From: a virus | DNA: 64,000 nucleotides | Virus record (IMG/VR): IMGVR_UViG_3300031673_011235 | Span: 1-64,000 of that record | Strand: one strand, 5' to 3' | Shown: piece by piece, positions 1 through 64,000 of the stretch | Position numbering within the stretch: position 1 is the first letter of the stretch | How the letters are laid out: each line of letters opens with the position of its first letter | Translations under genes and position numbers: made by a program | Notes under the pieces: model-generated | Told to the model about the DNA's origin: nothing | The model's database searches: none | Seen by the model: only the letters and a program-made list of their open reading frames with translations

Positions 1-321
1 AGTGCTAAATCTATTAGTTAATTGTGGAATATTTCCTATTCTCATTTTGGTAGTTTTATCAATTATTTGTCCAGTATTATTATCAATTAAGCTAAAAGAT
101 CCCAATAAGGGAGCAGTCCAGGCTTTTCCTGCTAATTTAGCTTCTTTTTGTGCTGGAAGGTCCAGCTCATCTACCTTAGATAAATCTAAATGTAATAAGT
201 CTAGCTTCAAAGTATGGTGCTTTCCGACTACGGGGAATTGATCTTTTATACTAGTTATGATAGCATTTCGAATTAAATCGTTTTGATAGGGTGTGGACAG
301 TTCATCTATCGCTTTTGACAT
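1..321 (-). CDS. RNA polymerase beta-subunit-like protein, N-terminal part (runs off left edge)
   Basis: A minus-strand frame is open for 107 codons from an ATG at 321 down to base 1, so the gene continues outside the window. An AGAGGT Shine-Dalgarno (complement of about 332-337) sits 9-10 bases before the ATG. Residues about 66-105 (WTAPLLGSFSLI, then RIGNIPQLTNRFST) resemble bacterial RpoB around the segment with consensus YSAPLRVKLRLI and MGEIPLMTDRGTF. Inference: an RpoB-like subunit of a phage multisubunit polymerase or a related protein. The coding call is firm; the function rests on about 40 residues. Confidence 0.6.
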   Translation of the reverse strand, partial: MSKAIDELSTPYQNDLIRNAIITSIKDQFPVVGKHHTLKLDLLHLDLSKVDELDLPAQKEAKLAGKAWTAPLLGSFSLIDNNTGQIIDKTTKMRIGNIPQLTNRFST

Positions 322-341
322 TTTTAAATTTACCTCTTTTA

Positions 342-351
342 TGGTATAAGA
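342..351 (+). promoter_or_regulatory. TGGTATAAGA promoter-like motif 1
   Basis: An extended -10-like decamer (TG-N-TATAAG) between the divergent gene at 1-321 and the plus-strand genes from 419. The same decamer precedes other plus-strand operons at 9481, 9891, 40484 and 53073, with one-mismatch copies at 9290 and 20384. No -35 box lies at 17 bases. Confidence 0.6.
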
Positions 352-418
352 TAATTAGAACCTCAAATTTCGTATCAATAACAATATAAATTATTTAAGG
401 AAAGGAATCAAGTAAAAA

Positions 419-472
419 ATGAGTATTACGGTCGGTTTATTTAGTACAGGCCCACCGATTTGTTATGGATAA
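419..472 (+). CDS. Possible 17-aa leader peptide
   Basis: ATG at 419 follows an AAGGAAAGGA purine tract about 12 bases upstream, the best ribosome site in this leader. The 17-codon frame ends in TAA at 470-472 and overlaps the ATG of the next gene (465) in another frame. Translation of the leader could couple initiation of the next gene, which has no clear Shine-Dalgarno of its own. Whether the peptide itself matters is unknown. Confidence 0.35.
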   Translation: MSITVGLFSTGPPICYG

Positions 473-776
473 GGATGACAAAGAGGAGGAAGGGCTGTCC
501 CAAAACTATGTTTTGGATTATTTCATTTCTGTTTGTATTACGATAATTGGAAGACTGGGGCTTGAAACTAACAAGAATAAAGAGTTAAAACAGTGCAAAT
601 GTGTGTGCCCAGACATTGTTAAGAAACTGTTAGAGTTAACCAAAGAACTAGAAGGATTATTTCCTAAATTAAAAAAATCAGTAATTGCACCCAATGAAAG
701 AAAAGACCTATATAACTCTATAAACAACATACATTTAAAATTTAATGAAGTGATACTACACCTCATCAAGAAATGA
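465..776 (+). CDS. Hypothetical 103-aa protein
   Basis: Acidic N terminus (DKDDKEEEG), one moderately hydrophobic helix (about residues 17-30), a Cys cluster KCVCP near residue 45 and a helical Lys/Leu-rich C-terminal half. No family recognised. It lies downstream of the promoter motif at 342 and overlaps a possible leader peptide. It ends in TGA (774-776), after which the same frame stays open for 53 more codons to a TAA at 936, so a longer readthrough product is conceivable. Confidence 0.55.
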   Translation: MDKDDKEEEGLSQNYVLDYFISVCITIIGRLGLETNKNKELKQCKCVCPDIVKKLLELTKELEGLFPKLKKSVIAPNERKDLYNSINNIHLKFNEVILHLIKK

Positions 777-1060
777 AACGTGAAATATACAGCGCTGTCT
801 GTTTTTCAGTTTCTAACAGGCATAAAGAAGAAATGTTATTTCCATTTGGCTGAGCGTGAAAAGTCGCGTGAATTTGTTAATAAGGCAAGTTCACATGAAC
901 AAGCAAAAATTTGGACAGAACCGATTCTGGGGACATAACGGACAGTCGTTGTCTACAATTTCATCTCAAAATGAGCAAGACAATAGAGACTTGATCCATT
1001 CTGGTGACAGGTGCAATTCAAGCAGTTATTTGAGAGATTTTTCTCAAGGAAAAAATACTA
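777..1060 (+). other. Intergenic region, no convincing gene; possible RNA or readthrough extension
   Basis: No start codon here has a good ribosome site. A GTG-initiated 72-codon frame at 856-1074 runs into the terminator and is unlikely. The frame of the upstream gene is open from 777 to a TAA at 936-938. Small inverted repeats are visible, including GTTCA-CA-TGAAC near 890 and TTGAGA-TTCTCAA near 1030. The segment could be a 3' UTR or small RNA ended by the terminator at 1061. Confidence 0.4.
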
Positions 1061-1091
1061 AAAAAGAGTCTTGATTATAGACTCTTTTTTT
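1061..1091 (+). terminator. Rho-independent terminator with a promoter -35 in its loop
   Basis: Ten-bp stem AAAAAGAGTC / GACTCTTTTT, loop TTGATTATA (1071-1079), then a T tract. The loop carries TTGATT, the -35 of the promoter at 1071-1099. Confidence 0.85.
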
Positions 1092-1099
1092 ATTATATT
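1071..1099 (+). promoter_or_regulatory. Sigma70-type promoter TTGATT-N17-TATATT
   Basis: -35 TTGATT (1071-1076), 17-base spacer, -10 TATATT (1094-1099). The -35 is the loop of the preceding terminator. The predicted start near 1106 is just upstream of the GGAGGTG ribosome site of the gene at 1120, so the leader would be short. Confidence 0.65.
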
Positions 1100-1119
1100 A
1101 AAATACGGAGGTGATTATA

Positions 1120-1683
1120 ATGAATCAACATGAAGAAGATCTTCCTTTATGCTCTCAATGTGGAAGACCTCTTACTAAAAAAGAAGATGAAGGAGGAGGT
1201 CAGGTTTGCTATGTTTGTAATATTTTGGCTTTAAAAGAAATAGCAATTAGAACAAACATACCTTATAAATTACCTACTCCAGAACAATATGGTAGAACTC
1301 AAATAGAGGTGGATGCTGCCTTAAAAGAACGTCGAAATAAGGTACAAATGCCAAAAACAAAAGACGGCGTTGTTATAAAAAAAAGTATTCCTTGGACGGT
1401 TGAGGAAAGAAAAAAAATGATTATGGATTTTGGATTTGACCCAGGCCATGATCATGAAACAACAATTACTGTTAGAACCGATGCCAATACTAGTCTAACT
1501 TTTGAAATTACAGAAAAAATAGAAGACCCTTATAAAGGATTTATACAAGATGTTTTACAAAAAACTTTAGATGGAATACTTAAAATACTTATATTTGGCC
1601 CACATCATCCAGAAATGGAATCATTGCTGCAAGGTCCAGGCCCTATAGGGCCGCCAAAAAGACCACCATTTAGCTTGGAATAG
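1120..1683 (+). CDS. Zinc-ribbon hypothetical protein, 187 aa
   Basis: Start chosen at ATG 1120 because GGAGGTG (1106-1112) lies 7 bases upstream; a GTG three codons earlier overlaps that site. The N terminus has two CxxC knuckles (CSQCG and CYVCN, about residues 11-35), consistent with a zinc ribbon. The middle is charged and the C terminus is Pro/Gly-rich (GPGPIGPPKRPPF). It is first in an operon with the MoxR ATPase and VWA protein, 15 bases before the MoxR ATG. Function unknown; a partner of that pair is possible. Confidence 0.75.
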   Translation: MNQHEEDLPLCSQCGRPLTKKEDEGGGQVCYVCNILALKEIAIRTNIPYKLPTPEQYGRTQIEVDAALKERRNKVQMPKTKDGVVIKKSIPWTVEERKKMIMDFGFDPGHDHETTITVRTDANTSLTFEITEKIEDPYKGFIQDVLQKTLDGILKILIFGPHHPEMESLLQGPGPIGPPKRPPFSLE

Positions 1684-1698
1684 GAGAATAATAAAATA

Positions 1699-2871
1699 AT
1701 GTCAGGCAACAAAATCGAAACAATCAGAGAAAAACTTCAAAACTTGGAAATCGAATTAAACGATCTTTTTATAGAAAGATATGAAGCTGTAAGAGGCTTA
1801 ATCTTAGCTTTGCTAAGTCGAACAAACATATTGTTTCTAGGAACTCCTGGAACAGCAAAATCTATGATGGTTAAAGAGTTTGCAAAACATGTATCGGGAG
1901 CAAACTATTTTGAATGGTTATTGTCCAGATATTCTACGCCGGATGAACTATTTGGCCCAATTTCTGCCAAAGGGCTTATGGAAGACCATTATCGCAGATT
2001 AGTAACTGGAAAATTACCAGAAGCACATTTTGCTTTTCTTGATGAAATATTTAAAGCAAATACAGGAATTCTAAATGCCCTCCTTTCGTTAGCCAACGAA
2101 AGGATTTTTTACAATGATGGTAAGCCTGAACAAAGTTCGTTACTGTGTTTGGTTGGGGCTTCAAATGAAGTGCCTGAAGATTCAGACAACCTCGACGCAC
2201 TTTTTGATCGGTTTCATTTAAAATATAAAGTGGATCCCATTCAGGAAACTTCTGAATTTCTTCGAATGTTAGAATTAAATGAGACTAATGGTATACCTAA
2301 AAATATTATACAAATAGAAGAACTTAAGTTAGCTCAAACCGATATCTATACTGTTGAACTCAGCAAAGGGATGTTTGAGATGTTTAGTAAAGTACGAAAA
2401 TCCCTAGATAGTAATGGTATCAAAGTTTCTGATAGAACATATAAAATTGCGGTACGCATAACTAGAGCAGAAGCTTGGTTAAGAGGGTCAAAAATTGTTG
2501 AAGAAGGAGATTTCGAGATCCTAAAACATTTATTTTGGCAGGATCCTGATAAGATAAAGAAAGTCCACTCAACTATTATTGACCTAACTAATCCAGAACG
2601 TAATAAAATAGAAGAAATATTTAATTCTTGCGTTAAAATGTCCAATGATATTGTAAAACTTACTGATAAAACCAAACGGAGAGACGAAGGTTTTGATGCT
2701 CTTACAAAATTACGTACCGCCAGAGATAATATGAGCAAACATATTAAGACAATGAGTAAAAAGGGAAAAGACACCAAAGCCATGACCGAACTAGTGGAAA
2801 AAGTTAACAAATTAACTTCTGATTTAATGAAAAAAGCTGTCGGTATGGATTTAACATTGGATGGTGTTTAA
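1699..2871 (+). CDS. MoxR-family AAA+ ATPase
   Basis: AAA+ ATPase of the MoxR/RavA/CobS type, 390 aa. The Walker A motif GTPGTAKS is at about residues 48-55. Walker B is FAFLDEIFKANTGILNALL at about 112-130, with the MoxR-type Glu-Ile-Phe-Lys. It is followed by the sensor region LVGASNEVPED and an arginine-finger context (DALFDRFHLKY). Family members act as chaperone-like ATPases that assemble or activate complexes with a VWA partner. The very next gene, starting one base after this stop, is that VWA partner. Similar ATPase-VWA pairs are common in large phages, where their role is not settled. An upstream TAGGAGA supports the start. Confidence 0.9.
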   Translation: MSGNKIETIREKLQNLEIELNDLFIERYEAVRGLILALLSRTNILFLGTPGTAKSMMVKEFAKHVSGANYFEWLLSRYSTPDELFGPISAKGLMEDHYRRLVTGKLPEAHFAFLDEIFKANTGILNALLSLANERIFYNDGKPEQSSLLCLVGASNEVPEDSDNLDALFDRFHLKYKVDPIQETSEFLRMLELNETNGIPKNIIQIEELKLAQTDIYTVELSKGMFEMFSKVRKSLDSNGIKVSDRTYKIAVRITRAEAWLRGSKIVEEGDFEILKHLFWQDPDKIKKVHSTIIDLTNPERNKIEEIFNSCVKMSNDIVKLTDKTKRRDEGFDALTKLRTARDNMSKHIKTMSKKGKDTKAMTELVEKVNKLTSDLMKKAVGMDLTLDGV

Positions 2872-4431
2872 ATGAAAAAATTAAATAAGAAATCAATTTT
2901 CGATGAAATTGCACAATCTGAGTATAGTATATTTTGTGACGATTTCGATGTAAATGATTATAATGATGTAAAACAAAATTCACACCCTCTACTAGATTTA
3001 GAAAATACAGGAAAAAAAGAATATAAGCCTTTTCTTAAATTAACACAAGATATTTATTCTTCAGTTGCGCGACTACGTCCCCATTTACTAGACGACTGGC
3101 AAATAGCTGGGGAATCTTTATTAAATAAAGAATTTATGAATCAAATCCAAGCGCTTTCTAAACACAAAGAAGTCAGAGTTTTTACCGTTGGTGATAAAGT
3201 TCTCTCAACAATAGCTACGGAAGCTCTTGCCGAAAAAGCTTTGGAAATTATTAAAGAATTAAAAAAGCAAAAAGAAGAGCTTCAAAAATTATTAGACGCC
3301 CAACAACAACAAGCCGAAGAAGAGCAAAAATTACAAGACATGATTGACGCTATGGACGGCAAAGAAGATAAAGATAGTAAAAATACTGGCAGTGCTATAG
3401 CAAAACAAAAAACTACTCTTGAAGAAGCAAAGAAAAAAGTGGAAGAGTTCCATCAGACTTTTAAAGAATCTATGAGGGAACAGAAAGTTCAAGGAATGAT
3501 ATCCTCGGCTATTTCAAAAACAGCTGATTTTGTAAGAGAGGAATCTGAATTTTTGGAAGCTTGGGGATTAGGAGCTTCCGGAAGTTATGAGAGTAAACCT
3601 TATCATGAGAAAATGGAACTAGTTAAAAGATTACGTAGTTCTAGTAAATTAAAAGCCATAGCTAAGTTAGCAGGTCGTTTTAAAAGAATGGCACTACAAC
3701 AACAAAAAGAAAAAATAAAAAAAGGAATAGACGAAATATTTTCTATTCAACGTGGCAGCGATTTATCCAAACTGCTTCCATCTGAAATAACTAAGCTGAA
3801 TGACCCAAACCGTAGACTTGAATTTATGGTAGACCTGGTAGAAAATAAATGTTTACAATATGATCTAAGAGGCAAAGCGAAAAAATCTAAAGGAGCCATC
3901 GTATGTTGTATTGATAATTCAGGCTCAATGAGTGGAGATCCTGAAATTTGGAGTAAAGCCGTAGCCCTAGCTTTACTAGAAGTAGCTATGTCTCAAAAAA
4001 GAAATTTTTTCGTAATTCATTTTTCTTCAGGATATGGCTCACAAAACCTAAAAGTTCATGAATTCTTAAAAAATAAACCGCCCAGTATAGAAGAAATTCT
4101 GGCTATGGCGGAATATTTTGAAGGAGGTGGAACTGAATTTGAGCCACCACTGAATAAAGCTAAGGACGTTATTGATACAGAAACTAATTACTCTAAAGCT
4201 GACATAGTGTTTATTACTGATGGTGAAGCAGCAGTACGTGATTCCTGGTTAGTAAAATATAAGGAATGGAAGAAAAGCAATAAAGTGTCTATTTATAGCG
4301 TTTTAATAGAGGGCGGTTGGAGTTTTTTCTCAAAAACTCTGGATGAATTTTCTGATCAAATACTCAAATTGTCAGATATTAGGGGAGATCAACAAGATAC
4401 AATAGCTTTAGGCATTTTTGATTCAATTTAA
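2872..4431 (+). CDS. VWA-domain protein, CobT-like MoxR partner
   Basis: 519 aa. The N-terminal half is a long charged coiled coil (about residues 110-210, KEELQKLLDAQQQQAEEEQ). The C-terminal half is a von Willebrand A domain with the MIDAS motif DNSGSMSG (D-x-S-x-S, about residue 348), the MIDAS threonine in GGGTEFEPPL and the aspartate in FITDGEAAV. VWA proteins of this kind bind MoxR ATPases through a divalent metal site. Its ATG directly follows the MoxR TAA, so the two are translationally coupled. Substrate in the phage cycle is unknown. Confidence 0.88.
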   Translation: MKKLNKKSIFDEIAQSEYSIFCDDFDVNDYNDVKQNSHPLLDLENTGKKEYKPFLKLTQDIYSSVARLRPHLLDDWQIAGESLLNKEFMNQIQALSKHKEVRVFTVGDKVLSTIATEALAEKALEIIKELKKQKEELQKLLDAQQQQAEEEQKLQDMIDAMDGKEDKDSKNTGSAIAKQKTTLEEAKKKVEEFHQTFKESMREQKVQGMISSAISKTADFVREESEFLEAWGLGASGSYESKPYHEKMELVKRLRSSSKLKAIAKLAGRFKRMALQQQKEKIKKGIDEIFSIQRGSDLSKLLPSEITKLNDPNRRLEFMVDLVENKCLQYDLRGKAKKSKGAIVCCIDNSGSMSGDPEIWSKAVALALLEVAMSQKRNFFVIHFSSGYGSQNLKVHEFLKNKPPSIEEILAMAEYFEGGGTEFEPPLNKAKDVIDTETNYSKADIVFITDGEAAVRDSWLVKYKEWKKSNKVSIYSVLIEGGWSFFSKTLDEFSDQILKLSDIRGDQQDTIALGIFDSI

Positions 4432-4670
4432 TGGCAACAAAAATATTCCATCTATAAATTATTTTGCAACCATGCAATAGTTAGATGAAACGTCTTGCAA
4501 TTACTTCCAATTATAATTTATTAACAGAACAATTTATTTCCCATAAGATTAGGATGTTCTGAAGAATTAGAATGTATAGGGGAATTTTAGGTCACCACCT
4601 CCGATTATTAAAGACAATAATTTTTTAGCAGCGTAAATTTCGACGACTTCAGAAATGAGGGCGGGACGAA
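4432..4670 (+). other. Intergenic region with no recognisable gene
   Basis: AT-rich stretch after the VWA gene with no credible start-plus-ribosome-site combination. An 86-codon frame at 4655-4915 has no Shine-Dalgarno, an unusual composition, and runs straight through the hairpins described next, so it is not called. It may carry the promoter of the retron operon, but I could not identify one with confidence. Confidence 0.5.
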
Positions 4671-4742
4671 TATATTTGATGCTTCGTCAAATTGAATATA
4701 CTATGGTACCACCTATAGCCATAATCAATTATGATCATGGCA

Positions 4743-4837
4743 CAGCAATCTTACTTAACACCAATGCAAATGCATTCGCATTTGTCCTTTCTCACGTCAT
4801 TCTGCGTTCGAAAGATTGGTGTTATCGTCGATTGCTG
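4743..4837 (+). ncRNA. Predicted three-way-junction structured RNA (or ssDNA) element
   Basis: Closing stem CAGCAATC (4743-4750) / GATTGCTG (4830-4837), a symmetric 5x5 internal loop, then TAACACCAAT (4756-4765) / ATTGGTGTTA (4815-4824). These enclose two hairpins: CAAATGC-attc-GCATTTG (4767-4784), and CTTTC / GAAAG (4787-4791 / 4810-4814) with an inner ACG/CGT. All listed pairs are perfect. Hairpins at 4675-4698 and 4719-4740 flank it on the left, and ones at about 4842-4861 and 4872-4890 on the right. No known RNA family recognised. It may belong to the retron locus 200 bases downstream. Confidence 0.5.
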
Positions 4838-4916
4838 AAGGGACCCGACGCTGCCGGGGTCGCGGGTACACAAGTAACCAGGCTTGTTACTAAAACAATA
4901 CTAAAACAAGAATGAA

Positions 4917-4934
4917 ATAAGGTTTAAACCTTAT
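4917..4934. repeat. 18-bp perfect palindrome
   Basis: ATAAGGTTT followed by its exact reverse complement, with no spacer. It lies between the structured block and the retron RNA. It could be a protein-binding site or a remnant boundary; nothing in the sequence decides. Confidence 0.6.
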
Positions 4935-4993
4935 AGATCTTTAATGCAAAATGATGTGCTAAATTAATTAATGCTTTTTTAATCGGTATCAAG

Positions 4994-5023
4994 CCTTGCT
5001 TTATAATGAAGCAAGGTATTTTT
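4994..5023 (+). promoter_or_regulatory. Hairpin with T-rich tail and TATAAT in its loop, just upstream of the retron RNA
   Basis: Stem CCTTGCTT (4994-5001) / AAGCAAGG (5009-5016) followed by TATTTTTA looks like a terminator. The seven-base loop is TATAATG, a perfect -10 hexamer that would start transcription near 5013, shortly before the retron a1 repeat at 5032. The -35 (TTTAAT about 4979) is weak. The same nesting of promoter and terminator is seen at 1061-1099. Confidence 0.45.
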
Positions 5024-5031
5024 ATGAAAAA

Positions 5032-5188
5032 CTTGTTACAGATTTATGTAACACAATTACACAAAGATGATTCGTCTTTGTTTTAAATTTTTGATATTAG
5101 CAAATATCAATACGAAAATGTTAACTTTACGAGATGAATAACTGCGTTATTTATCTCTAAAAGTAAACATGTTCGTCAGTGTAACAAG
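5032..5188 (+). ncRNA. Predicted retron msr-msd RNA
   Basis: Terminal inverted repeats a1 CTTGTTACA (5032-5040) and a2 TGTAACAAG (5180-5188) pair perfectly. The base right after a1 is G (5041), the usual place of the branching guanosine. The msr-like part has hairpins ACAAAGA/TCTTTGT (5061-5081) and TTGATATT-AGCA-AATATCAA (5091-5110). The msd is a long hairpin with arms 5113-5142 and 5146-5175 (25 of 30 positions paired) and loop TGC. The order a1, msr hairpins, long msd hairpin, a2, RT gene is the retron plan. Reverse transcription from near a2 would give msDNA of about 65-70 nt. Confidence 0.78.
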
Positions 5189-5213
5189 AAAAAATTTTTA
5201 ATTGTAGTATTTT

Positions 5214-5298
5214 AATGGTGATTCGCCATTATAAAATTTTAAGTTCACTCAAACGCTGCACAGGCTAATTTATCACTAGGGCCTGCTTCCAGCAGGAG
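5214..5298 (+). promoter_or_regulatory. Retron RT leader with hairpin over the ribosome-binding site
   Basis: A small hairpin AATGG / CCATT (5214-5230) is followed by CCTGCT-TCC-AGCAGG (5282-5296). Its 3' arm contains the AGGAG Shine-Dalgarno (5294-5298) of the RT. An upstream CAGGC (5261-5265) can pair instead with GCCTG (5281-5285), which would open the RBS hairpin. The RBS-to-ATG spacing is a long 14 bases. This suggests translational control of the RT; it is a paper fold only. Confidence 0.45.
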
Positions 5299-5312
5299 TA
5301 CAATTAATTAAT

Positions 5313-6212
5313 ATGACAACTAAATTATTAACTATTTATGAGATATTAAATACTACTAAAGAAGAAATAGAAGATATTATAAATAATAAAAGCTCATATT
5401 ACACTTCTTATCCTATCAAAAAACGTTCAGGCAGCCCTCGTTATATTGACGCACCGTTCGGTAAATTAAAATCTTTACAAAATTCTATTTTATATAATAT
5501 TTTGTATAAATTTTCTTCACATCCTATCGCTCACGGATTTGTCAAAAATAGAAGCCCGATAACTAACGCACGTCAACATGTTGGGGCAAAAATTATAGTT
5601 AGTGTTGATTTAAAAAATTTTTTTAATAGTATAACCCAACAAGTTGTTGCCGATAATTTAAAAAGAATATTAAATAAACAACAAGTAATTAAATTTAAAA
5701 ATGAAGATGAAGAAATAGGTTTTCTTTCAGAAATATTAACATATAAAGGAAGAGTACCACAAGGCGCACCAACCTCGCCGATCATTAGTAATATTGTGTG
5801 TCATGGACTAGATAAATCTTTAAATCAGTTACAAATAAAACAAAAATGTATTATCAGTAGATATGCCGACGATATTAGTATTTCTAGTAATAAAATTATG
5901 GCAATCGGAGAAGTAATACGAACTGTAGCCGGCACAGCTAAAGGTTTTGGATTCAGATTAAATTCAAAAAAAACAAAAATAAAAAAACAATCTAGGCGAA
6001 TGGTGGTTACGGGCATAGTGGTGAACAAAAAAATAAATATAAACAAAACTACTTATAGAAATCTCCGAGCCAAACTGCATAATTTTATAAAGTCTGGTCA
6101 TAGCTTAAATATAAATGAATATCAAAAATTAAGAGGACAAATAGAATGGATACGCAGACTGCACCCACAGAGAGGAAAATTCTTTCTAGAACAACTTTCA
6201 AAAGTGAAATAG
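5313..6212 (+). CDS. Retron-type reverse transcriptase
   Basis: 299 aa, a normal length for retron RTs. Features in order: the retron hallmark NAxxH (NARQH, residues 85-89), the first catalytic Asp in VSVDLKNFF (D98-99 region), PQGAPTSP (149-156), the catalytic YADD (184-187), LNSKKTKI, and the retron VTG motif (232-234, VVTGIVV). The C-terminal thumb has LRGQIEWIRRLHP. The VTG and NAxxH motifs and the upstream msr-msd fold separate it from group II intron and DGR enzymes. It would bind the RNA at 5032-5188 and prime from its internal guanosine to make a branched RNA-DNA. The last 67 bases overlap the next gene, indicating co-translation. Confidence 0.92.
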   Translation: MTTKLLTIYEILNTTKEEIEDIINNKSSYYTSYPIKKRSGSPRYIDAPFGKLKSLQNSILYNILYKFSSHPIAHGFVKNRSPITNARQHVGAKIIVSVDLKNFFNSITQQVVADNLKRILNKQQVIKFKNEDEEIGFLSEILTYKGRVPQGAPTSPIISNIVCHGLDKSLNQLQIKQKCIISRYADDISISSNKIMAIGEVIRTVAGTAKGFGFRLNSKKTKIKKQSRRMVVTGIVVNKKININKTTYRNLRAKLHNFIKSGHSLNINEYQKLRGQIEWIRRLHPQRGKFFLEQLSKVK

Positions 6213-6628
6213 AGGAACAAATAAAATACGTAAGAGCCAACACTATTCTAGAACTTAGGTTACCTTTACCGATTGCATTAATAGAAGAAATAGACTCAAT
6301 AAAAGACACTGAAACAATAATCAGAGTTAATTGGATAAATCCTGAAAATGAAAAAATCTTGAATGTTTTATCTTGTATGCAGTTTTCAATTTCTAATTAT
6401 GCTGAGAGAGGTTTTCGTTTGGCTTTGTATCAAGAACTAACGAAATATGATGGATCGCCTTATGAATTACAATCTGGCTGTGAGTATATAACTGTAAAAG
6501 ATCAAGACGTGATAATTGAAAAAATAGTTGTGAACATGCAACAACTCGACAACATGTTAAGGGAATTTGTGGAACATTGTAACGAATTCTATATTTTACA
6601 TTGCAAGCCATACGAAGAACAACTCTAA
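6146..6628 (+). CDS. Unknown 160-aa protein overlapping the retron RT; candidate retron accessory or effector
   Basis: Start ATG 6146 is supported by AGAGGA about 8 bases upstream, inside the RT coding sequence, giving a 67-base overlap in another frame. The protein is mixed alpha/beta and acidic, with no signal peptide or membrane segment. I recognise no domain; HNH, TOPRIM, nucleotidyltransferase and two-TM effector signatures were looked for and not seen. Retron defence systems usually encode an effector next to the RT, so position alone makes this the first candidate. It could instead be an unrelated phage gene. Confidence 0.72.
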   Translation: MDTQTAPTERKILSRTTFKSEIEEQIKYVRANTILELRLPLPIALIEEIDSIKDTETIIRVNWINPENEKILNVLSCMQFSISNYAERGFRLALYQELTKYDGSPYELQSGCEYITVKDQDVIIEKIVVNMQQLDNMLREFVEHCNEFYILHCKPYEEQL

Positions 6629-6643
6629 CCAAATTCCCAAAGT

Positions 6644-6775
6644 ATGGTAACAAATCCAGCGTACGACTCATTGATTGAGGCGGCGCGAAAATCGGTGGTA
6701 ATTGGAGTATCGACTTTTATAGTAACCATCGTAAAAATAATTACAGACAGAGGTAATAATAATCAAAAGAAATGA
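6644..6775 (+). CDS. Small 43-aa membrane protein
   Basis: MVTNPAYDSLIEAARKS is followed by one hydrophobic helix (about residues 18-34, VVIGVSTFIVTIVKII) and a polar Asn/Lys tail. It starts 16 bases after the 160-aa gene and its TGA overlaps the next ATG (ATGA at 6772). Function unknown; a small-membrane-protein role in the retron operon is speculative. Confidence 0.55.
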   Translation: MVTNPAYDSLIEAARKSVVIGVSTFIVTIVKIITDRGNNNQKK

Positions 6776-6939
6776 CCAAAGAAATTTTTAAAGAAGACGT
6801 TCTCCCAAAATTAGGCGAGGCTGTTAAAGCTATGTTAAATTATGGTGTTGACCAATTGGTAGAAGCTCTTCAAACAGACAAAGAAGAAAGCGGTGGCCAC
6901 GAAAACGAGACAGAAAGTCCTAATGTGGAGGAACAGTAA
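6772..6939 (+). CDS. Small 55-aa acidic protein
   Basis: Starts in an ATGA overlap with the 43-aa membrane protein. The N-terminal half is helical (MTKEIFKEDVLPKLGEAVKA) and the tail is acidic and Glu-rich. No family recognised. The tight coupling suggests it works with its upstream neighbour. Confidence 0.55.
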   Translation: MTKEIFKEDVLPKLGEAVKAMLNYGVDQLVEALQTDKEESGGHENETESPNVEEQ

Positions 6940-6941
6940 AT

Positions 6942-7133
6942 TTGCATTATCGTGCGGCACTAGATATCTATAATATAAAAAATAAGTTAATAAAAGAAAG
7001 AGTAATCTATATAAGAGCAGACAGTATTGTTGGGGCAATGGATATTGTGCACAAAATTAGAGGAGCTCGATGGTGGGACATTATGGCAATAGATTTAAAA
7101 ACTTATCAAAACGCGGTGGCGGATCAAATTTAA
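6942..7133 (+). CDS. Small phage protein, 63 aa
   Basis: Initiated by TTG at 6942, with GGAGGA (6926-6931) upstream inside the end of the previous gene. Contains YIRADSIVGAMDIVHKIRGARW, a pattern seen in many small phage proteins of unknown function. Last gene of the run before the hairpin at 7139. Confidence 0.6.
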   Translation: MHYRAALDIYNIKNKLIKERVIYIRADSIVGAMDIVHKIRGARWWDIMAIDLKTYQNAVADQI

Positions 7134-7138
7134 AATAA

Positions 7139-7156
7139 GGACAGCTAAAGCTGTCC
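7139..7156. repeat. Intergenic hairpin
   Basis: GGACAGC-TAAA-GCTGTCC, a 7-bp perfect stem between two small genes. There is no T tract on the plus side, so a weak terminator, processing site or RNA stabiliser is possible. Confidence 0.5.
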
Positions 7157-7171
7157 GTCCAGTAAAACAAT

Positions 7172-7456
7172 ATGCTGAAAAATAAATTTTTATTTACTCA
7201 ATTATTCATAGCAATAGTTATAACTGCCTCTATAGGGTATGGCTGGGGACTATTTAGTTTAGTATTAACTGAATTAATAATAGCTCTAGGATATTCCAAA
7301 AATAAAAACATTATGTTAATGTGTTATTATGGTCTAATTATGGCTATTTTATATTGGAACCCATTGGCAGGATTTTTAGGAGCACTATACTGTTTTGTAA
7401 TAGATGTAATATCTGAAATATATTTTCGGATAACACTAATGATAAAAAGGACTTAG
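7172..7456 (+). CDS. Small multi-spanning membrane protein, 94 aa
   Basis: Three hydrophobic segments (about residues 9-29, 31-60 and 62-80) with a basic N terminus and a basic end (MIKRT). No ribosome site is obvious. The gene ends inside the stem of the terminator at 7444. Unknown function; a holin-like role is possible but unsupported by position, since the endolysin lies elsewhere. Confidence 0.6.
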   Translation: MLKNKFLFTQLFIAIVITASIGYGWGLFSLVLTELIIALGYSKNKNIMLMCYYGLIMAILYWNPLAGFLGALYCFVIDVISEIYFRITLMIKRT

Positions 7457-7467
7457 GTCCTTTTTTT
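7444..7467 (+). terminator. Rho-independent terminator
   Basis: AAAAAGGAC-TTAG-GTCCTTTTT stem with seven T residues; it closes the operon containing the retron. Confidence 0.85.
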
Positions 7468-7470
7468 AGC

Positions 7471-7499
7471 TTGACACTATGTCTATAATTATGTATATT
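7471..7499 (+). promoter_or_regulatory. Sigma70-type promoter TTGACA-N17-TATATT
   Basis: Consensus -35 TTGACA (7471-7476), 17-base spacer, -10 TATATT (7494-7499) with TG just upstream. It is four bases after a terminator and 28 bases before the glycosyltransferase ATG. Confidence 0.8.
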
Positions 7500-7527
7500 A
7501 AAAAAAACACTTAAATCAATTAAGATA

Positions 7528-8937
7528 ATGACTAAACCTAAAATTTTTGTATACTCAGATTCACCCACAGTAAAAACGGGGTTTGGAATCGTGGCTGAAA
7601 ACTTATTAAAAGAAGCACATAAAGAGTTCGACGTATCAATATTAGGAATAAATGAATTTGGTAGACATAGGTATGATGCTACCAAATATTTTATTTATTC
7701 CACTGATCCAACAGACCCTTTAGGATTGAAAAGAATAGAACAAACTCTAGAAGATGTCAACCCCGACATTATTTTTCTTTTCCAGGACATTTTCCATATT
7801 CAACAAGTTATTCCTACTGTTAAAAAGATTTGTCCCAATAAACCTATAATTACCTATTTTCCCGTTGATGGCACACCTTTTAATCCTGTTTGGAACTTAC
7901 CGTTTCAACCAGGGGTGGTAAGTCAAAACATAACTTATTCTCAATTCGCCGTAAATACCATTTATGAGCGATTTCCCGAACTGATAAATAAATTAGAAAT
8001 TAAAATTTTACATCACGGCGTTGATGTTGAGGTGTTTAAACTCTTATCTAAACAAGAGAGAAGAGAAATTAAACAAAAAATGGGCTGGAAGGATAAGTTT
8101 GTAGCTATTAATGTCAATAGGTTTCAACCTAGAAAAATAATTCCTCTTACCTTGCGAGCTTTCTCATTGGTGACGCACGGGTATAAAAAATGTAAATGTG
8201 GAAATTACTATTTATTACATAAAAAATATTGTGATTTGAGCGGCTGTGACATGACTAAGGTAGTGGACACTGTTTTGCCAAAAAACGACGTTGCACTATA
8301 TTTACACAGCAATACAAGTGAGCGGACTATGGGCCCAGGGTCAGCAAATTCATTGCAAGCTCACGCTATAAATGCGGGATATTCTGATAGAGATTTTAAT
8401 ACAAAAGCACTCAATTTAATTGCTAATAGAAATATTATTGGCAATCCTTTTACTGAAAAAGAGTTGTGTGAATTTTATAATGCTGCGGATATTAATGTTA
8501 CTACAGCAATCGGTGAAGGCTGGGGTCTGAGTTTATCTGAGGCCGCGGCCTGTGGCACCTCTAGTATAGCTCCAAATAATTCTGCTATTCCGGAAGTATT
8601 GGAAGGCACTAACTCGATATTAGTAAAAAATATAGGCCATTTTAATATGGGGTTAGACAGCGGTCACTTACGGCCTTTAGTTTCAGTACCAAGATTTGTA
8701 GACGCTATAGAGACTAAATATAAAGAATGGGTAGATAATGGCCGTAAGAAAGTAATAGATTATGATGCTATAGCGAAAGTTAATAAAGATTTATTATGGA
8801 GCGATAAACGAGAATTTCTTATGAACGAGTTTAAAAGATTTCTACCACAGTTTTTTAAAGTTGATGAGGATGCTATCTCCAAAATGCCCGTCAGCAGTAA
8901 TTTATTTGACTTTAACATCTCTGACAATTCGGAGTAA
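7528..8937 (+). CDS. GT4-like (GT-B fold) glycosyltransferase with inserted Cys cluster
   Basis: 469 aa. The N-terminal domain begins KIFVYSDSPTVKTGFG, resembling the donor-loop Gly region of GT4 enzymes. The C-terminal domain has NRFQPRK, and EGWGLSLSEAAACGTSSIAP, the GT4 nucleotide-sugar E-x7-E type motif. Between them, at residues 222-240, lie four cysteines (C222, C224, C235, C240) that look like a small zinc knuckle, unusual for this family. It has its own sigma70-type promoter. Donor and acceptor are unknown; modification of host surface, phage DNA or virion are all possible. Confidence 0.82.
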   Translation: MTKPKIFVYSDSPTVKTGFGIVAENLLKEAHKEFDVSILGINEFGRHRYDATKYFIYSTDPTDPLGLKRIEQTLEDVNPDIIFLFQDIFHIQQVIPTVKKICPNKPIITYFPVDGTPFNPVWNLPFQPGVVSQNITYSQFAVNTIYERFPELINKLEIKILHHGVDVEVFKLLSKQERREIKQKMGWKDKFVAINVNRFQPRKIIPLTLRAFSLVTHGYKKCKCGNYYLLHKKYCDLSGCDMTKVVDTVLPKNDVALYLHSNTSERTMGPGSANSLQAHAINAGYSDRDFNTKALNLIANRNIIGNPFTEKELCEFYNAADINVTTAIGEGWGLSLSEAAACGTSSIAPNNSAIPEVLEGTNSILVKNIGHFNMGLDSGHLRPLVSVPRFVDAIETKYKEWVDNGRKKVIDYDAIAKVNKDLLWSDKREFLMNEFKRFLPQFFKVDEDAISKMPVSSNLFDFNISDNSE

Positions 8938-8939
8938 TA

Positions 8940-9302
8940 ATGAAACACAAATGGAAATATTTAAAACATGAAATAGAGTTTGAAAGTAATAGAGAAACTC
9001 CGAAAGGATTAACTAAAGCAATTTACAAAGTACAAATAAAATGGGAAGACATTATCAAAAAACATACATATGTGGACCCATCTATAATTAATATTCTTAA
9101 GAATGATTGTGAAATATACCTTAACAAACATATAACTGATTCCAGGTATTATTTAGTCACCCGTATAATGCATAATCCGCCAATGTTGCCTCATTTAATT
9201 ATTACTTGTTATAGATTTACATATGGAACATCAGATGACCATGAGGTGGCTCAATTTATTGATGGCAAAAAAATAAAGAAACAAAAAAATGGTACAAGAT
9301 AA
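8940..9302 (+). CDS. Hypothetical 120-aa protein
   Basis: ATG at 8940 follows a GGAG (about 8930) and lies 2 bases after the glycosyltransferase stop. Basic, alpha/beta, with no motif recognised. The last codons overlap a TGGTACAAGA promoter-like sequence (9290-9299). Confidence 0.65.
   Translation: MKHKWKYLKHEIEFESNRETPKGLTKAIYKVQIKWEDIIKKHTYVDPSIINILKNDCEIYLNKHITDSRYYLVTRIMHNPPMLPHLIITCYRFTYGTSDDHEVAQFIDGKKIKKQKNGTR
9290..9299 (+). promoter_or_regulatory. TGGTACAAGA, one-mismatch copy of the promoter motif
   Basis: Followed by TAAT as in motif 1 at 342. It would start a transcript near 9305 covering the structured intergenic RNA that ends at the terminator at 9443. Confidence 0.35.
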
Positions 9303-9470
9303 TATATGGAGTTTACAATTCCCAGTTGATAACTTTCAACTGAGGTCCTGTTTGATTTATTACGCCCGGAGAGTTGGGACGAGGCAGATTTCTGAATACA
9401 GACAATCCAATCTTCGATGTAAAGATGCGGGACATTATGAAGAAAAGGTCATCTAACGATGGCCTTTTTT
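9303..9470 (+). ncRNA. Possible small RNA between a promoter-like motif and a terminator
   Basis: 168 bases with no open frame carrying a ribosome site. Contains the hairpin CAGTTG / CAACTG (about 9323-9342), ATCTT / AAGAT (about 9410-9426) and a terminal terminator. A tRNA reading was tested and rejected. No known RNA family recognised. Confidence 0.4.
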
Positions 9471-9471
9471 T
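9443..9471 (+). terminator. Rho-independent terminator
   Basis: AAAAGGTCATC-TAAC-GATGGCCTTTTTTT, a GC-containing stem and long T tract; the next promoter motif begins 10 bases later. Confidence 0.8.
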
Positions 9472-9480
9472 ACTTTAAAA

Positions 9481-9490
9481 TGGTATAAGA
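9481..9490 (+). promoter_or_regulatory. TGGTATAAGA promoter-like motif 2
   Basis: Exact decamer preceded by AAAA, 18 bases before an ATG at 9509 that has GAAAGGAG as ribosome site. Confidence 0.6.
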
Positions 9491-9508
9491 AGATAGAAAG
9501 GAGCAACA

Positions 9509-9706
9509 ATGGTTCTTAGAGAAAAATTAGATTCTATGGATAATGAAGAATTATTAGCTGTGGCTAAGGCTTTGAATAACTTTCCTTATTTTCCTGGCCA
9601 TTCCTGGGATGACCCAGGGCCATACGGTTGTCCTACTATGGATAACTGGGCTCAAGCCGTGTTTTCTGAAGCAGACAATAGGGGGTTAATAACAAATGAA
9701 AATTAA
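9509..9706 (+). CDS. Small hypothetical protein, 65 aa
   Basis: AAAGGAG ribosome site 6-7 bases before ATG. Acidic, with the Trp/Pro-rich segment FPGHSWDDPGPYGCPTMDNW, and helical at both ends. No family recognised. Its end overlaps the start of the next gene by 11 bases. Confidence 0.65.
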   Translation: MVLREKLDSMDNEELLAVAKALNNFPYFPGHSWDDPGPYGCPTMDNWAQAVFSEADNRGLITNEN

Positions 9707-9878
9707 ACTTTTCAGTGGTATGACCGTGGAAGACTTAGAGGGTAAAGTCAATAGTTGGAGCAAGAAAGGTATAGAAATACTTTCCGCACAATTAGTTCCC
9801 GCGCCTCATGAAGATCTGGTGTTAAAACAAACCAGATCTGATTTGATTCTATTGATAACCTATAAAACATTAAATTAG
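9696..9878 (+). CDS. Small hypothetical protein, 60 aa
   Basis: Begins in the last codons of the 65-aa gene (AATGAAAATTAA), implying coupled translation. Sequence KIKLFSGMTVEDLEGKVNSW then a beta-rich end. Resembles small phage proteins with a sporulation/DUF-like fold; not identified. Confidence 0.6.
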   Translation: MKIKLFSGMTVEDLEGKVNSWSKKGIEILSAQLVPAPHEDLVLKQTRSDLILLITYKTLN

Positions 9879-9890
9879 CGCGTATAAAAA

Positions 9891-9900
9891 TGGTATAAGA
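9891..9900 (+). promoter_or_regulatory. TGGTATAAGA promoter-like motif 3
   Basis: Exact decamer preceded by AAAAA. The next gene starts 163 bases later, leaving a long structured leader. Confidence 0.6.
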
Positions 9901-10062
9901 TATTATAAACCAACTCACCCTACTAACAGTTGGCAGTGATTTTAAGCGTGTCAAATGCAGGCTTCCAGATATTCTGTTCCGTCGGCCCCTGCCTCTGTTA
10001 AGAAGAAAGGCGGCCAATTTAATGGCCGTCTTTTCCATATTTCATTATTGAAGGAGTAAAAA
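9901..10062 (+). promoter_or_regulatory. Structured 5' leader with attenuator-like hairpin
   Basis: Contains CCAACT / AGTTGG (about 9911-9934), GCAGG / CCTGC (about 9958-9992) and a terminator-like stem AAAGGCGGCC / GGCCGTCTTT (10006-10034) followed by TTCC. The ribosome site GAAGGAG (about 10050) comes after the hairpin. This could be an attenuated leader or a separate small RNA; no known riboswitch class recognised. Confidence 0.4.
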
Positions 10063-10428
10063 ATGAAAGTAAAAATTTTACACAATCCAGAAATTTTTTG
10101 TAAAAGACTTTTTTGGTTATTATGGCAAGCCTGTGGTAAACCTTTTGGAATGGGAATTTTAAAAGACCGGCCTAACGCCACTGAAGACGAGGTCTGGGAT
10201 AATATTAAAAATTCTGGCGACTATATTGGTAATATAAGACACGCACCATCGAATGTTTTCTACGCGGATTATGTGTTTGGACGAATGATGAAAATAAATG
10301 TCAGAATATTAGACAGCCATAACATAGAAATAGACGATGGCCCCTATGATATAGAATATCAAATGTGGAGCGATAATTATCCAACTCCCCAGAGTATTGT
10401 AGAAGCTGTAAATAGATCATTATTGTAG
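10063..10428 (+). CDS. Hypothetical 121-aa protein
   Basis: GAAGGAG site 8 bases before the ATG. Residues 10-30 (ILHNPEIFCKRLFWLLWQACGKPFGM) are followed by a conserved-looking acidic alpha/beta part. It is a soluble phage protein of a kind common in large phages; function unknown. Followed after 11 bases by a small lipoprotein-like gene. Confidence 0.65.
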   Translation: MKVKILHNPEIFCKRLFWLLWQACGKPFGMGILKDRPNATEDEVWDNIKNSGDYIGNIRHAPSNVFYADYVFGRMMKINVRILDSHNIEIDDGPYDIEYQMWSDNYPTPQSIVEAVNRSLL

Positions 10429-10439
10429 GAGAGTAAAAT

Positions 10440-10688
10440 ATGGAAAAAACATTATTAATAAGCATTATAGTTTTGCTAATTATTATGTCTTGTATTCTAA
10501 CTATTAATACGTCTACACCTTCTAACAATAATATACAAATAAATTTTTTAGAAGATTATAAAGACAGCTTAGATAAAGATTACGAGGACAGTCTAGACAT
10601 TGTAAGTAAATCCATCAAAAGTCGAATTAGTGAACTTGAAAAATTTGATCCACTAGACAGTACATTCTTCAATACATTGATCTTCTAA
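10440..10688 (+). CDS. Small membrane-anchored or lipoprotein-like protein, 82 aa
   Basis: GTAGGAG ribosome site. The N-terminal hydrophobic helix (residues 4-20) ends in IIMSC, compatible with a lipobox with Cys18, then a Ser/Thr/Asn linker and an acidic helical domain. Likely exported or inner-membrane anchored; function unknown. Confidence 0.55.
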   Translation: MEKTLLISIIVLLIIMSCILTINTSTPSNNNIQINFLEDYKDSLDKDYEDSLDIVSKSIKSRISELEKFDPLDSTFFNTLIF

Positions 10689-10720
10689 TATAAAGTAATG
10701 TGCACACTAACTATTAAAAT

Positions 10721-10748
10721 AAAAGGGATGTTAACTAACATCCCTTTT
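10721..10748. terminator. Bidirectional terminator between convergent operons
   Basis: AAAAGGGATGTT-AACT-AACATCCCTTTT, a 12-bp perfect stem with an A tract and T tract, between plus genes ending at 10688 and minus genes ending at 10753. Confidence 0.9.
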
Positions 10749-10752
10749 TACT

Positions 10753-10926
10753 TTACATTTCGTCTAATATTTCATACCAAACAGCTATGAAAGGTTTATT
10801 ATTTTTTAATTTGTCCCATGTAAAATTTTCTTTTATAATAGTGTATCTATCTGGATTATTCAATAAATCTTCATATTCACTAGTTTCTTGAGGATTGTCT
10901 AAATCAAATTTCTTGAATTTCTTCAT
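10753..10926 (-). CDS. Small hypothetical protein, 57 aa
   Basis: Read from ATG at 10926 to TAA at 10753. Acidic and aromatic (MKKFKKFDLDNPQETSEYED, ending WYEILDEM). It overlaps the end of the zinc-ribbon gene by 23 bases in another frame. Last gene of the structural operon before the terminator. Confidence 0.55.
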   Translation of the reverse strand: MKKFKKFDLDNPQETSEYEDLLNNPDRYTIIKENFTWDKLKNNKPFIAVWYEILDEM

Positions 10927-11068
10927 TGGTAACTTCTTTTAATTCGTGTTTATTTCCACCATCGGCACAAGTCTCTGTGCTAGCCTGTTTTTCAAATTCT
11001 TCGGTCGGCATAGTAGTCTGCAGGCCGCAATGAGTACATCTATATAATTTAGTTCCATATTTTATCAT
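10904..11068 (-). CDS. Small Cys-containing protein, 54 aa
   Basis: ATG at 11068 overlaps the TAA of the portal gene (TAATG). Contains YRCTHCGLQT and a later Cys-x-x-Gly-Gly-x-x-His (TCADGGNKHEL), a probable half zinc ribbon. Similar short Cys-rich proteins often follow phage portals; function unknown. Confidence 0.6.
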   Translation of the reverse strand: MIKYGTKLYRCTHCGLQTTMPTEEFEKQASTETCADGGNKHELKEVTNEEIQEI

Positions 11069-12933
11069 TACGGGTTACCTCGTGTTTGGGCTTTGCTTTT
11101 ATCTTTTTTTCCTTCTACTTTTTTTACTTTATTTTTTTCTTGTTCAGCTTCAACCGCCCGATTATCGGCCGGTGGTTTAGTTCCATTAACTAAAGGAACA
11201 CCTGCTTGACTATCTTTTATTCTATTTACGACCGCCATGGCAGTGTTCGGTATTTTAGCATACATTTTTTCTAAGATTGGAATCTGTTGTTCCTCTGGTA
11301 ATGACATAACTTCATAAGTATATTTTTCTATTAAATTTTCTGACTTAGTTTTAACTTTAGCGTTCTCATTAGCTATTTCATCTGCGAATAGTTTTTCTCT
11401 CATTGTAGCTTTAGTGTCTAAATATTCTTTTTCGCCTTGAGCCTGATAATTCATTTGTACAACAAGTGCCTTACCTTGTGCACGAGACTGTCTGGCCAAC
11501 ATTAATTCAGATAAATCAGATCTGAATTCGATATCTCGTAATTTGGCTTCTTTATCTCGGTCATAATCATAACCAAAATCTTCCAAAAGTTTGGAATCAG
11601 AAATTTTTTCAAGTTGATTAAGTTGAATAGCCAATTGTTTAGATTCCGTGTCGTCAGCCATCTTGAATTTCTTCATTTCAACAGCCACTGTTGGGTATTT
11701 TAAAAATTCAGCAACTTTAGGAATCATAAAGTAATTAAGAAAATCCAATAAATGTTCCCTATAACTTAAAAAATGATTTTCTACAATTCTTAAAGATATA
11801 GATGACCCAGTCCAGTTAACCCCGCCTTTTACAAATTCTATAGGAACGCCTAATGCGTTAATAACGGATTCTTCCAAAAATTTTAATTCAGGAGTTACGT
11901 TTAGAGACTTAGCATCTCCGCCCATAGACTGCATTCCCATAGGTATAGGAAATATTCCGATATGGTTAGGGTCTTCTTTCCATTTTTCTAATTGAGCTTC
12001 TACTTGAGATCTCCATTTTGTCAAATTTACTTGTGAATACGGGTCCAGATTACCAGTACCGGCGGGGAATATTGCTCTGTGAGGAATAATATGTTCTGAA
12101 GCAATTGCCTCATTTCCACGGCGTAAAGTTTGCATATACCAAATAATGCCTAAGGCTGGAAGTAAAACAGGTTTACCCCAGGACATATCTTCATCGGCCA
12201 GAGTTGGTCTTTTAAAATGATATAAATTATTGCTGTCTAGTTGAATTTTTCTTTTTTTCTTGAGAGCTTCAATATATATTAATGGGGTGCGTTCATATAT
12301 TTTTCTTGATCCTTGTACCAGACCTTGTTTTATTTTTGGATCAACTGAAATATAATAAATAGATTCGCCAGTAAGCGGATCATAATCAATATCGATTCTT
12401 TCAGGTTGCCAACGAATAAATTTAATTGCGTCTGGAGTTTTTAGTGGTCTGTCATCTATTTTAAAAGTTACTTGAGTTTTACAATTTTGACAAGTGCCAT
12501 TAAAATTATATTGTTTAAATTTTAAATCTTTTTGTTCACTGATTTGAACAGTATGCTGACACTGTGGGCATGTCAAATATCTTTTAAATTTTGTAGTGGC
12601 TGATATAAAGCAATTTCCAAAAGTATGATAGTCTAAACCAATCTCTATTAATAAGGTTCTAACTTTTAAATAGTGATTAAATAATTCCCGATACTTATCT
12701 TTTAATTCTTGATCTTTATGTTTGAAAATTAAGTCTGTAATTGGATATTCAGTTAGTTTATAGAGAACACTGTTTATAAACTCATTTTTATAAAAGAAGA
12801 CTCTGCAAAATTTAAATAAAGTTTTAATTTTTGACGGAACAAAAGTTCGCGACAAATCAAAAAATGGTGAAGGATATTTAGCGTAGTTTGATGGGTAGTC
12901 ACTTATAGGGTAAGGGGTGCTTGATACTGGCAT
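11068..12933 (-). CDS. Portal protein
   Basis: 621 aa. The portal-like core includes the C-terminal region VNWTGSSISLRIVENHFLS with neighbouring long helices, typical of the wing and crown of portal proteins of myoviruses. N-terminal residues hold an unusual inserted zinc ribbon (CPQC near residue 121 and CQNC near 149). The C-terminal tail is Lys/Glu-rich. The portal forms the dodecameric ring where DNA enters and leaves the head and the tail docks. First large gene before the end of the late operon; the neighbouring terminase and capsid are not in the window. Confidence 0.72.
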   Translation of the reverse strand: MPVSSTPYPISDYPSNYAKYPSPFFDLSRTFVPSKIKTLFKFCRVFFYKNEFINSVLYKLTEYPITDLIFKHKDQELKDKYRELFNHYLKVRTLLIEIGLDYHTFGNCFISATTKFKRYLTCPQCQHTVQISEQKDLKFKQYNFNGTCQNCKTQVTFKIDDRPLKTPDAIKFIRWQPERIDIDYDPLTGESIYYISVDPKIKQGLVQGSRKIYERTPLIYIEALKKKRKIQLDSNNLYHFKRPTLADEDMSWGKPVLLPALGIIWYMQTLRRGNEAIASEHIIPHRAIFPAGTGNLDPYSQVNLTKWRSQVEAQLEKWKEDPNHIGIFPIPMGMQSMGGDAKSLNVTPELKFLEESVINALGVPIEFVKGGVNWTGSSISLRIVENHFLSYREHLLDFLNYFMIPKVAEFLKYPTVAVEMKKFKMADDTESKQLAIQLNQLEKISDSKLLEDFGYDYDRDKEAKLRDIEFRSDLSELMLARQSRAQGKALVVQMNYQAQGEKEYLDTKATMREKLFADEIANENAKVKTKSENLIEKYTYEVMSLPEEQQIPILEKMYAKIPNTAMAVVNRIKDSQAGVPLVNGTKPPADNRAVEAEQEKNKVKKVEGKKDKSKAQTRGNP

Positions 12934-12941
12934 AATTTAAT

Positions 12942-13451
12942 CTACCTCCACTCCGTATTTTGTTCTTTTTTCGTGCGGTTTATATAAACTTGTATTACCA
13001 GATATTTTCCTGCTTGAGTAGATTCAATCGAACTGTTATCTATTAGTTCGCCTTTTGCTAATTCTACGGCTTTTTCATAATAAGGATTATCTAAATCATC
13101 AAAAACAGGGGGATAAATATAAACGCCTGCATCATTTGACATCCATTTACAATAAGCTTGCACTTCCCAAGAAAACTCAACCTGCGGTCTTAACTTAGTC
13201 ATTATGTCAACAGCATACCATATTTGTTCAGGTGTGCAACCTTGTAAAATACTAAAATCAGGAGTAGACCCGTTTAAAGCCAGAACAGTGTCCTCAAATA
13301 CATAAAAATCTTCAAATGGAAATCGTGTATGAATAATAAGCCTGGCCGCGTGCACTTTTTCTATATCTAATTCATTTAATGTGGGAAACATCTGTCTAAT
13401 AGTTTCAGGTTCAATTTCTTCTGTAGACATAATTATTTCATTTATAGTCAT
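12942..13451 (-). CDS. Hypothetical virion-region protein, 169 aa
   Basis: ATG at 13451 overlaps the stop of the upstream gene (TAATG); an internal ATG eight codons later is the alternative. Acidic, mostly helical, with aromatic clusters (FPFEDFYVFEDTV). Between the portal and carrier-like genes, so a head or connector role is likely, but no family was recognised. Confidence 0.6.
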   Translation of the reverse strand: MTINEIIMSTEEIEPETIRQMFPTLNELDIEKVHAARLIIHTRFPFEDFYVFEDTVLALNGSTPDFSILQGCTPEQIWYAVDIMTKLRPQVEFSWEVQAYCKWMSNDAGVYIYPPVFDDLDNPYYEKAVELAKGELIDNSSIESTQAGKYLVIQVYINRTKKEQNTEWR

Positions 13452-14107
13452 TAGAGTGCTGCCTTGGGTTGTTTTTGTAATTTTTGCGTAATACGTTCCA
13501 AAAGTTTATCGAACTTTCTTCCTTTTTTTAATTCTTTTACAAAATAAGTTTTATTATGATCTCGCAATCTGTCCGGCATATCTGTGAAAGTTTGATTAAC
13601 TTGTTTTTTCTGATGGCCGGTTAATTTAGACCACGTTAATCTGGACTCAGCGTCTAACGGTGTCCATCTGGAAGTAGTTGGTTCGGTTTTTTTAGTAGTT
13701 CCCGGCTTTACCCCAAAATCGCTATAAACAGAACTTTGTTTTTTCATTAATTGGTTCAAGCCGGCATATGCACCAAAAATAGTGGCAGTAGATATCCCAG
13801 CTTTAAGTGCTCTAATGGGAGTAACTTTTGTCCAGGTGTCTCTTGCTAAAGTTTGTAATTTTACTTGTCGCAAAAAATCTTTTGCACTATTAACAGTTTT
13901 AATTGGTGCCTTTAATCCTTTAGCCCGTGCCTCGGCAACTCCCTTCAATTCATTCTGCATTTGAACTACCACATTATCAAGTGGCTGTGTAACTGCTGTT
14001 CCAACGACACCAGCAATTCCACCAGCCACGGTACTTCGTAAGGTATCATTTTTTACAGATTTTTTACCTATTTTAATAAGAATCGCTTCTTTTAAAAAAC
14101 TATTCAT
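13451..14107 (-). CDS. Mitochondrial-carrier-like repeat protein, 218 aa
   Basis: Residues about 25-55 read STVAGGIAGVVGTAVTQPLD followed by NVVVQMQ. This matches the start of a mitochondrial carrier repeat (Gly-rich helix, then the P-x-D signature). About 60 residues later TPIRALKAGISTATIFGAYA matches the even-numbered helix of the same repeat (R...G....F..Y). Only one repeat is seen, against three in true carriers, so solute transport is unlikely. The C-terminal 90 residues are basic and polar. Position among head genes suggests a virion or membrane-interacting role. The resemblance is by eye only. Confidence 0.6.
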   Translation of the reverse strand: MNSFLKEAILIKIGKKSVKNDTLRSTVAGGIAGVVGTAVTQPLDNVVVQMQNELKGVAEARAKGLKAPIKTVNSAKDFLRQVKLQTLARDTWTKVTPIRALKAGISTATIFGAYAGLNQLMKKQSSVYSDFGVKPGTTKKTEPTTSRWTPLDAESRLTWSKLTGHQKKQVNQTFTDMPDRLRDHNKTYFVKELKKGRKFDKLLERITQKLQKQPKAAL

Positions 14108-15254
14108 CTAACAAAGCCTCCGACAGACATCCACGAGCTACAACAGAGAGAGAATCTTCTATAATTTCAAGTCCGTTATCTTTTAATTTAAAAGGCATTT
14201 CCATAGCTTCAAACTCTTGTTTAAATATTTCAGCAAATCCTTTTATTAATACTCCTCCACCTGCACAGGCTACACCAATTGGCTCGTCAAAATGAGGCAT
14301 ATTTTCAGTTAGTTTAAATTGTTCTAATAAATTGGTAAGCACGTGCCTGATAACTAATAAATAATAAGATTTAATGGCTTGCCCGGCCCTAGTAGTCTGA
14401 GTTTGAGAGATATCCAGTTCTCCGTTTTCTTTTAACGCAGTAATGTGAACTTTAGGTATACCAGTATCCTGAGATGCGTTATTATCTATAAAGTCTCCAG
14501 CTTTTGTGACAGATAGTTGTAAGGCTGATAATCCTTTATATAGCACCGCAGCGTTAGCTAATCCTCCGCCAAAACATAAAGCGAGACCTGTTAGATTATG
14601 TTTTTCTAAACCAATCAAACCTACGGCATATCCCTCATTAATAGGTTGTGCCTCGTATCCTAAAGATCTTACTATTTCACCCACAATGTCCGAATGATAT
14701 TGTGTAAGTTTATCAACATCTATGGGCGGGGCCGGTACAGAATAATAACATTTTTCTTTTTCTGTTCTTGGGTCCCCCAAAAGATTATGAATTAATGCTT
14801 GTAAAATTGGAAAAGCGTCAGGTTCTGCTGGATTTAACATACCAGAAGCCATTGGTCGCCTTAAATCAGTTGCGGGAAAAACATGTGCGTATTCGAAAGC
14901 GTCATCGCCCACAATAAAATAATTTCCTTCTAATTCAATATAATTTACAGAAAGTCGTTTTAACGCGTTCTGTGTTTGTTTACCTGAAGGTAATTTTAAA
15001 AAAGCATCTCTTTGTGATTTTAAAATTATTTGAGGGCCGTCGTTTCTTGCTGATAATAGACGGCTAGTGCCAATATCTAACCCTGCGCTCATATTTGTAA
15101 CATCCTGCTTTTTTGGTTTTAATTTAAGACTGTACATTCCAAGAATATAAAATAAATCATTGGAATCCGCCAGTCTTAATTGTTTAGAAATTTGTTCAAC
15201 AGAAAGACCTTGGTTTATTAAGTGTAAGAGTCTTTCCTTATTTGGATTTCCCAT
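14100..15254 (-). CDS. Actin-like ATPase family protein
   Basis: 384 aa. Residues about 55-75 have the phosphate-1 loop GLDIGTSRLLSA. A second loop LCFGGGLANAAVL is near residue 228 and an adenosine-type motif CAGGGVLIKGFAEIF near residue 330, giving the order of actin/MreB/ParM folds. The first 50 residues resemble a small HTH-like helical domain (LLHLINQGLSVEQISKQL). Phage actins can position or segregate DNA, but this one sits among structural genes. It overlaps the carrier-like gene by 8 bases. Confidence 0.72.
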   Translation of the reverse strand: MGNPNKERLLHLINQGLSVEQISKQLRLADSNDLFYILGMYSLKLKPKKQDVTNMSAGLDIGTSRLLSARNDGPQIILKSQRDAFLKLPSGKQTQNALKRLSVNYIELEGNYFIVGDDAFEYAHVFPATDLRRPMASGMLNPAEPDAFPILQALIHNLLGDPRTEKEKCYYSVPAPPIDVDKLTQYHSDIVGEIVRSLGYEAQPINEGYAVGLIGLEKHNLTGLALCFGGGLANAAVLYKGLSALQLSVTKAGDFIDNNASQDTGIPKVHITALKENGELDISQTQTTRAGQAIKSYYLLVIRHVLTNLLEQFKLTENMPHFDEPIGVACAGGGVLIKGFAEIFKQEFEAMEMPFKLKDNGLEIIEDSLSVVARGCLSEALLDE

Positions 15255-15507
15255 CGAAGATAGTAGTGTCAGTGTTTATATTAACTTTGGCAGGTTTAGT
15301 CTGCAGAGCTATTTTAGTTAGTTCTTTTACGTCAACAACAGGACTAATTTTTTTACCAGACATATAAGACCGGTCTGTCATACTTACTTCAATTTTCTTG
15401 GATCCTTGTTCCTTTATAGCTTTTTTTATTGTTACCGAAACAAGGATTGCCCCAGCTAATATTATTAAAGCTGAGCCTATTTCGATCAGTAAAAGATACA
15501 ACAACAT
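15238..15507 (-). CDS. Small single-TM protein, 89 aa
   Basis: N-terminal hydrophobic helix (residues 1-27, with GSALIILAGAILVSVTI) followed by a basic, polar domain. It overlaps the actin-like gene start by 17 bases, so the two are likely coupled; it might anchor the actin-like protein at the membrane. That link is inference only. Confidence 0.6.
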   Translation of the reverse strand: MLLYLLLIEIGSALIILAGAILVSVTIKKAIKEQGSKKIEVSMTDRSYMSGKKISPVVDVKELTKIALQTKPAKVNINTDTTIFDGKSK

Positions 15508-15519
15508 AGCGTTTGTTGA

Positions 15520-16620
15520 TTAGAGGTTTGTCAATAATCCATCTTGTGTTGGTTTTGGTAAACTGGCAAAAACGTCTAATCCATCCGGTCCTTGTAATTC
15601 CTTTAAAGTGTTCCCATCGATCCATTTAGAAACATCTTTAGCACATAATTTAGTTAGTGCAGTTTTTGTTAGTGTAATCTCGCCAATTTTAATTGATGCC
15701 TCTTTTATAACGTCTAAAGTTGAAATAATGGGGTCTTCAATAAAATTTCCCCAATGTTTCTTCAGACCTGCTAACTCATCGGCCTTTCGAAGTAATGCCG
15801 CTAATTTAATAGGTTTCAGTTCGGCCGATTTTTCTAGAATATCGTCGTACAATTCTTTTATTTCAGACTCAAGAACAAGAGACTGCCGCTCTCTTATTTG
15901 AAATTTAAAATCAGGATTTATATTATTTAAAGATAAGTGGCTATATTTTTTTATGTCTTCGCTTGGTTCAATATTAAAAGATTTAGCCGCCTGAATTGTA
16001 TTAACGGCGAAATTAATTCTATCTAATGTGTCTAACTGGTCATTATAAGCACCGAAATACATCATTGCTGTTTTAATTGTTTCTTCATTTATAATAGGAT
16101 ATTTTCTTTGTTTAGGTAATGCGAACTGCTCATCTTTTAATTTGTGAATAGCTGTTTTTGTTATCTCGTTTTTTCGATGTGCCAATTTCATTTGATACAC
16201 AACAGGATCTATAGACGTTATGTGAATAATATTATTTTTTATATTTTTACCTGCTAGTTTCTTTAATTCTTCCGGAGGCTCTAGTTTAAATTTCTTATTA
16301 GCCTCCAAAAGATAATAAGCCGCGGTTTTATTGATTTCGTCTGGCAGGTACCCGGCTTTCTGTAAGAAAAAGAATGTATTTAATTCTGTTAGATCTCGAT
16401 TATAATTTGCGTATTTTTTGATATACCCGTGCTTTGGGTCTTTAATAACTAACGCGCATTGATCATCAGCTAATTTAAACATTTCAAATTGCGATGGAAT
16501 GTCAGTTTTCCTGGCGGCCTCGCTTATATTTGAAATGTTAACTAACATAGCGATCTTTGCTATATCTCCGCTAGTTACTTCATCAGTTGCGTCATAATTA
16601 AAGTTTATTAGTGTTTTCAT
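15520..16620 (-). CDS. Hypothetical structural-region protein, 366 aa
   Basis: Mostly helical. The middle segment FALPKQRKYPIINEETIKTA resembles a short motif found in several phage head or prohead-associated proteins of unknown function. No catalytic motif. Its ATG lies within the last codons of the endolysin gene (23-base overlap). Confidence 0.6.
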   Translation of the reverse strand: MKTLINFNYDATDEVTSGDIAKIAMLVNISNISEAARKTDIPSQFEMFKLADDQCALVIKDPKHGYIKKYANYNRDLTELNTFFFLQKAGYLPDEINKTAAYYLLEANKKFKLEPPEELKKLAGKNIKNNIIHITSIDPVVYQMKLAHRKNEITKTAIHKLKDEQFALPKQRKYPIINEETIKTAMMYFGAYNDQLDTLDRINFAVNTIQAAKSFNIEPSEDIKKYSHLSLNNINPDFKFQIRERQSLVLESEIKELYDDILEKSAELKPIKLAALLRKADELAGLKKHWGNFIEDPIISTLDVIKEASIKIGEITLTKTALTKLCAKDVSKWIDGNTLKELQGPDGLDVFASLPKPTQDGLLTNL

Positions 16621-17254
16621 AGTTATATCCGCCGTTTTTACTCCAATTGGTAATTTGTTCTTCTATTACATAGCCTGGACACGCCGACTTATTTTGTGGA
16701 TCGTAATCGCAATGGCCTTTAACTGTACGTCCGTAAGGTAGAACAATAATATTTAAAAGTCTTTTTAAAGTGTGTATTTGAGCCACTGAAGGATCGTCGC
16801 CTTCAAAGTCTGATAGCCCTCTTGGTCCCCTAAATTTACCATTAACCAAAACACCTAGGGAAGCAGCGTTGTGACCTTTGCAATGCCACGTTATATATCT
16901 GTCATCGTTTAATTTATAACACCTACCGTCAGGCTCTATCGCGTAATGATAACAAATATGAGGACACCCTTTCGATGAAATATGGTTCATTGGTCCAGGC
17001 GTGATATGATATTTATTTATGCCTGCCAATGTTTGATTGGCTGCCAATGTTTGGTGAACTATCACACTGTCTATAATAGACAGAGGACGTGTTCCCCATT
17101 TTCTATCGGGATTCCAAGGCAAATCCATAGAAATATCATTTATTTTTAGTTCCGGTATTTGAACTGTATCGTCGGGCGTTGAAAAAGTATACTCTACTTT
17201 TTTGTTGGTTATCAACGATTTTGCTAAAAGCCATGGGTAATTTAAATTGAACAT
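16598..17254 (-). CDS. N-acetylmuramoyl-L-alanine amidase endolysin (Amidase_2/PGRP type)
   Basis: 218 aa. The core from about residue 58 has SIIDSVIVHQT with the first zinc histidine (H67). Later come WHCKGHNAASLGVLVNG, the second zinc histidine in VKGHCDYDP (H181) and the zinc cysteine in SACPG (C192). These are the ligands of the amidase-2 fold, which cuts the bond between MurNAc and L-Ala to lyse the host. The first 50 residues have no recognised domain. It has its own sigma70-type promoter upstream (17281-17309), fitting late or timed expression. Confidence 0.85.
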   Translation of the reverse strand: MFNLNYPWLLAKSLITNKKVEYTFSTPDDTVQIPELKINDISMDLPWNPDRKWGTRPLSIIDSVIVHQTLAANQTLAGINKYHITPGPMNHISSKGCPHICYHYAIEPDGRCYKLNDDRYITWHCKGHNAASLGVLVNGKFRGPRGLSDFEGDDPSVAQIHTLKRLLNIIVLPYGRTVKGHCDYDPQNKSACPGYVIEEQITNWSKNGGYNYENTNKL

Positions 17255-17280
17255 TGTGATTATTTTGGTTTAACTAATTT

Positions 17281-17309
17281 AGTATACATATAAAAATAGT
17301 ATAAGTCAA
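17281..17309 (-). promoter_or_regulatory. Promoter TTGACT-N17-TATACT for the endolysin gene
   Basis: On the minus strand the -35 is 17309-17304, the -10 is 17286-17281 and the spacer is 17 bases. It is 27 bases before the endolysin ATG. Confidence 0.7.
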
Positions 17310-18206
17310 TTAAAAAGTAACATCCATTTTTATAATAAATACAGGTTTTTGAGAATTAACTTCAAATCCCAAACCTGGGCCTATATTTACGTTAGAAATA
17401 AAAGGTAAAAAATTTCCCATATTCAAAAGAATAGGGATTCCTGTTATGGTAATTTTATCTTGAAAGTCACTGGCTACACCGATATCTAAAAAATAAAACG
17501 CGGTAGTTTCAATATATTTGTCCAGACCAAAAGACATTAGATTAGCCGATAAACAATATTGAACCGGTTTAGTTAATAATATGCCCGAATGGATTTTAGG
17601 GTTCCACCAATGCCATAATTTTTTACTTTGTTTGAAAAACGTAAAATTAGCTTCCCATTTTACTGGTCTTGTTTCACCTGTAAGTATGGATTCTAGAAAA
17701 ACTCTCTCTATAGCTTGACGATTGCCGTAAGGATCAGAAGTTTCAATACCTTCTAACTTTACCAGAAAATTTAATTTAATAGAAGCAATTTCCAGTTTTC
17801 TGTTATAGAAAAATTCAGCCCAAGGGGTAGTTATTTTTAATGTGTCTGGCCAATCTTCTATATCAGAGATTGGTACTGTATCTGATATAGATACTTCACC
17901 TTTACCGGTATGGACGGCTGACAAAGTTCCCTTTGAGCTATCAATAAATGCTTGATAATTATCAGTTAAGTTGTCTACTTCTTTTTCAAGATTTTTAATT
18001 TTGGTTGTTGTAAAAGACCAGATTGTAGATAGAGAGTCTTCATACATCGTTTTTTGATCTTTATTTAATTTTTCTAACTGAACAATTTTAGATATCTGCT
18101 GCTTAGTCTCACCAATAAATTTATTGATAACTATATATTTTATAACTATTCCTGCTATAACTAGGACAGCTATTAAAACTACTGTTTGTATTAGGGTTTT
18201 ATTCAT
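17310..18206 (-). CDS. Membrane-anchored protein with coiled coil, 298 aa
   Basis: Start taken at ATG 18206 because its ATGAATAA overlaps the TAA of the upstream gene; a TTG 11 codons earlier is possible. One N-terminal TM helix (about residues 6-26, TVVLIAVLVIAGIVIKYIVI), a coiled coil, then a beta-rich domain. It lies in the lysis region upstream of the endolysin, so an i-spanin-like or virion protein role is possible, but its size is large for a spanin. No family recognised. Confidence 0.6.
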   Translation of the reverse strand: MNKTLIQTVVLIAVLVIAGIVIKYIVINKFIGETKQQISKIVQLEKLNKDQKTMYEDSLSTIWSFTTTKIKNLEKEVDNLTDNYQAFIDSSKGTLSAVHTGKGEVSISDTVPISDIEDWPDTLKITTPWAEFFYNRKLEIASIKLNFLVKLEGIETSDPYGNRQAIERVFLESILTGETRPVKWEANFTFFKQSKKLWHWWNPKIHSGILLTKPVQYCLSANLMSFGLDKYIETTAFYFLDIGVASDFQDKITITGIPILLNMGNFLPFISNVNIGPGLGFEVNSQKPVFIIKMDVTF

Positions 18207-18474
18207 GTTTTGTACTATCCGGTATACGTAATTTTTCAAATTGGCGTTGAGTCTCTAATTTTTGTATTCTTAACTCTAACTTATGGTTTTCATTTTTTAA
18301 AGTTTCTATAGTAGCGTCTTGAGACTTGTTCCAGTGAGCTAGCCCACCCAACAGAAGAATTACTATGCCATATATAATCGCAATTTTAACCCACCATTTG
18401 GTTTGCTGTTTATCCAGCTTGTCATTAACGCCTTCCATAATGTTTAACAGAAGACTTTCTTGTTTTGGATTCAT
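18199..18474 (-). CDS. Small TM plus coiled-coil protein, 91 aa (holin/spanin-like candidate)
   Basis: AGGGGGG site directly before the ATG at 18474. An amphipathic N terminus is followed by one TM helix (about residues 30-46, IAIIYGIVILLLGGLA) and a Lys/Glu/Leu coiled coil. It overlaps the next gene by 8 bases. Location in the lysis cassette and topology suggest a holin or spanin component; sequence alone does not prove it. Confidence 0.6.
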   Translation of the reverse strand: MNPKQESLLLNIMEGVNDKLDKQQTKWWVKIAIIYGIVILLLGGLAHWNKSQDATIETLKNENHKLELRIQKLETQRQFEKLRIPDSTKHE

Positions 18475-18486
18475 TAGCCCCCCTGT

Positions 18487-18927
18487 TTAAGAAAGTTTAG
18501 TTAAAATCTTATTAGCTAACTCCTCAAATCGAGGACCTAATTCCCTTTGTTTTAACCTGGTTGTAGCGCTTGTAATTGCTATGTTTAAAATCTCGCCCGC
18601 CTCGCTAGAGAAGGGAACAAAAAAATCTATACCTACATTTTTTGCCAGGTATTGCACCCAATCAACGGTTTCATGATCGAGTAGTGGTTTATTTAATAAA
18701 ACTATAATTACAGCTTCTTGACTACGCTTACGTGTATATTCCAGCATCCGTGTAACATCAGTAGTATCTCCATTTTGTGATACTAATATAAAATCAAAAT
18801 ACCCATTAGAAAGAATTTTCTGCATATCATTAAAAGTCATTACAGTAATAATATCGTGTGTATCTCCAATATATTTTATTATATTGATATGGGTTGCCTG
18901 TTTGCCGGCAATTAAAATTTTTGACAT
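18487..18927 (-). CDS. Response-regulator receiver-like protein, 146 aa
   Basis: Alternating beta/alpha pattern of a Rossmann-like receiver domain (MSKILIAGKQ, YFDFILVSQNGD, AVIIVLLNKPLL, GIDFFVPFS). The position matching the phosphorylated Asp (DFILVSQ) lacks a clear acidic residue after the strand, so it may be a pseudo-receiver. No output domain. First gene after the promoter at 18958. Confidence 0.5.
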   Translation of the reverse strand: MSKILIAGKQATHINIIKYIGDTHDIITVMTFNDMQKILSNGYFDFILVSQNGDTTDVTRMLEYTRKRSQEAVIIVLLNKPLLDHETVDWVQYLAKNVGIDFFVPFSSEAGEILNIAITSATTRLKQRELGPRFEELANKILTKLS

Positions 18928-18957
18928 CTATATTTGCATCTCTAAGTTCATAGTTTA

Positions 18958-18986
18958 ATTATACTCCTTTTTCAACTAAAAATCAA
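18958..18986 (-). promoter_or_regulatory. Promoter TTGATT-N17-TATAAT for the lysis-region operon
   Basis: Minus strand: -35 18986-18981, -10 18963-18958 (perfect TATAAT), spacer 17. It lies between the fibre gene and the receiver-like gene. Confidence 0.7.
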
Positions 18987-18994
18987 CACATTTA

Positions 18995-20368
18995 TTATAC
19001 CGTTAAGTAAATTACAGGATAACGCATTCTAACAACTTCTCCAGCCTGTTCTGCTTTTAATGATACAGTAACTTGGTAACAGTTCCCTGGAACACATGTA
19101 GACAAACTAATAGTTGCTGAAGGCAAGTCTTGCGCCCCAACAAGGCCATTCGGTACCATAATATCATCAGACACACTATTACAGGTTAATGTGATAGTGC
19201 CTGTATTTTCTCCCACATCTACCCAAGCTTTACAATCTAAATGCATATATTTAAAAATAGATTGATGGGCGTATGAAACTCTTATTTTAACTGTTGCAGC
19301 ATCATCTTGAACATATTCATTAGTTGACGGTACACCATCATTAGCAAGACTATAACTAGAATCCGCCCATAATATAGAAACCAGGCCACTAACAATTACT
19401 CCATCTACAGTACCAACATTTGTAATATTGTTGGTTCCCATGTCTAGATCACCCGCCATATCTCGAGTACCGTCTATTAAAAGATATTGGGGATGGGCAT
19501 CGTCTTCTAAACCAAACATAAAATCTGACGTATGTGGTATTAACGATTTACCGCCATAAAACATATTTAATAAATAAGGAAAATTTGCACCATAATCTGC
19601 TTCCAGTTGCCCGATTACTATGTCATTATCAGTTAAAAGATAAGCTTGGCTGGTCACAATTCCACTAACTAATAAATTACCCTCTGGAGTTTCCCAATCA
19701 GAAACTCTTACAAATATTAACAAATCGTCCGCATGCTCAAAATAATGATATCCTTCCAATATTCCTTTATCAATGACCTCAGAACGATCAGGGGATATTA
19801 TTCTTAACTCTGATTCAGCTGGAACATAAAGTTGTATATTGTTTCCAACAATATCGTGTTTAAAAACTTGAGTCCCTTTTCCTGTAAATAAGAAAACATT
19901 ATTCTGAACGGAAACTTTAGGAGCAATATTTTTTGCATATACAGCTTGGTAATCTGCTTCTTTATAAATAGGGTTACCAGGATGAACGCCTGATGCCAAA
20001 ACACTACTATTTCCAGAAAAATCTTCCGCCAATGTCCAAAAGTAATGTTCCATTTCTGATTCCCAGCCGTCCCACTCATATTCAAAAATATGGTCGCTGT
20101 GATAATGGTCACGAACAATACCGGAAGCTGTTTCGCCTGATGACGGATAACCACTTGTCGTGTAAGCAAATAAAGTAGAAGGAATACTTGTAAGATGGTC
20201 TATAGTTGTAAGTAATTTAGCGTCTGTTATATCCGGCTGAATACCAGAAGCTACAACCGTATAATATATACTATAAGATTTGATTCCAGAACCACCGGAA
20301 TCATCTGTCGCGCCAGTTACTTTTAAGGTAAGTGGCTGTTCGTGTTTTATTTGTATTTTACTTGCCAT
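18995..20368 (-). CDS. Tail fibre or appendage-like protein, 457 aa
   Basis: Beta-rich and Ser/Gly/Thr-rich throughout, with no signal peptide. Residues near 290-310 contain HPQYLLIDGTRDMAGDLDMG, a linker motif very common in phage tail fibres just before the receptor-binding region. The last 120 residues form a compact beta domain. It ends the first fibre cluster; the plus-strand cargo gene lies just upstream. Likely receptor-binding or virion decoration protein. Confidence 0.7.
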   Translation of the reverse strand: MASKIQIKHEQPLTLKVTGATDDSGGSGIKSYSIYYTVVASGIQPDITDAKLLTTIDHLTSIPSTLFAYTTSGYPSSGETASGIVRDHYHSDHIFEYEWDGWESEMEHYFWTLAEDFSGNSSVLASGVHPGNPIYKEADYQAVYAKNIAPKVSVQNNVFLFTGKGTQVFKHDIVGNNIQLYVPAESELRIISPDRSEVIDKGILEGYHYFEHADDLLIFVRVSDWETPEGNLLVSGIVTSQAYLLTDNDIVIGQLEADYGANFPYLLNMFYGGKSLIPHTSDFMFGLEDDAHPQYLLIDGTRDMAGDLDMGTNNITNVGTVDGVIVSGLVSILWADSSYSLANDGVPSTNEYVQDDAATVKIRVSYAHQSIFKYMHLDCKAWVDVGENTGTITLTCNSVSDDIMVPNGLVGAQDLPSATISLSTCVPGNCYQVTVSLKAEQAGEVVRMRYPVIYLTV

Positions 20369-20383
20369 TATTTACTCTAATTA

Positions 20384-20393
20384 GGGTATAAGA
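20384..20393 (+). promoter_or_regulatory. GGGTATAAGA, one-mismatch promoter-like motif
   Basis: Upstream of the inserted plus-strand gene at 20432, in the same position as other copies of the motif, giving this gene its own phage-type promoter. Confidence 0.45.
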
Positions 20394-20431
20394 AAATGAA
20401 AGAATAATATTATCTTAAAAAAGGAGTTCCA

Positions 20432-21748
20432 ATGAAATCTCTTCTTTGCTTTTTAATGTTAATGGGGATAGTGTTGTCGGGTTCAGCTACTATTACCAAC
20501 ATTCCCGCCGATTACGCCACTATCCAGGCGGGCATCGATGCCTCCATCGATGGCGACACGGTGCTGGTTCAACCGGGCATTTACTATGAGAACGTTTATC
20601 TTGAAGAACACGCTGTTGTCCTAGGGTCACTGTTTTTAACAACAGAAGACACCAATTATATCGATCAGACCATTATCGATGGTAGCTTAATTGGGTCAAC
20701 AGTAACGTTCTATTACCAGAATTATTACGCAGGAAGCAATTCCATGTTAATCGGCTTCACTATTCAGAATGGTCGTGGAAATCATGGAGGGGGCATAAGT
20801 TGTATCTCTTCCGATCCGATTATTTGCAACAATCACATCATTAATAATATTTCCAATGATGCGGGCGGCGGAATTTTTCTGTGGACCGGTTCAAATCCTG
20901 TAATTTCCGAAAACCTAATTGCCGATAATACCGCTGTCGAGAGAGGCGGAGGAATCTTTATTTGTTGGTCATATTCGGTTATTTCCTATAACCGTATTTG
21001 CAATAATCATGCTGTGACAGGAGCCGGCATTTTTATGTCCGAGAACATGCAAGAACCAACACCAGAATTTCACTACAACCTTATTGCCAACAACGAAGCT
21101 TCAACCGAAGGCGGCGGCTTATACGCGTATCATTCCAAATTCTTGATGTCAAATACTACTATTACCGATAACTATCCTGGAACAGGAGTGTACCTGGAAC
21201 AGTATTCAGACGTGATCATTTCTAACACCATAGTCTGGAATAATGGCTTCACTACTCACGGAAGCAGTATATACTCAATTTCTTACAGCGACGTCGAGGA
21301 TACAACGGTTTTGGGGGTCCACAATATTCACGAAGACCCGTTATTTTGTTGGTCAGATACAGCCAATTATCTATTACAGAGTGATTCCCCTTGTATAGGA
21401 ACTGGCGAGGACAGTAATAATATCGGGGCGTTTGGAGTAGGCTGTGATGCCCAAGATGTATTAGAGGATATTGTTAGCTTGCCGTTAAAGTGTTCGCTAA
21501 AGCAAAACTATCCGAACCCTTTCAATGCTTCAACAACGATCAGTTACTTTCTCTTTCAGCCCACTAATGTTAAGCTAGATATTTATGATCTCCTCGGTCA
21601 TCATATTGAAACCATATCTGGTATCGATCAACCTGCCGGGCAATATCGAGTAACCTGGAATGCCGGTGATTTTCCATCAGGAATGTATTTCTATAAAATC
21701 CAGGCCGGTGATTTTACTGAAACGAAAAAGATGCTTTTAGTCAAATAG
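20432..21748 (+). CDS. Secreted beta-helix protein with type IX secretion sorting domain
   Basis: 438 aa with AAGGAG upstream. A signal peptide (residues 1-20, LLCFLMLMGIVLSGSA) is followed by PADYATIQAGIDASIDGDTV and Asn/Gly-rich right-handed beta-helix repeats (GGGISC, GGGIFLWTG, GGGIFICW, GGGLYAYHS). The last 80 residues, from QNYPNPFNASTTISY to FYKIQAGDFTETKKMLLVK, form the T9SS C-terminal sorting domain of FCB-group bacteria. It would cross the Sec system and be exported or surface-attached by the host type IX machinery. It is the only plus-strand gene in a minus-strand structural block, and its GC content and codon use look higher and host-like, so recent acquisition is likely. Confidence 0.88.
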   Translation: MKSLLCFLMLMGIVLSGSATITNIPADYATIQAGIDASIDGDTVLVQPGIYYENVYLEEHAVVLGSLFLTTEDTNYIDQTIIDGSLIGSTVTFYYQNYYAGSNSMLIGFTIQNGRGNHGGGISCISSDPIICNNHIINNISNDAGGGIFLWTGSNPVISENLIADNTAVERGGGIFICWSYSVISYNRICNNHAVTGAGIFMSENMQEPTPEFHYNLIANNEASTEGGGLYAYHSKFLMSNTTITDNYPGTGVYLEQYSDVIISNTIVWNNGFTTHGSSIYSISYSDVEDTTVLGVHNIHEDPLFCWSDTANYLLQSDSPCIGTGEDSNNIGAFGVGCDAQDVLEDIVSLPLKCSLKQNYPNPFNASTTISYFLFQPTNVKLDIYDLLGHHIETISGIDQPAGQYRVTWNAGDFPSGMYFYKIQAGDFTETKKMLLVK

Positions 21749-21770
21749 CATTAAATTTAAAAACAGGCTA

Positions 21771-21797
21771 AAAAAGAGTCTGCCCTGGGCTCTTTTT
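21771..21797. terminator. Bidirectional terminator
   Basis: AAAAAGAG (21771-21778) pairs with CTCTTTTT (21790-21797), flanked by A and T tracts. It separates the plus-strand cargo gene from the minus-strand glycosyltransferase. Confidence 0.8.
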
Positions 21798-21824
21798 TTA
21801 TATCATGTCTTATAAATGATACCT

Positions 21825-22994
21825 CTATATAACATAATATTTATCGTGACGATCTAAAGATTCAACTGGATTTTTTTCAGTTTCATACCATCCTCCAGCT
21901 TTATAAAGATCGCTAAATTGCTCAAAATATCTTTGATACATCCAACGAACCCGATCTAAAGAAAAATTGTCTATTGCGTATCTTCTAATTTTATAAGAAT
22001 CTAGATTTTTAACATGTTGCGCGGCCCACAGCATTTCTTTGAAACTTGCACAACGAAATCCTACTTTGTTGTTTTGGACGGTTTCGCTAAAAACTCCAAA
22101 CGGGCTTGTGATAACGGGGGTCCCACAAAACATACTTTCAATATGAACTCCCTCGAAAGGCGGCCAATAGTATGTGGCAATAAAAACAGCTTGCGCTTTT
22201 TTCATCCATTCCCCACGTTCTTCTTTATTTAATACTCCAATATATTGTACTTGATCGTCTAATGTTACGCCTAAAGCTTTCAAGTTGCTTGAGCATTGTC
22301 CAGCGATGTATAATTTTTTACCTAATTTTCTGGCGACTTGTTCGGCGATATTAATTCCTTTTGTTTCGATACATCTACCTACAAATAAAAAATAATCATC
22401 TTTTTCAGCACTATACGGAAAATCGTCAGGATCATAACTATTAGGAATAACAGTATCGTACCAATTTCCTTGCTCTATGTTTTGTCGTCCGTACACCCAT
22501 GAACACCAAGCATTACTTTCAAAGACACGTCCTCGCATATTACAAAATGTTCCAGTGTATCCAATTCCAGCCTCAATAACGAACGTATTACCAGGCAACC
22601 CTTTAGTGGGTTCATCAAAATAATGACCAAACCAGCAAAGAACAAAATTTTCTGTGTCAGGATCAATATTTTTAGGTAATTCTATTTTTAGGGTTCTTCG
22701 TAGTTCGTCCCAAACTGGATCGTCAACTGCAAATTTAAAAAATTGATCATTAGTATTGTAATACTTCAAATAGTCATCCCAAGTTTTTTCGCTGACAACG
22801 GGAATAAATTTATCGTGGGGCGGAAGTGGGGCATCAGTCGGTTTATTATAAGGAGCATATAAATATACTTCGTGTCCTAATGATGACATCATCTTACACA
22901 TGTTGTATGCTTTTTGTGTATAAGCACATTTTACATAATCGTCGTTACACTTGGTGTGTGCTAAAGAAAGCACATGGATCCTAAATTTTCTCAT
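21825..22994 (-). CDS. GT4-like glycosyltransferase, 389 aa
   Basis: GT-B fold pattern: N-terminal IHVLSLAHTK and SLGHEVYLYAPY, then the C-terminal domain LFVGRCIETKGINIAEQVA. The acceptor/nucleotide part is FEGVHIESMFCGTPVITSPFG, with the E-x-x-x-x-G-x-P-V element of GT4 enzymes. It follows a family 2 glycosyltransferase (6-base gap) inside the fibre module, suggesting that it glycosylates a fibre or surface receptor. Donor sugar unknown; dTDP-rhamnose made by the genes at 59-62 kb is one possibility. Confidence 0.8.
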   Translation of the reverse strand: MRKFRIHVLSLAHTKCNDDYVKCAYTQKAYNMCKMMSSLGHEVYLYAPYNKPTDAPLPPHDKFIPVVSEKTWDDYLKYYNTNDQFFKFAVDDPVWDELRRTLKIELPKNIDPDTENFVLCWFGHYFDEPTKGLPGNTFVIEAGIGYTGTFCNMRGRVFESNAWCSWVYGRQNIEQGNWYDTVIPNSYDPDDFPYSAEKDDYFLFVGRCIETKGINIAEQVARKLGKKLYIAGQCSSNLKALGVTLDDQVQYIGVLNKEERGEWMKKAQAVFIATYYWPPFEGVHIESMFCGTPVITSPFGVFSETVQNNKVGFRCASFKEMLWAAQHVKNLDSYKIRRYAIDNFSLDRVRWMYQRYFEQFSDLYKAGGWYETEKNPVESLDRHDKYYVI

Positions 22995-23000
22995 TATCTT

Positions 23001-23717
23001 TTATTGATTAAAAATTTTATGTAAACTAGGAATAATATCTCTATGGTGACTAAAATTAATAGCGGTCTGTTTCAAACCTCTATAAGGTCGTTGTGGGTCT
23101 GACGATGTCGACCAGCCGTAATGGACCCAACATCTTTTTTTGTTTAAATTACTGTATCTTGGGCCCCAATTTTTAGTATCCATAGACCATGCCGGGTTCC
23201 AAATAATTTCACCGCCTGTATTAAAATATTTGCGAAATTGTAATCCTCCCTCCAAAGTCTTATTAAAAAATCTGGGCTCCTCTCCAAAAAATTCATAAGT
23301 AAAATTAAAAGGATCAGTACACTCATATCCTCCAACCCCTAAAAACGGCTGAATAAAATTAGTATTTAAAATCGCTTCCATCCCAGTTTTAAAAAATACC
23401 ATATCAGAATCTACCTTTAAACACCAATCATTAGAACATTTATCTAGAGCAAAATTGCTCATAGCAATTAATGAATGACAATCGTCACAAGGCAGATTAT
23501 TTGTTTCAGATGTCCAAACTTTTACAATTTCATAAGGCCAATCATAAATTTTTATTTTTGAATTATTTAATTCTTTTAGTATTTTAAAACTAGTAGCATC
23601 GTTGTTATTAACAACAATTATTTCATCCACGTAGTCAATTACCGACAATATACAAGCTTTAATTGTATATTGTGCATTCCTCATTCGTATAAAGGCCGAA
23701 ATTTTTTCCACACACAT
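23001..23717 (-). CDS. Family 2-like (GT-A) glycosyltransferase, 238 aa
   Basis: Begins with a GT-A nucleotide-binding strand region (SAFIRMRNAQYTIKACILSV, YVDEIIVVNNND). The metal-binding motif appears as VDSDMVFF (D-x-D, about residue 128). The rest is aromatic and His/Trp-rich. Its ATG overlaps the stop of the fibronectin-like gene by one base, so it is expressed with the fibre genes. Confidence 0.75.
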   Translation of the reverse strand: MCVEKISAFIRMRNAQYTIKACILSVIDYVDEIIVVNNNDATSFKILKELNNSKIKIYDWPYEIVKVWTSETNNLPCDDCHSLIAMSNFALDKCSNDWCLKVDSDMVFFKTGMEAILNTNFIQPFLGVGGYECTDPFNFTYEFFGEEPRFFNKTLEGGLQFRKYFNTGGEIIWNPAWSMDTKNWGPRYSNLNKKRCWVHYGWSTSSDPQRPYRGLKQTAINFSHHRDIIPSLHKIFNQ

Positions 23718-24349
23718 TATTGGATAAAGGTTGCATTATACGGCGGTGTAGTATCTTCGTGTTCAAGCTCTGGTGTAATAACTGACATTAAATTTGAAAA
23801 GGCGCTAGGTTTACCATCTTCATTTAGCGTTCTTATTTTAAATGTGTATTGTGTATAATATTTTAGACTGGTGGATATCCTGGCACTAAAAGTTTTAGGA
23901 TTATCAATTACCAATCTTTCAGACCACACACCATCTTGTGGTTGCATATAAATATGATAGAACCCGTCCACTCCATTAGGAGCTAACTTCCAAGTTATAT
24001 CTATATAAATAACCGTGCCTTCCACACCCGTAGTAACAGATGTAATAATTACTGGGGTAGGAATAGTATGATAAATAATAGTATCAAATAAATCAGGATC
24101 ACCAATTTGTATGTAGTATTGAGATTTATCTGAATAATCAAAATCTACTACTAACAATGAATAAATAGAGTCCCTTAAATTATCGAACCTTATTACACCT
24201 TCCGTTGATGTTTGACCAACGTGTCTAGGTAAAGCTTTCCAGACATCATTAGTTTCTACTTTATATAGTCCGTCTACTAACATTACTGTAATATTAGGCG
24301 GTAACCCGGTAAACGTATGTGACAAATTTGTTCGACGAATTCTAGCCAT
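23717..24349 (-). CDS. Virion protein with fibronectin type III-like C-terminal domain, 210 aa
   Basis: Beta-rich. The C-terminal half (from about residue 100) has the FN3 pattern: Trp in IDITWKLAPNGVDGFYHIY, Tyr in YYTQYTFKIRTLNEDGKPS. The N-terminal half is a separate beta domain. Lies between the glycosyltransferases and a large fibre/baseplate protein; likely a tail appendage. Confidence 0.65.
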   Translation of the reverse strand: MARIRRTNLSHTFTGLPPNITVMLVDGLYKVETNDVWKALPRHVGQTSTEGVIRFDNLRDSIYSLLVVDFDYSDKSQYYIQIGDPDLFDTIIYHTIPTPVIITSVTTGVEGTVIYIDITWKLAPNGVDGFYHIYMQPQDGVWSERLVIDNPKTFSARISTSLKYYTQYTFKIRTLNEDGKPSAFSNLMSVITPELEHEDTTPPYNATFIQ

Positions 24350-24353
24350 AATT

Positions 24354-26576
24354 TTATGCTGGTGTTTCTAAACTACCAACTCTGGTATCCAAACTGGAAA
24401 GTTCTACACTTAAATTACTAACTTGGTCTTGTGTAGGTAACGCTGCAACTTGCTGTTGTAAGGCCAGTATTTGCGTTTCAAATTCTCTTTTTATTTCTTT
24501 TCTTTCTATTTCTTTTGCTTGAGCCAGAAATGTTTTGTCTTCTTTAGATTTATTAGCTAAAGTAACACCCCCACTCGACAGATCATTAGTTGTAACTTTA
24601 ACACCATTTGACCAATCAGACACTATTCCATATTTACTAACTGATCTGATATAGACAATGTAGTATTGATCAACATCAATAGGAAATGCATAAGTTGTTT
24701 TGTACACACCGTCAATCCAATATTGATCTAAACTTTCAACTACTTCGGCGTAAGATAAAACGGTGTCTTCAGCTAATGGAATTACTTCATTGTTATATGA
24801 GTTAGTTAAAGGCAGGGCTAAATCTATATAAACCCCGTCGCCATCACTACTGACAGTTTTTATAATGGCAGAATATTGCCCTAAACCACTAACTGTAATA
24901 TTTATCGCGTCCAGTGCATCCATTCCTGTGGTACTATTTAAATAAATTTTAGACGCTGTTTGGGTTACTCCGGCTTTTACGGTTGTATTGCCTTTTTCTG
25001 TCCAACGTATTCCCGCTGCTACTGATTCAACGTTTATATCTTTAACAATTTCTGCAGTATAGTTAGACAGAAGAGTTGTAAGAGGGGTTCCATCCGCTAC
25101 GGCGGTTGAAGTATGTGTTAGTTTATATATTTTTAATTGATATTTTACGATAGGTTCTAAATCTACTAAAGCGGGCCGTGTCCACTTACAAAGAGCTTCA
25201 AACTGCCTTTTTCCTTTATCTGGGTGTGTTTTAATTTCTGATTCTTTATTTAATATTTCTTTAGAAATAATTGCCATATCAGAATTTAAAGTGCTTTTCG
25301 CGTCATCGCTAAATGCTAAAGTAAGATCTATGGCTTCCAAAACGTCTGTTATGGTTCCACCGGTTTCGTTCCAACCTAACGCTGTTAGTCCTTCAGGATC
25401 ATAATTTTCTTCAGGAACAATACCACCAGCGTCGTAGGCATAACCTTGATTGAATAATCCAGACATTGTGGCTTCTAAACCTGAGACAGCATATAACTCG
25501 TCAGCGCCCCAGGTTGGGTGTGCTGTTTGATAAGTAACAATAGATTGTCGCCAATCTGTTAGGGCTGTATTAGCATTTATATTATGAGCTAAAGAAATTT
25601 CTTTAACAGTATAAGATCTAATACTATTAGTTAGTGCTTTCGTGGTAATATCATCGGGCACCAGTTCGCGTAAGCCGATAGTTAAATCAGTAGGTGTATT
25701 AGGTTTACTTGGAATTATTTTCGTAACAATCCATCTATCTCCATTACCTTCTTGAAAATTTATTACACCATACCTAAAAGCTGCTTTAAGTTCTGAATGT
25801 GCTGTAATAGCACTTACACTATCCAATACTGTTCTACTGCCTTGTGTAACTTCATTACCGTGCCAATGTCTATAATCGTGTGCTTGTACAATTCCCGAAG
25901 CGCTAAGTTCTTCGTCTTGTGTCATACCGGCCGTATTTATAAGCATTTCGTACCCTTCGGGACCCTTAGTACCAATATAATTAGCCGTAAGTTTTCCAGC
26001 TATGTCAGAATCTCTATCTATTTTTACTACAGTGTCTGGAAATACACAATGTTTTAATTTTAATACATTGGCATGTCTTAAATCTGTAACTGACTGTACT
26101 GTTCCGGTGCTTACTACGATTTCAGCCAATGTTAACCCAGATACTCCCGGATCTGTATCATACACTATTTCATAATCAGCGTGTCCACGTGAAGGTACAG
26201 TTGGCTCCCCAGTCGCATACAAAAACCCATTAATGATATCTACTTGTTCGTCTTGATTTTCCACATATTTTATATAAACTGTGTAAGTATTATTGCCGGG
26301 CGGAGTACTTGTGTCTGGCGTAGAGACATCAATATAATTAAACGCGGCAGTCAAACCGGTGCCCGTATTAATAGCTATTTGAGCACCAGCAGCTGTAACC
26401 TTTAATGTGGTGTCACTAGCAGGGACAAGTCCTGATACAGTGTCGCAATTGATGCCGTATGTGTCTATAATCTGGTCAAAATCTCTATACGTATTTAATT
26501 TAACATCATCTTGTAGATGTTCAAATAAAGACGAGAGAGAAAGTTTTGCACCCGCATTAACTATTTCGCGTTCCAT
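24354..26576 (-). CDS. Large tail/baseplate appendage protein (DUF4815-like N terminus), 740 aa
   Basis: The first 250 residues (from MEREIVNAGAKLSLSSLFEH) resemble DUF4815-type phage proteins found at the baseplate periphery. The middle is beta/alpha, with two FN3-like stretches. The end is a short coiled coil (EIKREFETQILALQQQVAAL and SSLDTRVGSLETPA) suited to trimerisation. It sits between baseplate and FN3 genes. No enzymatic motif. Confidence 0.65.
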   Translation of the reverse strand: MEREIVNAGAKLSLSSLFEHLQDDVKLNTYRDFDQIIDTYGINCDTVSGLVPASDTTLKVTAAGAQIAINTGTGLTAAFNYIDVSTPDTSTPPGNNTYTVYIKYVENQDEQVDIINGFLYATGEPTVPSRGHADYEIVYDTDPGVSGLTLAEIVVSTGTVQSVTDLRHANVLKLKHCVFPDTVVKIDRDSDIAGKLTANYIGTKGPEGYEMLINTAGMTQDEELSASGIVQAHDYRHWHGNEVTQGSRTVLDSVSAITAHSELKAAFRYGVINFQEGNGDRWIVTKIIPSKPNTPTDLTIGLRELVPDDITTKALTNSIRSYTVKEISLAHNINANTALTDWRQSIVTYQTAHPTWGADELYAVSGLEATMSGLFNQGYAYDAGGIVPEENYDPEGLTALGWNETGGTITDVLEAIDLTLAFSDDAKSTLNSDMAIISKEILNKESEIKTHPDKGKRQFEALCKWTRPALVDLEPIVKYQLKIYKLTHTSTAVADGTPLTTLLSNYTAEIVKDINVESVAAGIRWTEKGNTTVKAGVTQTASKIYLNSTTGMDALDAINITVSGLGQYSAIIKTVSSDGDGVYIDLALPLTNSYNNEVIPLAEDTVLSYAEVVESLDQYWIDGVYKTTYAFPIDVDQYYIVYIRSVSKYGIVSDWSNGVKVTTNDLSSGGVTLANKSKEDKTFLAQAKEIERKEIKREFETQILALQQQVAALPTQDQVSNLSVELSSLDTRVGSLETPA

Positions 26577-26587
26577 TTAATAACCTC

Positions 26588-27661
26588 TTAATTAAAGTAG
26601 GCGGTCATATATGCTGGAGTAATATCAGTTACTATGCCGCTAACAAAAGTTTCGTCGTAATCTAAAATATTTAAACTTGAATCAGCAACAAATTCTAGCA
26701 TAGCTCGTGCTTGCCAGGGCTCTTCCGCCAATTCTATCATTCTAGCTTGATCTGTAATATAATCGCGGACCTCAATGCCACTCACCAGTAAATCGAACTG
26801 GCCTATCGCTTGTCCGCTAGTTACAGCTAAAGTTAAAATGTCCGGGACATAATAAGTTTCTTCCGCAATAGTTAAAGTATAATTACTTCCATCTATACCA
26901 ATAGACTCAACATATCCTGAGACATATGCAAAAGGAACTCCTTTTGCTACTCCATATAATTTTTTTAATACTTCTATTGTTGGTTTTTGTCGCTTTAAAT
27001 AATTTAATGACCATATCAAATATTTAAAATGTTTTAAGTCTGTTTTTTGTTGTTCAAAATTAGTAACCTCAGTTTTAAAAGCGTGATATTTTCTTTCTTT
27101 AAACTGTTCTTTGGTAATATCAACCAATGTTCCAAATAACGCGAACATAATAGGATTTATTCGAAATACTGCTGGTGCGTATAAACTACCGCCGTCAACA
27201 TTAGCTAGATCTCCGTCGGCTGTGAAAGGAGGATTATTTAAAAACTGAATTCTACTATAGTCAATTATTTCAAAATCAGTATCTTCCGTTAAATGTTCAT
27301 ACATTCTTTGATTATCTTCATTTAAATAATAATAATGGTCTAATCCAGAAACTATACTAAAGATCTCACCAGGCACATAATAATTATATAATCCTGAAAT
27401 TATAGTAGTATTAACTAATCCAGAATAAGTAGCGGTGTCCGCACTATAAATAATATCAAAATAATGCAGGCGTTCTTCAAAATAATCCGGCATGTATTGA
27501 AATGCTTTAGAAAGATTAAGTTGATAAGTTGTTCTATATTCTTCTGTAATAATATCTCTATAGGCATTCCAAACAACTTCCATAACACCTTTGTCTTCGA
27601 AGTCCGCCCAAAAAGATCCTAAAGATTGCCATAAAGTTGAAACATTATATCGTTGTGGCAT
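26588..27661 (-). CDS. Tail or baseplate protein, 357 aa
   Basis: Follows the 583-aa baseplate gene with a one-base overlap. N terminus MPQRYNVSTLWQSLGSFW, with internal YLKRQKPTIEVLKKLYGVA as in phage tail proteins of the gpI-like position after J. The remainder is beta-rich. Assigned by position and general composition only. Confidence 0.55.
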   Translation of the reverse strand: MPQRYNVSTLWQSLGSFWADFEDKGVMEVVWNAYRDIITEEYRTTYQLNLSKAFQYMPDYFEERLHYFDIIYSADTATYSGLVNTTIISGLYNYYVPGEIFSIVSGLDHYYYLNEDNQRMYEHLTEDTDFEIIDYSRIQFLNNPPFTADGDLANVDGGSLYAPAVFRINPIMFALFGTLVDITKEQFKERKYHAFKTEVTNFEQQKTDLKHFKYLIWSLNYLKRQKPTIEVLKKLYGVAKGVPFAYVSGYVESIGIDGSNYTLTIAEETYYVPDILTLAVTSGQAIGQFDLLVSGIEVRDYITDQARMIELAEEPWQARAMLEFVADSSLNILDYDETFVSGIVTDITPAYMTAYFN

Positions 27662-29412
27662 TATAATCTAATTATCCCATATAATTGACTTGTGTCTGTT
27701 ACAAACGCGTTCATTGTTGTTATAGTATAGTCGGAAGTTATCTCGCTACTATCAACCAACGCTCCAGTATAATCATATTTTCGAACATTAATAATTAGTG
27801 AATCCAGATCTACATAGGTAATTCCTAAAGAATATAAATAATTAATTAGGTCTGTAATTTCGAATGTTGTGTCGTTACCTAAATCATTAATCCAGGCGGC
27901 CACTGATGTTCTAACATCTTCTTGAGCAGGCCCGTCTCTATATTCTAGTGATTCTATCTCTATGGTAGCGGGAGGAACAATCTTTACTAAATTGTCCGTT
28001 CCAGCGTTTCTAACAGAATTATCTTCCACAAAATCTTGCAAAGTGGCTCCATCTATATAATATCTGTACAGCACCGTAATAGACAGCGGTCCACCAACAA
28101 TATTAATTGATTGGTTTGATTTAGTTGACCACGCGTTACCTGTGTCTCCCAAGCTAATTGAATAATCTACGTTTCGTGTTAACAACGTACCACCAGGACC
28201 TCTAACTTCAAGTATTTCTTGAATAGGTAAATTAAACCCTTCGTCGGCTGTTAGCATAACAGAACTTACAGCACCTGCATCATTTTCAGCCGTAGAAAAC
28301 CTATCTGGAGCATGCACGTATATATCTAACATATTCCCCATATGAATTCCTGAAGGAAATACATTATCTATTCCAATATAATGTGTGCGTAATATGGCTG
28401 TCTCATCGGCTTCCGTTGCATATGCTAATAATGTAAAATGATCAACTCCAAGAGTTGTAGTAATATAATCGTCTATATCCGGTAATGTGTAGTCTATGAC
28501 TTTATCCTGTGGTTCTGCTTCAGCAGTCGCAGTGTTAGTCCCTGCCAGTTCCCATTCGCTATTAGTAACGTTCCAAATATATAAAGAAACGCCATTACCA
28601 AACGGTGTCTCGGCATTCCATTGCCCATAACCATTGTAATATACGTGTGCCGGTGACCCCGAATTAAAATATTGTCCAGGAGCTTCTAGTTTAAATAATT
28701 GCATCGGATACGCGTCAGCTATACTGGCTATAACAATATCTCTGTACCACCATTCCGAATTTTGTGTTTCTGGGACGCCAATTCCGAAATAAGTGCCTTG
28801 TGAAATAGGCACATACGCGGCTGTAGTCGCACCAGCTACTTGAGCCCCACGATCTAGACAATAACCTGTTGGATTATCGCCGCCATTGTAAGGTAAATTT
28901 ACTGCTTGGTCCCAAGTATAAGTATCCTCCATTATCCAAATACGTGTAGAATAATTTGCCTGTACCCTTATTTTAAATTTGTACCAAGTACCAGCTAAAA
29001 TTTCTCTTTTACCAGCAATTAGAAAGTTATTGATACCAGCGTCCTGAACAATCATTTCATTAAGAGCATACACTTCTTCATGCAGCACATCATTGTCAAC
29101 TAAATATACATTATACATAGCCGAAGAATCACCAGGATGTAAAATAGTTTTTTTCCAAGCTAACCCAAACCCATCATGTGGAATTGGATAACCCCCCTGT
29201 CGTAAAACTGTAATGTATGATAATTTTCCGGTAGTTGTGTCATCATTAGTTTTAAAAACTCCCCATACCTCTACACCAGTATTTTGATCTATTTGTCGCA
29301 TTAATACCGGACTATAGTCATAATATTTAGTTTTACCAACTATTGCCTCTAGGTCTTTTACTACCTGGCTATATCTCGGAGTCCAATATGCTCTTGCTTT
29401 ACTTATTGCCAT
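27661..29412 (-). CDS. Tail or baseplate protein with lectin-like region, 583 aa
   Basis: Beta-sandwich-like middle (residues about 120-240, with TWYKFKIRVQANYSTRIWI and WYRDIVIAS), reminiscent of concanavalin-like lectin folds that bind sugars. The C-terminal third resembles a baseplate assembly domain (VAAWINDLGNDTTFEITDLI, similar to J-like termini). It follows the J-like gene by 16 bases. Function inferred from position. Confidence 0.6.
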   Translation of the reverse strand: MAISKARAYWTPRYSQVVKDLEAIVGKTKYYDYSPVLMRQIDQNTGVEVWGVFKTNDDTTTGKLSYITVLRQGGYPIPHDGFGLAWKKTILHPGDSSAMYNVYLVDNDVLHEEVYALNEMIVQDAGINNFLIAGKREILAGTWYKFKIRVQANYSTRIWIMEDTYTWDQAVNLPYNGGDNPTGYCLDRGAQVAGATTAAYVPISQGTYFGIGVPETQNSEWWYRDIVIASIADAYPMQLFKLEAPGQYFNSGSPAHVYYNGYGQWNAETPFGNGVSLYIWNVTNSEWELAGTNTATAEAEPQDKVIDYTLPDIDDYITTTLGVDHFTLLAYATEADETAILRTHYIGIDNVFPSGIHMGNMLDIYVHAPDRFSTAENDAGAVSSVMLTADEGFNLPIQEILEVRGPGGTLLTRNVDYSISLGDTGNAWSTKSNQSINIVGGPLSITVLYRYYIDGATLQDFVEDNSVRNAGTDNLVKIVPPATIEIESLEYRDGPAQEDVRTSVAAWINDLGNDTTFEITDLINYLYSLGITYVDLDSLIINVRKYDYTGALVDSSEITSDYTITTMNAFVTDTSQLYGIIRL

Positions 29413-29428
29413 TTATTATCACCCATTA

Positions 29429-30682
29429 TTAAGTTGCACTTCTACCAGACAATTTAGCTTGTCTCAGTAAGTCAATTATTTTTTCTATAGATTTGATTGA
29501 TGGTAAAATAATAGGTTGGGCAATCGCATCATCTTCGGTATACCTGTATCCTAAACGAACCGCCCCAACTGACAAATCTATAGCTATTTCATTATTTGAA
29601 ATCATATTGTTTAATCCTAAGGCTGCGTCGGATCTACTCCAATCTGCTGGGAACACAGATTTTGCAGGAGCAGCGTTAAATGTTTGATTAAGTATTATGT
29701 CGGCCTTAACCTCAGAATAAAGAACATCATATTTTCTATAATTGTTGGCATACATATTTTGTAAAAATTCTGTTGTAAACTCAGTAGCCAGAGGTAAATC
29801 AGTTGGAGCATAGCCCGAGGTAGCCGCGTCATCCTGAAATAGTCCAAAATAAGCTTGACTTTGGTTATAAGGGTATTCGTGATATCCCGACACACACCCA
29901 TCAAGGTCAGACTCATAATATTGTGAAGAGTTCCAATTTAATAACCCCGATACTGTTGCATTAAACGACAAGTCACGTGCCATTTCATCATCTATCATAC
30001 CTTTTACAACAACTGTATTAACAGACGGGAAATTTCTTTTTATGAGTTTTGTTATACCGTCCGGCGACGCTATTGTTTCATTGGTAACGGACGACAAAAG
30101 TCTAGTGTAAACGGCCGTGTTATTTTCTTTGGTGGCTCCTCCAGAAAACCCGGTATTATTTGTTACATAAGCAAATTCAGCGGTTACCCCATAAATTTTA
30201 GAAATTGCTCCAGGACTGATATCATATTGTAATCCAGCACTTTCAGCTTCGATTAATATATTATCAGTCGAATATAATGGATAACGTTGGTTATTAGCCA
30301 GCATTTGAGTATTAGAAATGGTATAGTTGCTTAATGTATAAAATTTTAATCCCGCAGATGTTTCTACTTGCGACCCCGCGGACAATGTGAAATCCTGTGC
30401 TCTATAAAAATAAATTTTTATATAACCTCTGGATTTATCGCCCTGGTCTCGCTGAATAAGAAAATTAGCGACAATTTGATCCATCTCAGCTTCTGATAAA
30501 CTTGTTGGATCTGAAATGGAAAGCTGATTTTGTAAAGCTGTGTGTTCAGTATCATAAGGCTCTAAAATAGTACTTAAAGGATTTACCATAAGATCTACTA
30601 AGGCGGCCGTATTCCTGGTATCAATCATAGGATCGTAATCTTTTAGTTTTTGTTTTATGTAAGCAATTACATTCTTAGCCAT
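29429..30682 (-). CDS. Baseplate J-like protein
   Basis: 417 aa. The organisation fits baseplate J/gp6-like wedge proteins: an N-terminal helix, then a beta domain around GYIKIYFYRAQDFTLSAGSQ, and GFSGGATKENNTAVYTRLLSS followed by SPDGITKLIKRNFPSVNTVVV, which is characteristic of the family. It lies directly downstream of the gp25-like gene, the usual order W-J. It forms the wedge of a contractile-tail baseplate. Confidence 0.75.
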   Translation of the reverse strand: MAKNVIAYIKQKLKDYDPMIDTRNTAALVDLMVNPLSTILEPYDTEHTALQNQLSISDPTSLSEAEMDQIVANFLIQRDQGDKSRGYIKIYFYRAQDFTLSAGSQVETSAGLKFYTLSNYTISNTQMLANNQRYPLYSTDNILIEAESAGLQYDISPGAISKIYGVTAEFAYVTNNTGFSGGATKENNTAVYTRLLSSVTNETIASPDGITKLIKRNFPSVNTVVVKGMIDDEMARDLSFNATVSGLLNWNSSQYYESDLDGCVSGYHEYPYNQSQAYFGLFQDDAATSGYAPTDLPLATEFTTEFLQNMYANNYRKYDVLYSEVKADIILNQTFNAAPAKSVFPADWSRSDAALGLNNMISNNEIAIDLSVGAVRLGYRYTEDDAIAQPIILPSIKSIEKIIDLLRQAKLSGRSAT

Positions 30683-30694
30683 TGTGTTTCCTCA

Positions 30695-31129
30695 TTAAAT
30701 CTTTACTAGATAGACATGATCAGCTTTTGTTTTCACTCTTATATCTATGAACCAACTACCTTGGCCGTGATCGTAGGCGATAGAGTCCAGAGTAAGGCTG
30801 GTAAGTTCTTCTTCATTTTTTAAGTATGTTTCAGAAGATTGTTCATAAAGTATTTTTTCTTCTGTTTGTGACACAGCCATTGAAATTGCGGTTCTAATTT
30901 GATCTTCATCATAAGGACTGTATCCTTGACCAGCGAATTGATTCAATATAGACCCAATATTTGGGTCAAAATGATTTGTTCCGATTTGATTTAAAAGTTC
31001 TCTAACAATAGTTTGAAGCAACGTCTTTATATCTGTCGCGTGTCTAGGATAATTATTAAAGCCTTTTTTTAGCCTGTCGGTCGTAGAGTCGCTGTAAATT
31101 ACTAATAAATCTTTCATTATTGTTCCCAA
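30695..31129 (-). CDS. gp25/gpW-like baseplate wedge protein
   Basis: 144 aa, normal for the family. The core (IKTLLQTIVRELLNQIGTNH, DPNIGSILNQFAGQGYSPYD) matches the gp25-like lysozyme fold of contractile-tail baseplates. A C-terminal beta part (GSWFIDIRVKT) follows. Overlaps the upstream gene by 13 bases. Confidence 0.75.
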   Translation of the reverse strand: MGTIMKDLLVIYSDSTTDRLKKGFNNYPRHATDIKTLLQTIVRELLNQIGTNHFDPNIGSILNQFAGQGYSPYDEDQIRTAISMAVSQTEEKILYEQSSETYLKNEEELTSLTLDSIAYDHGQGSWFIDIRVKTKADHVYLVKI

Positions 31130-32919
31130 ATTTTAGAAAACTCTACCGCAGAGTATTCCAATTCTACATTAGCTTTTTGTTTAAAATACACGTTAGAACC
31201 GTCTGTCATTAATTTTTCATTTTCAGTTTGTGGAATGTCATCAATAGTTTCGTTTAAAAGTGATGGATTGATTTGTGATATTTTGGTGTTTGGGTTGTTT
31301 TTAAAACAATTGCCAATAGCCATAGCAATAGAACTACTTGTTCTCCATGTTTCTGTTATTGTGTCCACAGAGGGAGAAATCCGGTTTCCCGTGCCAGTAG
31401 TTATTCTGGCCCCAAAATTTTCAAGTGGTTTTTTAGTATTTAAATTTAATCCACTTAAAATTCCAGAAGCTCCGCCAACTAATATTTTCCAACCATCCTT
31501 TACGGCTGAATAGCCCGGATTATCATCTAAATTTAATTTATCTAAAACAGTTATCAATTTATTTTCCGCAGCTATATACCTGTCAAGCAAAAACAGCGTA
31601 TCACCTATTTGTATGCGTGCGGATAAAGCTGTTTCAGGATTTAACATAGCAGATGATAAGGGACCAGCTAAGTCAATAATTCTTTTTATAAGTTCAGTCG
31701 GACCATCAATTTCGTTTTCCGTTAAATATAAAATAATTTCATCCATAGCTCGTAAATCAAGAACTAAATTTTGTGACTCCCCAGTAACAGTCAGTCCTTC
31801 TAAAATACCCATTGCTTGAAGAGTTGTTAATTCCGCTACCCATGGCAAACGTTTCATATGTAATATGGTAGGGTTACTCTGATTTTCCGCTCTGATTAAA
31901 GTATCATGCATATCATCGCGTATCCTGATAATTCTTGGTATTAAAAAATTAAGGCCCGTTAAATGAATTTTAGCTAATCTTTCTATTTCTGTCCAGTTAG
32001 TTTTGAATGACACCATAATATTTTTTAGAATTGACATTGATTCGGTAAGATTTTTTATGCCTTTTATCTGTGCGATTGTGCCAAAAATATCCCTATGCTC
32101 ATCTAAAGGGGTTTGTGGCACAGTTCCGGCATATCCTCCAATAATCCCTTTGGCATTACTCATCGGGATGGGAATTTTTTTACATAAATCTAAAAAGGAA
32201 TAATAAATAGTAGTAGCGATTAATTCTTTTTTTCTTATTTCATTCTTAGCGGTGTCTTCTAAAAATTGTCTTATTCTGGTATTTCGTTCTTCCCCGCCTA
32301 CTACAGGATCAAACAGGTTCTGTAATTCTTCGTCGTTGTTCCCTAATTCTTTTATCGCTGCATCTAATCTTTTTTGTGCTTGATTTAATGAAGCTACATG
32401 CATATATGAAAAATTTCTTAGCCCGTCTTCCACTCTATATAGATTAGACAGCATTATTGTCAAATGCCTCATAGCATTATTTACTTTAATATAAATTTCA
32501 GGATGTTTTCTATCCTCAATTATCTGACTCATGACGCTTCGTAATGTAGCTAGAATAGACCTAATTTCGCGAAGCACTATTAATCTATCTTCCGCTAATT
32601 TTTTTAATTCATTTGAAAATTGAGAAAAGGCGTATATTTGCCACTCGGTACTGGATGTAAGAATCATAGCCACGGCCCCTAAATTCTGTTCAACAAAGGG
32701 AACTATTTTATCGGCCGCTTCGTCCATCATTTGTTGATACATCTCGGCTATTAAACCGCCTGCCACGTTACCGAACATGTCCACCACCACGGGAAAAATA
32801 CTGTTCCAAAAAGAAGTTTGAAAAGGATTTATATCGGATAAAATATCTTTTATATCTTTATCTAAAGCCTGTACAATATCAGACTTTTCTATATTTGAAA
32901 AACAATTTTTAAAACTCAT
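31117..32919 (-). CDS. Hypothetical baseplate-region protein, 600 aa
   Basis: Long helical protein with several amphipathic segments (TSFWNSIFPVVVDMFGNVAGG near residue 36) and a Ser/Thr-rich end. Located between the sigma-factor gene and the gp25-like gene with overlaps at both ends. Probably a virion protein; no family recognised. Confidence 0.6.
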   Translation of the reverse strand: MSFKNCFSNIEKSDIVQALDKDIKDILSDINPFQTSFWNSIFPVVVDMFGNVAGGLIAEMYQQMMDEAADKIVPFVEQNLGAVAMILTSSTEWQIYAFSQFSNELKKLAEDRLIVLREIRSILATLRSVMSQIIEDRKHPEIYIKVNNAMRHLTIMLSNLYRVEDGLRNFSYMHVASLNQAQKRLDAAIKELGNNDEELQNLFDPVVGGEERNTRIRQFLEDTAKNEIRKKELIATTIYYSFLDLCKKIPIPMSNAKGIIGGYAGTVPQTPLDEHRDIFGTIAQIKGIKNLTESMSILKNIMVSFKTNWTEIERLAKIHLTGLNFLIPRIIRIRDDMHDTLIRAENQSNPTILHMKRLPWVAELTTLQAMGILEGLTVTGESQNLVLDLRAMDEIILYLTENEIDGPTELIKRIIDLAGPLSSAMLNPETALSARIQIGDTLFLLDRYIAAENKLITVLDKLNLDDNPGYSAVKDGWKILVGGASGILSGLNLNTKKPLENFGARITTGTGNRISPSVDTITETWRTSSSIAMAIGNCFKNNPNTKISQINPSLLNETIDDIPQTENEKLMTDGSNVYFKQKANVELEYSAVEFSKIWEQ

Positions 32920-33646
32920 GCTGATGTTTTCTTTTTGCTGTTAAAACTTGTGAAGATATTTTTTTACCTATTTTTCTAATATAAGATTCCGGCTTATTCA
33001 TTTTTAAAGCAATCTCTTTAACTGATAGGCGCGGCATATTTCCCATTCCAAAAAAGTATTCCATGGCCTTTTTTTCTTCCATTGTCAAGTTAGGATCGTG
33101 ATATACAAATTCTAAAAGTTCTTTGGTTGGGTCTGTAATTAATGCGTCTTTATCATACCAGCCTGATTCCTCCAAACTTTGTCTTAATGTAACATCAGTT
33201 CGTTGTTCTGACACCATTCTATTGACTTCTTTTTGCGACCAGTCTAAAGCTTCAGATAATTCTATAACATTTGGCTCACGGCCCAATTCTTCTTCCAAGT
33301 TTCTTTTTATATTTCTAAAACGAGAAATTTGGATACCTCTATGTTCTGGAATTTTACCAACATTTTGATAATCTATTACATATCTCTGCAGATGTTTTAG
33401 ATGATTAAATACATGTGTATTTAAAGCAGCCCCTTTATTTGGATCATAGTCTTCAAATGCTTTTACTGCCAAAGCGCGCCCTTGTGCCTCAATCGCTGTT
33501 CTGGGAATAGCAGCAGCTTGAAACTTGTTTACTTGTTGTTGAATGAGCGGATCCATACTTCTTAACAAAGTGGGAAGAGATTGCTTATTACCGCCTTTCC
33601 AGTCGTGCCAAAGTCCTAATTCTTTTTGTTTTTCAATTATTACCAT
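32909..33646 (-). CDS. Phage RNA polymerase sigma factor (sigma70 family)
   Basis: 245 aa. Region 2-like part FEDYDPNKGAALNTHVFNHL with LQRYVIDYQNVGKIPEHRG, resembling the DNA-melting region 2.3-3. A region 3-like helix follows (EELGREPNVIELSEALDWSQ). Region 4 HTH is LSVKEIALKMNKPESYIRKIG. No region 1. It has its own promoter at 33653 inside the late block. It probably directs host or phage polymerase to phage promoters, possibly TGGTATAAGA; the match between sigma and motif is inference. Confidence 0.88.
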   Translation of the reverse strand: MVIIEKQKELGLWHDWKGGNKQSLPTLLRSMDPLIQQQVNKFQAAAIPRTAIEAQGRALAVKAFEDYDPNKGAALNTHVFNHLKHLQRYVIDYQNVGKIPEHRGIQISRFRNIKRNLEEELGREPNVIELSEALDWSQKEVNRMVSEQRTDVTLRQSLEESGWYDKDALITDPTKELLEFVYHDPNLTMEEKKAMEYFFGMGNMPRLSVKEIALKMNKPESYIRKIGKKISSQVLTAKRKHQHEF

Positions 33647-33652
33647 AATCTT

Positions 33653-33681
33653 AATATACCAAAAACCTTATTAAAAGTCAA
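33653..33681 (-). promoter_or_regulatory. Promoter TTGACT-N17-TATATT for the sigma-factor gene
   Basis: Minus strand: -35 33681-33676, -10 33658-33653, spacer 17. The predicted start is at or just before the sigma-factor ATG (33646), so the transcript may be leaderless or nearly so. Confidence 0.7.
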
Positions 33682-33688
33682 CGTAAAT

Positions 33689-34663
33689 TTATTTAGACGA
33701 ACCGTATCTTGCTTTCATTTGGTACCAACTAGTTACTAAATTGTTACGATATAAAATCCAATTATCTCTTAATATTCCTTTTTTATCTTTTTCTGTAGTT
33801 AGTGTTTCAAAATCTGTTGATCCGGCAGTAGCTAATTGTTGCAACTGCTCAATTATTTGCTCTATCTCGGTCGTTAAAGTGTCAATTTCTACATTAACTT
33901 CTTGTAGTTGTTCTTCCTGGGCTTGAGTAAGATTTTCATAATTTAATTTATAATGCTGTTCCAAACCTAATTTCCATTTTTTAGCAGCAGTTAAAACTCC
34001 AACATTAGCGTCGGCATTCATTCTAACATAAATAGACGGCGGCGGTACAATAACTTGTTTAGTTACCATATAGGACATAGTAAAGGGCACGGAATGAGGA
34101 TTTTGGCTATCTGTGACAATATTGAACGCAATAGCATAACCATACATCAACATACCATCAACAGCCAGAATCGCAATATTTTTAGCTTCCGCTAATTTAG
34201 TACCACGTAAATAGTCATTATAAAAACTTCTAAAAGCTAATGCCCAATTATATATTATTTTATCGTCGCCTTGATAAGCATTAAGAAATAACCCTGCCAA
34301 TGAGTAAATTTTTGTTCTTTCGTTAAAAAAGTATAAAACAGGTTCGCCAAAAGTCTCTAATACTTGTAACTTTTCTAAATGGTTTTCTTGGATATTGGTT
34401 AATAAAAATTTATTTGATAGAGCTTCAATATATCCTTGCGGTTTTTTTGGATCTCCACTTTCTTTTTTAACCACATAGAAAAAAGCAGGCGCATCTTTCT
34501 CCAGAATATCCACAATAGGAGGTTTTTGTCTACCACCTACTACACTTTGTATCGCCATAATATCTTGAGACGCGGCTATTAAAGGATCCGACGGAGTTTC
34601 AATACCAGCTACGCCCAGATTTGATATAAAATTGGCCTGATTTAATGGATCACGAATACTCAT
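33689..34663 (-). CDS. Hypothetical tail/baseplate protein, 324 aa
   Basis: Alpha/beta protein with a C-terminal coiled coil (NLTQAQEEQLQEVNVEIDTL region). Its ATG overlaps the stop of the hub-like gene (4 bases). Likely a virion or tail-assembly protein by position; no motif recognised. Confidence 0.6.
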   Translation of the reverse strand: MSIRDPLNQANFISNLGVAGIETPSDPLIAASQDIMAIQSVVGGRQKPPIVDILEKDAPAFFYVVKKESGDPKKPQGYIEALSNKFLLTNIQENHLEKLQVLETFGEPVLYFFNERTKIYSLAGLFLNAYQGDDKIIYNWALAFRSFYNDYLRGTKLAEAKNIAILAVDGMLMYGYAIAFNIVTDSQNPHSVPFTMSYMVTKQVIVPPPSIYVRMNADANVGVLTAAKKWKLGLEQHYKLNYENLTQAQEEQLQEVNVEIDTLTTEIEQIIEQLQQLATAGSTDFETLTTEKDKKGILRDNWILYRNNLVTSWYQMKARYGSSK

Positions 34664-36681
34664 TTCTGAATTATCTCCTTTACTCTATTACGACGTTCTC
34701 TAACAAATGGCCTGTTTATACTACCTGGTTTGTCAGCATCAGCAGCGGCGCCGCTTATATCTATAGTTTTTGAAACAAACGTGCTTTCTACAGCTGACGG
34801 TCTTGGTATTCCATTTTCGATATGAACATTCAAGAAGGTCCACCACTCTTTCTCGGTAACCAAACTACGTTTAATTTGATTATTTATGTAAATATGTTTA
34901 TCGAACTGAATAGATTTATAGGCACGTTTTAATTTTTTAATAGCTAAAGATAGTCTTTGTGCTTCATATTCGGCTTCGTGTTCAGGATCAGTTGCTATGT
35001 CGTCAATTGTCTTGGCTTCCTCGTCGGTAACATAGGTCCAAATAGACTCGTCCGCTGAAGTTTGATTATTCCTGTTAATTAATTGGGAGTATCTTTGCTT
35101 ACCAATATTTTTCGCTTTATAAGAGTCATCAAAATAACCAGGAAACATCGGTACGGTATCAATGCCGGCAGGCATAGTTGAACTAATATCGTTGTCGTTT
35201 AAAAATATTCTGGGGTGCTCTATGGATATTGTTTGTGTACCCTGCCCATCCGCGCTTATAGTAGACGTGATAGAAGAAATATTACCAACTATGGAAGGAA
35301 AAATTTCGTCCAAAACAACCGCGGGAAAACCAACTAATCTATAAGGAGTATAATTAGTAGATATGCTTACAGATCGGCTATTAAACCGTTCGGTAATAAA
35401 TTGACGATCTAATGTATTACTGATAAAGTCTACCGGTTTTTTAGTTTCTTCATCAGTAAATACTTTTTCCATATCTATATAAGGCTGTGGAGATATTTCG
35501 TTATCTTTATTGAACAAATTAGCATATGTTCTATCTGCTAATGAAGGGGGCGAACCTTGATGTATTTGCATTCCTCTATATTTTTCTTCGCTTGTCAGAG
35601 AAAAAATAGGCAGTCCGTCCTTTTTTTGAACCTCAATAGACGGACTATAATGAAACAGTAAACAGTGTACATCCGCGGTTGGACTGGCTTTAGCTAATAA
35701 AGTTATGGGCTCAAAAAACATTCTGGTTGGCTCTGTTAAAAAATTTCTTTGGTAGTCTAGATTTGATATTTGATCAGGGTAAATAATATTGGATCTCAAA
35801 GGCATTAAATAATCAGTTTTAGGTTTAAAAATTATGGTTGATACCGGATGAACAGCATTTGGATGTTTTATAGGAGCCGCGATTTCAGTCCAATCATACA
35901 TCAAATAAGTTAATATAACAGATAAAGCTTGCATAAAATTAGTTGTTGAAGATAAGCTTTCTACTTCTTGTAATAACATTTGCACTAAATATTCATCCTG
36001 AATAAGTTTTTCAGCTTTAGAGTTTTCTAAAATTAGTGCCCTTTTATTTAATTTTAAAGAGTTATTTACAATTGGGTAATACCCGTTGAGTTTATTTATA
36101 TGTTCTAATAAACTTAAGAGTGTGGCACTTAAAGTCAATTTATCTTCTAAAGTAGTTTTTAACGCATTTAATAAATTAAAATATTGCAACTCTTTGGTGA
36201 AATACCACGTATCTTTTTTTCGGCTGGCCACTATCTCTTCATCGGGTAAATTTTTCGTATAATCAGCAAACTGTTTTTCTGTCGTGTTGTTAGTAGTTGC
36301 CTTACCATCATATTTTCCAGGCATTAAATACATAGATCTTTCTTGAACATTTTGCACAGTAAAATTTACTGGAGATATATATGTATGATACCAGTTTGAA
36401 GTTGCACTAATAAATGTTAAAGTAATGTGTCTTGACTGAGTGTCTTTATTCATACCTATGTTGGCCAACTCTCCTTCAAAAATTAACCTATAGTCCTCAT
36501 CAACAAAGTAAAATAAATGGGCCAGAGTTTTTGGTAAAAGAAAGGGCATCTTAGAGTGTGGTGCAACTGAAAACGTAGCCTGAACCGGCTGACCGACTTG
36601 TTCCATTATAGTAACTGAGTTAAAAGGAATTTCTAATCCTTCTAAATATAATTTACATTTTATGTCTTTTGCGTATGCCAT
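34660..36681 (-). CDS. Baseplate hub-like protein, 673 aa
   Basis: N terminus DIKCKLYLEGLEIPFNSVTI and FYFVDEDYRLIFEGELANIG have the look of the beta domain of gpD/gp27-type hub proteins. Its place directly after the tape measure gene agrees with tail-tube/hub order. The remainder is a mixture of helices and beta strands without enzymatic motifs. Alternative: another large baseplate component. Confidence 0.55.
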   Translation of the reverse strand: MAYAKDIKCKLYLEGLEIPFNSVTIMEQVGQPVQATFSVAPHSKMPFLLPKTLAHLFYFVDEDYRLIFEGELANIGMNKDTQSRHITLTFISATSNWYHTYISPVNFTVQNVQERSMYLMPGKYDGKATTNNTTEKQFADYTKNLPDEEIVASRKKDTWYFTKELQYFNLLNALKTTLEDKLTLSATLLSLLEHINKLNGYYPIVNNSLKLNKRALILENSKAEKLIQDEYLVQMLLQEVESLSSTTNFMQALSVILTYLMYDWTEIAAPIKHPNAVHPVSTIIFKPKTDYLMPLRSNIIYPDQISNLDYQRNFLTEPTRMFFEPITLLAKASPTADVHCLLFHYSPSIEVQKKDGLPIFSLTSEEKYRGMQIHQGSPPSLADRTYANLFNKDNEISPQPYIDMEKVFTDEETKKPVDFISNTLDRQFITERFNSRSVSISTNYTPYRLVGFPAVVLDEIFPSIVGNISSITSTISADGQGTQTISIEHPRIFLNDNDISSTMPAGIDTVPMFPGYFDDSYKAKNIGKQRYSQLINRNNQTSADESIWTYVTDEEAKTIDDIATDPEHEAEYEAQRLSLAIKKLKRAYKSIQFDKHIYINNQIKRSLVTEKEWWTFLNVHIENGIPRPSAVESTFVSKTIDISGAAADADKPGSINRPFVRERRNRVKEIIQK

Positions 36682-36687
36682 AAATTT

Positions 36688-39633
36688 CTATCCATTCCCC
36701 CCGGCAGTTAATGTGTCGCTTGTTACAGGAGCCAAAAATTGATTTCTATTACTATTTAACATTTCTACTGTTTTCCGAAGATCATTGGCAGCCTTAGCCT
36801 CTATAGTAAATATATCTTTAATTTCTTTAAACATTCCAGAATTTATTTTATACTCGGAGAGAAGTTTATCCATATCTTTTTTAACCTGTACGCCCACATC
36901 GCCCGCCTCGTCTGTATATTTAAGTCCTGAGCCTATAGTCGCCATAGCTCTCGATATTGTAGTTGAGGTAGGATATTTTTGAGTTGGAAGAGCGTAATCA
37001 TAGGCTACATCATATAACAACCTGGTATCTTCTGATACTGCCATAAGTGCTTTGGTTTGGTCTTCGCCGCTCATTTTTATTATTTCTGTTAAACGTGCGG
37101 CCGTGCTTGTAGCATAAGCATCTACATCGCCCAGTTCAGCTTTATTACCAGTTAACAGTTGAAAAGCTGACATTAAATTTTGATCACGATTAGTTCCAAC
37201 AAGTTGGCTTAAAGGATTACCAACAGCAGTAGCATTAAACACTTCGAAACCCGCCGCCAACATTTTTGATCTGTAAGCTTCCATGTTAGCCAATTCATTG
37301 CGTTTCGCCACTGATCCTAATGTTGGGTCTTCAGCTATTTTCTTGGTATAACTTTCTTGAAAGGAATCAAAGACCTGACCAAATCTTATTGCTGCACCAG
37401 CAGAATCAGCTTCTGACCAATAACCTATTTTTGATGTAGCCGCAATAATAAATTCTTCAGCAGAACTATAGCCTGAATATTTAGCTATTTTATTTAAAGC
37501 GGGGTTGCCAATGCCCCATTTTTCTCGTATCAATTTTTTAGCTGGGTCCACAGCATTCATATAATTGCGTTCAGCTCGTCTGGACATGTCTGCACCTGAA
37601 AGGTCACCTGTACCGGCCGGTATGGTAAACAGTCCACCAAGTATAGGTATAGCTGGTCGTGGAGTAAATACTGGTTCTACGTAAGTAGGCACAGGAGTAA
37701 ATAAATTTGATGCAAGTGTAGGATTTAATTCAGCTAGTCCAGTTAAATCAACTCCCTGTGTTCTAGTAAATTTGCCTTCAAGTTGATCCCAAAAAGTTGT
37801 AACTTCATAAGCAAGTGGATCTATAACCATCGAATATCCCACTGACGCCACATTTCCAATTTTTCGTAATTTTCCAAATGCTGCCTCATCTGCCCAATAT
37901 TTTATTTGATCTAATATTCCTGGTTCCTCGTCTAAACGTAATTTTTGCATTTTTCCATGTTCACCATAAAGTCTTCCAACTCGTTGTGCCCTAGTCTGAA
38001 CAGCCATTAAAGCTGCAGCTTCATTATCTTTCATTCCTATCTCTGTTGTTAAAAATCCTTTAAATGCAGCAGGGTCTATTTTAGCAACCCCAGTGGCCAT
38101 TGTGTACATATCCTGATATTGCTTTAATGTAACGGCGTTAAAAAATTCTGGACCAAGTTTACCTATTTGCTCTCCTCGATTACCCATAAATTTAAAATAA
38201 GCTTCTGGATCACCCATAATATTGCCAACCGCACTTATTTTATCAGTAAACGTCATCCTGCTTAATTGGTCAGTAGTTGTTCCTTGAGACAGAACAGCTT
38301 CATTTATAGCCCCCATATTAGACAATGCGGAACTCCAACCACGTTGTGTTAACCAGCCAGCTGTGGCTTCAGGCCCGCCAAATTGTCTAACAGTTTCAGC
38401 AGACATTTGTTGAGATTGTTGTAAAGCTCTAACATTAACACCCATATTTATAGCGCCTCGAAATCCAGCCTCTAGAGGAATGCCTGTACCTTGAACCATG
38501 CCAATACCCTGTGTTCCCATAGCCATTAATTGCGACGGTAAAAGTCCAGACATAGATGATTGTGCTCCAAGCCCAACCGCAAAACTTAGAGGATCTTGAA
38601 TACCGATAGACCCCCATTGCGCCATAGCTTGCGTAGCGCCAGTTAAACTAGTATGTAAAATGTGTTTAACTTGTTGAACAGATCCTAATAATTTAGCGAC
38701 TTCTTGAGTATATTGTTCGGCAGTCCTAACAGCATCAAAACCTCCAAATTCAGTGTATGATGTAATAGCTTGTTCGGCTTCTGGACGGGAGACACCTCTC
38801 ATACGAACACCGGGCGATTGAATAATTTCATTAATTTGTCTGGAAGCAACCATAGCTTGATTGGAATCAATCTCACCACCTAAAAATCGCCATGAAGTGT
38901 TTTGAATAAATCTGGCTCTATCAAGATCTCTACGATAAGTAGTAGCTAAAATATCTGTGGCCTCGCTACTAATCAAACCACCAGCAATTGCCCCAATAGG
39001 GCCTCCCAACATTCCACCTACAACGGTGGCGCCTAATGCTCCGCCCACGCCGGCTCCAGCCATACCAGCACCGAAAGATAAAATATCAACCATTTTTTCA
39101 CGTGTTAATATATCTCGTGATGCTTGACTGTAAGCCCCTGGACTAATAGCCATATCTGGACTATAGCCGGTTCCCAGAATAGCAGCACCTAATGTAGAAA
39201 TAGTTCCTCTATTTCTTAAATCAGGAATAAAAGCCTGGTCTGGTCCGATATTAGACATTCCATAAGACATGCCTGCTTTATGCACATCATCAAGAAGTTT
39301 TTGATAACCTAATCTGCCGGAATCAACTACATTTTGGTAACCTGTCATAAATTTGCCTGTAAAATCTTGTCCACGCAAAAATAAATCAGACGTAGTTTCC
39401 ACAAATTTTTTGGAAGTTTCGGGCAGCGACGTTTGTAAATTGGCTAAACCCGTAGTACCAAAAGGTTGTTTTGTTATATTAGCTTGTAACGATGACAGGT
39501 CTTGAATATCCGAGCGTGTAGACGCGAATGACCCACCACCAAAAGCCATGTCTAAACTATTTCTTAATTCTTGTAATTTAGCGGATACATCACTGGTATC
39601 CAACGAAACTTTATAAACAATACTTTTGGGCAT
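36688..39633 (-). CDS. Tail tape measure protein
   Basis: 981 aa, the longest gene of the block, with long Ala/Gln/Ser-rich helices. A Gly/Ala-rich hydrophobic stretch (about residues 190-225, GAGMAGAGVGGALGATVVGG) suits membrane passage during injection. It follows two chaperone-like genes, the standard place. Sets tail length and exits into the host with DNA. A small antisense frame at 38435-38617 is not a gene. Confidence 0.8.
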   Translation of the reverse strand: MPKSIVYKVSLDTSDVSAKLQELRNSLDMAFGGGSFASTRSDIQDLSSLQANITKQPFGTTGLANLQTSLPETSKKFVETTSDLFLRGQDFTGKFMTGYQNVVDSGRLGYQKLLDDVHKAGMSYGMSNIGPDQAFIPDLRNRGTISTLGAAILGTGYSPDMAISPGAYSQASRDILTREKMVDILSFGAGMAGAGVGGALGATVVGGMLGGPIGAIAGGLISSEATDILATTYRRDLDRARFIQNTSWRFLGGEIDSNQAMVASRQINEIIQSPGVRMRGVSRPEAEQAITSYTEFGGFDAVRTAEQYTQEVAKLLGSVQQVKHILHTSLTGATQAMAQWGSIGIQDPLSFAVGLGAQSSMSGLLPSQLMAMGTQGIGMVQGTGIPLEAGFRGAINMGVNVRALQQSQQMSAETVRQFGGPEATAGWLTQRGWSSALSNMGAINEAVLSQGTTTDQLSRMTFTDKISAVGNIMGDPEAYFKFMGNRGEQIGKLGPEFFNAVTLKQYQDMYTMATGVAKIDPAAFKGFLTTEIGMKDNEAAALMAVQTRAQRVGRLYGEHGKMQKLRLDEEPGILDQIKYWADEAAFGKLRKIGNVASVGYSMVIDPLAYEVTTFWDQLEGKFTRTQGVDLTGLAELNPTLASNLFTPVPTYVEPVFTPRPAIPILGGLFTIPAGTGDLSGADMSRRAERNYMNAVDPAKKLIREKWGIGNPALNKIAKYSGYSSAEEFIIAATSKIGYWSEADSAGAAIRFGQVFDSFQESYTKKIAEDPTLGSVAKRNELANMEAYRSKMLAAGFEVFNATAVGNPLSQLVGTNRDQNLMSAFQLLTGNKAELGDVDAYATSTAARLTEIIKMSGEDQTKALMAVSEDTRLLYDVAYDYALPTQKYPTSTTISRAMATIGSGLKYTDEAGDVGVQVKKDMDKLLSEYKINSGMFKEIKDIFTIEAKAANDLRKTVEMLNSNRNQFLAPVTSDTLTAGGNG

Positions 39634-39992
39634 TACTCTATCCGTGTCAAATTAGATTTGAAATTAATGGGTTTATTTTTTATAGATTTTTTTAGGTCGC
39701 CTGTTGATTTTACTTTTATTTTTTCTTTTTTTATTTTGTCAAATAACTTACCAGCTATTTGACTATAATCTTTACGTTCTTTAGGAATAGAAGGATCCAA
39801 TAAATCTCTATAAATTTTCATTTGAGAATTAAATTTATTAACCTCTTTTGCCGAAGATCGATCTAATTGAGTCGCATTAACAGTCAGTTTAAATCGTAAA
39901 TCTTCAATTATTTCTTTGTCAATATATCGTTTAATTAAATATATTTCTACGGGCGTTTGGTAAAATTTTTCAATGTCAACCCCAGCCAACAT
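39633..39992 (-). CDS. Tail assembly chaperone-like protein 2, 119 aa
   Basis: Basic and helical; last codons rich in Lys (KKIKKEKIKVKST). It starts where the previous gene ends (one-base overlap) and ends where the tape measure begins, the position of phage tail chaperones gpG/gpGT. The two chaperone-like genes are in different frames; a programmed frameshift joining them was not identified. Confidence 0.55.
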   Translation of the reverse strand: MLAGVDIEKFYQTPVEIYLIKRYIDKEIIEDLRFKLTVNATQLDRSSAKEVNKFNSQMKIYRDLLDPSIPKERKDYSQIAGKLFDKIKKEKIKVKSTGDLKKSIKNKPINFKSNLTRIE

Positions 39993-40402
39993 TAAGTCGA
40001 TTCTTGCCCTGTTGATTGGGGAGGTGTAAAATTTTCCATTACCTCTGGTTTTATCAATGCGGATCTCAACTCTTTTTCAAACTTATCCTGTGTAATCATC
40101 AATAAATCGAGAACAATGGATCCCTTGTTTTCTAAAAACGCATACCATTCTTCAGGAGTTTTAAACTCATGATTATCATAAGATTTAATGGTGCGGGACA
40201 AGAGTTTAGTTTGATAGATGTGAAGAATGAGGGCCTGTGTACCAGTTAGTGTTTTCATTTCCTCTTCAACCGCTATCTGGTCTTTGGCTCGTAGATTTGA
40301 TATCCTTACTTTTAGTTTACCATCTAAAAATTCAAATTCTTTGATGGCCTCATTTTTAAAAATAAGGTCCTCTACATATTGTTGCAATTCTTTGTTAGAC
40401 AT
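39992..40402 (-). CDS. Tail assembly chaperone-like protein 1, 136 aa
   Basis: Acidic alpha/beta protein (EFEFLDGKLKVRISNLRAKD, TPEEWYAFLENKG), typical of tail chaperones that bind the tape measure. First gene of the late minus-strand operon behind the promoter at 40437. Confidence 0.6.
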   Translation of the reverse strand: MSNKELQQYVEDLIFKNEAIKEFEFLDGKLKVRISNLRAKDQIAVEEEMKTLTGTQALILHIYQTKLLSRTIKSYDNHEFKTPEEWYAFLENKGSIVLDLLMITQDKFEKELRSALIKPEVMENFTPPQSTGQEST

Positions 40403-40436
40403 AATTTAATAATTGGTTATAATGTATTTCTGTGAT

Positions 40437-40465
40437 AATATACGATAATTTTTGCGGCCTGTCAA
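40437..40465 (-). promoter_or_regulatory. Promoter TTGACA-N17-TATATT for the structural operon
   Basis: Minus strand: -35 40465-40460, -10 40442-40437, spacer 17; same hexamers as at 7471 and 58019. It lies 35 bases before the chaperone ATG and back-to-back with the plus-strand motif at 40484. Confidence 0.8.
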
Positions 40466-40483
40466 TAGTAAGAACTCTTTTTC

Positions 40484-40493
40484 TGGTATAAGA
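40484..40493 (+). promoter_or_regulatory. TGGTATAAGA promoter-like motif 4
   Basis: Exact decamer; the downstream gene starts at 40536 with GGAGG. It is divergent to the structural promoter, so both operons start from this 130-base region. Confidence 0.65.
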
Positions 40494-40535
40494 AAATTGT
40501 TATAAACAAACATTTATTATGGAGGATTTGACAAA

Positions 40536-40979
40536 ATGAAATTAATTATGTATGTTGATGGTGGATGCATAAACAACCATGACAAAAACAAGGTAAATGA
40601 GGCCTACGGTTCTTTTAAAGTTATAGAAGAGCTGGAAGACGAACAAAAAGTGCTTGCAACTTGTAAACTAAACTTTGGGGAATTTACTAACAATGAAGCA
40701 GAATATTTAGCCATATATTACGGAATAATGTTTATTTATTCTATAATATCTGAGAAGGTTTGTCGTAATTTAGATGGTCCCGTTACCGCATTAATTTACA
40801 CGGACAGCCAATTGGTTGTAAACCAGGTATGGGGCGATTGGGAAGTTAAAGAGTCTAGATTAGAGCCATTTTGCCAAATGGTAAAAGAAGTGGTAGAGAT
40901 ATCAACAGTAAATGATGCAGTAATCATAAATGCGAAGTGGGTAGAGAGAGCACAGATAGAGAAAGAACTAGGCCATTAG
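40536..40979 (+). CDS. Ribonuclease H-like protein, 147 aa
   Basis: TATGGAGGATTTG upstream gives a GGAGG site. The RNase HI pattern is visible: first Asp in YVDGG (D8), Glu in FTNNEAEYLAI (E55 region), second Asp in LIYTDSQLVVNQ. The expected fourth acidic residue near the end (consensus A-D or G-H) is not clear; the protein ends QIEKELGH, with a final His as in some phage relatives. Would cut RNA in RNA-DNA hybrids, useful in primer removal or, speculatively, for retron msDNA processing. Overlaps the next gene by 43 bases. Confidence 0.75.
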   Translation: MKLIMYVDGGCINNHDKNKVNEAYGSFKVIEELEDEQKVLATCKLNFGEFTNNEAEYLAIYYGIMFIYSIISEKVCRNLDGPVTALIYTDSQLVVNQVWGDWEVKESRLEPFCQMVKEVVEISTVNDAVIINAKWVERAQIEKELGH

Positions 40980-41746
40980 TTTCAATAATAATGCCTGCCT
41001 GGCGCGCGGTATTATTTATTGACAGGGCTATAGAATCAGTCATAAATCAAAATTTTCCATATCTTTATGAACTAGTTATTGTTGACGACGGGTCTGATGA
41101 TAAAGACAGAACGTGGAATAAAATAATGGGTTGGAAACGAATGGAGTCTGTCAAAAAAAACATAGTAATTCAGACACATAAACTAGACTGCAACTGTGGT
41201 CCTGGATTTGCCAGACACTTAGCTATAGCCAAATCATCAGGCAAATATATTTGTTATTTGGATGCCGATGATGAGTTATGTTCCAGCAGAATACTCGGGG
41301 CCGTGAAGATTTTTGAACAAAATCCTAAAGCTGACGTAGTTTTAAGTAATTACTATATAATAGAAAATAGGCAACACATTTTATATGACCCGTCTAGAAT
41401 CATTTGGAAAGTTCATGAAATATTACAAAAACGAAACGTCATCATACCTCTCGGCGTAATGCATACCAGGGAAATTTATGATAAAACAACTGGTTGGCCT
41501 CAATATTTAGTTTGTGGAGAAGACGGTATTTTATGGAGACGTATGTCTGAGGTTGGGGCCGTTTTCGATGTTTGTGGTTTTACAGCAGGAATATATAGAG
41601 TAAGGAAACAAAGTCAGTCCAGGACACAAAGAAAATTTGACAGCGGACGTTCTTTTGCGTATAATGATGAACATCCAGATGGTTCGCACGGCCAATACCT
41701 AGATAATTTGTCAGATGAGGAACTAAGCCAATACTTTAAAAAATGA
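40937..41746 (+). CDS. Family 2 glycosyltransferase, 269 aa
   Basis: GTG at 40937 is the only start before the first strand (PLVSIIMPAWRAVLFIDRAI). Then come ELVIVDDGSDD (donor Asp), the metal motif YLDADDELC (D-x-D) and GEDGILWRRM (acceptor-side Glu-Asp). Typical GT-A fold enzyme. It has no clear Shine-Dalgarno, so translation probably depends on coupling with the RNase H gene. Substrate unknown. Confidence 0.8.
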   Translation: MGRESTDRERTRPLVSIIMPAWRAVLFIDRAIESVINQNFPYLYELVIVDDGSDDKDRTWNKIMGWKRMESVKKNIVIQTHKLDCNCGPGFARHLAIAKSSGKYICYLDADDELCSSRILGAVKIFEQNPKADVVLSNYYIIENRQHILYDPSRIIWKVHEILQKRNVIIPLGVMHTREIYDKTTGWPQYLVCGEDGILWRRMSEVGAVFDVCGFTAGIYRVRKQSQSRTQRKFDSGRSFAYNDEHPDGSHGQYLDNLSDEELSQYFKK

Positions 41747-43161
41747 TACTACTAGAAGATAAGATCTATGTTAACATAGAAGATCTTGATATTAAAAAAA
41801 TAGAAAAAATAAAAAAAGACTTAACTATAACAAACCCACTGTGGAAAAAGGCGGCTCAATTAGAACTCTCGGTATGGGGTAAACCCCAATATCTAGAATT
41901 CTATGTACAAAAGGGCCGCCATTTTATTTTACCCAGCGGGTATATCAATGATTTGTTAAGGCAATGGGGTCCTGCCGAAAAACCACCACAATTAATTGAC
42001 AGCAGGTTTGAAACCTCAAATCTATTAAACATACAATTTAAGGGAATTTTGAAACCTTTTCAACAAGTTGCCTGTGACATAGCCTTAATAAAATCTTTTG
42101 GTGTTATTCAAGCTCCTACAGGCAGTGGAAAAACTGTATGCGCTATTTATTTAATAGTAAAAAGAAAACAGCCTACTTTAATTCTAGTAGACCAAATAGA
42201 GTTGGGCAACCAATTTGTAAACAAATTAATAGAATTTACCAATCTTACTAAAGACGATATTGGTTTTATAGGCAATGACCAATTTTCAATAAAACCTGTA
42301 ACTGTGGCTTTACTACAAAGTATGCACAGACTTGACGATAGATACTATGATGAGATAAATAAAAATATTGGTCAAATAATATGTGACGAAACACACATTA
42401 TTGCCGCGGACACATATTATAATGTAATGACCAAACTAAAAGCAAAATATAAAATAGGACTTAGTGCTACCCCGAAAAGAGAAGACGGGCTTACCCAAGT
42501 AATATTTTGGGCTACAGGTCCAATTATTTACACGGTACCATTTAACGATGTTTCCAATATTATAAAACCAGAAATTGTAACGATTCCTACCACTTATTAT
42601 TTTCCTCTTATTTCTATTACAGAGTATACTGATATGATTACTGACCTGTCCGCGTGTGAAACCAGAAACCAATTAATAGTTGATACTGTCACAGAAAAAC
42701 GGTATAAGGATTTACAGAAAGTTTTACTGTGTGACAGAATTATGCAAGTTATAATTTTACATAAAAAACTTCCTGGGTCAGACATACTTATATCACAAAT
42801 TTCTAAATACGATAAAGACAAAATAAAAAGTAAATATGGTGACCAAGAGGCTAAAGAAATTTTTAAAAAAACTTCTAAAAAGCATAGAGAAAGTATTATA
42901 ACCCGTTTAAATAACGAAACATTAACAACCTTAATATCAACATACGGATTATTTCACAAAGGTATAGATATTGTTACTTTAGAGATGGCCGCGTTTTGTG
43001 CACCCATTAGGTCCGAGGTAATGGTAAAACAGTGCCGCGGAAGAGTAATGAGAAAGAATAAAACAAAGAAAGCGGTAATAGTAGATTTTGTTGATAACAA
43101 TATTGAACTTTTATCTTGGCAGGCTAAAGCTCGCCAAAAACATTTAAAAGATTTTAAATAA
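41743..43161 (+). CDS. SF2 DNA/RNA helicase (UvsW/XPB-like)
   Basis: 472 aa. Motif I is QAPTGSGKT (about residues 123-131), motif II is DETH (about 208-211) and motif III is GLSATP. Motif VI is the arginine-rich QCRGRVMR (about 427-434). The N-terminal 100 residues are a substrate-binding region as in UvsW-type helicases, which unwind branched DNA and R-loops during recombination-dependent replication. Its ATG overlaps the glycosyltransferase TGA (ATGA). Confidence 0.85.
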   Translation: MILLEDKIYVNIEDLDIKKIEKIKKDLTITNPLWKKAAQLELSVWGKPQYLEFYVQKGRHFILPSGYINDLLRQWGPAEKPPQLIDSRFETSNLLNIQFKGILKPFQQVACDIALIKSFGVIQAPTGSGKTVCAIYLIVKRKQPTLILVDQIELGNQFVNKLIEFTNLTKDDIGFIGNDQFSIKPVTVALLQSMHRLDDRYYDEINKNIGQIICDETHIIAADTYYNVMTKLKAKYKIGLSATPKREDGLTQVIFWATGPIIYTVPFNDVSNIIKPEIVTIPTTYYFPLISITEYTDMITDLSACETRNQLIVDTVTEKRYKDLQKVLLCDRIMQVIILHKKLPGSDILISQISKYDKDKIKSKYGDQEAKEIFKKTSKKHRESIITRLNNETLTTLISTYGLFHKGIDIVTLEMAAFCAPIRSEVMVKQCRGRVMRKNKTKKAVIVDFVDNNIELLSWQAKARQKHLKDFK

Positions 43162-43178
43162 ACAAACCAATAATAAAA

Positions 43179-43568
43179 ATGGACAGAAAACCAATAGAAT
43201 ATCGCAAGCACTGCCCAATAAGAACTGGCGCTGGCGCGTGTCCCAACTGCTATACAGTGCACGGGGAAATGCTTGAAACATTATGCGATTATAATTGGCG
43301 AGAAGCATTTACTTACGCTACATTTGAAAGAGAAGATGTTAAGCGTATTATATATTTATCTGAGGGCGAAAACGACGGAGCGGCTTGGATCTGCTTAGTG
43401 CAATTAAAAAATAATAAATATGGCGCCATCAATGCCTGGTGTGATTATACTGGGTGGGACTGACAGGCTGGTGGTGAATCGGCAGTTGCCGATACTAAAA
43501 AAGAACTATTAAAAGATTTTTTTGTAGAGGATGATTTAAATAGATTCGGAATTAAAGGAAGGAAATAA
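43179..43568 (+). CDS. Small phage protein with an in-frame TGA at a family Cys position (possible selenoprotein or nonsense variant)
   Basis: Residues 1-94 end AWCDYTGWD, then TGA at 43461-43463 (codon 95). The same frame continues with QAGGESAVADTKKELLKDFF and DDLNRFGIKG to TAA at 43566-43568. This continues the same phage family, where the pattern is DYTGWDCQAGG and a DRxRLGL-like end (my recollection). The full-length TAA overlaps the next ATG as TAATG, the coupling style of this operon, so the whole frame looks maintained. At 20 bases after the TGA there is a perfect hairpin ATCGGC-AGTT-GCCGAT (43478-43493) with G in the first two loop bases, as in bacterial SECIS elements. Alternatives: a point nonsense mutation, base-call error, or suppression. 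Confidence 0.6.
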
Positions 43569-43891
43569 TGTCAATTTCAATTGATCTTTATGCTTATAAC
43601 CACAAATCATTAGTAGACGATTTAATAAAAATAGGTTGTTCGGACAACATTTTATTAGATAAAATTTTAACGACTTGCGGAGATGTGTTTGGTGAATCTT
43701 GCATTATTTTGTGCAACGAACATTGTGATGACGGAAACCCTTATTATAATATTGCAACATTAATAGATTCAGCATTTAATATATCTGATTCCTTTAACGT
43801 ATTTTTCTATAATGAAACTAAAAAAGAAGGAATAAATTATGTTGATATTTATGAGGTGGCAGAAGAATTAGGTATTAAACTCGAGGAATAA
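43568..43891 (+). CDS. Hypothetical 107-aa protein
   Basis: AAAGGAAGGAAA site; ATG overlaps the upstream TAA. Acidic, with a Cys/His-containing middle (ILCNEHCDDGNPYYNIATLI). No family recognised. Confidence 0.65.
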   Translation: MSISIDLYAYNHKSLVDDLIKIGCSDNILLDKILTTCGDVFGESCIILCNEHCDDGNPYYNIATLIDSAFNISDSFNVFFYNETKKEGINYVDIYEVAEELGIKLEE

Positions 43892-43902
43892 ACAATAACA
43901 AT

Positions 43903-44085
43903 ATGGCCACATACATTAAAGTCCCCAATAAAACTAAATGGCACATTTTAAAAAAACGCAAACGCTGGGACCAATACCCAACGACTCTTTGCGGCATTAG
44001 GCCCAGATATTATAGCCTTGCAAAATATAAAAGACCTGGTGCCGGGTCTATATGTAAAAATTGTTTAGCAAAGGAATCCTTATAA
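43903..44085 (+). CDS. Small zinc-binding phage protein, 60 aa
   Basis: Basic; contains TTLCG and CKNCLAKES at the end, with a His in the middle (WHILKKRK), the pattern of a small phage zinc-finger protein (C-x(n)-C-x-x-C). Likely nucleic-acid binding. Its stop overlaps the next ATG region. Confidence 0.65.
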   Translation: MATYIKVPNKTKWHILKKRKRWDQYPTTLCGIRPRYYSLAKYKRPGAGSICKNCLAKESL

Positions 44086-44336
44086 TGAGTAAAAAACAAA
44101 TTTCCGATGAAATTGAAAAACTAAAGAAAGAGAATCAAAATTTACGGGAAGCATTAATGTTTTACGCCAATCCTGAAAATTATGGGGATAATGGAGAAAT
44201 ATTTTGTGGGCACACCATTGCCGCGGACACTCTAAAAAACCTGAAGCAAAAAAAACCAAAAAATAATTTTACAATAAAATTATACCCTAAACTTTTGAAA
44301 TATTTTCATGATTTTAGTGCTAGGAGAATAAAATGA
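44085..44336 (+). CDS. Hypothetical coiled-coil protein, 83 aa
   Basis: ATG 44085 with AAGGA (about 44071) upstream is preferred over an earlier ATG. Helical N terminus (QISDEIEKLKKENQNLREAL) followed by a basic end. Its TGA overlaps the next ATG (ATGA at 44333). Confidence 0.6.
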   Translation: MSKKQISDEIEKLKKENQNLREALMFYANPENYGDNGEIFCGHTIAADTLKNLKQKKPKNNFTIKLYPKLLKYFHDFSARRIK

Positions 44337-44680
44337 ATGAATGATGGAAACATTATAAGAAAAATGGAACACACCACATACAATTTCCTGATGGTGACAC
44401 AGTTCTATTTCTAACTCTTAATGATAGCGGAGTAAGCAAGCTATTTAATAGTATTGTGGAACTTCAAACTCAAGTGGGTACAATAAAAGAAACTAAATCA
44501 ATTGGGTGGGCTGTAATTGGTCCTGATGGCTGTATTCTAACAGAGATTTGTAGTTCAGAAATTGAAGCTAGAGATAGTTTTTTAATAGCACTACCAGTAG
44601 CCGGAGGCCCAGATTGGGACGGATTTGAAGAAGATGGGTGTAAGATTATCCAAGTCCATAGGATAGAAAAAAATGAGTAA
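44333..44680 (+). CDS. Hypothetical protein with in-frame TGA at codon 4
   Basis: AGGAG (44322-44326) and an ATGA overlap at 44333 mark the start. The reading frame is ATG AAT GAA TGA TGG and stays open after the TGA to TAA, giving WKHYKKNGTHHIQFPDGD and a full protein-like sequence through PDWDGFEEDGC. The only in-frame start after the TGA is GTG at 44456, which cuts off a well-formed N-terminal 40 residues. The start is thus ambiguous: readthrough from 44333 or a truncated protein from 44456. Confidence 0.5.
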
Positions 44681-44999
44681 AACAAAAAAATGGCAAGGCA
44701 TAGATTATGAATGCACCTGTATTCGTAACTATGATACGTGCGAAATATGTGAAGCTTGCAAATTAATGATAGGGGCGGAGAGATTACTAGAAAAATGTAA
44801 AGATAAACTAACCTTAGCGAAAGGTGCATTAGCCGCACAAGATAAAATGCAAAACGAGCAACTTGATAAATGGCGTAAACAGCTTAATATTCCTGAACAT
44901 ATTGTTGCAGCCAGCGATGTAGTAGATGATTTGTGTGAATGTTTTGCTAACCAACTTGACAAAGCGGTACTAAAAGATAAGGAAGGCGGCAAACAATGA
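44673..44999 (+). CDS. Hypothetical Cys-rich protein, 108 aa
   Basis: Starts in an overlap with the upstream gene (AAAATGAG). The N-terminal 30 residues have the cysteine pattern YECTCIRNYDTCEICEACK, likely metal-binding. The remainder is an acidic helical domain. No family recognised. Confidence 0.65.
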   Translation: MSKTKKWQGIDYECTCIRNYDTCEICEACKLMIGAERLLEKCKDKLTLAKGALAAQDKMQNEQLDKWRKQLNIPEHIVAASDVVDDLCECFANQLDKAVLKDKEGGKQ

Positions 45000-45424
45000 G
45001 TAAATGTGAACTTTGTGGAGATAGATTTAATCCATCGAATAATAACACATTTGAACAAAGATATTGTCGAACATGCCGAACTGATAATTATCGTGGAATG
45101 ATAATTAAGGTACACGAAATTATTGGCAATCCAAACCATGTTTGGGAATTAATAAACGGTCTAAAATCCCAATTGATTGAAACAGAAAAAAAGATAGGTG
45201 ATTTAAAACGATTAATTGCTAAAGAAGGAGATGGTTTAGAAATTGCTTCCTCTCGTGAAGCTATTAGATGTGAGATGATGGACTTACTATTAAAAAATGA
45301 AATTACTTTTAAAACTGTGTTACAAGATGTGCGACAAGCATTAGAACCGTTCAACACTGATCCACACGATCCAGACAATCTTTGCGACATCTGTATTAAA
45401 ATTGATAAGGTAATCGGGAAATGA
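44996..45424 (+). CDS. Hypothetical protein with N-terminal zinc ribbon, 142 aa
   Basis: ATGA overlap with the upstream gene. N terminus CELCGDRF and YCRTCRTD form a four-Cys zinc ribbon (residues 4-25), and a third Cys pair CDICIK is near the end. The middle is a helical coiled coil. Its TGA overlaps the next ATG (45421). Confidence 0.65.
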   Translation: MSKCELCGDRFNPSNNNTFEQRYCRTCRTDNYRGMIIKVHEIIGNPNHVWELINGLKSQLIETEKKIGDLKRLIAKEGDGLEIASSREAIRCEMMDLLLKNEITFKTVLQDVRQALEPFNTDPHDPDNLCDICIKIDKVIGK

Positions 45425-45565
45425 CCTGGAATGAATTAGACGATAAAATATTATGCCCCCCATTGCTCTAAAGAAATGTATGAGGTGGCTTCATGTGTTT
45501 ATAGGTGCATTCGTTGTGCACTTGAAATAGATCATTACGAAGAAGTAAGAAAGGAGTCAAAATGA
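45421..45565 (+). CDS. Small zinc-ribbon protein split by a +1 frameshift at a C6 run
   Basis: ATG 45421 overlaps the upstream TGA (ATGA). The first frame reads MTWNELDDKILCPPLL and stops. Skipping one C at the run 45456-45461 gives LCPHCSKEMYEVASCVYRCI and then RCALEIDHYEEV to TGA at 45563, restoring a CxxC...CxxC ribbon and the ATGA link to the next gene. CCC-C is a known +1 slip context in bacteria. Either programmed shifting or a one-base homopolymer indel (real or technical). Confidence 0.55.
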
Positions 45566-45741
45566 GGATTTGGTTAGTCTACAATAAAGAAGGAAAATTC
45601 ATCGGCACTATGGAATACACTCATATCACGATGATAGACAATAATGGAAACACAAGATTACTTGGACCAAAAGAAATTAAAGAAATGAAAACCGCTGAGT
45701 ATACCAGTCTGCTAGGTCACGTTCGTAATTTAGAGATGTAA
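45562..45741 (+). CDS. Small hypothetical protein, 59 aa
   Basis: AAGGAG site (45551-45556), ATGA overlap with the upstream frame. Sequence begins MRIWLVYNKEGKFIGTMEYT, a beta-rich small protein as found in many phage operons. Function unknown. Confidence 0.6.
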   Translation: MRIWLVYNKEGKFIGTMEYTHITMIDNNGNTRLLGPKEIKEMKTAEYTSLLGHVRNLEM

Positions 45742-45743
45742 TA

Positions 45744-45890
45744 ATGAACGACCCTGATAGATTTTATATTATTTTCCAAAAACATATCGGCTTTGGCATT
45801 AGGTGGGAAAGTTTCTTTTATCAATTAGAAATATCAATAGCTTTTCCATTTTTTGCTGTCATAATAGGTTTAGGAAAAAAATTACAATAA
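45744..45890 (+). CDS. Small membrane protein, 48 aa
   Basis: Two bases after the previous stop. Hydrophobic C-terminal helix (residues 28-45, LEISIAFPFFAVIIGLG) ending in Lys. Unknown function. Confidence 0.5.
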   Translation: MNDPDRFYIIFQKHIGFGIRWESFFYQLEISIAFPFFAVIIGLGKKLQ

Positions 45891-45908
45891 TTATATTATG
45901 GAGTAGTG

Positions 45909-46058
45909 ATGCGAGTATACATGAGAGCGAAAATAGGCAACTATGAATTAGCTGTTAGTGGTCCACAGCAAGTCGTTGATAAAATTATGAAGGAATTTAT
46001 TAATAAGGCAATAATCGCCAAAGAAATAGAAAAATGGAGAATAAAATGCAAAAAATAG
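45909..46058 (+). CDS. Small hypothetical protein, 49 aa
   Basis: ATTATGGAGTAGTG supplies a GGAG site before ATG 45909. Begins MRVYMRAKIGNYELAVSGPQ, then a helical Lys/Ile-rich end. Overlaps the following gene by 13 bases. Confidence 0.55.
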   Translation: MRVYMRAKIGNYELAVSGPQQVVDKIMKEFINKAIIAKEIEKWRIKCKK

Positions 46059-46321
46059 AACGTAATACTAGTAGTCGGGTAAGAGGCTCTTTAGCCGATG
46101 CCTTTCGTAATGCCACAATCACAGATTCTGGTATAAAACAAATGGTAATAAAATCTTTAACCAGGTATGACTCTAAACAAAATGACGGTAATCAAACTAA
46201 ATCAAACCAGCCAACCAGAAGAATTAAAAATTTTAACAAGTCGAGCAATTCCAATAGACGACGTTACACTGATAAAAGATCTGGTACAGGATCTAATAGA
46301 AACAGCGGAAAGTCTGTCTAA
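46046..46321 (+). CDS. Basic hypothetical protein overlapping the deformylase gene, 91 aa
   Basis: GGAG six bases before ATG 46046. The first 45 residues (IERNTSSRVRGSLADAFRNA) look like a real protein. From about 46167 the frame overlaps the deformylase in another frame and becomes Ser/Asn/Arg-rich. This may be a genuine long overlap, or a truncated gene whose true end was lost. Confidence 0.4.
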   Translation: MQKIERNTSSRVRGSLADAFRNATITDSGIKQMVIKSLTRYDSKQNDGNQTKSNQPTRRIKNFNKSSNSNRRRYTDKRSGTGSNRNSGKSV

Positions 46322-46673
46322 CTGTGTCGGCTTATCCGCTAATCAAATTTGGAAAGGAGATCAAACTAAAATTCCCGCGGTATCCATAGTATTGAGTTGG
46401 GAAGAATCAGCAGAACATAATGAGCCTCCGGATAAATGGAAGGTACTTGTTAATCCTTCAGGTAAGGGCTCGGGTCCTAATATTAAATATTGGGAAATTT
46501 GCATGAGTTCCCGGCACAAAAAACCTAAAATAAAAAAAAGAAAAAAGAATTACACACTAACTTATTATGACATGAGTATGTTACCCAGGACTATTAAAAT
46601 GACCGGAGTACTGGCCCAACTTATACAACACGAATTAGATCATTTAAAAGGAGAAACTTTATGGCGGGAATAA
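46167..46673 (+). CDS. def: Peptide deformylase
   Basis: 168 aa (ATG 46182 is an alternative start). All three family motifs: GLSANQ (residues 55-60, for G-L-A-A-x-Q), EICMS (110-114, with the zinc Cys112, for E-G-C-L-S) and QHELDH (154-159, H-E-x-x-H zinc ligands). Removes the N-formyl group from new proteins; phage versions are known. The variant motifs 1 and 2 suggest a divergent phage form. It lies in an operon of small genes. Confidence 0.85.
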   Translation: MTLNKMTVIKLNQTSQPEELKILTSRAIPIDDVTLIKDLVQDLIETAESLSNCVGLSANQIWKGDQTKIPAVSIVLSWEESAEHNEPPDKWKVLVNPSGKGSGPNIKYWEICMSSRHKKPKIKKRKKNYTLTYYDMSMLPRTIKMTGVLAQLIQHELDHLKGETLWRE

Positions 46674-47011
46674 ATTTTACGGATCCAACCATTGACCCTG
46701 ATCCAAGACGTCCTAATTATAGGATTACTAAATGTTGCGGAAATTGCAATTATTATTTTTATTCTAATAACAGACAGACTATGGGCAATTGTGGGCACCC
46801 TACTGTGTTGCCTCCAGGCTGGCCACATCCAAGATTTAGAAAGGTTAATAAAACAAGAGAAGCGGCTTTAAAAGATAGAGAAAAATTGACAACAACTCAT
46901 TATACATGCGTTTGCGATTTACATGTATTTACCGGCACCATAAAATCTTTAAATAGAGTTACAAGATGGTGTGGTGCGAGACGAAAACCGGAATTTGAAA
47001 ATGCTTTTTAA
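46661..47011 (+). CDS. Cys-rich metal-binding protein, 116 aa
   Basis: Begins inside the deformylase end (13-base overlap) with AGGAG just before. Cysteines CCGNCNYY, GNCGHP and YTCVCDLH suggest zinc or an iron-sulfur cluster. Trp/Pro-rich middle. No family recognised. Confidence 0.65.
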   Translation: MAGINFTDPTIDPDPRRPNYRITKCCGNCNYYFYSNNRQTMGNCGHPTVLPPGWPHPRFRKVNKTREAALKDREKLTTTHYTCVCDLHVFTGTIKSLNRVTRWCGARRKPEFENAF

Positions 47012-47025
47012 AAAGAGAATAAATT

Positions 47026-47679
47026 ATGATAATTGATGCTTTTAATGCCCAGAAATTTACTGAATGGTGTAAACCATTTAAAATTTTTGACACTACGATA
47101 GGGGAAATTTTTGCGGAAGCTGTTAATAAAATGTCTGCTCTTGTAAAAACAAATTGTGTTATTTACCAGTATAGTGATAAAGTAATCACCATAACACCCG
47201 GTTTGGCTCATGAGCAAAGATTTTGGATGAGCGACAAATGTAGAAACAGTTCCTCATTAAATTCTGAAATTTCATTTTCTACGGCTATCAGTAGTGGTCT
47301 TACCATAGGTTTTAGTGAAGCATGCAAAAACCGAAATATTAAAAAACTATCTCCCCTGTTTTACAAATATGGCCACTCGCGTGCCAGTACTTGGTCGGAA
47401 ATAGATTCATATATTGGTGATTGTGTGGACGAAGTCTATAGGGACGTAACGAACCGTTATCAAAAAAATTTTTTAACGAATCAATTAAAGACTGAACAAC
47501 TTAATTTACCTTTAAATTGTGTCCCACTACCTATAGACAAACTGCCTAGTTATTTTTTATTTGGTAGAGTATTTTATCCTGAGGGCAATGCTTTGATTTC
47601 GGAGGATATGTCAGATAAGCGACAAATTATTGATATAGTTCGAAATCGTGCAAAACAGTTAAGGAGTGAGTCTTTATAA
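47026..47679 (+). CDS. Hypothetical 217-aa protein
   Basis: Alpha/beta, no membrane segment or recognisable motif. AAAAAGAG lies just upstream of the ATG. The last base overlaps the ATG of the CCA enzyme (TAATGG), so both are made together. Confidence 0.65.
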   Translation: MIIDAFNAQKFTEWCKPFKIFDTTIGEIFAEAVNKMSALVKTNCVIYQYSDKVITITPGLAHEQRFWMSDKCRNSSSLNSEISFSTAISSGLTIGFSEACKNRNIKKLSPLFYKYGHSRASTWSEIDSYIGDCVDEVYRDVTNRYQKNFLTNQLKTEQLNLPLNCVPLPIDKLPSYFLFGRVFYPEGNALISEDMSDKRQIIDIVRNRAKQLRSESL

Positions 47680-49145
47680 TGGAAAAATATTTTAAAACTT
47701 TACTAAAAAATAAAGATGCTAAAGTTTACAGGGTAGGAGGGGCAGTACGAGATAAGATTTTAAAACAAAATCCTAAAGATTATGATTATCTGGTAACAGG
47801 CGTGCCTTTTAATTATTTAATTTATTTTCTTCAGACTAAGGGTAAGGTAGAACACGTTGGAGCTACGTTCGGAGTTTTAAAATTTTATCCGGCAAATAAA
47901 AACATAAAAAAAGAAATTGACATTGCGTTACCCAGAAAAGAAATCAGTATCGGTCCTGGACATAAACAATTTAAAGTTGAATTTGATCACACTTTGACCG
48001 TTATGGATGATTTAGGCAGACGAGATTTTACAATTAATTCTATAGCCTTTGACATAAAAACTAAAAGGTATATTGATCCGTTCGGGGGCTTACAGGACAT
48101 TAAAGATAAAATTATTAGACACGTGTCCGAGAAAGCCTTTGAAGAAGACCCGTTAAGAATTTTAAGAGCCATACAATTTTCGGCCAGATTAAATTTTAAA
48201 ATAACTCAAAAAACACTTAATTTGATGTCTGCCAGTGTTAATTTATTAATACACGTTTCTCCCGAACGAATTGCTGTTGAACTTAACAAACTATTAAGTT
48301 CCGATAAACCTAGTATCGGGTTTGACTATTTGTATGAGTGCGGGGCTTTAAAATTATTATTGCCTGAATTGTGTGAATGTAAAAATATTAAACAAACTAG
48401 AAAAGGTCAAGCTTCGACAGTATTTGATCACATTATGTTGGCCTTAGATGCCGTGCCCAAAGATAATTTATTAATACGGTGGGCTGCGGTGTTTCACGAC
48501 ATGGCTAAACCAGAATGTAAAATTTTAAGAAAAGGTAAAAACAGTTTTATTGGTCACGATAAAACTGGCGCTAAATTAGCTAAAAAATATCTGACTGCCT
48601 GGAAATTCCCAAATAACTTTACTGCGGATGTGGCTCATTTAATTAAACACCATATGTTTGACGCGGCCCCGAAAATAACTTCGAAGGCGGTAAGGCGTTT
48701 AATTAATAAGGTAGGTAAAGAATATATATTCGATTTAATTGAACTTAGAAAGGCCGACAGAAACGGTACCACGGAAAAATTATCTATGTGGAAAATAGAT
48801 AATCTGGTACGTAAAATAAAAATTGAATTAGCTAATAAACCTTTCAGCATAAATGATTTAGCTATTGATGGTACCGATATTATGGAGCATACAGGTTTAA
48901 AATCTGGACCTGAAATAGGACTCATACAAAAAATATTATTGTTGTATGTGTTATATCACGATGTTCTTAACTCTAAATCAGATTTACAGTTGCACATACC
49001 ATACCCAGGTAAAGAGTGGATCGAATATTGCCCTAATGGGACAATATTTAGACTTAATAAAATTCTCGAGATGTTAAATAGTGAATCTGTATGGAGTTGG
49101 GACTGTGGTCATATGTGTGGAAATATTTGTGCAAATAAAGATTGA
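47679..49145 (+). CDS. cca: CCA tRNA nucleotidyltransferase with HD domain
   Basis: 488 aa. Nucleotidyltransferase core: VYRVGGAVRD (G-G-x-V-R-D), DYDYLVTG (metal Asp pair), RRDFTINSIAF, DPFGGLQDI and EDPLRILRAIQFSARL. A C-terminal HD domain follows (FDHIMLALDA, FHDMAKPE). Adds or repairs the CCA end of tRNA. Neither tRNA gene in this window encodes CCA, so the enzyme fits with phage tRNA maturation. Confidence 0.9.
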   Translation: MEKYFKTLLKNKDAKVYRVGGAVRDKILKQNPKDYDYLVTGVPFNYLIYFLQTKGKVEHVGATFGVLKFYPANKNIKKEIDIALPRKEISIGPGHKQFKVEFDHTLTVMDDLGRRDFTINSIAFDIKTKRYIDPFGGLQDIKDKIIRHVSEKAFEEDPLRILRAIQFSARLNFKITQKTLNLMSASVNLLIHVSPERIAVELNKLLSSDKPSIGFDYLYECGALKLLLPELCECKNIKQTRKGQASTVFDHIMLALDAVPKDNLLIRWAAVFHDMAKPECKILRKGKNSFIGHDKTGAKLAKKYLTAWKFPNNFTADVAHLIKHHMFDAAPKITSKAVRRLINKVGKEYIFDLIELRKADRNGTTEKLSMWKIDNLVRKIKIELANKPFSINDLAIDGTDIMEHTGLKSGPEIGLIQKILLLYVLYHDVLNSKSDLQLHIPYPGKEWIEYCPNGTIFRLNKILEMLNSESVWSWDCGHMCGNICANKD

Positions 49146-49171
49146 AATTGATTAAAAAATACCTTATATTG
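49143..49171 (+). promoter_or_regulatory. Promoter TTGAAA-N17-TATATT overlapping a terminator
   Basis: -35 49143-49148, -10 49166-49171. The predicted start near 49178 falls inside the 5' arm of the terminator at 49173, so transcripts from upstream meet a full hairpin while transcripts from this promoter lack its base. Confidence 0.65.
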
Positions 49172-49172
49172 A

Positions 49173-49203
49173 AATGGCCCGAGAAATTGGGCCATTTTTT
49201 TTA
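49173..49203 (+). terminator. Rho-independent terminator
   Basis: AAATGGCCC (49173-49181) / GGGCCATTT (49190-49198), loop GAGAAATT, T tract to 49202. Closes the 40.5-49.1 kb operon. Confidence 0.85.
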
Positions 49204-49218
49204 AACCAGGGGATTAAA

Positions 49219-49665
49219 TTGGACATACTTACAATTGTCGTGCTTGGATTAATGGTAGGAGTAGCAGGCCATCTTTTAAATAAAAAACAAAAGAAACTCA
49301 CTATTACTTTAGAAGCATTAACAGAGGCCAATGAAGCATACAAAAAACTATTAAGTCAAAAAAAATCTAGTGAAATACTTGTTGGGCTGGTCACAGAACA
49401 ATTGGCACCTTTGATGAAAGAATTTGAATATAATACCAGAGATGCCAGATTTATTGGAAATCCTATAGACTACGTGGTGTTTGCGGAAAACGAAATAGCT
49501 ATTGTAGAAGTTAAAAGTCAAAATTCACAATTAACTGCGAAGCAGCGAAAAATTAGAGACTTGGTAAAATCTGGAAAAGTTGTTTGGAAAGAAATACGAA
49601 TTGCTGGAAAAGAACCCAAACAAAAATCGGAGGACACCGACAATAATGGACTTCATAAAATTTAA
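49219..49665 (+). CDS. Endonuclease related to archaeal Holliday junction resolvase, with N-terminal TM
   Basis: Start set at TTG 49219, with AGGGGA (49208-49213) upstream; an ATG at 49174 lies inside the terminator stem and is unlikely. N-terminal TM helix (about residues 3-20), then a coiled linker. The core RFIGNPIDYVVF with EIAIVEVKSQNSQLT (D...E-x-K PD-type triad) matches the Endonuc_Holl-like family. Probably cuts branched DNA in replication or packaging. Its end overlaps the primase start by 20 bases. Confidence 0.75.
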   Translation: MDILTIVVLGLMVGVAGHLLNKKQKKLTITLEALTEANEAYKKLLSQKKSSEILVGLVTEQLAPLMKEFEYNTRDARFIGNPIDYVVFAENEIAIVEVKSQNSQLTAKQRKIRDLVKSGKVVWKEIRIAGKEPKQKSEDTDNNGLHKI

Positions 49666-52351
49666 ACAACTGTTTGTCCATAAAGAAGATGACTTTGCTT
49701 TACAAGCGAAAGATGGCAGATACGCCAGACAAAACAGACCTATAACAGATCGAAATATTAAAGACCATTTGTTAGGAAAACAGACTATTGGTCTTTTTCA
49801 ATTAAAGCAGGAAGACACAGAATTGTGGACTGTTAAATGGGCTTGTGCAGATGTAGACATAAACAAGATTATATGGAGTCAACCTGGCTATAAGATCGAT
49901 GATTGGATAACAAGACTAGATGAACAAGCCCAACTCATTAAAGATAGGTTGGCACTGTATAACATCACTGGGTACGTAGAAGATTCCGCCGGTAAAGGCA
50001 GACATGTCTGGATATTTTTTGATCAACCTATTGACGCACAACTTGTAAAAACAGTATTCGAAAGAGTATTAAGTACCGTTAATTTAGTGGATCCCGGAAT
50101 GCATATAGAACTGTTTCCAAAACAAAGTTCAGCCGACTACGGTAATTTAGTAAAAGGACCTCTTGGCAAGCATATGAAATCTGGAAGAATGTCATATTTT
50201 ATAGACCCAACAGATGAAATAGAGTTTGTTACAACTAAAGATTTAGAAGAAGCTGGATCTGATCTAAATGCTATTTTTCAACAGTGTGCAGCGTTCGCTA
50301 ATTTACAGGACAAGGCCGATAAAACCGGGCATCTCACGAATAATGAAAGATTAGTTTTAGCCAGTGTTTTCACAAATATTACAGACTCTAACGGAACAAA
50401 TATTGGTCGACCTTATGTTGAATATAGAATCTATAAAAAAATGGACGATTATGATGCCGAAAAAACAAAATATTACATCGAACATGGTCTGGGAAAAGAG
50501 TATAAACCTTATCTTTGTGAAACTGTACAATCAACTAAATTCGACAGTATTTGTACTAAACAATGTAAATTAATTGGTAAAAGTAAAAGTCCAGTTGCTT
50601 TATATTTTAGAGCTAAGGGCGATTATCAAAAAGAAGAGGAATTATCCATAGATTCGGTTAGTAAAGCCGACAGCATTGAAAAGAAAGGATTTGGTTATTA
50701 TATTAAACCAGACTCAACTTCTAAAAATAAAAAATTAATTCAGATATCAGATTTTTATTATAGACAGGACGAAACATTAATCATTGATGACGGCATTGAA
50801 CAAAACAAAACTTTTAAAGGAGCCCTAATCAATGAAAAGGGAGAATTCCCCATAGAGTTGACGTCGGAAGAATGGTCCAGCGACCCCAAACTCTCAGCGT
50901 CTATTTATAATTGTTTAGGCAATAATATTCTAATAGATTCTATTAGTAAAATAAGAGATGCAATGAATAAATTTGCTGGAGGTACTACAACTACCGTGAA
51001 AAAAATATTTGGATACAACGACGAACTAACAAAATATTACACCCCGTCAATAGTTATTAGCAGAGACGAGATTAAAAAGAATGATGAAATGATAATTGAT
51101 TTGGAAAAGACCGATACGGCAGAAAATCTGGATATGCGAATTTTAACAGACACTCAATTTGAATTTGTCAAAAATATGATTAAAGAACAACTGTTACAAC
51201 TTAATCCCCCACACATCACTCACTCTGCTTTTGGTCACGCGATGCTACCTATTTTATCTCCTTTTGCTTTTATAGACAACGATGATAGCAAATACACATT
51301 ATTTCTTCACGGCAAAACTGGCGGCGGAAAATCATTTTTGTTAGAAAAAATACAATGTTTGTATGGAGAGTTTAAAACTTTTGGATCTTGGTCAGGTACG
51401 GCTAACTCGGTTCAAAAAATAGGCCATTATTATAAGGACGCTGTATACTTTGTTGATGACTTCAAAGAAAAACATGTAAAAGACCAATATAATCAAGTTT
51501 TAACTGTTTTGCAAACTTACGCTGACGGTTCTGCCAGAACACGGTTATCCGCTGACTCTTCTTTGCAAAAAACATACAGAATCCAGGGTTGGTTTACTAC
51601 GGCCGGGGAAGACTATACACAGGGAGAGGCTTCCAATGTTGCCAGAATGATTTTAATACCCGTACCCAAAACACCAGTGCAATATGACAAGGGGGCTATT
51701 CTTAATAAAAACATGAAACTTTTATGTGGGTATACTCCACGATACATACAATGGATATTACAACAAGATAAAACAGATTTATCCGACAAACTATTGGAAT
51801 ACCATAAATATTTTGGCAAATTGATTGAAGGGAAGGATAACGCTCCTAGATTAGCCAGAAACATGTCTTTGCTTATGTTAAGTTATGAATATGCTGCTAG
51901 ATTTTTATGGGGCGAACAAGAAGCTCAATTTTACATTAAGCAGGAAAGAACATATTTAGAAAAACTTATTAAAAAGATGGTTACAACCGCGTCACAGGAA
52001 TCTTCCGCTGAAAGATTTTGGGTGACATTGACAGAATTATTGGCAGTAGGCAAAGTCAGGTTTCAATTGGATCCTAACGTTGATGAGGATAAAGGATCAA
52101 AAGTTCCTATAGTTGGATTTTTGAAAAAAGACCAATCGTATATTATAATGGGCAGTGCAATGAAAGCGGTGGCCTTGGCTCTGAAAGAAAGTATACCTTT
52201 AGGACATTCGGCAACCGCGATAATACAGGAACTGCATGAGAAAGGAGTTTTATTGGATGATAAACCATCTTCGGTAAGATTTAATAAAAAAACAGTAAGG
52301 GCTGTAGAGATGCAACCTGATGCTTTTGATTTAGAATTATTAGAACAATAG
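49646..52351 (+). CDS. Archaeo-eukaryotic-type primase fused to AAA/SF3-like helicase
   Basis: 901 aa from ATG 49646 (GGAGG at 49629-49633). The N-terminal AEP-type primase has WACADVDINKI (metal D-x-D), GKGRHVWIFF (G-x-x-H region) and HIELFPKQ, resembling the primase of TOTE-type systems. A Cys-containing middle (KFDSICTKQCKLIGK) follows. The C-terminal ATPase has Walker A GKTGGGKS (about residues 562-569) and Walker B AVYFVDDF. Primes and unwinds DNA; likely the main replication initiator here. Confidence 0.85.
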   Translation: MDFIKFKQLFVHKEDDFALQAKDGRYARQNRPITDRNIKDHLLGKQTIGLFQLKQEDTELWTVKWACADVDINKIIWSQPGYKIDDWITRLDEQAQLIKDRLALYNITGYVEDSAGKGRHVWIFFDQPIDAQLVKTVFERVLSTVNLVDPGMHIELFPKQSSADYGNLVKGPLGKHMKSGRMSYFIDPTDEIEFVTTKDLEEAGSDLNAIFQQCAAFANLQDKADKTGHLTNNERLVLASVFTNITDSNGTNIGRPYVEYRIYKKMDDYDAEKTKYYIEHGLGKEYKPYLCETVQSTKFDSICTKQCKLIGKSKSPVALYFRAKGDYQKEEELSIDSVSKADSIEKKGFGYYIKPDSTSKNKKLIQISDFYYRQDETLIIDDGIEQNKTFKGALINEKGEFPIELTSEEWSSDPKLSASIYNCLGNNILIDSISKIRDAMNKFAGGTTTTVKKIFGYNDELTKYYTPSIVISRDEIKKNDEMIIDLEKTDTAENLDMRILTDTQFEFVKNMIKEQLLQLNPPHITHSAFGHAMLPILSPFAFIDNDDSKYTLFLHGKTGGGKSFLLEKIQCLYGEFKTFGSWSGTANSVQKIGHYYKDAVYFVDDFKEKHVKDQYNQVLTVLQTYADGSARTRLSADSSLQKTYRIQGWFTTAGEDYTQGEASNVARMILIPVPKTPVQYDKGAILNKNMKLLCGYTPRYIQWILQQDKTDLSDKLLEYHKYFGKLIEGKDNAPRLARNMSLLMLSYEYAARFLWGEQEAQFYIKQERTYLEKLIKKMVTTASQESSAERFWVTLTELLAVGKVRFQLDPNVDEDKGSKVPIVGFLKKDQSYIIMGSAMKAVALALKESIPLGHSATAIIQELHEKGVLLDDKPSSVRFNKKTVRAVEMQPDAFDLELLEQ

Positions 52352-52366
52352 GAAGGAAAAAAATTT

Positions 52367-52966
52367 ATGTTTGGTAGAATACCGCGACCAATACCAGAAG
52401 TTGTTTCTGTGCAAAACAGTGGTACAAATGTACCAACACCGCACGAGATAATTGACGACGGTAAAGAAATTCCAGACGAGCGTTATCTTCAAAAAGCTCG
52501 GGATATAGGAATTATTAGTGAAGCAATAACTGATGGAATATTAAAAAATATTTTTAAAACCGAAAAAATATTAATATATCCTTATGTGGAGGTTACGAAA
52601 TTTCTAAGAAAGATGGCTGATCAGGAAAACACACATTGGTACTGGATACCGGTTAGGGTAAAAGATATGGAGAATGCAGAACGACGCGCCAAATTTATAG
52701 GACAGGGAATCCATGCTATAGAGCCCGTACATTACGCGCGTTTCTGCAATAATAGTACGTATCCCAGAGCTATTCCTGACAGAGTTTTACAAAAAATTAC
52801 TACAATCGTAAACAAGTATCCTACTCCTAATGACCTAGTATTTTATATAGGGGACTATCGTTGCAGAACTCAACCAGATCCTTTTTTGGCAGTAACTACG
52901 ATAAATACTGCTAGTATTTTTGTAATCGATCATTGGGATGAACCGGGATTTAGAATAGAGGAATAA
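52367..52966 (+). CDS. Hypothetical 199-aa protein
   Basis: AAGGAAGGAAA ribosome site. N-terminal 30 residues are Pro-rich (RIPRPIPEVVSV), the rest alpha/beta with RCRTQPDPFLAVTTINTAS. No family recognised; in a replication operon. Confidence 0.65.
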   Translation: MFGRIPRPIPEVVSVQNSGTNVPTPHEIIDDGKEIPDERYLQKARDIGIISEAITDGILKNIFKTEKILIYPYVEVTKFLRKMADQENTHWYWIPVRVKDMENAERRAKFIGQGIHAIEPVHYARFCNNSTYPRAIPDRVLQKITTIVNKYPTPNDLVFYIGDYRCRTQPDPFLAVTTINTASIFVIDHWDEPGFRIEE

Positions 52967-52973
52967 ATTTACA

Positions 52974-53049
52974 AATATGGTGTGAGTATTGAGACATGCT
53001 CGATGCAGGTTAAACTCCTACCTTGGGCATGTCTCATCCACACCATATT
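52974..53049 (+). ncRNA. Strong intergenic hairpin element
   Basis: AATATGGTGTG (52974-52984) pairs with CACACCATATT (53039-53049). After a 6x3 internal loop, GAGACATGC (52991-52999) pairs with GCATGTCTC (53027-53035), with a further AGGT/ACCT inside the loop. Twenty perfect pairs in two stems. There is no T tract, so it is not a simple terminator. Not a tRNA. Followed 24 bases later by a TGGTATAAGA promoter motif. Possible RNA element, processing site or replication signal. Confidence 0.6.
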
Positions 53050-53072
53050 GTTATATACTATATTTAATTTTA

Positions 53073-53082
53073 TGGTATAAGA
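53073..53082 (+). promoter_or_regulatory. TGGTATAAGA promoter-like motif 5
   Basis: Exact decamer, preceded by TTTTA, 45 bases upstream of the ATG at 53127, which has an AGGAG site. Confidence 0.65.
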
Positions 53083-53126
53083 ACAAAGTATTATATAATT
53101 CTATTTTATATTTTAGGAGAAAATAT

Positions 53127-53498
53127 ATGGAGACCCTTAAACAACTTATGGAATATGATAGCATGGCTCAAAGGGTAATTAAAAGATGGGAAAGTGATCC
53201 GCTCTACAGGCAAAAACAACCGATTGCAAAGTATTTAAATACTCTCACAGATTTTGTTACTAATCATATTGCTAAAATTTATTATCTTTTAGACAATCAC
53301 ATTGAAGACGAAGATGGAAAACCAGTATCATTGTATCAAGCAACTATGAAATTATCTTTATTAAGATCGATAAGAAAAGTTGCAATAAAAGAAAACAAAC
53401 AGGAAATTGTAGACAAACTAACTCCCGTCATCAAAGACTTTGAAACTAAAATTGAGGAAAAATCAAAAGAGGTGAAATTATTAAAACCAAAACAATAA
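53127..53498 (+). CDS. Hypothetical helical protein, 123 aa
   Basis: Start at ATG 53127 chosen for the AGGAG site (53116-53120); an earlier in-frame start would run through the hairpin and promoter motif. Long helices with Lys/Glu pattern, ending EKSKEVKLLKPKQ. First gene of an operon of nucleic-acid genes. No family recognised. Confidence 0.65.
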   Translation: METLKQLMEYDSMAQRVIKRWESDPLYRQKQPIAKYLNTLTDFVTNHIAKIYYLLDNHIEDEDGKPVSLYQATMKLSLLRSIRKVAIKENKQEIVDKLTPVIKDFETKIEEKSKEVKLLKPKQ

Positions 53499-53499
53499 T

Positions 53500-54246
53500 A
53501 TGGATATCTTTCCCATAGCATCCAGCTCGGAAGGCAACGTTACTTGGATTAAAACGACACAAACTAGTATTTTAATAGATTGTGGTGTTACATTAAAAAA
53601 AGTAGGATCAACCATTGGCGACGCGAGTTTAGACGCTATTTTTTTAACACATGAACATTCGGATCATATAAAAGGTGCTGGACCTGTAGCCAGGAAATAC
53701 CACATTCCAGTTTATATACATCAATATTCGTATACGAGTAAACAGAGGCTGTTTAATGATTGTGACATAAATTATTTAAATCCATCGATTCCAGTTATAA
53801 TCGGTGATTTAACAATTACCCCATTTAGTACTAAACACGATTGTATGTACTCCTTTGGTTTTGTAATTGAAGAAAAAGATGGACCTATTTTATGTTATTT
53901 AACAGACACCGGAATGGTCACAAAATTAATGATGGAAAAAATAAAAAAATGTGATACATTTTTTATAGAAGCAGATTATGATGAAGAAGAGTTGGCAAAA
54001 TACGCGGGTTATCCCGACGAATTAAAAGAGCGTATTGCCAGCAATGTTGGCCATTTAAGTAATCAGCAGACAATAGAATTATTGAAAACATTAGATATAG
54101 ATAAAATAAAAAAAATAATTATTGGGCATTTAAGTCCCAGAACCAACTCACCAGCAACTATAAACAAACTACTAGTAAAAAATTTTCCGGACTATTTGGA
54201 CAAGTTCGAACTAGCCCCGCTGACAAAAGCTATTACGATTATATGA
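53500..54246 (+). CDS. Metallo-beta-lactamase-fold hydrolase (YycJ/WalJ-like)
   Basis: 248 aa. The zinc motif is THEHSDHIKG (H-x-H-x-D-H), with later ligands H in STKHDC, D in YLTDTG and H in IIGHLSPR. Begins ASSSEGNVTWI, then ILIDCG as in WalJ-type proteins. Members act as nucleases or phosphodiesterases in DNA maintenance. It sits just before an exonuclease and a recombinase, so a role in replication or recombination is likely. Confidence 0.82.
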   Translation: MDIFPIASSSEGNVTWIKTTQTSILIDCGVTLKKVGSTIGDASLDAIFLTHEHSDHIKGAGPVARKYHIPVYIHQYSYTSKQRLFNDCDINYLNPSIPVIIGDLTITPFSTKHDCMYSFGFVIEEKDGPILCYLTDTGMVTKLMMEKIKKCDTFFIEADYDEEELAKYAGYPDELKERIASNVGHLSNQQTIELLKTLDIDKIKKIIIGHLSPRTNSPATINKLLVKNFPDYLDKFELAPLTKAITII

Positions 54247-54596
54247 TAATAAAAACTTTTTCTAAACACGTGGTTGCTATACCGAGAGATACAGACATTC
54301 CCTATATTCCAGAACATACTCCCGGCAAAAAAGGTTTAAAAATATATGAAATTCCAGCCACATCTGTGGTGTTGGTGGAAGAACGAAAATATAAAAAAAC
54401 TAAAGAAGAATATGAAGCAGTAATAAAAATATATTGTGGCCACAGTATTTATCCATTCCAAATAGGGGCTATGATAGATTATTTAACAGCACTGTCAGTT
54501 GAATTCAAACCAACATTAGAAATAGCAGAATGTGATAATTTAAAATTTCTGAATAAGCTGGATAAATTTGTTCAGATATACAACCATAATCTTTAA
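54243..54596 (+). CDS. Hypothetical 117-aa protein
   Basis: ATG overlaps the preceding TGA (ATGATA). Alpha/beta; IYCGHSIYPFQIGAMIDYLT is the most conserved-looking segment. Not recognised. Between a nuclease-like and an exonuclease gene. Confidence 0.6.
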   Translation: MIIKTFSKHVVAIPRDTDIPYIPEHTPGKKGLKIYEIPATSVVLVEERKYKKTKEEYEAVIKIYCGHSIYPFQIGAMIDYLTALSVEFKPTLEIAECDNLKFLNKLDKFVQIYNHNL

Positions 54597-54609
54597 ACCA
54601 TATGTATAA

Positions 54610-55308
54610 GTGTTTAAATCATCCGATTTTCTCAAACCACAAGACGCTTTAGTGGTATTTGATATTGAAACAATTCCACAAACAATACTTACTAAAACTC
54701 AAACTTATGAACTTGAAAAAAGATTTAAAAAAAGTCGTTTATTTGAACAAGTTTTAAAAACCGAAATAGACCTGGCACAAGCGACAATCTCCGCTAAAAA
54801 ACAATTTATGGCGGTATCTCCATATTTCGGAGAAATAATTTGTATTGGATTATACTGGCCCGAGTCGGATCGTCAAGAAGTTTTAATTGGTAACGAGGCG
54901 GACATTTTAAGAAAATTTTGGGACAGGATAAACGCCAATGATTTTTCTGGAAATTTTATAACTTTTAATGGATTAAGTTTTGATGTGCCGTTTATTATTA
55001 GACGAAGCATGAAACATAAAATACTTCCAACTAATGAAAAATTTTTAGATACATATAGATTTCAAAAGCAACCGCACCGAGATGTATATTTAATGATTAC
55101 TGGTTATGACAGGGATTTTCCTTGTAATTTAGATTTAGCCTGTGATACTTATGATATCCCGTCACCTAAACATGGTGAGGTAAGAGCCGATAATGTATAT
55201 GAGTATTATTTAAAAGGAGAAATACAAAAGATAGCTGACTATTGTTTAAGGGATGTTATCTCAACATACCAATTATTCGAAGTAGCCAGAAAATACATTT
55301 ACATTTAA
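54610..55308 (+). CDS. DEDDy 3'-5' exonuclease, PolB-related
   Basis: 232 aa from GTG 54610. Exo I is VVFDIETIP (D-x-E), exo II is ITFNGLSFDVPFI and exo III is YCLRDVISTYQLF (Y-x3-D). This matches the family of predicted 3'-5' exonucleases related to the PolB proofreading domain. It may trim ends or work with the recombination genes downstream. No ribosome site is obvious. Confidence 0.82.
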   Translation: MFKSSDFLKPQDALVVFDIETIPQTILTKTQTYELEKRFKKSRLFEQVLKTEIDLAQATISAKKQFMAVSPYFGEIICIGLYWPESDRQEVLIGNEADILRKFWDRINANDFSGNFITFNGLSFDVPFIIRRSMKHKILPTNEKFLDTYRFQKQPHRDVYLMITGYDRDFPCNLDLACDTYDIPSPKHGEVRADNVYEYYLKGEIQKIADYCLRDVISTYQLFEVARKYIYI

Positions 55309-55321
55309 CCATTAATAAAAA

Positions 55322-56263
55322 TTGTCACTATTTCAAAAAGCCAGCCAAACCCCAAGACGTTTGAAGGCTTATATTTATGGGGAAAGCGGTACCGGTAAAA
55401 CTGTAACTTCACTCCAATTCCCAAACCCAGTCGTAGTAGACATGGAACGAGGAACGGAACATTATGCGGGCACTGGAAAATTTAAGTTTGATGTTCTTCG
55501 AACAACCAGTCCTACTACAGTAAAACAAGCTATTGATGAACTAATAAAAGAACCATTAGATTATAAAACACTAGTTATTGATCCTATAACTGTCTTTTAT
55601 GACCAGGTTATGGATCAACACATACTACGTAAAAGAAAACGTAGCGGCAACCCAAGCGATACGCTCGCCCCATTAGACTATAAACCTATTCACGGCGAAA
55701 TGAAAAACTTCATTAACAAGTTAATTGCTTTGGACATGAATATAATTATTACCGCCCATTCAGCCACTATGTATTCTAACGATCCTGGTGAGTTCATGAA
55801 AATTGTAGGAACAAAGCCGGACGGCTATAAAAAATTACCGTATATGATGGACGTAGTTCTTGAACTAACAATAGCTAAAGATGGTAAAAGAATCGCGAAC
55901 GTTATAAAAGATAGAACCAATAAATTACCGGACCAGTTTGAATTCACCTACAACAAAATGGCAGAATACTTTGGTATAGATGAATTAGAACGTTCACCAG
56001 TTCAGTTTACCGCAGAACAGGCCTTGGAACAATTGCAAGAAAGAAACTTTGAAATAGTATTAGATGGAAAAACATTAAAAACAGCCGGGGTCACGGCTGA
56101 AACATTAACGGCAATAAATGACATTACGAAAACTTTAAATATTAAACCTGTTGAGATTCTGGATAAACTACAAGCCGATTACGGTGTACAAAGTTTGTTA
56201 GCTCTCAAGGAGGATGAAGCCGTATTATTATTACATGACATAAAAAACACTAACCAAGCATAA
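55322..56263 (+). CDS. Sak4-like RecA-type ATPase (AAA_24), recombination
   Basis: 313 aa from TTG 55322. Walker A is YGESGTGKT (about residues 17-25), then NPVVVDMERGTEHYAG and Walker B LVIDPITVFYDQ (about 79-90). IIITAHSATM resembles the sensor strand. Matches short phage Sak4 proteins that act as single-strand annealing or recombinase paralogues. The C-terminal 90 residues are helical. Next to a DUF669-like SSB candidate, as in many phages. Confidence 0.8.
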   Translation: MSLFQKASQTPRRLKAYIYGESGTGKTVTSLQFPNPVVVDMERGTEHYAGTGKFKFDVLRTTSPTTVKQAIDELIKEPLDYKTLVIDPITVFYDQVMDQHILRKRKRSGNPSDTLAPLDYKPIHGEMKNFINKLIALDMNIIITAHSATMYSNDPGEFMKIVGTKPDGYKKLPYMMDVVLELTIAKDGKRIANVIKDRTNKLPDQFEFTYNKMAEYFGIDELERSPVQFTAEQALEQLQERNFEIVLDGKTLKTAGVTAETLTAINDITKTLNIKPVEILDKLQADYGVQSLLALKEDEAVLLLHDIKNTNQA

Positions 56264-56271
56264 TTAAAGAC

Positions 56272-56685
56272 ATGAATAAAATCTTTAATTTCAAAACTAT
56301 AAAAGATCCATTTGCACCACTTCCTGAAGATAGATATCTGGTAGAAGTGGTAGACGTTCAACAAACACTAAATAAAAACGATGATATAATGTTTAACATT
56401 AGATTCAAAGTATTAAAACCCGAGGAATTTGCCAATAGAGTGCTGTGGGCAAATATGTCGTTGGGTGACGATTCTATTAGCTTTTTTAAACGTTTCTTGG
56501 ACGCGGTAGGAAGTACCCTTACAGACGGGGAGGATGTTACCCCGGACCAGATTGTACCTGATTTAATCGGTAGAAAGGCCACTTGTTTTGTTCAGATAGG
56601 AAAAATTCCAGGTACTGAAAAATTAAAAAATGAATTAAGACATTGGGAAAAAACAACAGAAGAAAATATTGATCTCTTAAGTTAA
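56272..56685 (+). CDS. DUF669-like protein, possible ssDNA-binding protein
   Basis: 137 aa. The beginning, DPFAPLPEDRYLVEVVDVQQ, followed by NIRFKVLKPEEFANRVLWAN, matches the pattern of DUF669-type phage proteins that accompany Sak4 and are thought to bind single-stranded DNA. Acidic end (EENIDLLS) like SSB tails. Confidence 0.7.
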   Translation: MNKIFNFKTIKDPFAPLPEDRYLVEVVDVQQTLNKNDDIMFNIRFKVLKPEEFANRVLWANMSLGDDSISFFKRFLDAVGSTLTDGEDVTPDQIVPDLIGRKATCFVQIGKIPGTEKLKNELRHWEKTTEENIDLLS

Positions 56686-56728
56686 TTATATTAATTAAAC
56701 CAATAATAAATTATGAGGAACTTGCAAC

Positions 56729-57064
56729 ATGAAAAAAAGTAGAACAAGATGGACAGAGGAAGAGGACACCAAGCTGATCAATTTTGCAGCCAAACATCGA
56801 ATCATAGATGTCGATAGATGGATACCTAAGAATCTCCCAGGTCGTAGTATTACAGCCTGCCGTGCACGCATTTACGCCAGATACAAATATATTAAAATGC
56901 GTCAGTCGTGGACTTCGGAAATGAGAGAAAAGGTGCTTACCTTAAATATACAGAATAGTGCCAAGATCATTTCCGCGGCTGCCAAACTTTCGACTATAGA
57001 TGAAAAGCCAGTATTTTTAAGCGGTGGGGCAGTCATCGCCCAATACTATCATATAACAATTTAA
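56729..57064 (+). CDS. SANT/Myb-like DNA-binding protein, 111 aa
   Basis: Contains the Myb-type Trp helix RTRWTEEEDTKLINFAAKHR and RWIPKNLPGRSITACRARIY (residues 3-50), with a possible second repeat starting QSWTSEMREK. The Trp-to-Trp spacing fits a SANT domain. Likely DNA-binding, perhaps transcriptional control. Confidence 0.65.
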   Translation: MKKSRTRWTEEEDTKLINFAAKHRIIDVDRWIPKNLPGRSITACRARIYARYKYIKMRQSWTSEMREKVLTLNIQNSAKIISAAAKLSTIDEKPVFLSGGAVIAQYYHITI

Positions 57065-57082
57065 AATGAAAGGATTACACAC

Positions 57083-57532
57083 ATGTTAAACCAGTACAAA
57101 TTTAGGATAGCCAAACTGTTGTCTGGACGAAAAATCCAACCAGCTTGGTTTTACCATGTGTTCGTCGCAAAGGTTGGTAAAAATCGCGTACAATTGATAC
57201 CGAGGAAAATAGCGATTAATCAATGTCGCTATTCGTGGTCTTCTGTTGAAGGCCATTTTGCCACCATTGCCGTTGCTCAAGATGGAACAATTGGATTTGT
57301 TATCTGTAGCAACAATGATCAATATCATAAGGCCCACGGACGTATTAAAGCATTAGCTAAATTAAATGCCGCCGCTAAGTTGGGGACGCCAGTCTTTGGT
57401 CCTGATAATTTTCACGAACATTCGCCACACAAATTAAAAACTGACAATTTAAGAAAATTTATGGCGGAAGAACTAACCATATTTTTAGAAAATGGTAATA
57501 AACGACGATCTGCTAAATCTGGGTCCGAATGA
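57083..57532 (+). CDS. Hypothetical basic protein, 149 aa
   Basis: AAAGGATT upstream. Beta-rich first half, RIAKLLSGRKIQPAWFYHVF, and helical Lys/Ala-rich end. No motif recognised; overlaps the next gene by 41 bases. Confidence 0.6.
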   Translation: MLNQYKFRIAKLLSGRKIQPAWFYHVFVAKVGKNRVQLIPRKIAINQCRYSWSSVEGHFATIAVAQDGTIGFVICSNNDQYHKAHGRIKALAKLNAAAKLGTPVFGPDNFHEHSPHKLKTDNLRKFMAEELTIFLENGNKRRSAKSGSE

Positions 57533-58022
57533 ACTTCCTATAAAATTAGATTTAATACAAGATAATGATATCACAACCTCTTCGAACGATATTGTTCTTA
57601 ACGGCGACATAGCCAAAAACACCTTAGACTCTATTACAGAACTGAAAAATTTAGCAGACACTTTCAACTACATGACAACAGCAGCCACTTCTGGCGTATA
57701 TTCTTACACTACAACAAGTACCCAAACATCTGAACCTCAAAAATATGAAACTGAGATTACTGAAAAAAGAATAGAAGAATGCATAGACGCTATTCAAAAA
57801 ATTAGATGGGCAATTATAGCTAAAAGTAATAAGTCAGAAATGATAGAGTTGGCTGGAAGATTGGAACAAGCTAAAGATATTTTACAAATTGTTCCCAAAC
57901 TGTTGCAAGAAATAAAGGAAATTCCATCATATTGGACAGAATCACTGCCAGGGCGTTTCACGCCAACTACCTATACAACACAACAACCAGAAAGTGGAAA
58001 AATAACTCCAACAAAACCTTGA
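57492..58022 (+). CDS. Hypothetical 176-aa protein
   Basis: ATG 57492 lies in the end of the preceding gene. Acidic/Asn-rich N terminus, Thr/Ser-rich middle (SYTTTSTQTSEPQK), then a helical region and a Pro/Thr-rich tail. The TGA overlaps the -35 of the tRNA promoter. Function unknown. Confidence 0.6.
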   Translation: MVINDDLLNLGPNELPIKLDLIQDNDITTSSNDIVLNGDIAKNTLDSITELKNLADTFNYMTTAATSGVYSYTTTSTQTSEPQKYETEITEKRIEECIDAIQKIRWAIIAKSNKSEMIELAGRLEQAKDILQIVPKLLQEIKEIPSYWTESLPGRFTPTTYTTQQPESGKITPTKP

Positions 58023-58047
58023 CATTGTCTTTAAAAAGTTGTATATT
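58019..58047 (+). promoter_or_regulatory. Promoter TTGACA-N17-TATATT for the tRNA region
   Basis: -35 58019-58024, -10 58042-58047, spacer 17. The predicted start near 58054 is inside the 5' arm of the terminator at 58049, the same arrangement as at 49143-49203. Confidence 0.75.
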
Positions 58048-58048
58048 A

Positions 58049-58088
58049 AATAAGCCCGTGAATTATATTTACGGGCTTATTCTTTTTT
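58049..58088 (+). terminator. Rho-independent terminator abutting tRNA-Leu
   Basis: AATAAGCCCGT (58049-58059) / ACGGGCTTATT (58071-58081), 11 perfect pairs, loop of 11, then CTTTTTT. Its T tract touches the first base of the tRNA gene. Confidence 0.85.
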
Positions 58089-58172
58089 ACCCTTGTGGTG
58101 AAAATGGCATACACATAGCGCTTAGAACGCTAGGGATTAGGTTCCATGTAGGTTCAAGTCCTACCAAGGGTA
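58089..58172 (+). tRNA. tRNA-Leu (anticodon TAG)
   Basis: 84 nt. Acceptor stem ACCCTTG / CAAGGGT; anticodon stem TAGCG / CGCTA, loop CTTAGAA with TAG anticodon; T arm GTAGG-TTCAAGT-CCTAC. A long variable arm (class II) fits Leu. The 3' CCA is not encoded. Reads CUA-type Leu codons. Confidence 0.92.
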
Positions 58173-58199
58173 TCAAGATAAACAAAATAAAGGAAAAAT

Positions 58200-58280
58200 A
58201 TGAAAAATAAACCAAAACTTAAAAAAATAGATTTCTCTCTTAGAAAAGAATGTGAACATCCACATTTAAAAGAAGCATAA
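58200..58280 (+). CDS. Possible 26-aa peptide between the tRNA genes
   Basis: AAAGGAAAAAT supplies a ribosome site before the ATG; the frame encodes a Lys-rich short peptide ending LKEA. It lies between the two tRNAs, so it may be a chance frame. Confidence 0.3.
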   Translation: MKNKPKLKKIDFSLRKECEHPHLKEA

Positions 58281-58290
58281 TAAACAAAAA

Positions 58291-58372
58291 GTCGGAGTGG
58301 TGGAACTGGCATACACATGAGCCTTAAGAGTTCACGCCTTATGGATTGAGGGTTCGACTCCCTCCTCCGATA
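58291..58372 (+). tRNA. tRNA-Leu (anticodon TAA)
   Basis: 82 nt. Acceptor GTCGGAG / CTCCGAT with a G-T first pair; anticodon stem TGAGC / GTTCA (one G-T), loop CTTAAGA with TAA anticodon; T arm GAGGG-TTCGACT-CCCTC; class II variable arm. No encoded CCA. Reads UUA, a common Leu codon in this AT-rich genome. Confidence 0.92.
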
Positions 58373-58398
58373 TTAAAAATATAACCAAAAATAATAAA

Positions 58399-59055
58399 AT
58401 GTCTAAATTTGCGATTTTTATCCCGACCATTAACAGAAAAGATTTGTTAGAAGAATCAATGTTAACACTGCTGCCACAAATGCAACAAGTAGAATATTTA
58501 CAAATTCTCGACAATGGCCAACAAAAAATACTTTGTGAACATCCAAAAGTTTTATTAGAAAATAGATCCCAGAACATAGGGGTCCAGGCAAGTTGGAATT
58601 TTGGCATCAAGTATGCTTTTGATCGAGACATTGATTTTTTATTTTCCCTTAACGACGATATTATTTTAAATCCTATACAACTTCCCGAAATGATAGATGT
58701 GGTAGAAAACAATCAGGACAAATGGCTTTATGTTGGCCCTTACTACTGGTCGGTTTGGTGCATTAGTAGACTTGGAGCGTCCGCAATGGAATATGCTCCA
58801 GGTAAATACTTCGATGAAAATTTTTACCCTGCTTATTTTGAAGATAATGATTTTCATTGGAGAATGAGGTTGCTAGACGAAACTAAATATCTGGGAAATG
58901 TTTCTATTTTTACTCCAAAAATATGTAGAAACTCTATGAGTTTAAAAAAAGATCCAACACTGAATAGTACGTTTCAGCAAAACAAATTATATTACATACA
59001 AAAATGGGGAGGAGAGCCCGGCAGAGAAAAATTTAAAACACCATTTAATAAATAA
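58399..59055 (+). CDS. GT-A glycosyltransferase, 218 aa
   Basis: Begins with the nucleotide-binding strand AIFIPTINRKDLLEESM. QNIGVQASWNFGIKYAF and FSLNDDIIL (metal motif N-D-D) follow, with EDNDFHWRMRL near the acceptor site, typical of family 2-like transferases. First gene after the tRNAs in the dTDP-sugar cluster; may use dTDP-rhamnose. Confidence 0.75.
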   Translation: MSKFAIFIPTINRKDLLEESMLTLLPQMQQVEYLQILDNGQQKILCEHPKVLLENRSQNIGVQASWNFGIKYAFDRDIDFLFSLNDDIILNPIQLPEMIDVVENNQDKWLYVGPYYWSVWCISRLGASAMEYAPGKYFDENFYPAYFEDNDFHWRMRLLDETKYLGNVSIFTPKICRNSMSLKKDPTLNSTFQQNKLYYIQKWGGEPGREKFKTPFNK

Positions 59056-59930
59056 TGAAAAAAATTTTAGTTACTGGAGCGGCCGGCCTATTAGGACAAT
59101 ATTTAGTATATAATTTATTTAAGGATTATGCTGTGCTTGGAATAGACGCTGCCCCTAACCCTTTTAAACTTAAACATAATTTTAATTATGTTAAACATAA
59201 TTTAATAAATAAAGATAAAACTTTAACATTAATAAACGAATTTCAGCCTAACGCGGTATTTAACTGCGCGGCATTTACTGATGTGGACGCGTGCGAACAA
59301 TATCGGGCATTAGCCTCTCAACTAAATACTGAAATTGTTGAAATTTTAAACGAGTCCAATGTTAAAAAAATTATACATTATTCAACCGACTATATTTTTG
59401 GTAACCAAAATTCCGGACCTTATTCAGAATTAGATGCTCCAGGACCTTTAAATTTTTATGGTCAAACTAAACTAGAAAGCGAAGAAATAATAAAAAAATC
59501 AAACAAGCCCTACTGTATAATAAGAACTAATGGGTTATTCGGTAAAGGGGCAAAGACGAGATCAAATTTTGTAAGCTGGGTTAAACAAACACTTGATGCA
59601 AAAAAAGAAATTTTAGTTCCTTATGATCAATTTTATAATCCAATACACGCTGGAAATTTAGCGGAAGCGTCAATAGAACTTATGAAAACATCTTATAATG
59701 GAATAATAAATGTCGCTGGCAGATCATATATTTCTAAATATGAGGCCGCGATTGTAATTGCCGATCATTTTAATTTAATTGATGAATTAGTTATACCTGT
59801 TACAACAGAACAATTAAATCAAAAAGCCAAGAGACCATTAAATGGCGGATTAAAAATAGATTTGGCGCATAGTTTTTTACAAACAAAACTAGAAAACTTT
59901 CCAACCAGTTTAAAAACTAGACAAATATAA
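59055..59930 (+). CDS. rmlD: dTDP-4-dehydrorhamnose reductase
   Basis: 291 aa. NAD(P)-binding ILVTGAAGLLGQYLV (G-x-x-G-x-x-G), catalytic YGQTK (Y-x-x-x-K), and NCAAFTDVDACEQ, typical of RmlD. Catalyses the last step of dTDP-L-rhamnose synthesis. One-base overlap with the upstream and downstream genes. Confidence 0.88.
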   Translation: MKKILVTGAAGLLGQYLVYNLFKDYAVLGIDAAPNPFKLKHNFNYVKHNLINKDKTLTLINEFQPNAVFNCAAFTDVDACEQYRALASQLNTEIVEILNESNVKKIIHYSTDYIFGNQNSGPYSELDAPGPLNFYGQTKLESEEIIKKSNKPYCIIRTNGLFGKGAKTRSNFVSWVKQTLDAKKEILVPYDQFYNPIHAGNLAEASIELMKTSYNGIINVAGRSYISKYEAAIVIADHFNLIDELVIPVTTEQLNQKAKRPLNGGLKIDLAHSFLQTKLENFPTSLKTRQI

Positions 59931-60661
59931 TGAAAGGTATCGTATTAGCGGGCGGTTTAGGGACCAGGTTGTTCCCATTAACCAAAATAACAAATAAACA
60001 TTTGTTACCAATATATAATAAACCTATGATTTATTATGCTATTCAAACACTAGTAAATTCAGGCATAAATGATATTATGGTAGTTATTGGAGGAAACCAC
60101 GCGGGAGATTTTTTAAAACTATTAAGAAATGGTGAAGAGTTTGGATTAAAAAGATTACAATATACCTACCAAGAAAAAGAAGGTGGTATAGGTGAAGCAC
60201 TCGCCCTGTGTGAAGATTTTGTTGGAAACAATAATGTTTTAGTTATGCTCGGAGATAATATTGTTGAGGAGAACTTTAAAACTAAAGTTATTGAATTTGA
60301 TACTACCGGAACGGCCCACGTGTTTTTAAAAGAGGTTGACAATCCACATGAATATGGAGTTGCAGAATTTGACCATACGAATAAAAATATTATCGGCATA
60401 GCAGAAAAACCACAACAGCCTAAATCTAATTTTATAGTTACCGGTATCTATATGTATGATCCACAAGTATTCGATTTCTTAAAAAACTTAAAATATTCAG
60501 AAAGAAGCGAACTTGAAATCACCGATATAAATAATGTGTACCTGGAACTGGATTCCTTGGCACATTCAATTTTATCCGGTTATTGGATAGATGCTGGAGA
60601 ATCAATCTTAGCTTATAACAGCGCAATCCAGTTTATGAAAAACAAAGCACAGAATGAATAA
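59930..60661 (+). CDS. rmlA: Glucose-1-phosphate thymidylyltransferase, short form
   Basis: 243 aa. The signature GLGTRLFPLTKITNKHLLPI is followed by YWIDAGESILAYNSA near the end. Makes dTDP-glucose from glucose-1-phosphate and dTTP. Shorter than typical RmlA (about 290 aa) by a C-terminal stretch that in the long form helps dimer and allosteric contacts. Overlaps rmlC by 8 bases. Confidence 0.85.
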   Translation: MKGIVLAGGLGTRLFPLTKITNKHLLPIYNKPMIYYAIQTLVNSGINDIMVVIGGNHAGDFLKLLRNGEEFGLKRLQYTYQEKEGGIGEALALCEDFVGNNNVLVMLGDNIVEENFKTKVIEFDTTGTAHVFLKEVDNPHEYGVAEFDHTNKNIIGIAEKPQQPKSNFIVTGIYMYDPQVFDFLKNLKYSERSELEITDINNVYLELDSLAHSILSGYWIDAGESILAYNSAIQFMKNKAQNE

Positions 60662-61094
60662 AATTAAAACACAAAAATTAAAAATAGTTCCTGACGCCCG
60701 TGGGAGATTAGGTGAAATTTTGAGGAACGATAATCCGTTTTTCAAGAAGTTCGGCCAGGTTTATTTCACCACCGCTTATCCAGGCGTAGTCAAAGCCTGG
60801 CATAAGCACATGCTTCAAACAGATTGCATATGTTGTATAAGCGGAGATGTGAAATTAGTTCTTTATGACAATAAGGACGAATCATTTAAAACTTTTATTA
60901 TAGGTGAACACAACCCATTGCTAGTTCAAATTCCACCAGAAATTTGGCACGGTTTTAAAAATATAGGAACAAAGGACGCAATCGTTATAAATATTCCTGA
61001 CAAGCCGTACGACTATAAAAATCCCGACGAATACAGATTAACACCGCACCTTAATAGTATAATTATTTATAATTGGGACGAAAGAGATGAGTAA
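60654..61094 (+). CDS. rmlC: dTDP-4-dehydrorhamnose 3,5-epimerase-like cupin
   Basis: 146 aa. Cupin-type strands with VVKAWHKHM, and the RmlC-like SGDVKLVLYD and PEIWHGFKNIG (active-site His). Shorter than usual RmlC (about 180 aa), so a related epimerase is possible. Sits between rmlA and rmlB. Confidence 0.78.
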   Translation: MNKIKTQKLKIVPDARGRLGEILRNDNPFFKKFGQVYFTTAYPGVVKAWHKHMLQTDCICCISGDVKLVLYDNKDESFKTFIIGEHNPLLVQIPPEIWHGFKNIGTKDAIVINIPDKPYDYKNPDEYRLTPHLNSIIIYNWDERDE

Positions 61095-62052
61095 AACAAT
61101 TTTAATAACGGGCGGAGCGGGATTTATAGGGTCTCATTTTGTTCATTTCATTTTGAACAATTGCCCTACCTGGAAAGTTATAAATTTAGATGCTATTACA
61201 TACGCTGGTGATCTACAAAATCTCAGGGATATTGAAGACAATAAAAATTATACTTTTATATATGGTGATATTACTCAACCGGAACAGGCACTTCTTCCTT
61301 TTAGGGACCACAATATAGATTATGTTGTTCATATGGCGGCTGAGACTCACGTGGATAATTCAATAGCCAGTTCTGAAAAATGTGTTATAACGAACATATT
61401 AGGCACTAGAATTTTATTAGAACACGCCAGAGACCATAAAGTAAAGAAATTTTTATATGTTTCAACTGACGAAGTTTATGGTTCTCTTTCGCTCGAAGAT
61501 AAACAATGGATGGAAGAATCCTTATTGTCTCCCAGTTCTCCATATTCTGCCAGTAAAGCGTCTGGAGAATTTTTATGTAGGGCTTTTTACAAAACACACG
61601 GATTACCAGTATTAATTACCAGGTCTAGCAACAATTATGGCCCTAATCAGTTTCCTGAAAAATTAATTCCTTTGTTTATAAAAAACTTATTAACTGGTAA
61701 TCCAGTGCCAGTTTATGGTAAAGGCAACAATATTCGTGATTGGTTACACGTAACCGATAATTGTCGGGCAATATTCAATGTGCTCGAAAAAGGCAATATC
61801 GGAGAAATTTATAATGTAGGTGCCGATAATGAATTAACTAACTTGCAAATTACTAAAAGATTGATTATATTATTAAATAAAGATGAAAATTTAATTAAAT
61901 TTGTGAAAGACAGACCAGGACACGATTTACGTTATAGTGTGAATTCTAATAAAATTAAAGAAACTTTAGGTTGGAAACCACAAATTGATTTTTTAACAGG
62001 CTTGTCAGAAACAGTTGGATGGTACCAAAATAAATGGCAAATCACGGAATAA
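61087..62052 (+). CDS. rmlB: dTDP-glucose 4,6-dehydratase
   Basis: 321 aa. ILITGGAGFIGSHFVHFI (NAD binding), VDNSIASSEKCVITNILGT, YVSTDEVYGSL and SPYSASKASGEFLCRAF (Y-x-x-x-K) are diagnostic of RmlB. It converts dTDP-glucose to the 4-keto-6-deoxy sugar. Completes the rmlD-A-C-B set. Confidence 0.9.
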   Translation: MSKTILITGGAGFIGSHFVHFILNNCPTWKVINLDAITYAGDLQNLRDIEDNKNYTFIYGDITQPEQALLPFRDHNIDYVVHMAAETHVDNSIASSEKCVITNILGTRILLEHARDHKVKKFLYVSTDEVYGSLSLEDKQWMEESLLSPSSPYSASKASGEFLCRAFYKTHGLPVLITRSSNNYGPNQFPEKLIPLFIKNLLTGNPVPVYGKGNNIRDWLHVTDNCRAIFNVLEKGNIGEIYNVGADNELTNLQITKRLIILLNKDENLIKFVKDRPGHDLRYSVNSNKIKETLGWKPQIDFLTGLSETVGWYQNKWQITE

Positions 62053-62684
62053 AGAAAATTCATTTTTTGATTCCTACTATGGGAAGACCCTCATTAAAAA
62101 GAGCAGTAGAGTCTATAACTTCTTGTAATGGATATAATCAGGATTTAGTTAAAATACATATAGGTTTAGATTTAATACACAAACAAATACATAATAGTGA
62201 TTTTGACCAAGTGCTAAAAACTTTGAATATAACCGATAATATGGTTATCTTGAATGTTGAAAGACTGGACGCGCAAGAAGCTGGTGCATATGGTGGATCA
62301 CTTGCTAGAAACAAACTATTTAAAAATATTTGCTTGGAAGATGCACATAATGAGTTAATAGCCATGGTTGATGATGATGACTATATTAAGCCTAGTTTTA
62401 TTAATGATGTACTTACAGAATTTACACTAGAAACAGATTTATTAGCTTTTGCTGCAAAATATGATCAAGGAACAACAATTTATCCCAGCCTTTCTTCTAC
62501 ATGTGGGCATATAACTATTGCTTTCGTAACACGAGCTAAACTTAGACAGGAATTTGAAATGCCATTAACTACGCTAGAAGATTTTTTATTTGTTCGAACA
62601 GTAGAACTTTCTGGAAAGTATAAAATTAAATTAAGCAAAACTATAAATTATCAGATCCCTATACAAAAATTTGGTGCATTTTAG
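62034..62684 (+). CDS. GT-A glycosyltransferase-like protein, 216 aa
   Basis: Starts inside rmlB (19-base overlap). IHFLIPTMGRPSLKRAVESI and AMVDDDDYIKPSF (D-D-D metal site) point to a family 2-type transferase. Likely uses the dTDP sugar made by the cluster. Confidence 0.75.
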   Translation: MANHGIKKIHFLIPTMGRPSLKRAVESITSCNGYNQDLVKIHIGLDLIHKQIHNSDFDQVLKTLNITDNMVILNVERLDAQEAGAYGGSLARNKLFKNICLEDAHNELIAMVDDDDYIKPSFINDVLTEFTLETDLLAFAAKYDQGTTIYPSLSSTCGHITIAFVTRAKLRQEFEMPLTTLEDFLFVRTVELSGKYKIKLSKTINYQIPIQKFGAF

Positions 62685-62697
62685 ACAATTTAAATAA

Positions 62698-64000
62698 ATG
62701 ATAAACAGTAAAATAAAAGTAGGATTAGTTCAAATAAACAACACCTTTTCTGGACAAACTTATATCCCGTATACAGCGGGATCCCTACAGGCGTATTTTC
62801 AAGAAACATCAGAAAATAGTGAAAATTTTAATTTTGAAAATATAATTTACAGGGCCGACACTATAGATAAAATAGTAAAAAAATTGTCTCGCTGTAATAT
62901 TATAGGGGCTAGTTTGTATCAATGGAATTATAATTTTACATTGGAAATATGTAAACAATTAAAACAAAAAACCCCGCTGTGTAAAATTATTGTTGGTGGC
63001 CCTCAAATAAAAGATTTGGATAAATCTTTATTGGAAAATAATCCGTTTATTGATATAGCAGTATATGGAGAAGGAGAGGAAAAGTTTTCAGCCATTTTAA
63101 ACCATTTACATTCTGGTGAAGATTTAAATATTATACCGGGCATTATTTACAGGAAAGGTCAAGCTGTGTATGCCACCAACCCAACTTATATAAATGCTGG
63201 AAAATTGGAAAATTATCCATCACCATATCTCAGCGGTTGTTTTGATAATATTCTAAAAGAAGATCCCAATCTTATAGGAATGATTGAAACTAATCGTGGT
63301 TGTCCATATAAATGTGCATATTGTAATTGGGGCGGGCACTCATTTAAAACTATTAGACATTTTACTAGAGACAGGGTATATGGAGAATTGAACTGGTTGG
63401 CACAAAATAAATTTGAGTTTGTAATATTTTGTGATGGCAACTTCGGTTTATTTAAAAAAGACTTGGATACCGTAAATAAATTAGTAGAATTAAAACAAAC
63501 ATACGGATATCCAAAAGTGGCCGCCATACAAAATAGTAAAAAATTAACTACAAACCTTTTAAATATACACGATGCGCTTAATAAACATGGGCTCGACAGA
63601 GGAGTTACCATCTCAATACAAACTACATCACAAGAAGCATTAAAAAATGTAAAAAGATCTAATTTAACTTTAGATGATTTTCTAAAATTTCAAAGTAAAT
63701 TAGCCAGACTTGGTATACAAACATACACTGACTTTATTATAGGGTTGCCTGGAGAAACTTATAAATCTTTCATAGAGGGCATAGATATTATAATAAATAA
63801 AGGCCAATATAACAAAATACAATTTAATAATTTAGTTACAGTTCCTAATACTGAGATGGATACGCCAGAGTATAAGGAAAAATACAAACTTATTTCAGTG
63901 AAAACTAAACCAATAAATAGGTATGGAACTCTATATGACGACTTGTACGAAGAACAAGAATCCATTGTTGGTTCTTATTCGTTTACAGTTGAAGATTTCA
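62698..64000 (+). CDS. B12-binding radical SAM protein, C terminus beyond window
   Basis: ATG 62698; the frame is open to the window end (434 codons). N-terminal B12-binding-like domain (IIGASLYQWNYNFTL, IIVGGPQIKD), then the radical SAM [4Fe-4S] motif CPYKCAYC (C202, C206, C209). The segment FIIGLPGETYKSF is typical of the class. Such proteins methylate or rearrange sugars, nucleosides or lipids. In the dTDP-sugar cluster it may modify the phage glycan; the substrate is unknown. Confidence 0.82.
   Translation, partial: MINSKIKVGLVQINNTFSGQTYIPYTAGSLQAYFQETSENSENFNFENIIYRADTIDKIVKKLSRCNIIGASLYQWNYNFTLEICKQLKQKTPLCKIIVGGPQIKDLDKSLLENNPFIDIAVYGEGEEKFSAILNHLHSGEDLNIIPGIIYRKGQAVYATNPTYINAGKLENYPSPYLSGCFDNILKEDPNLIGMIETNRGCPYKCAYCNWGGHSFKTIRHFTRDRVYGELNWLAQNKFEFVIFCDGNFGLFKKDLDTVNKLVELKQTYGYPKVAAIQNSKKLTTNLLNIHDALNKHGLDRGVTISIQTTSQEALKNVKRSNLTLDDFLKFQSKLARLGIQTYTDFIIGLPGETYKSFIEGIDIIINKGQYNKIQFNNLVTVPNTEMDTPEYKEKYKLISVKTKPINRYGTLYDDLYEEQESIVGSYSFTVEDF

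What the first reader, a model, noticed from the sequence alone, without database searches (positions are those of the whole stretch)
4743..4837. Predicted three-way-junction element upstream of the retron
Two nested perfect stems (8 and 10 bp) around a symmetric internal loop enclose two hairpins. All of it lies in an otherwise gene-free 880-base stretch filled with smaller hairpins (4675-4698, 4719-4740, 4842-4861, 4872-4890). It does not match any RNA class I know.
Basis: seen in the sequence. Interest (0 to 1): 0.5.

Follow-up and report, generated by a model that had tools for sequence, protein, structure and literature searches.

The report
Phage retron with several template RNAs
The folded element is not a free-standing RNA but appears to be the template part of one of at least three different retron RNAs lined up in front of a single phage reverse transcriptase, so one enzyme may copy several different small DNAs, whereas retrons as usually described have one.

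Summary
The fold at 4743-4837 is real (-38.0 kcal/mol, z -7.5, 0 of 200 shuffles as stable). It is best explained as part of the template (msd) of a retron ncRNA, not as a separate element. The 881-base gap before the retron reverse transcriptase (RT, 5313-6212) holds at least three tandem units with retron anatomy: 4601-4986 (containing the element), 5032-5188 and 5198-5307. Each has paired arms a1/a2, a G directly after a1, and an 8-9 bp triloop hairpin of the kind retron RTs bind. A detector built on these rules finds only these three in the 64 kb, both strands. Of 24 related phage loci, 7 have two or more units, one has six; shuffled loci give 0.008 units each. Two or more occur in 1 of 55 other phage/prophage and 0 of 76 bacterial loci. 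It also recovers an Ec86-like ncRNA. Units within an array are unrelated in sequence. My paper searches showed no natural retron with several distinct ncRNAs for one RT. Synthesis of several msDNAs is predicted, not shown; the purpose is open, most likely phage-phage or phage-host conflict.

The parts
4601..4986 (+). Retron ncRNA unit W1 (contains the finding)
   Evidence: Detected with core a1/a2 TTTAGCA/TGCTAAA (p 0.015 with shuffled flanks and the full rule); outer arms 4600-4623/4964-4987, not used by the detector but chosen after the fold was seen, pair with p 0.001. Looser tests are weaker: p 0.43 with the G rule only, p 0.13 for the broad flanks
4601..4630 (+). W1 a1 arm
   Evidence: Pairs with 4957-4986; duplex of 4600-4630 with 4957-4987 -22.3 kcal/mol, p 0.0005
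4631..4631 (+). W1 predicted priming G, context CAGC
   Evidence: Seen in sequence; CAGC is a priming context listed in PMC6868368 (passage)
4674..4692 (+). W1 msr triloop hairpin ATTTGATG-CTT-CGTCAAAT
   Evidence: 8-bp stem, 3-nt loop, YG-NNN-CG closing
4693..4956 (+). W1 msd, upper bound of the reverse-transcribed template
   Evidence: Inferred from anatomy; its complement folds as DNA with z -7.5
4743..4837 (+).
   Evidence: -38.0 kcal/mol, z -7.46; as DNA complement z -8.7
4957..4986 (+). W1 a2 arm
4993..5017 (+). Terminator-like hairpin followed by ATTTTT, between W1 and W2
   Evidence: 3 such sites in 4300-5400, shuffles 0.5; one of the 3 is the W2 triloop hairpin
5032..5188 (+). Retron ncRNA unit W2: a1 5032-5040, G 5041 (CAGA), triloop hairpin 5061-5081, msd within 5082-5179, a2 5180-5188
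   Evidence: p 0.030, 0.001 with the full rule
5198..5307 (+). Retron ncRNA unit W3: a1 5198-5206, G 5207 (TAGT), triloop hairpin 5213-5231, msd within 5232-5298, a2 5299-5307
   Evidence: p 0.020, 0.001 with the full rule
4438..4590 (+). Possible fourth, weak or decayed unit W0 (triloop hairpin 4483-4495)
   Evidence: Arms pair with p 0.044 narrow / 0.062 broad, but a1 is followed by A, not G; not recovered by the detector
5313..6212 (+). Retron reverse transcriptase, 299 aa (NARQH, YADD, VTG)
   Evidence: PADLOC retron RT models, best RT_XIII; NCBIfam retron_St85_RT, 228.9 bits, just under its cut-off of 235; clade profile best PDB match Ec86 RT, E 5e-58
6146..6628 (+). 160-aa protein overlapping the RT end, candidate partner or effector
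   Evidence: ORFs at the same place in 12 loci align at 14-23% identity; tblastn at E <= 1e-3 supports 5 of 42 loci; no family or convincing fold match
1699..4431 (+). MoxR ATPase and VWA protein pair upstream, part of the conserved cassette
   Evidence: each found in 20 of 42 related loci

Best explanation
The gap 4432-5312 is a tandem array of at least three retron ncRNAs that serve one retron RT. Each unit is transcribed, folds by a1/a2 pairing, and is bound by the RT at its triloop hairpin. The RT then primes cDNA from the 2'-OH of the G that follows a1 and copies the msd towards the msr. The finding's element is the core of the first unit's msd; it would be copied into a single-stranded DNA of up to about 260 nt with a three-way junction, while units 2 and 3 give two shorter, unrelated msDNAs. 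Shown here: the anatomy, its recurrence in related phages and its non-randomness. Inferred: transcription, RT binding, msDNA synthesis. The most likely purpose is to supply several different msDNAs as sensors or decoys in phage-phage or phage-host conflict (my confidence in that last step alone is about 0.45).
For: (1) The RT is a retron RT: VTG, NAxxH, YADD; clade profile best matches Ec86 RT in the PDB, E 5e-58. (2) G-C-closed triloop hairpins in the gaps of the window and 16 related loci: 3.1 per kb against 0.47 per kb elsewhere in the same loci. (3) Strict detector (a1 ending A, then G; triloop hairpin; G before a2 starting T): 29 units in 24 phage loci, 0.008 per shuffled locus, 0.0 in 23 downstream regions; 2 on the reverse strand; in the 64-kb window, both strands, only the three units. 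With laxer limits 10 of 24, and 0 of 480 shuffles. (5) Positive control: in locus L080 it finds an Ec86-like unit (the likeness to Ec86 is recalled). (6) W1: core p 0.015 with the full rule, outer arms p 0.001. (7) The features agree with the review PMC6868368, passages read.
Against: W1 is the weakest of the three: its msd is multi-branched rather than a single hairpin, its uninterrupted core a1/a2 is only 7 bp (p 0.43 when only the G rule was used), and a duplex test of its broad flanks gave p 0.13 (narrower choices 0.016 and 0.002). A terminator-like hairpin sits between W1 and W2, so W1 may be a separate transcript. 8 of 24 clade loci show no unit with either setting. The laxer detector gives two units in 3 of 76 bacterial loci, near the shuffle rate of 2.1%, 5 on the reverse strand of the clade loci against 32 forward and one on the minus strand of the window. 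The rules were set after looking at some of these loci. No homologue of the W1 msd is in the data, so the element's own covariation is untested. No expression data. (Confidence lowered from 0.82 to 0.80 when the broad-flank test was added.)
Confidence: 0.8

Rival explanations
1. W2 (or W2 and W3) is the only working retron ncRNA; the W1 region is an independent structured RNA or regulatory 3' UTR that ends at the terminator 4993-5017, for example an attenuator or riboswitch-like leader whose outer helix 4699-4710/4865-4876 competes with 4869-4890.
For: Terminator-like site between W1 and W2; competing folds of 4865-4890; W1 arms weak in the looser tests (p 0.43; p 0.13).
Against: W1 meets every unit rule (p 0.015), its outer arms pair (p 0.001), it has the same triloop hairpin, and arrays occur in 7 of 24 related loci, the window among them.
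Confidence: 0.13
2. The extra units are decayed copies left from past duplications, with only the RT-proximal unit active.
For: Unit number varies in the clade (0-6); W0 in the window looks degenerate.
Against: All six units of L089 and all three of L099 keep uninterrupted arms (at most one G-U pair) and triloop hairpins although their sequences are about as alike as shuffles, which suggests long maintenance.
Confidence: 0.12
3. The region encodes a small protein (4655-4915) and the folding is a by-product.
For: An 86-codon frame is open.
Against: No homologue among the fetched loci, no family match, no evident ribosome-binding site, and fold z -7.5.
Confidence: 0.02

Closest known systems
Retron-Eco1 (Ec86)
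   Same: Closest RT with a solved structure. Same unit plan: a1/a2, priming G at a1, msr hairpin of 8 bp with a 3-nt loop bound by the RT (PMC6868368, passages); the Ec86-like unit of L080 fits the detector.
   Different: One ncRNA per RT and another effector (recalled); here three or more unrelated ncRNAs, a multi-branched msd in W1, and an unrelated 160-aa neighbour.
Retron-Nex1 (Ne160) of Nannocystis
   Same: Several copies of msr-msd are reported in one element (PMC6868368, passage).
   Different: Those are apparently duplicated repeats without an RT within a kilobase; here the copies are distinct in sequence, tandem, and next to one RT.
Engineered retron arrays (Gonzalez-Delgado et al. 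2024)
   Same: By title, arrays of retron templates for multi-site editing; seen only as a citation in reference lists, paper not held; one RT serving several templates is recalled.
   Different: Man-made editing constructs; here a natural phage locus.

Membership tests
Retron | RT with retron motifs (NAxxH in region X, VTG in region Y, YADD) | tested here: met
   Sequence 5313-6212; A and H of NAxxH, T and G of VTG and both catalytic D invariant or nearly so in 16 RTs; Ec86 RT best PDB match
Retron | Inverted repeats a1/a2 enclosing the ncRNA | tested here: met
   W2 and W3 p 0.001, W1 p 0.015 core and 0.001 outer arms; W1 weaker in looser tests
Retron | Priming G in or directly after a1, contexts such as TAGC, CAGA, CAGC | tested here: met
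   W1 CAGC, W2 CAGA, W3 TAGT; contexts from PMC6868368; TAGT is not one of those listed in the passage
Retron | msr hairpin of about 7-10 bp with 3-10 nt loop | tested here: met
   8, 9 and 8 bp with triloops
Retron | msd folding into one long hairpin | tested here: inconclusive
   W2 yes; W1 is multi-branched; W3 weak (DNA fold z -0.9)
Retron | Single ncRNA per RT (usual description) | tested here: not met
   Three units in the window; 7 of 24 clade loci with two or more
Retron | Production of msDNA | not testable with these tools
   Needs expression
Retron | Effector protein in the operon (tripartite defence retrons) | tested here: inconclusive
   160-aa overlapping ORF, unknown fold; no such ORF listed after the RT in L015 and L016 (= L099, L100) although they carry arrays
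Known Rfam RNA class | Match at the gathering score | tested here: not met
   Window: only two tRNAs; gap with lax threshold: 5 matches, all far below their gathering scores; 14 clade loci: none

The most novel reading that the evidence does not exclude
A lineage of phages carries multi-template retrons: one RT makes a repertoire of up to six structurally different msDNAs, including branched ones with three-way junctions, from a tandem array, as a built-in set of sensors or decoys against competing phages or host defences.
Probability: 0.4. Interest if true: 0.85.

Novelty: new variant of a known kind. Interest (0 to 1): 0.72.

Why it matters
Retrons are described as one RT with one template RNA. 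A phage lineage with several distinct templates per RT would show that the msDNA repertoire can be expanded and diversified in nature, would make the question of what msDNA sequence and shape are for directly testable (swap or delete single units), and would offer natural models for multiplexed ssDNA production. It would also suggest that retrons are a maintained tool of some phages and not only of their hosts.

Tried and rejected
Rfam search of the window and, with a lax threshold, of the gap gave no RNA class. blastn of the gap against phage records gave 15 short matches, best E 0.07. Single-sequence protein searches of the viral contigs with the RT and with the VWA protein found nothing; alignment-based ones with the RT did. 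Integron attC, pRNA-like, ribozyme and riboswitch readings were considered from the anatomy and dropped: by my own reading the attC box consensus (recalled) does not fit, and no such Rfam family matched. The a1/a2 pair 4628-4634/4848-4854 was dropped for W1 because it does not meet the A|G and G|T rule. Reverse-strand counts of triloops alone are not a clean control, because CG-NNN-CG is symmetric. AlphaFold of the 160-aa protein reached only pLDDT 64 and gave no match at E <= 0.001. Identity between units of one array was about that of shuffles, so recent duplication was rejected for the three arrays tested. Literature: ten paper searches (search listings) showed no natural retron with several distinct ncRNAs; passages of six papers were read (PMC12548924, PMC8989520, PMC6868368, PMC8867640, PMC12405507, PMC12262390). 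The library lacks many subscription papers, including the 2020 retron classification and the engineered-array paper.

Rows dropped before counts: of 42 loci, 23 were used with the window (24 in all); 5 near-identical copies (L097, L109, L110, L112, L128) and 14 more distant or truncated ones were left out. The tree used 29 of the 80 bacterial loci. One search used 76 of 80 bacterial loci (the rest had under 400 bases upstream); those 80 are themselves the best of at least 554 relatives. One search used 55 of the 64 loci L024-L088 other than L026; the rest were too short upstream or repeats. L119 gave only a 186-aa RT reading and was used as it is.

Full report
1. The observation. It is among the few most stable 95-base stretches of the 64 kb. 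The gap 4432-5312 is 881 bases. No Rfam class matches it, and blastn against 50,697 phage records gives only short matches, best E 0.07.

2. The neighbour. The gene at 5313-6212 is a retron RT: NARQH, YADD and VVTG are in its sequence, PADLOC retron RT models match it, best RT_XIII, the NCBIfam model retron_St85_RT scores just under its cut-off, and a profile of its clade finds the Ec86 retron RT best in the PDB, E 5e-58. The window belongs to an 81,655-base virus record.

3. Relatives. RT alignments brought in related RTs. With the window they make 24 non-redundant loci, which form one group (support 98/91) in a midpoint-rooted tree with 29 of the 80 bacterial and 6 other viral RTs. tblastn with the window proteins finds the neighbours near many of the 42 loci: MoxR in 20, VWA in 20, the glycosyltransferase in 27. 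L123, L129, L130 and 11 more distant loci were left out of the clade counts, as were five near-copies.

4. What fills the gap. The gaps before these RTs are rich in one kind of hairpin: a stem closing as Y-G, a three-base loop, then C-G. In the window and 16 loci, hairpins with a G-C-closed triloop and at least 6 bp occur at 3.1 per kb in the gaps (35 in 11,213 bases) and 0.47 per kb outside them (41 in 88,052). Around them lie inverted repeats. In L009/L089 six hairpins in a row each have arms of 8-12 bp (at most one G-U pair); the left arm ends TATA and is followed by G, the right arm begins TATA. With a test asking only for a G after the left arm, 20 of 37 hairpins had arms better than 95% of shuffles, 9 better than 99%. 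There W2 had p 0.030, W3 0.020 and W1 0.43.

5. The rule and its controls. The units share: left arm ending A, then G; triloop hairpin; G, then right arm starting T. A detector with this rule finds 29 units in the 24 loci (1300 bases before each RT; 0 units in 8, one in 9, two in 4, three in 2, six in 1), 0.008 per shuffled locus, and 0.0 in 23 downstream regions. On the reverse strand it finds 2. With laxer limits it finds 32 forward and 5 on the reverse strand; 10 of 24 loci then have two or more units, and 0 of 480 shuffles do. In the 64-kb window, both strands, it finds only the three units of this gap; the laxer version adds one on the minus strand near 19 kb. In 55 other phage or prophage retron loci it finds none in 38, one in 16 and two in 1 (L033); in 76 bacterial loci none in 66 and one in 10, mean 0.13 against 0.072 in shuffles, and with laxer limits two in 3 of 76, near the shuffle rate of 2.1%. 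In L080 it picks out a unit with arms TGCGCACCCTTA/TAAGGGTGCGCA and hairpin GGATGCTG-TTT-CGGCATCC, which I recognise from memory as Ec86-like. The rule was formed while reading these loci, so it is not independent of them; the shuffles, the reverse strand, the other retrons and the rest of the window are the safeguards. Arrays recur in other assemblies: L112 has three units as L099 has, L097 two as L096 has. L108 and its near-copies L109, L110 and L128 have none.

6. The finding's place. Unit W1 runs 4601-4986. Its core arms are 4624-4630/4957-4963 (p 0.015 with shuffled flanks and the full rule). The outer parts 4600-4623/4964-4987, which the detector did not use but which I picked after seeing the fold, also pair (-15.1 kcal/mol, p 0.001); both together give -22.3 kcal/mol, p 0.0005. 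A test with broad flanks gave p 0.13, with narrower ones 0.016 and 0.002. The priming G would be 4631, in the context CAGC. The triloop hairpin is 4674-4692. The three-way junction lies in the msd, between the hairpin and a2. W2 (5032-5188, CAGA) and W3 (5198-5307, TAGT) have p 0.001 each with the full rule. W0 (4438-4590) is doubtful.

7. Known anatomy. A review (PMC6868368; passages) gives: about 8-30 complementary bases at the ends; the priming G within or just after that stem, in contexts TAGC, CAGA or CAGC among others; msr hairpins of 7-10 bp with 3-10 nt loops; Ec86 RT binding an 8-bp stem with a three-base loop, Ec73 RT a 9-bp stem with a three-base loop. PMC8989520 (passages) gives initiation from a conserved guanosine 2'-OH next to the a1/a2 repeats. 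The units fit, except that W1's msd is multi-branched, its uninterrupted core is 7 bp, and W3's TAGT is not among the contexts quoted.

8. How it would work. One RT would bind each unit at its triloop hairpin, prime at the G after a1 and copy the msd. W1 would give an ssDNA of up to 264 nt whose DNA fold keeps the junction (z -7.5; core z -8.7). Units of one array are about as alike as shuffled sequences in the three arrays tested, so the products would differ. The array reaches to 5 bases before the RT start, and a likely ribosome-binding site of the RT (AGGAG, 5294-5298) lies in unit W3, so folding of W3 may affect RT translation (inference). A terminator-like hairpin follows W1.

9. Purpose. 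The 160-aa frame overlapping the RT has counterparts at the same place in 12 loci at 14-23% identity; tblastn at E <= 1e-3 supports four of these (L089, L090, L091, L114) and L101. It has no credible family and no convincing fold. No such frame is listed after the RT in L015 and L016, which carry arrays as L099 and L100, so the array does not depend on it everywhere. The MoxR protein matches the Pfam model of MoxR-vWA-beta-propeller ternary systems, which I recall as conflict-related. A repertoire of sensors or decoys in conflict is my preferred guess; it is not shown.

10. Novelty. The paper searches showed no natural retron with several distinct ncRNAs per RT. The nearest cases are the duplicated msr-msd copies of Ne160 without an RT within a kilobase (PMC6868368, passage) and engineered retron arrays (citation only). 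By the features that could be tested it is a retron, except for the number of templates and the branched msd of W1: a new variant of a known kind.

Noticed in passing
L089 (= L009) 2744-3791: Six consecutive retron ncRNA units before one RT, the longest array seen; all with uninterrupted arms and unrelated msd sequences.
   Followed up: yes
L033 1516-1660 and 1852-2019: Two retron-like units with similar arms (GCCCGCTTA and GCCGCTTA before G) upstream of an RT outside the clade; arrays may have arisen more than once.
   Followed up: partly
window 52961-53055: The most stable 95-base fold of the scan (-40.3 kcal/mol, z -7.9): a long near-perfect hairpin around a gene end.
   Followed up: no
window 5294-5298: The likely ribosome-binding site of the RT lies inside unit W3, so ncRNA folding and RT translation may be coupled.
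   Followed up: no
window 4993-5017 and 4917-4934: Terminator-like hairpin between units W1 and W2; an 18-base perfect palindrome inside the W1 msd.
   Followed up: partly
L108, L109, L110, L128 (near-identical): Clade member in four records without a unit by the strict detector (L108 also by the laxer one); it may use another ncRNA form or have lost it.
   Followed up: no
window 4438-4590: Possible fourth unit with a 5-bp triloop hairpin and pairing arms, but without the G after a1.
   Followed up: partly
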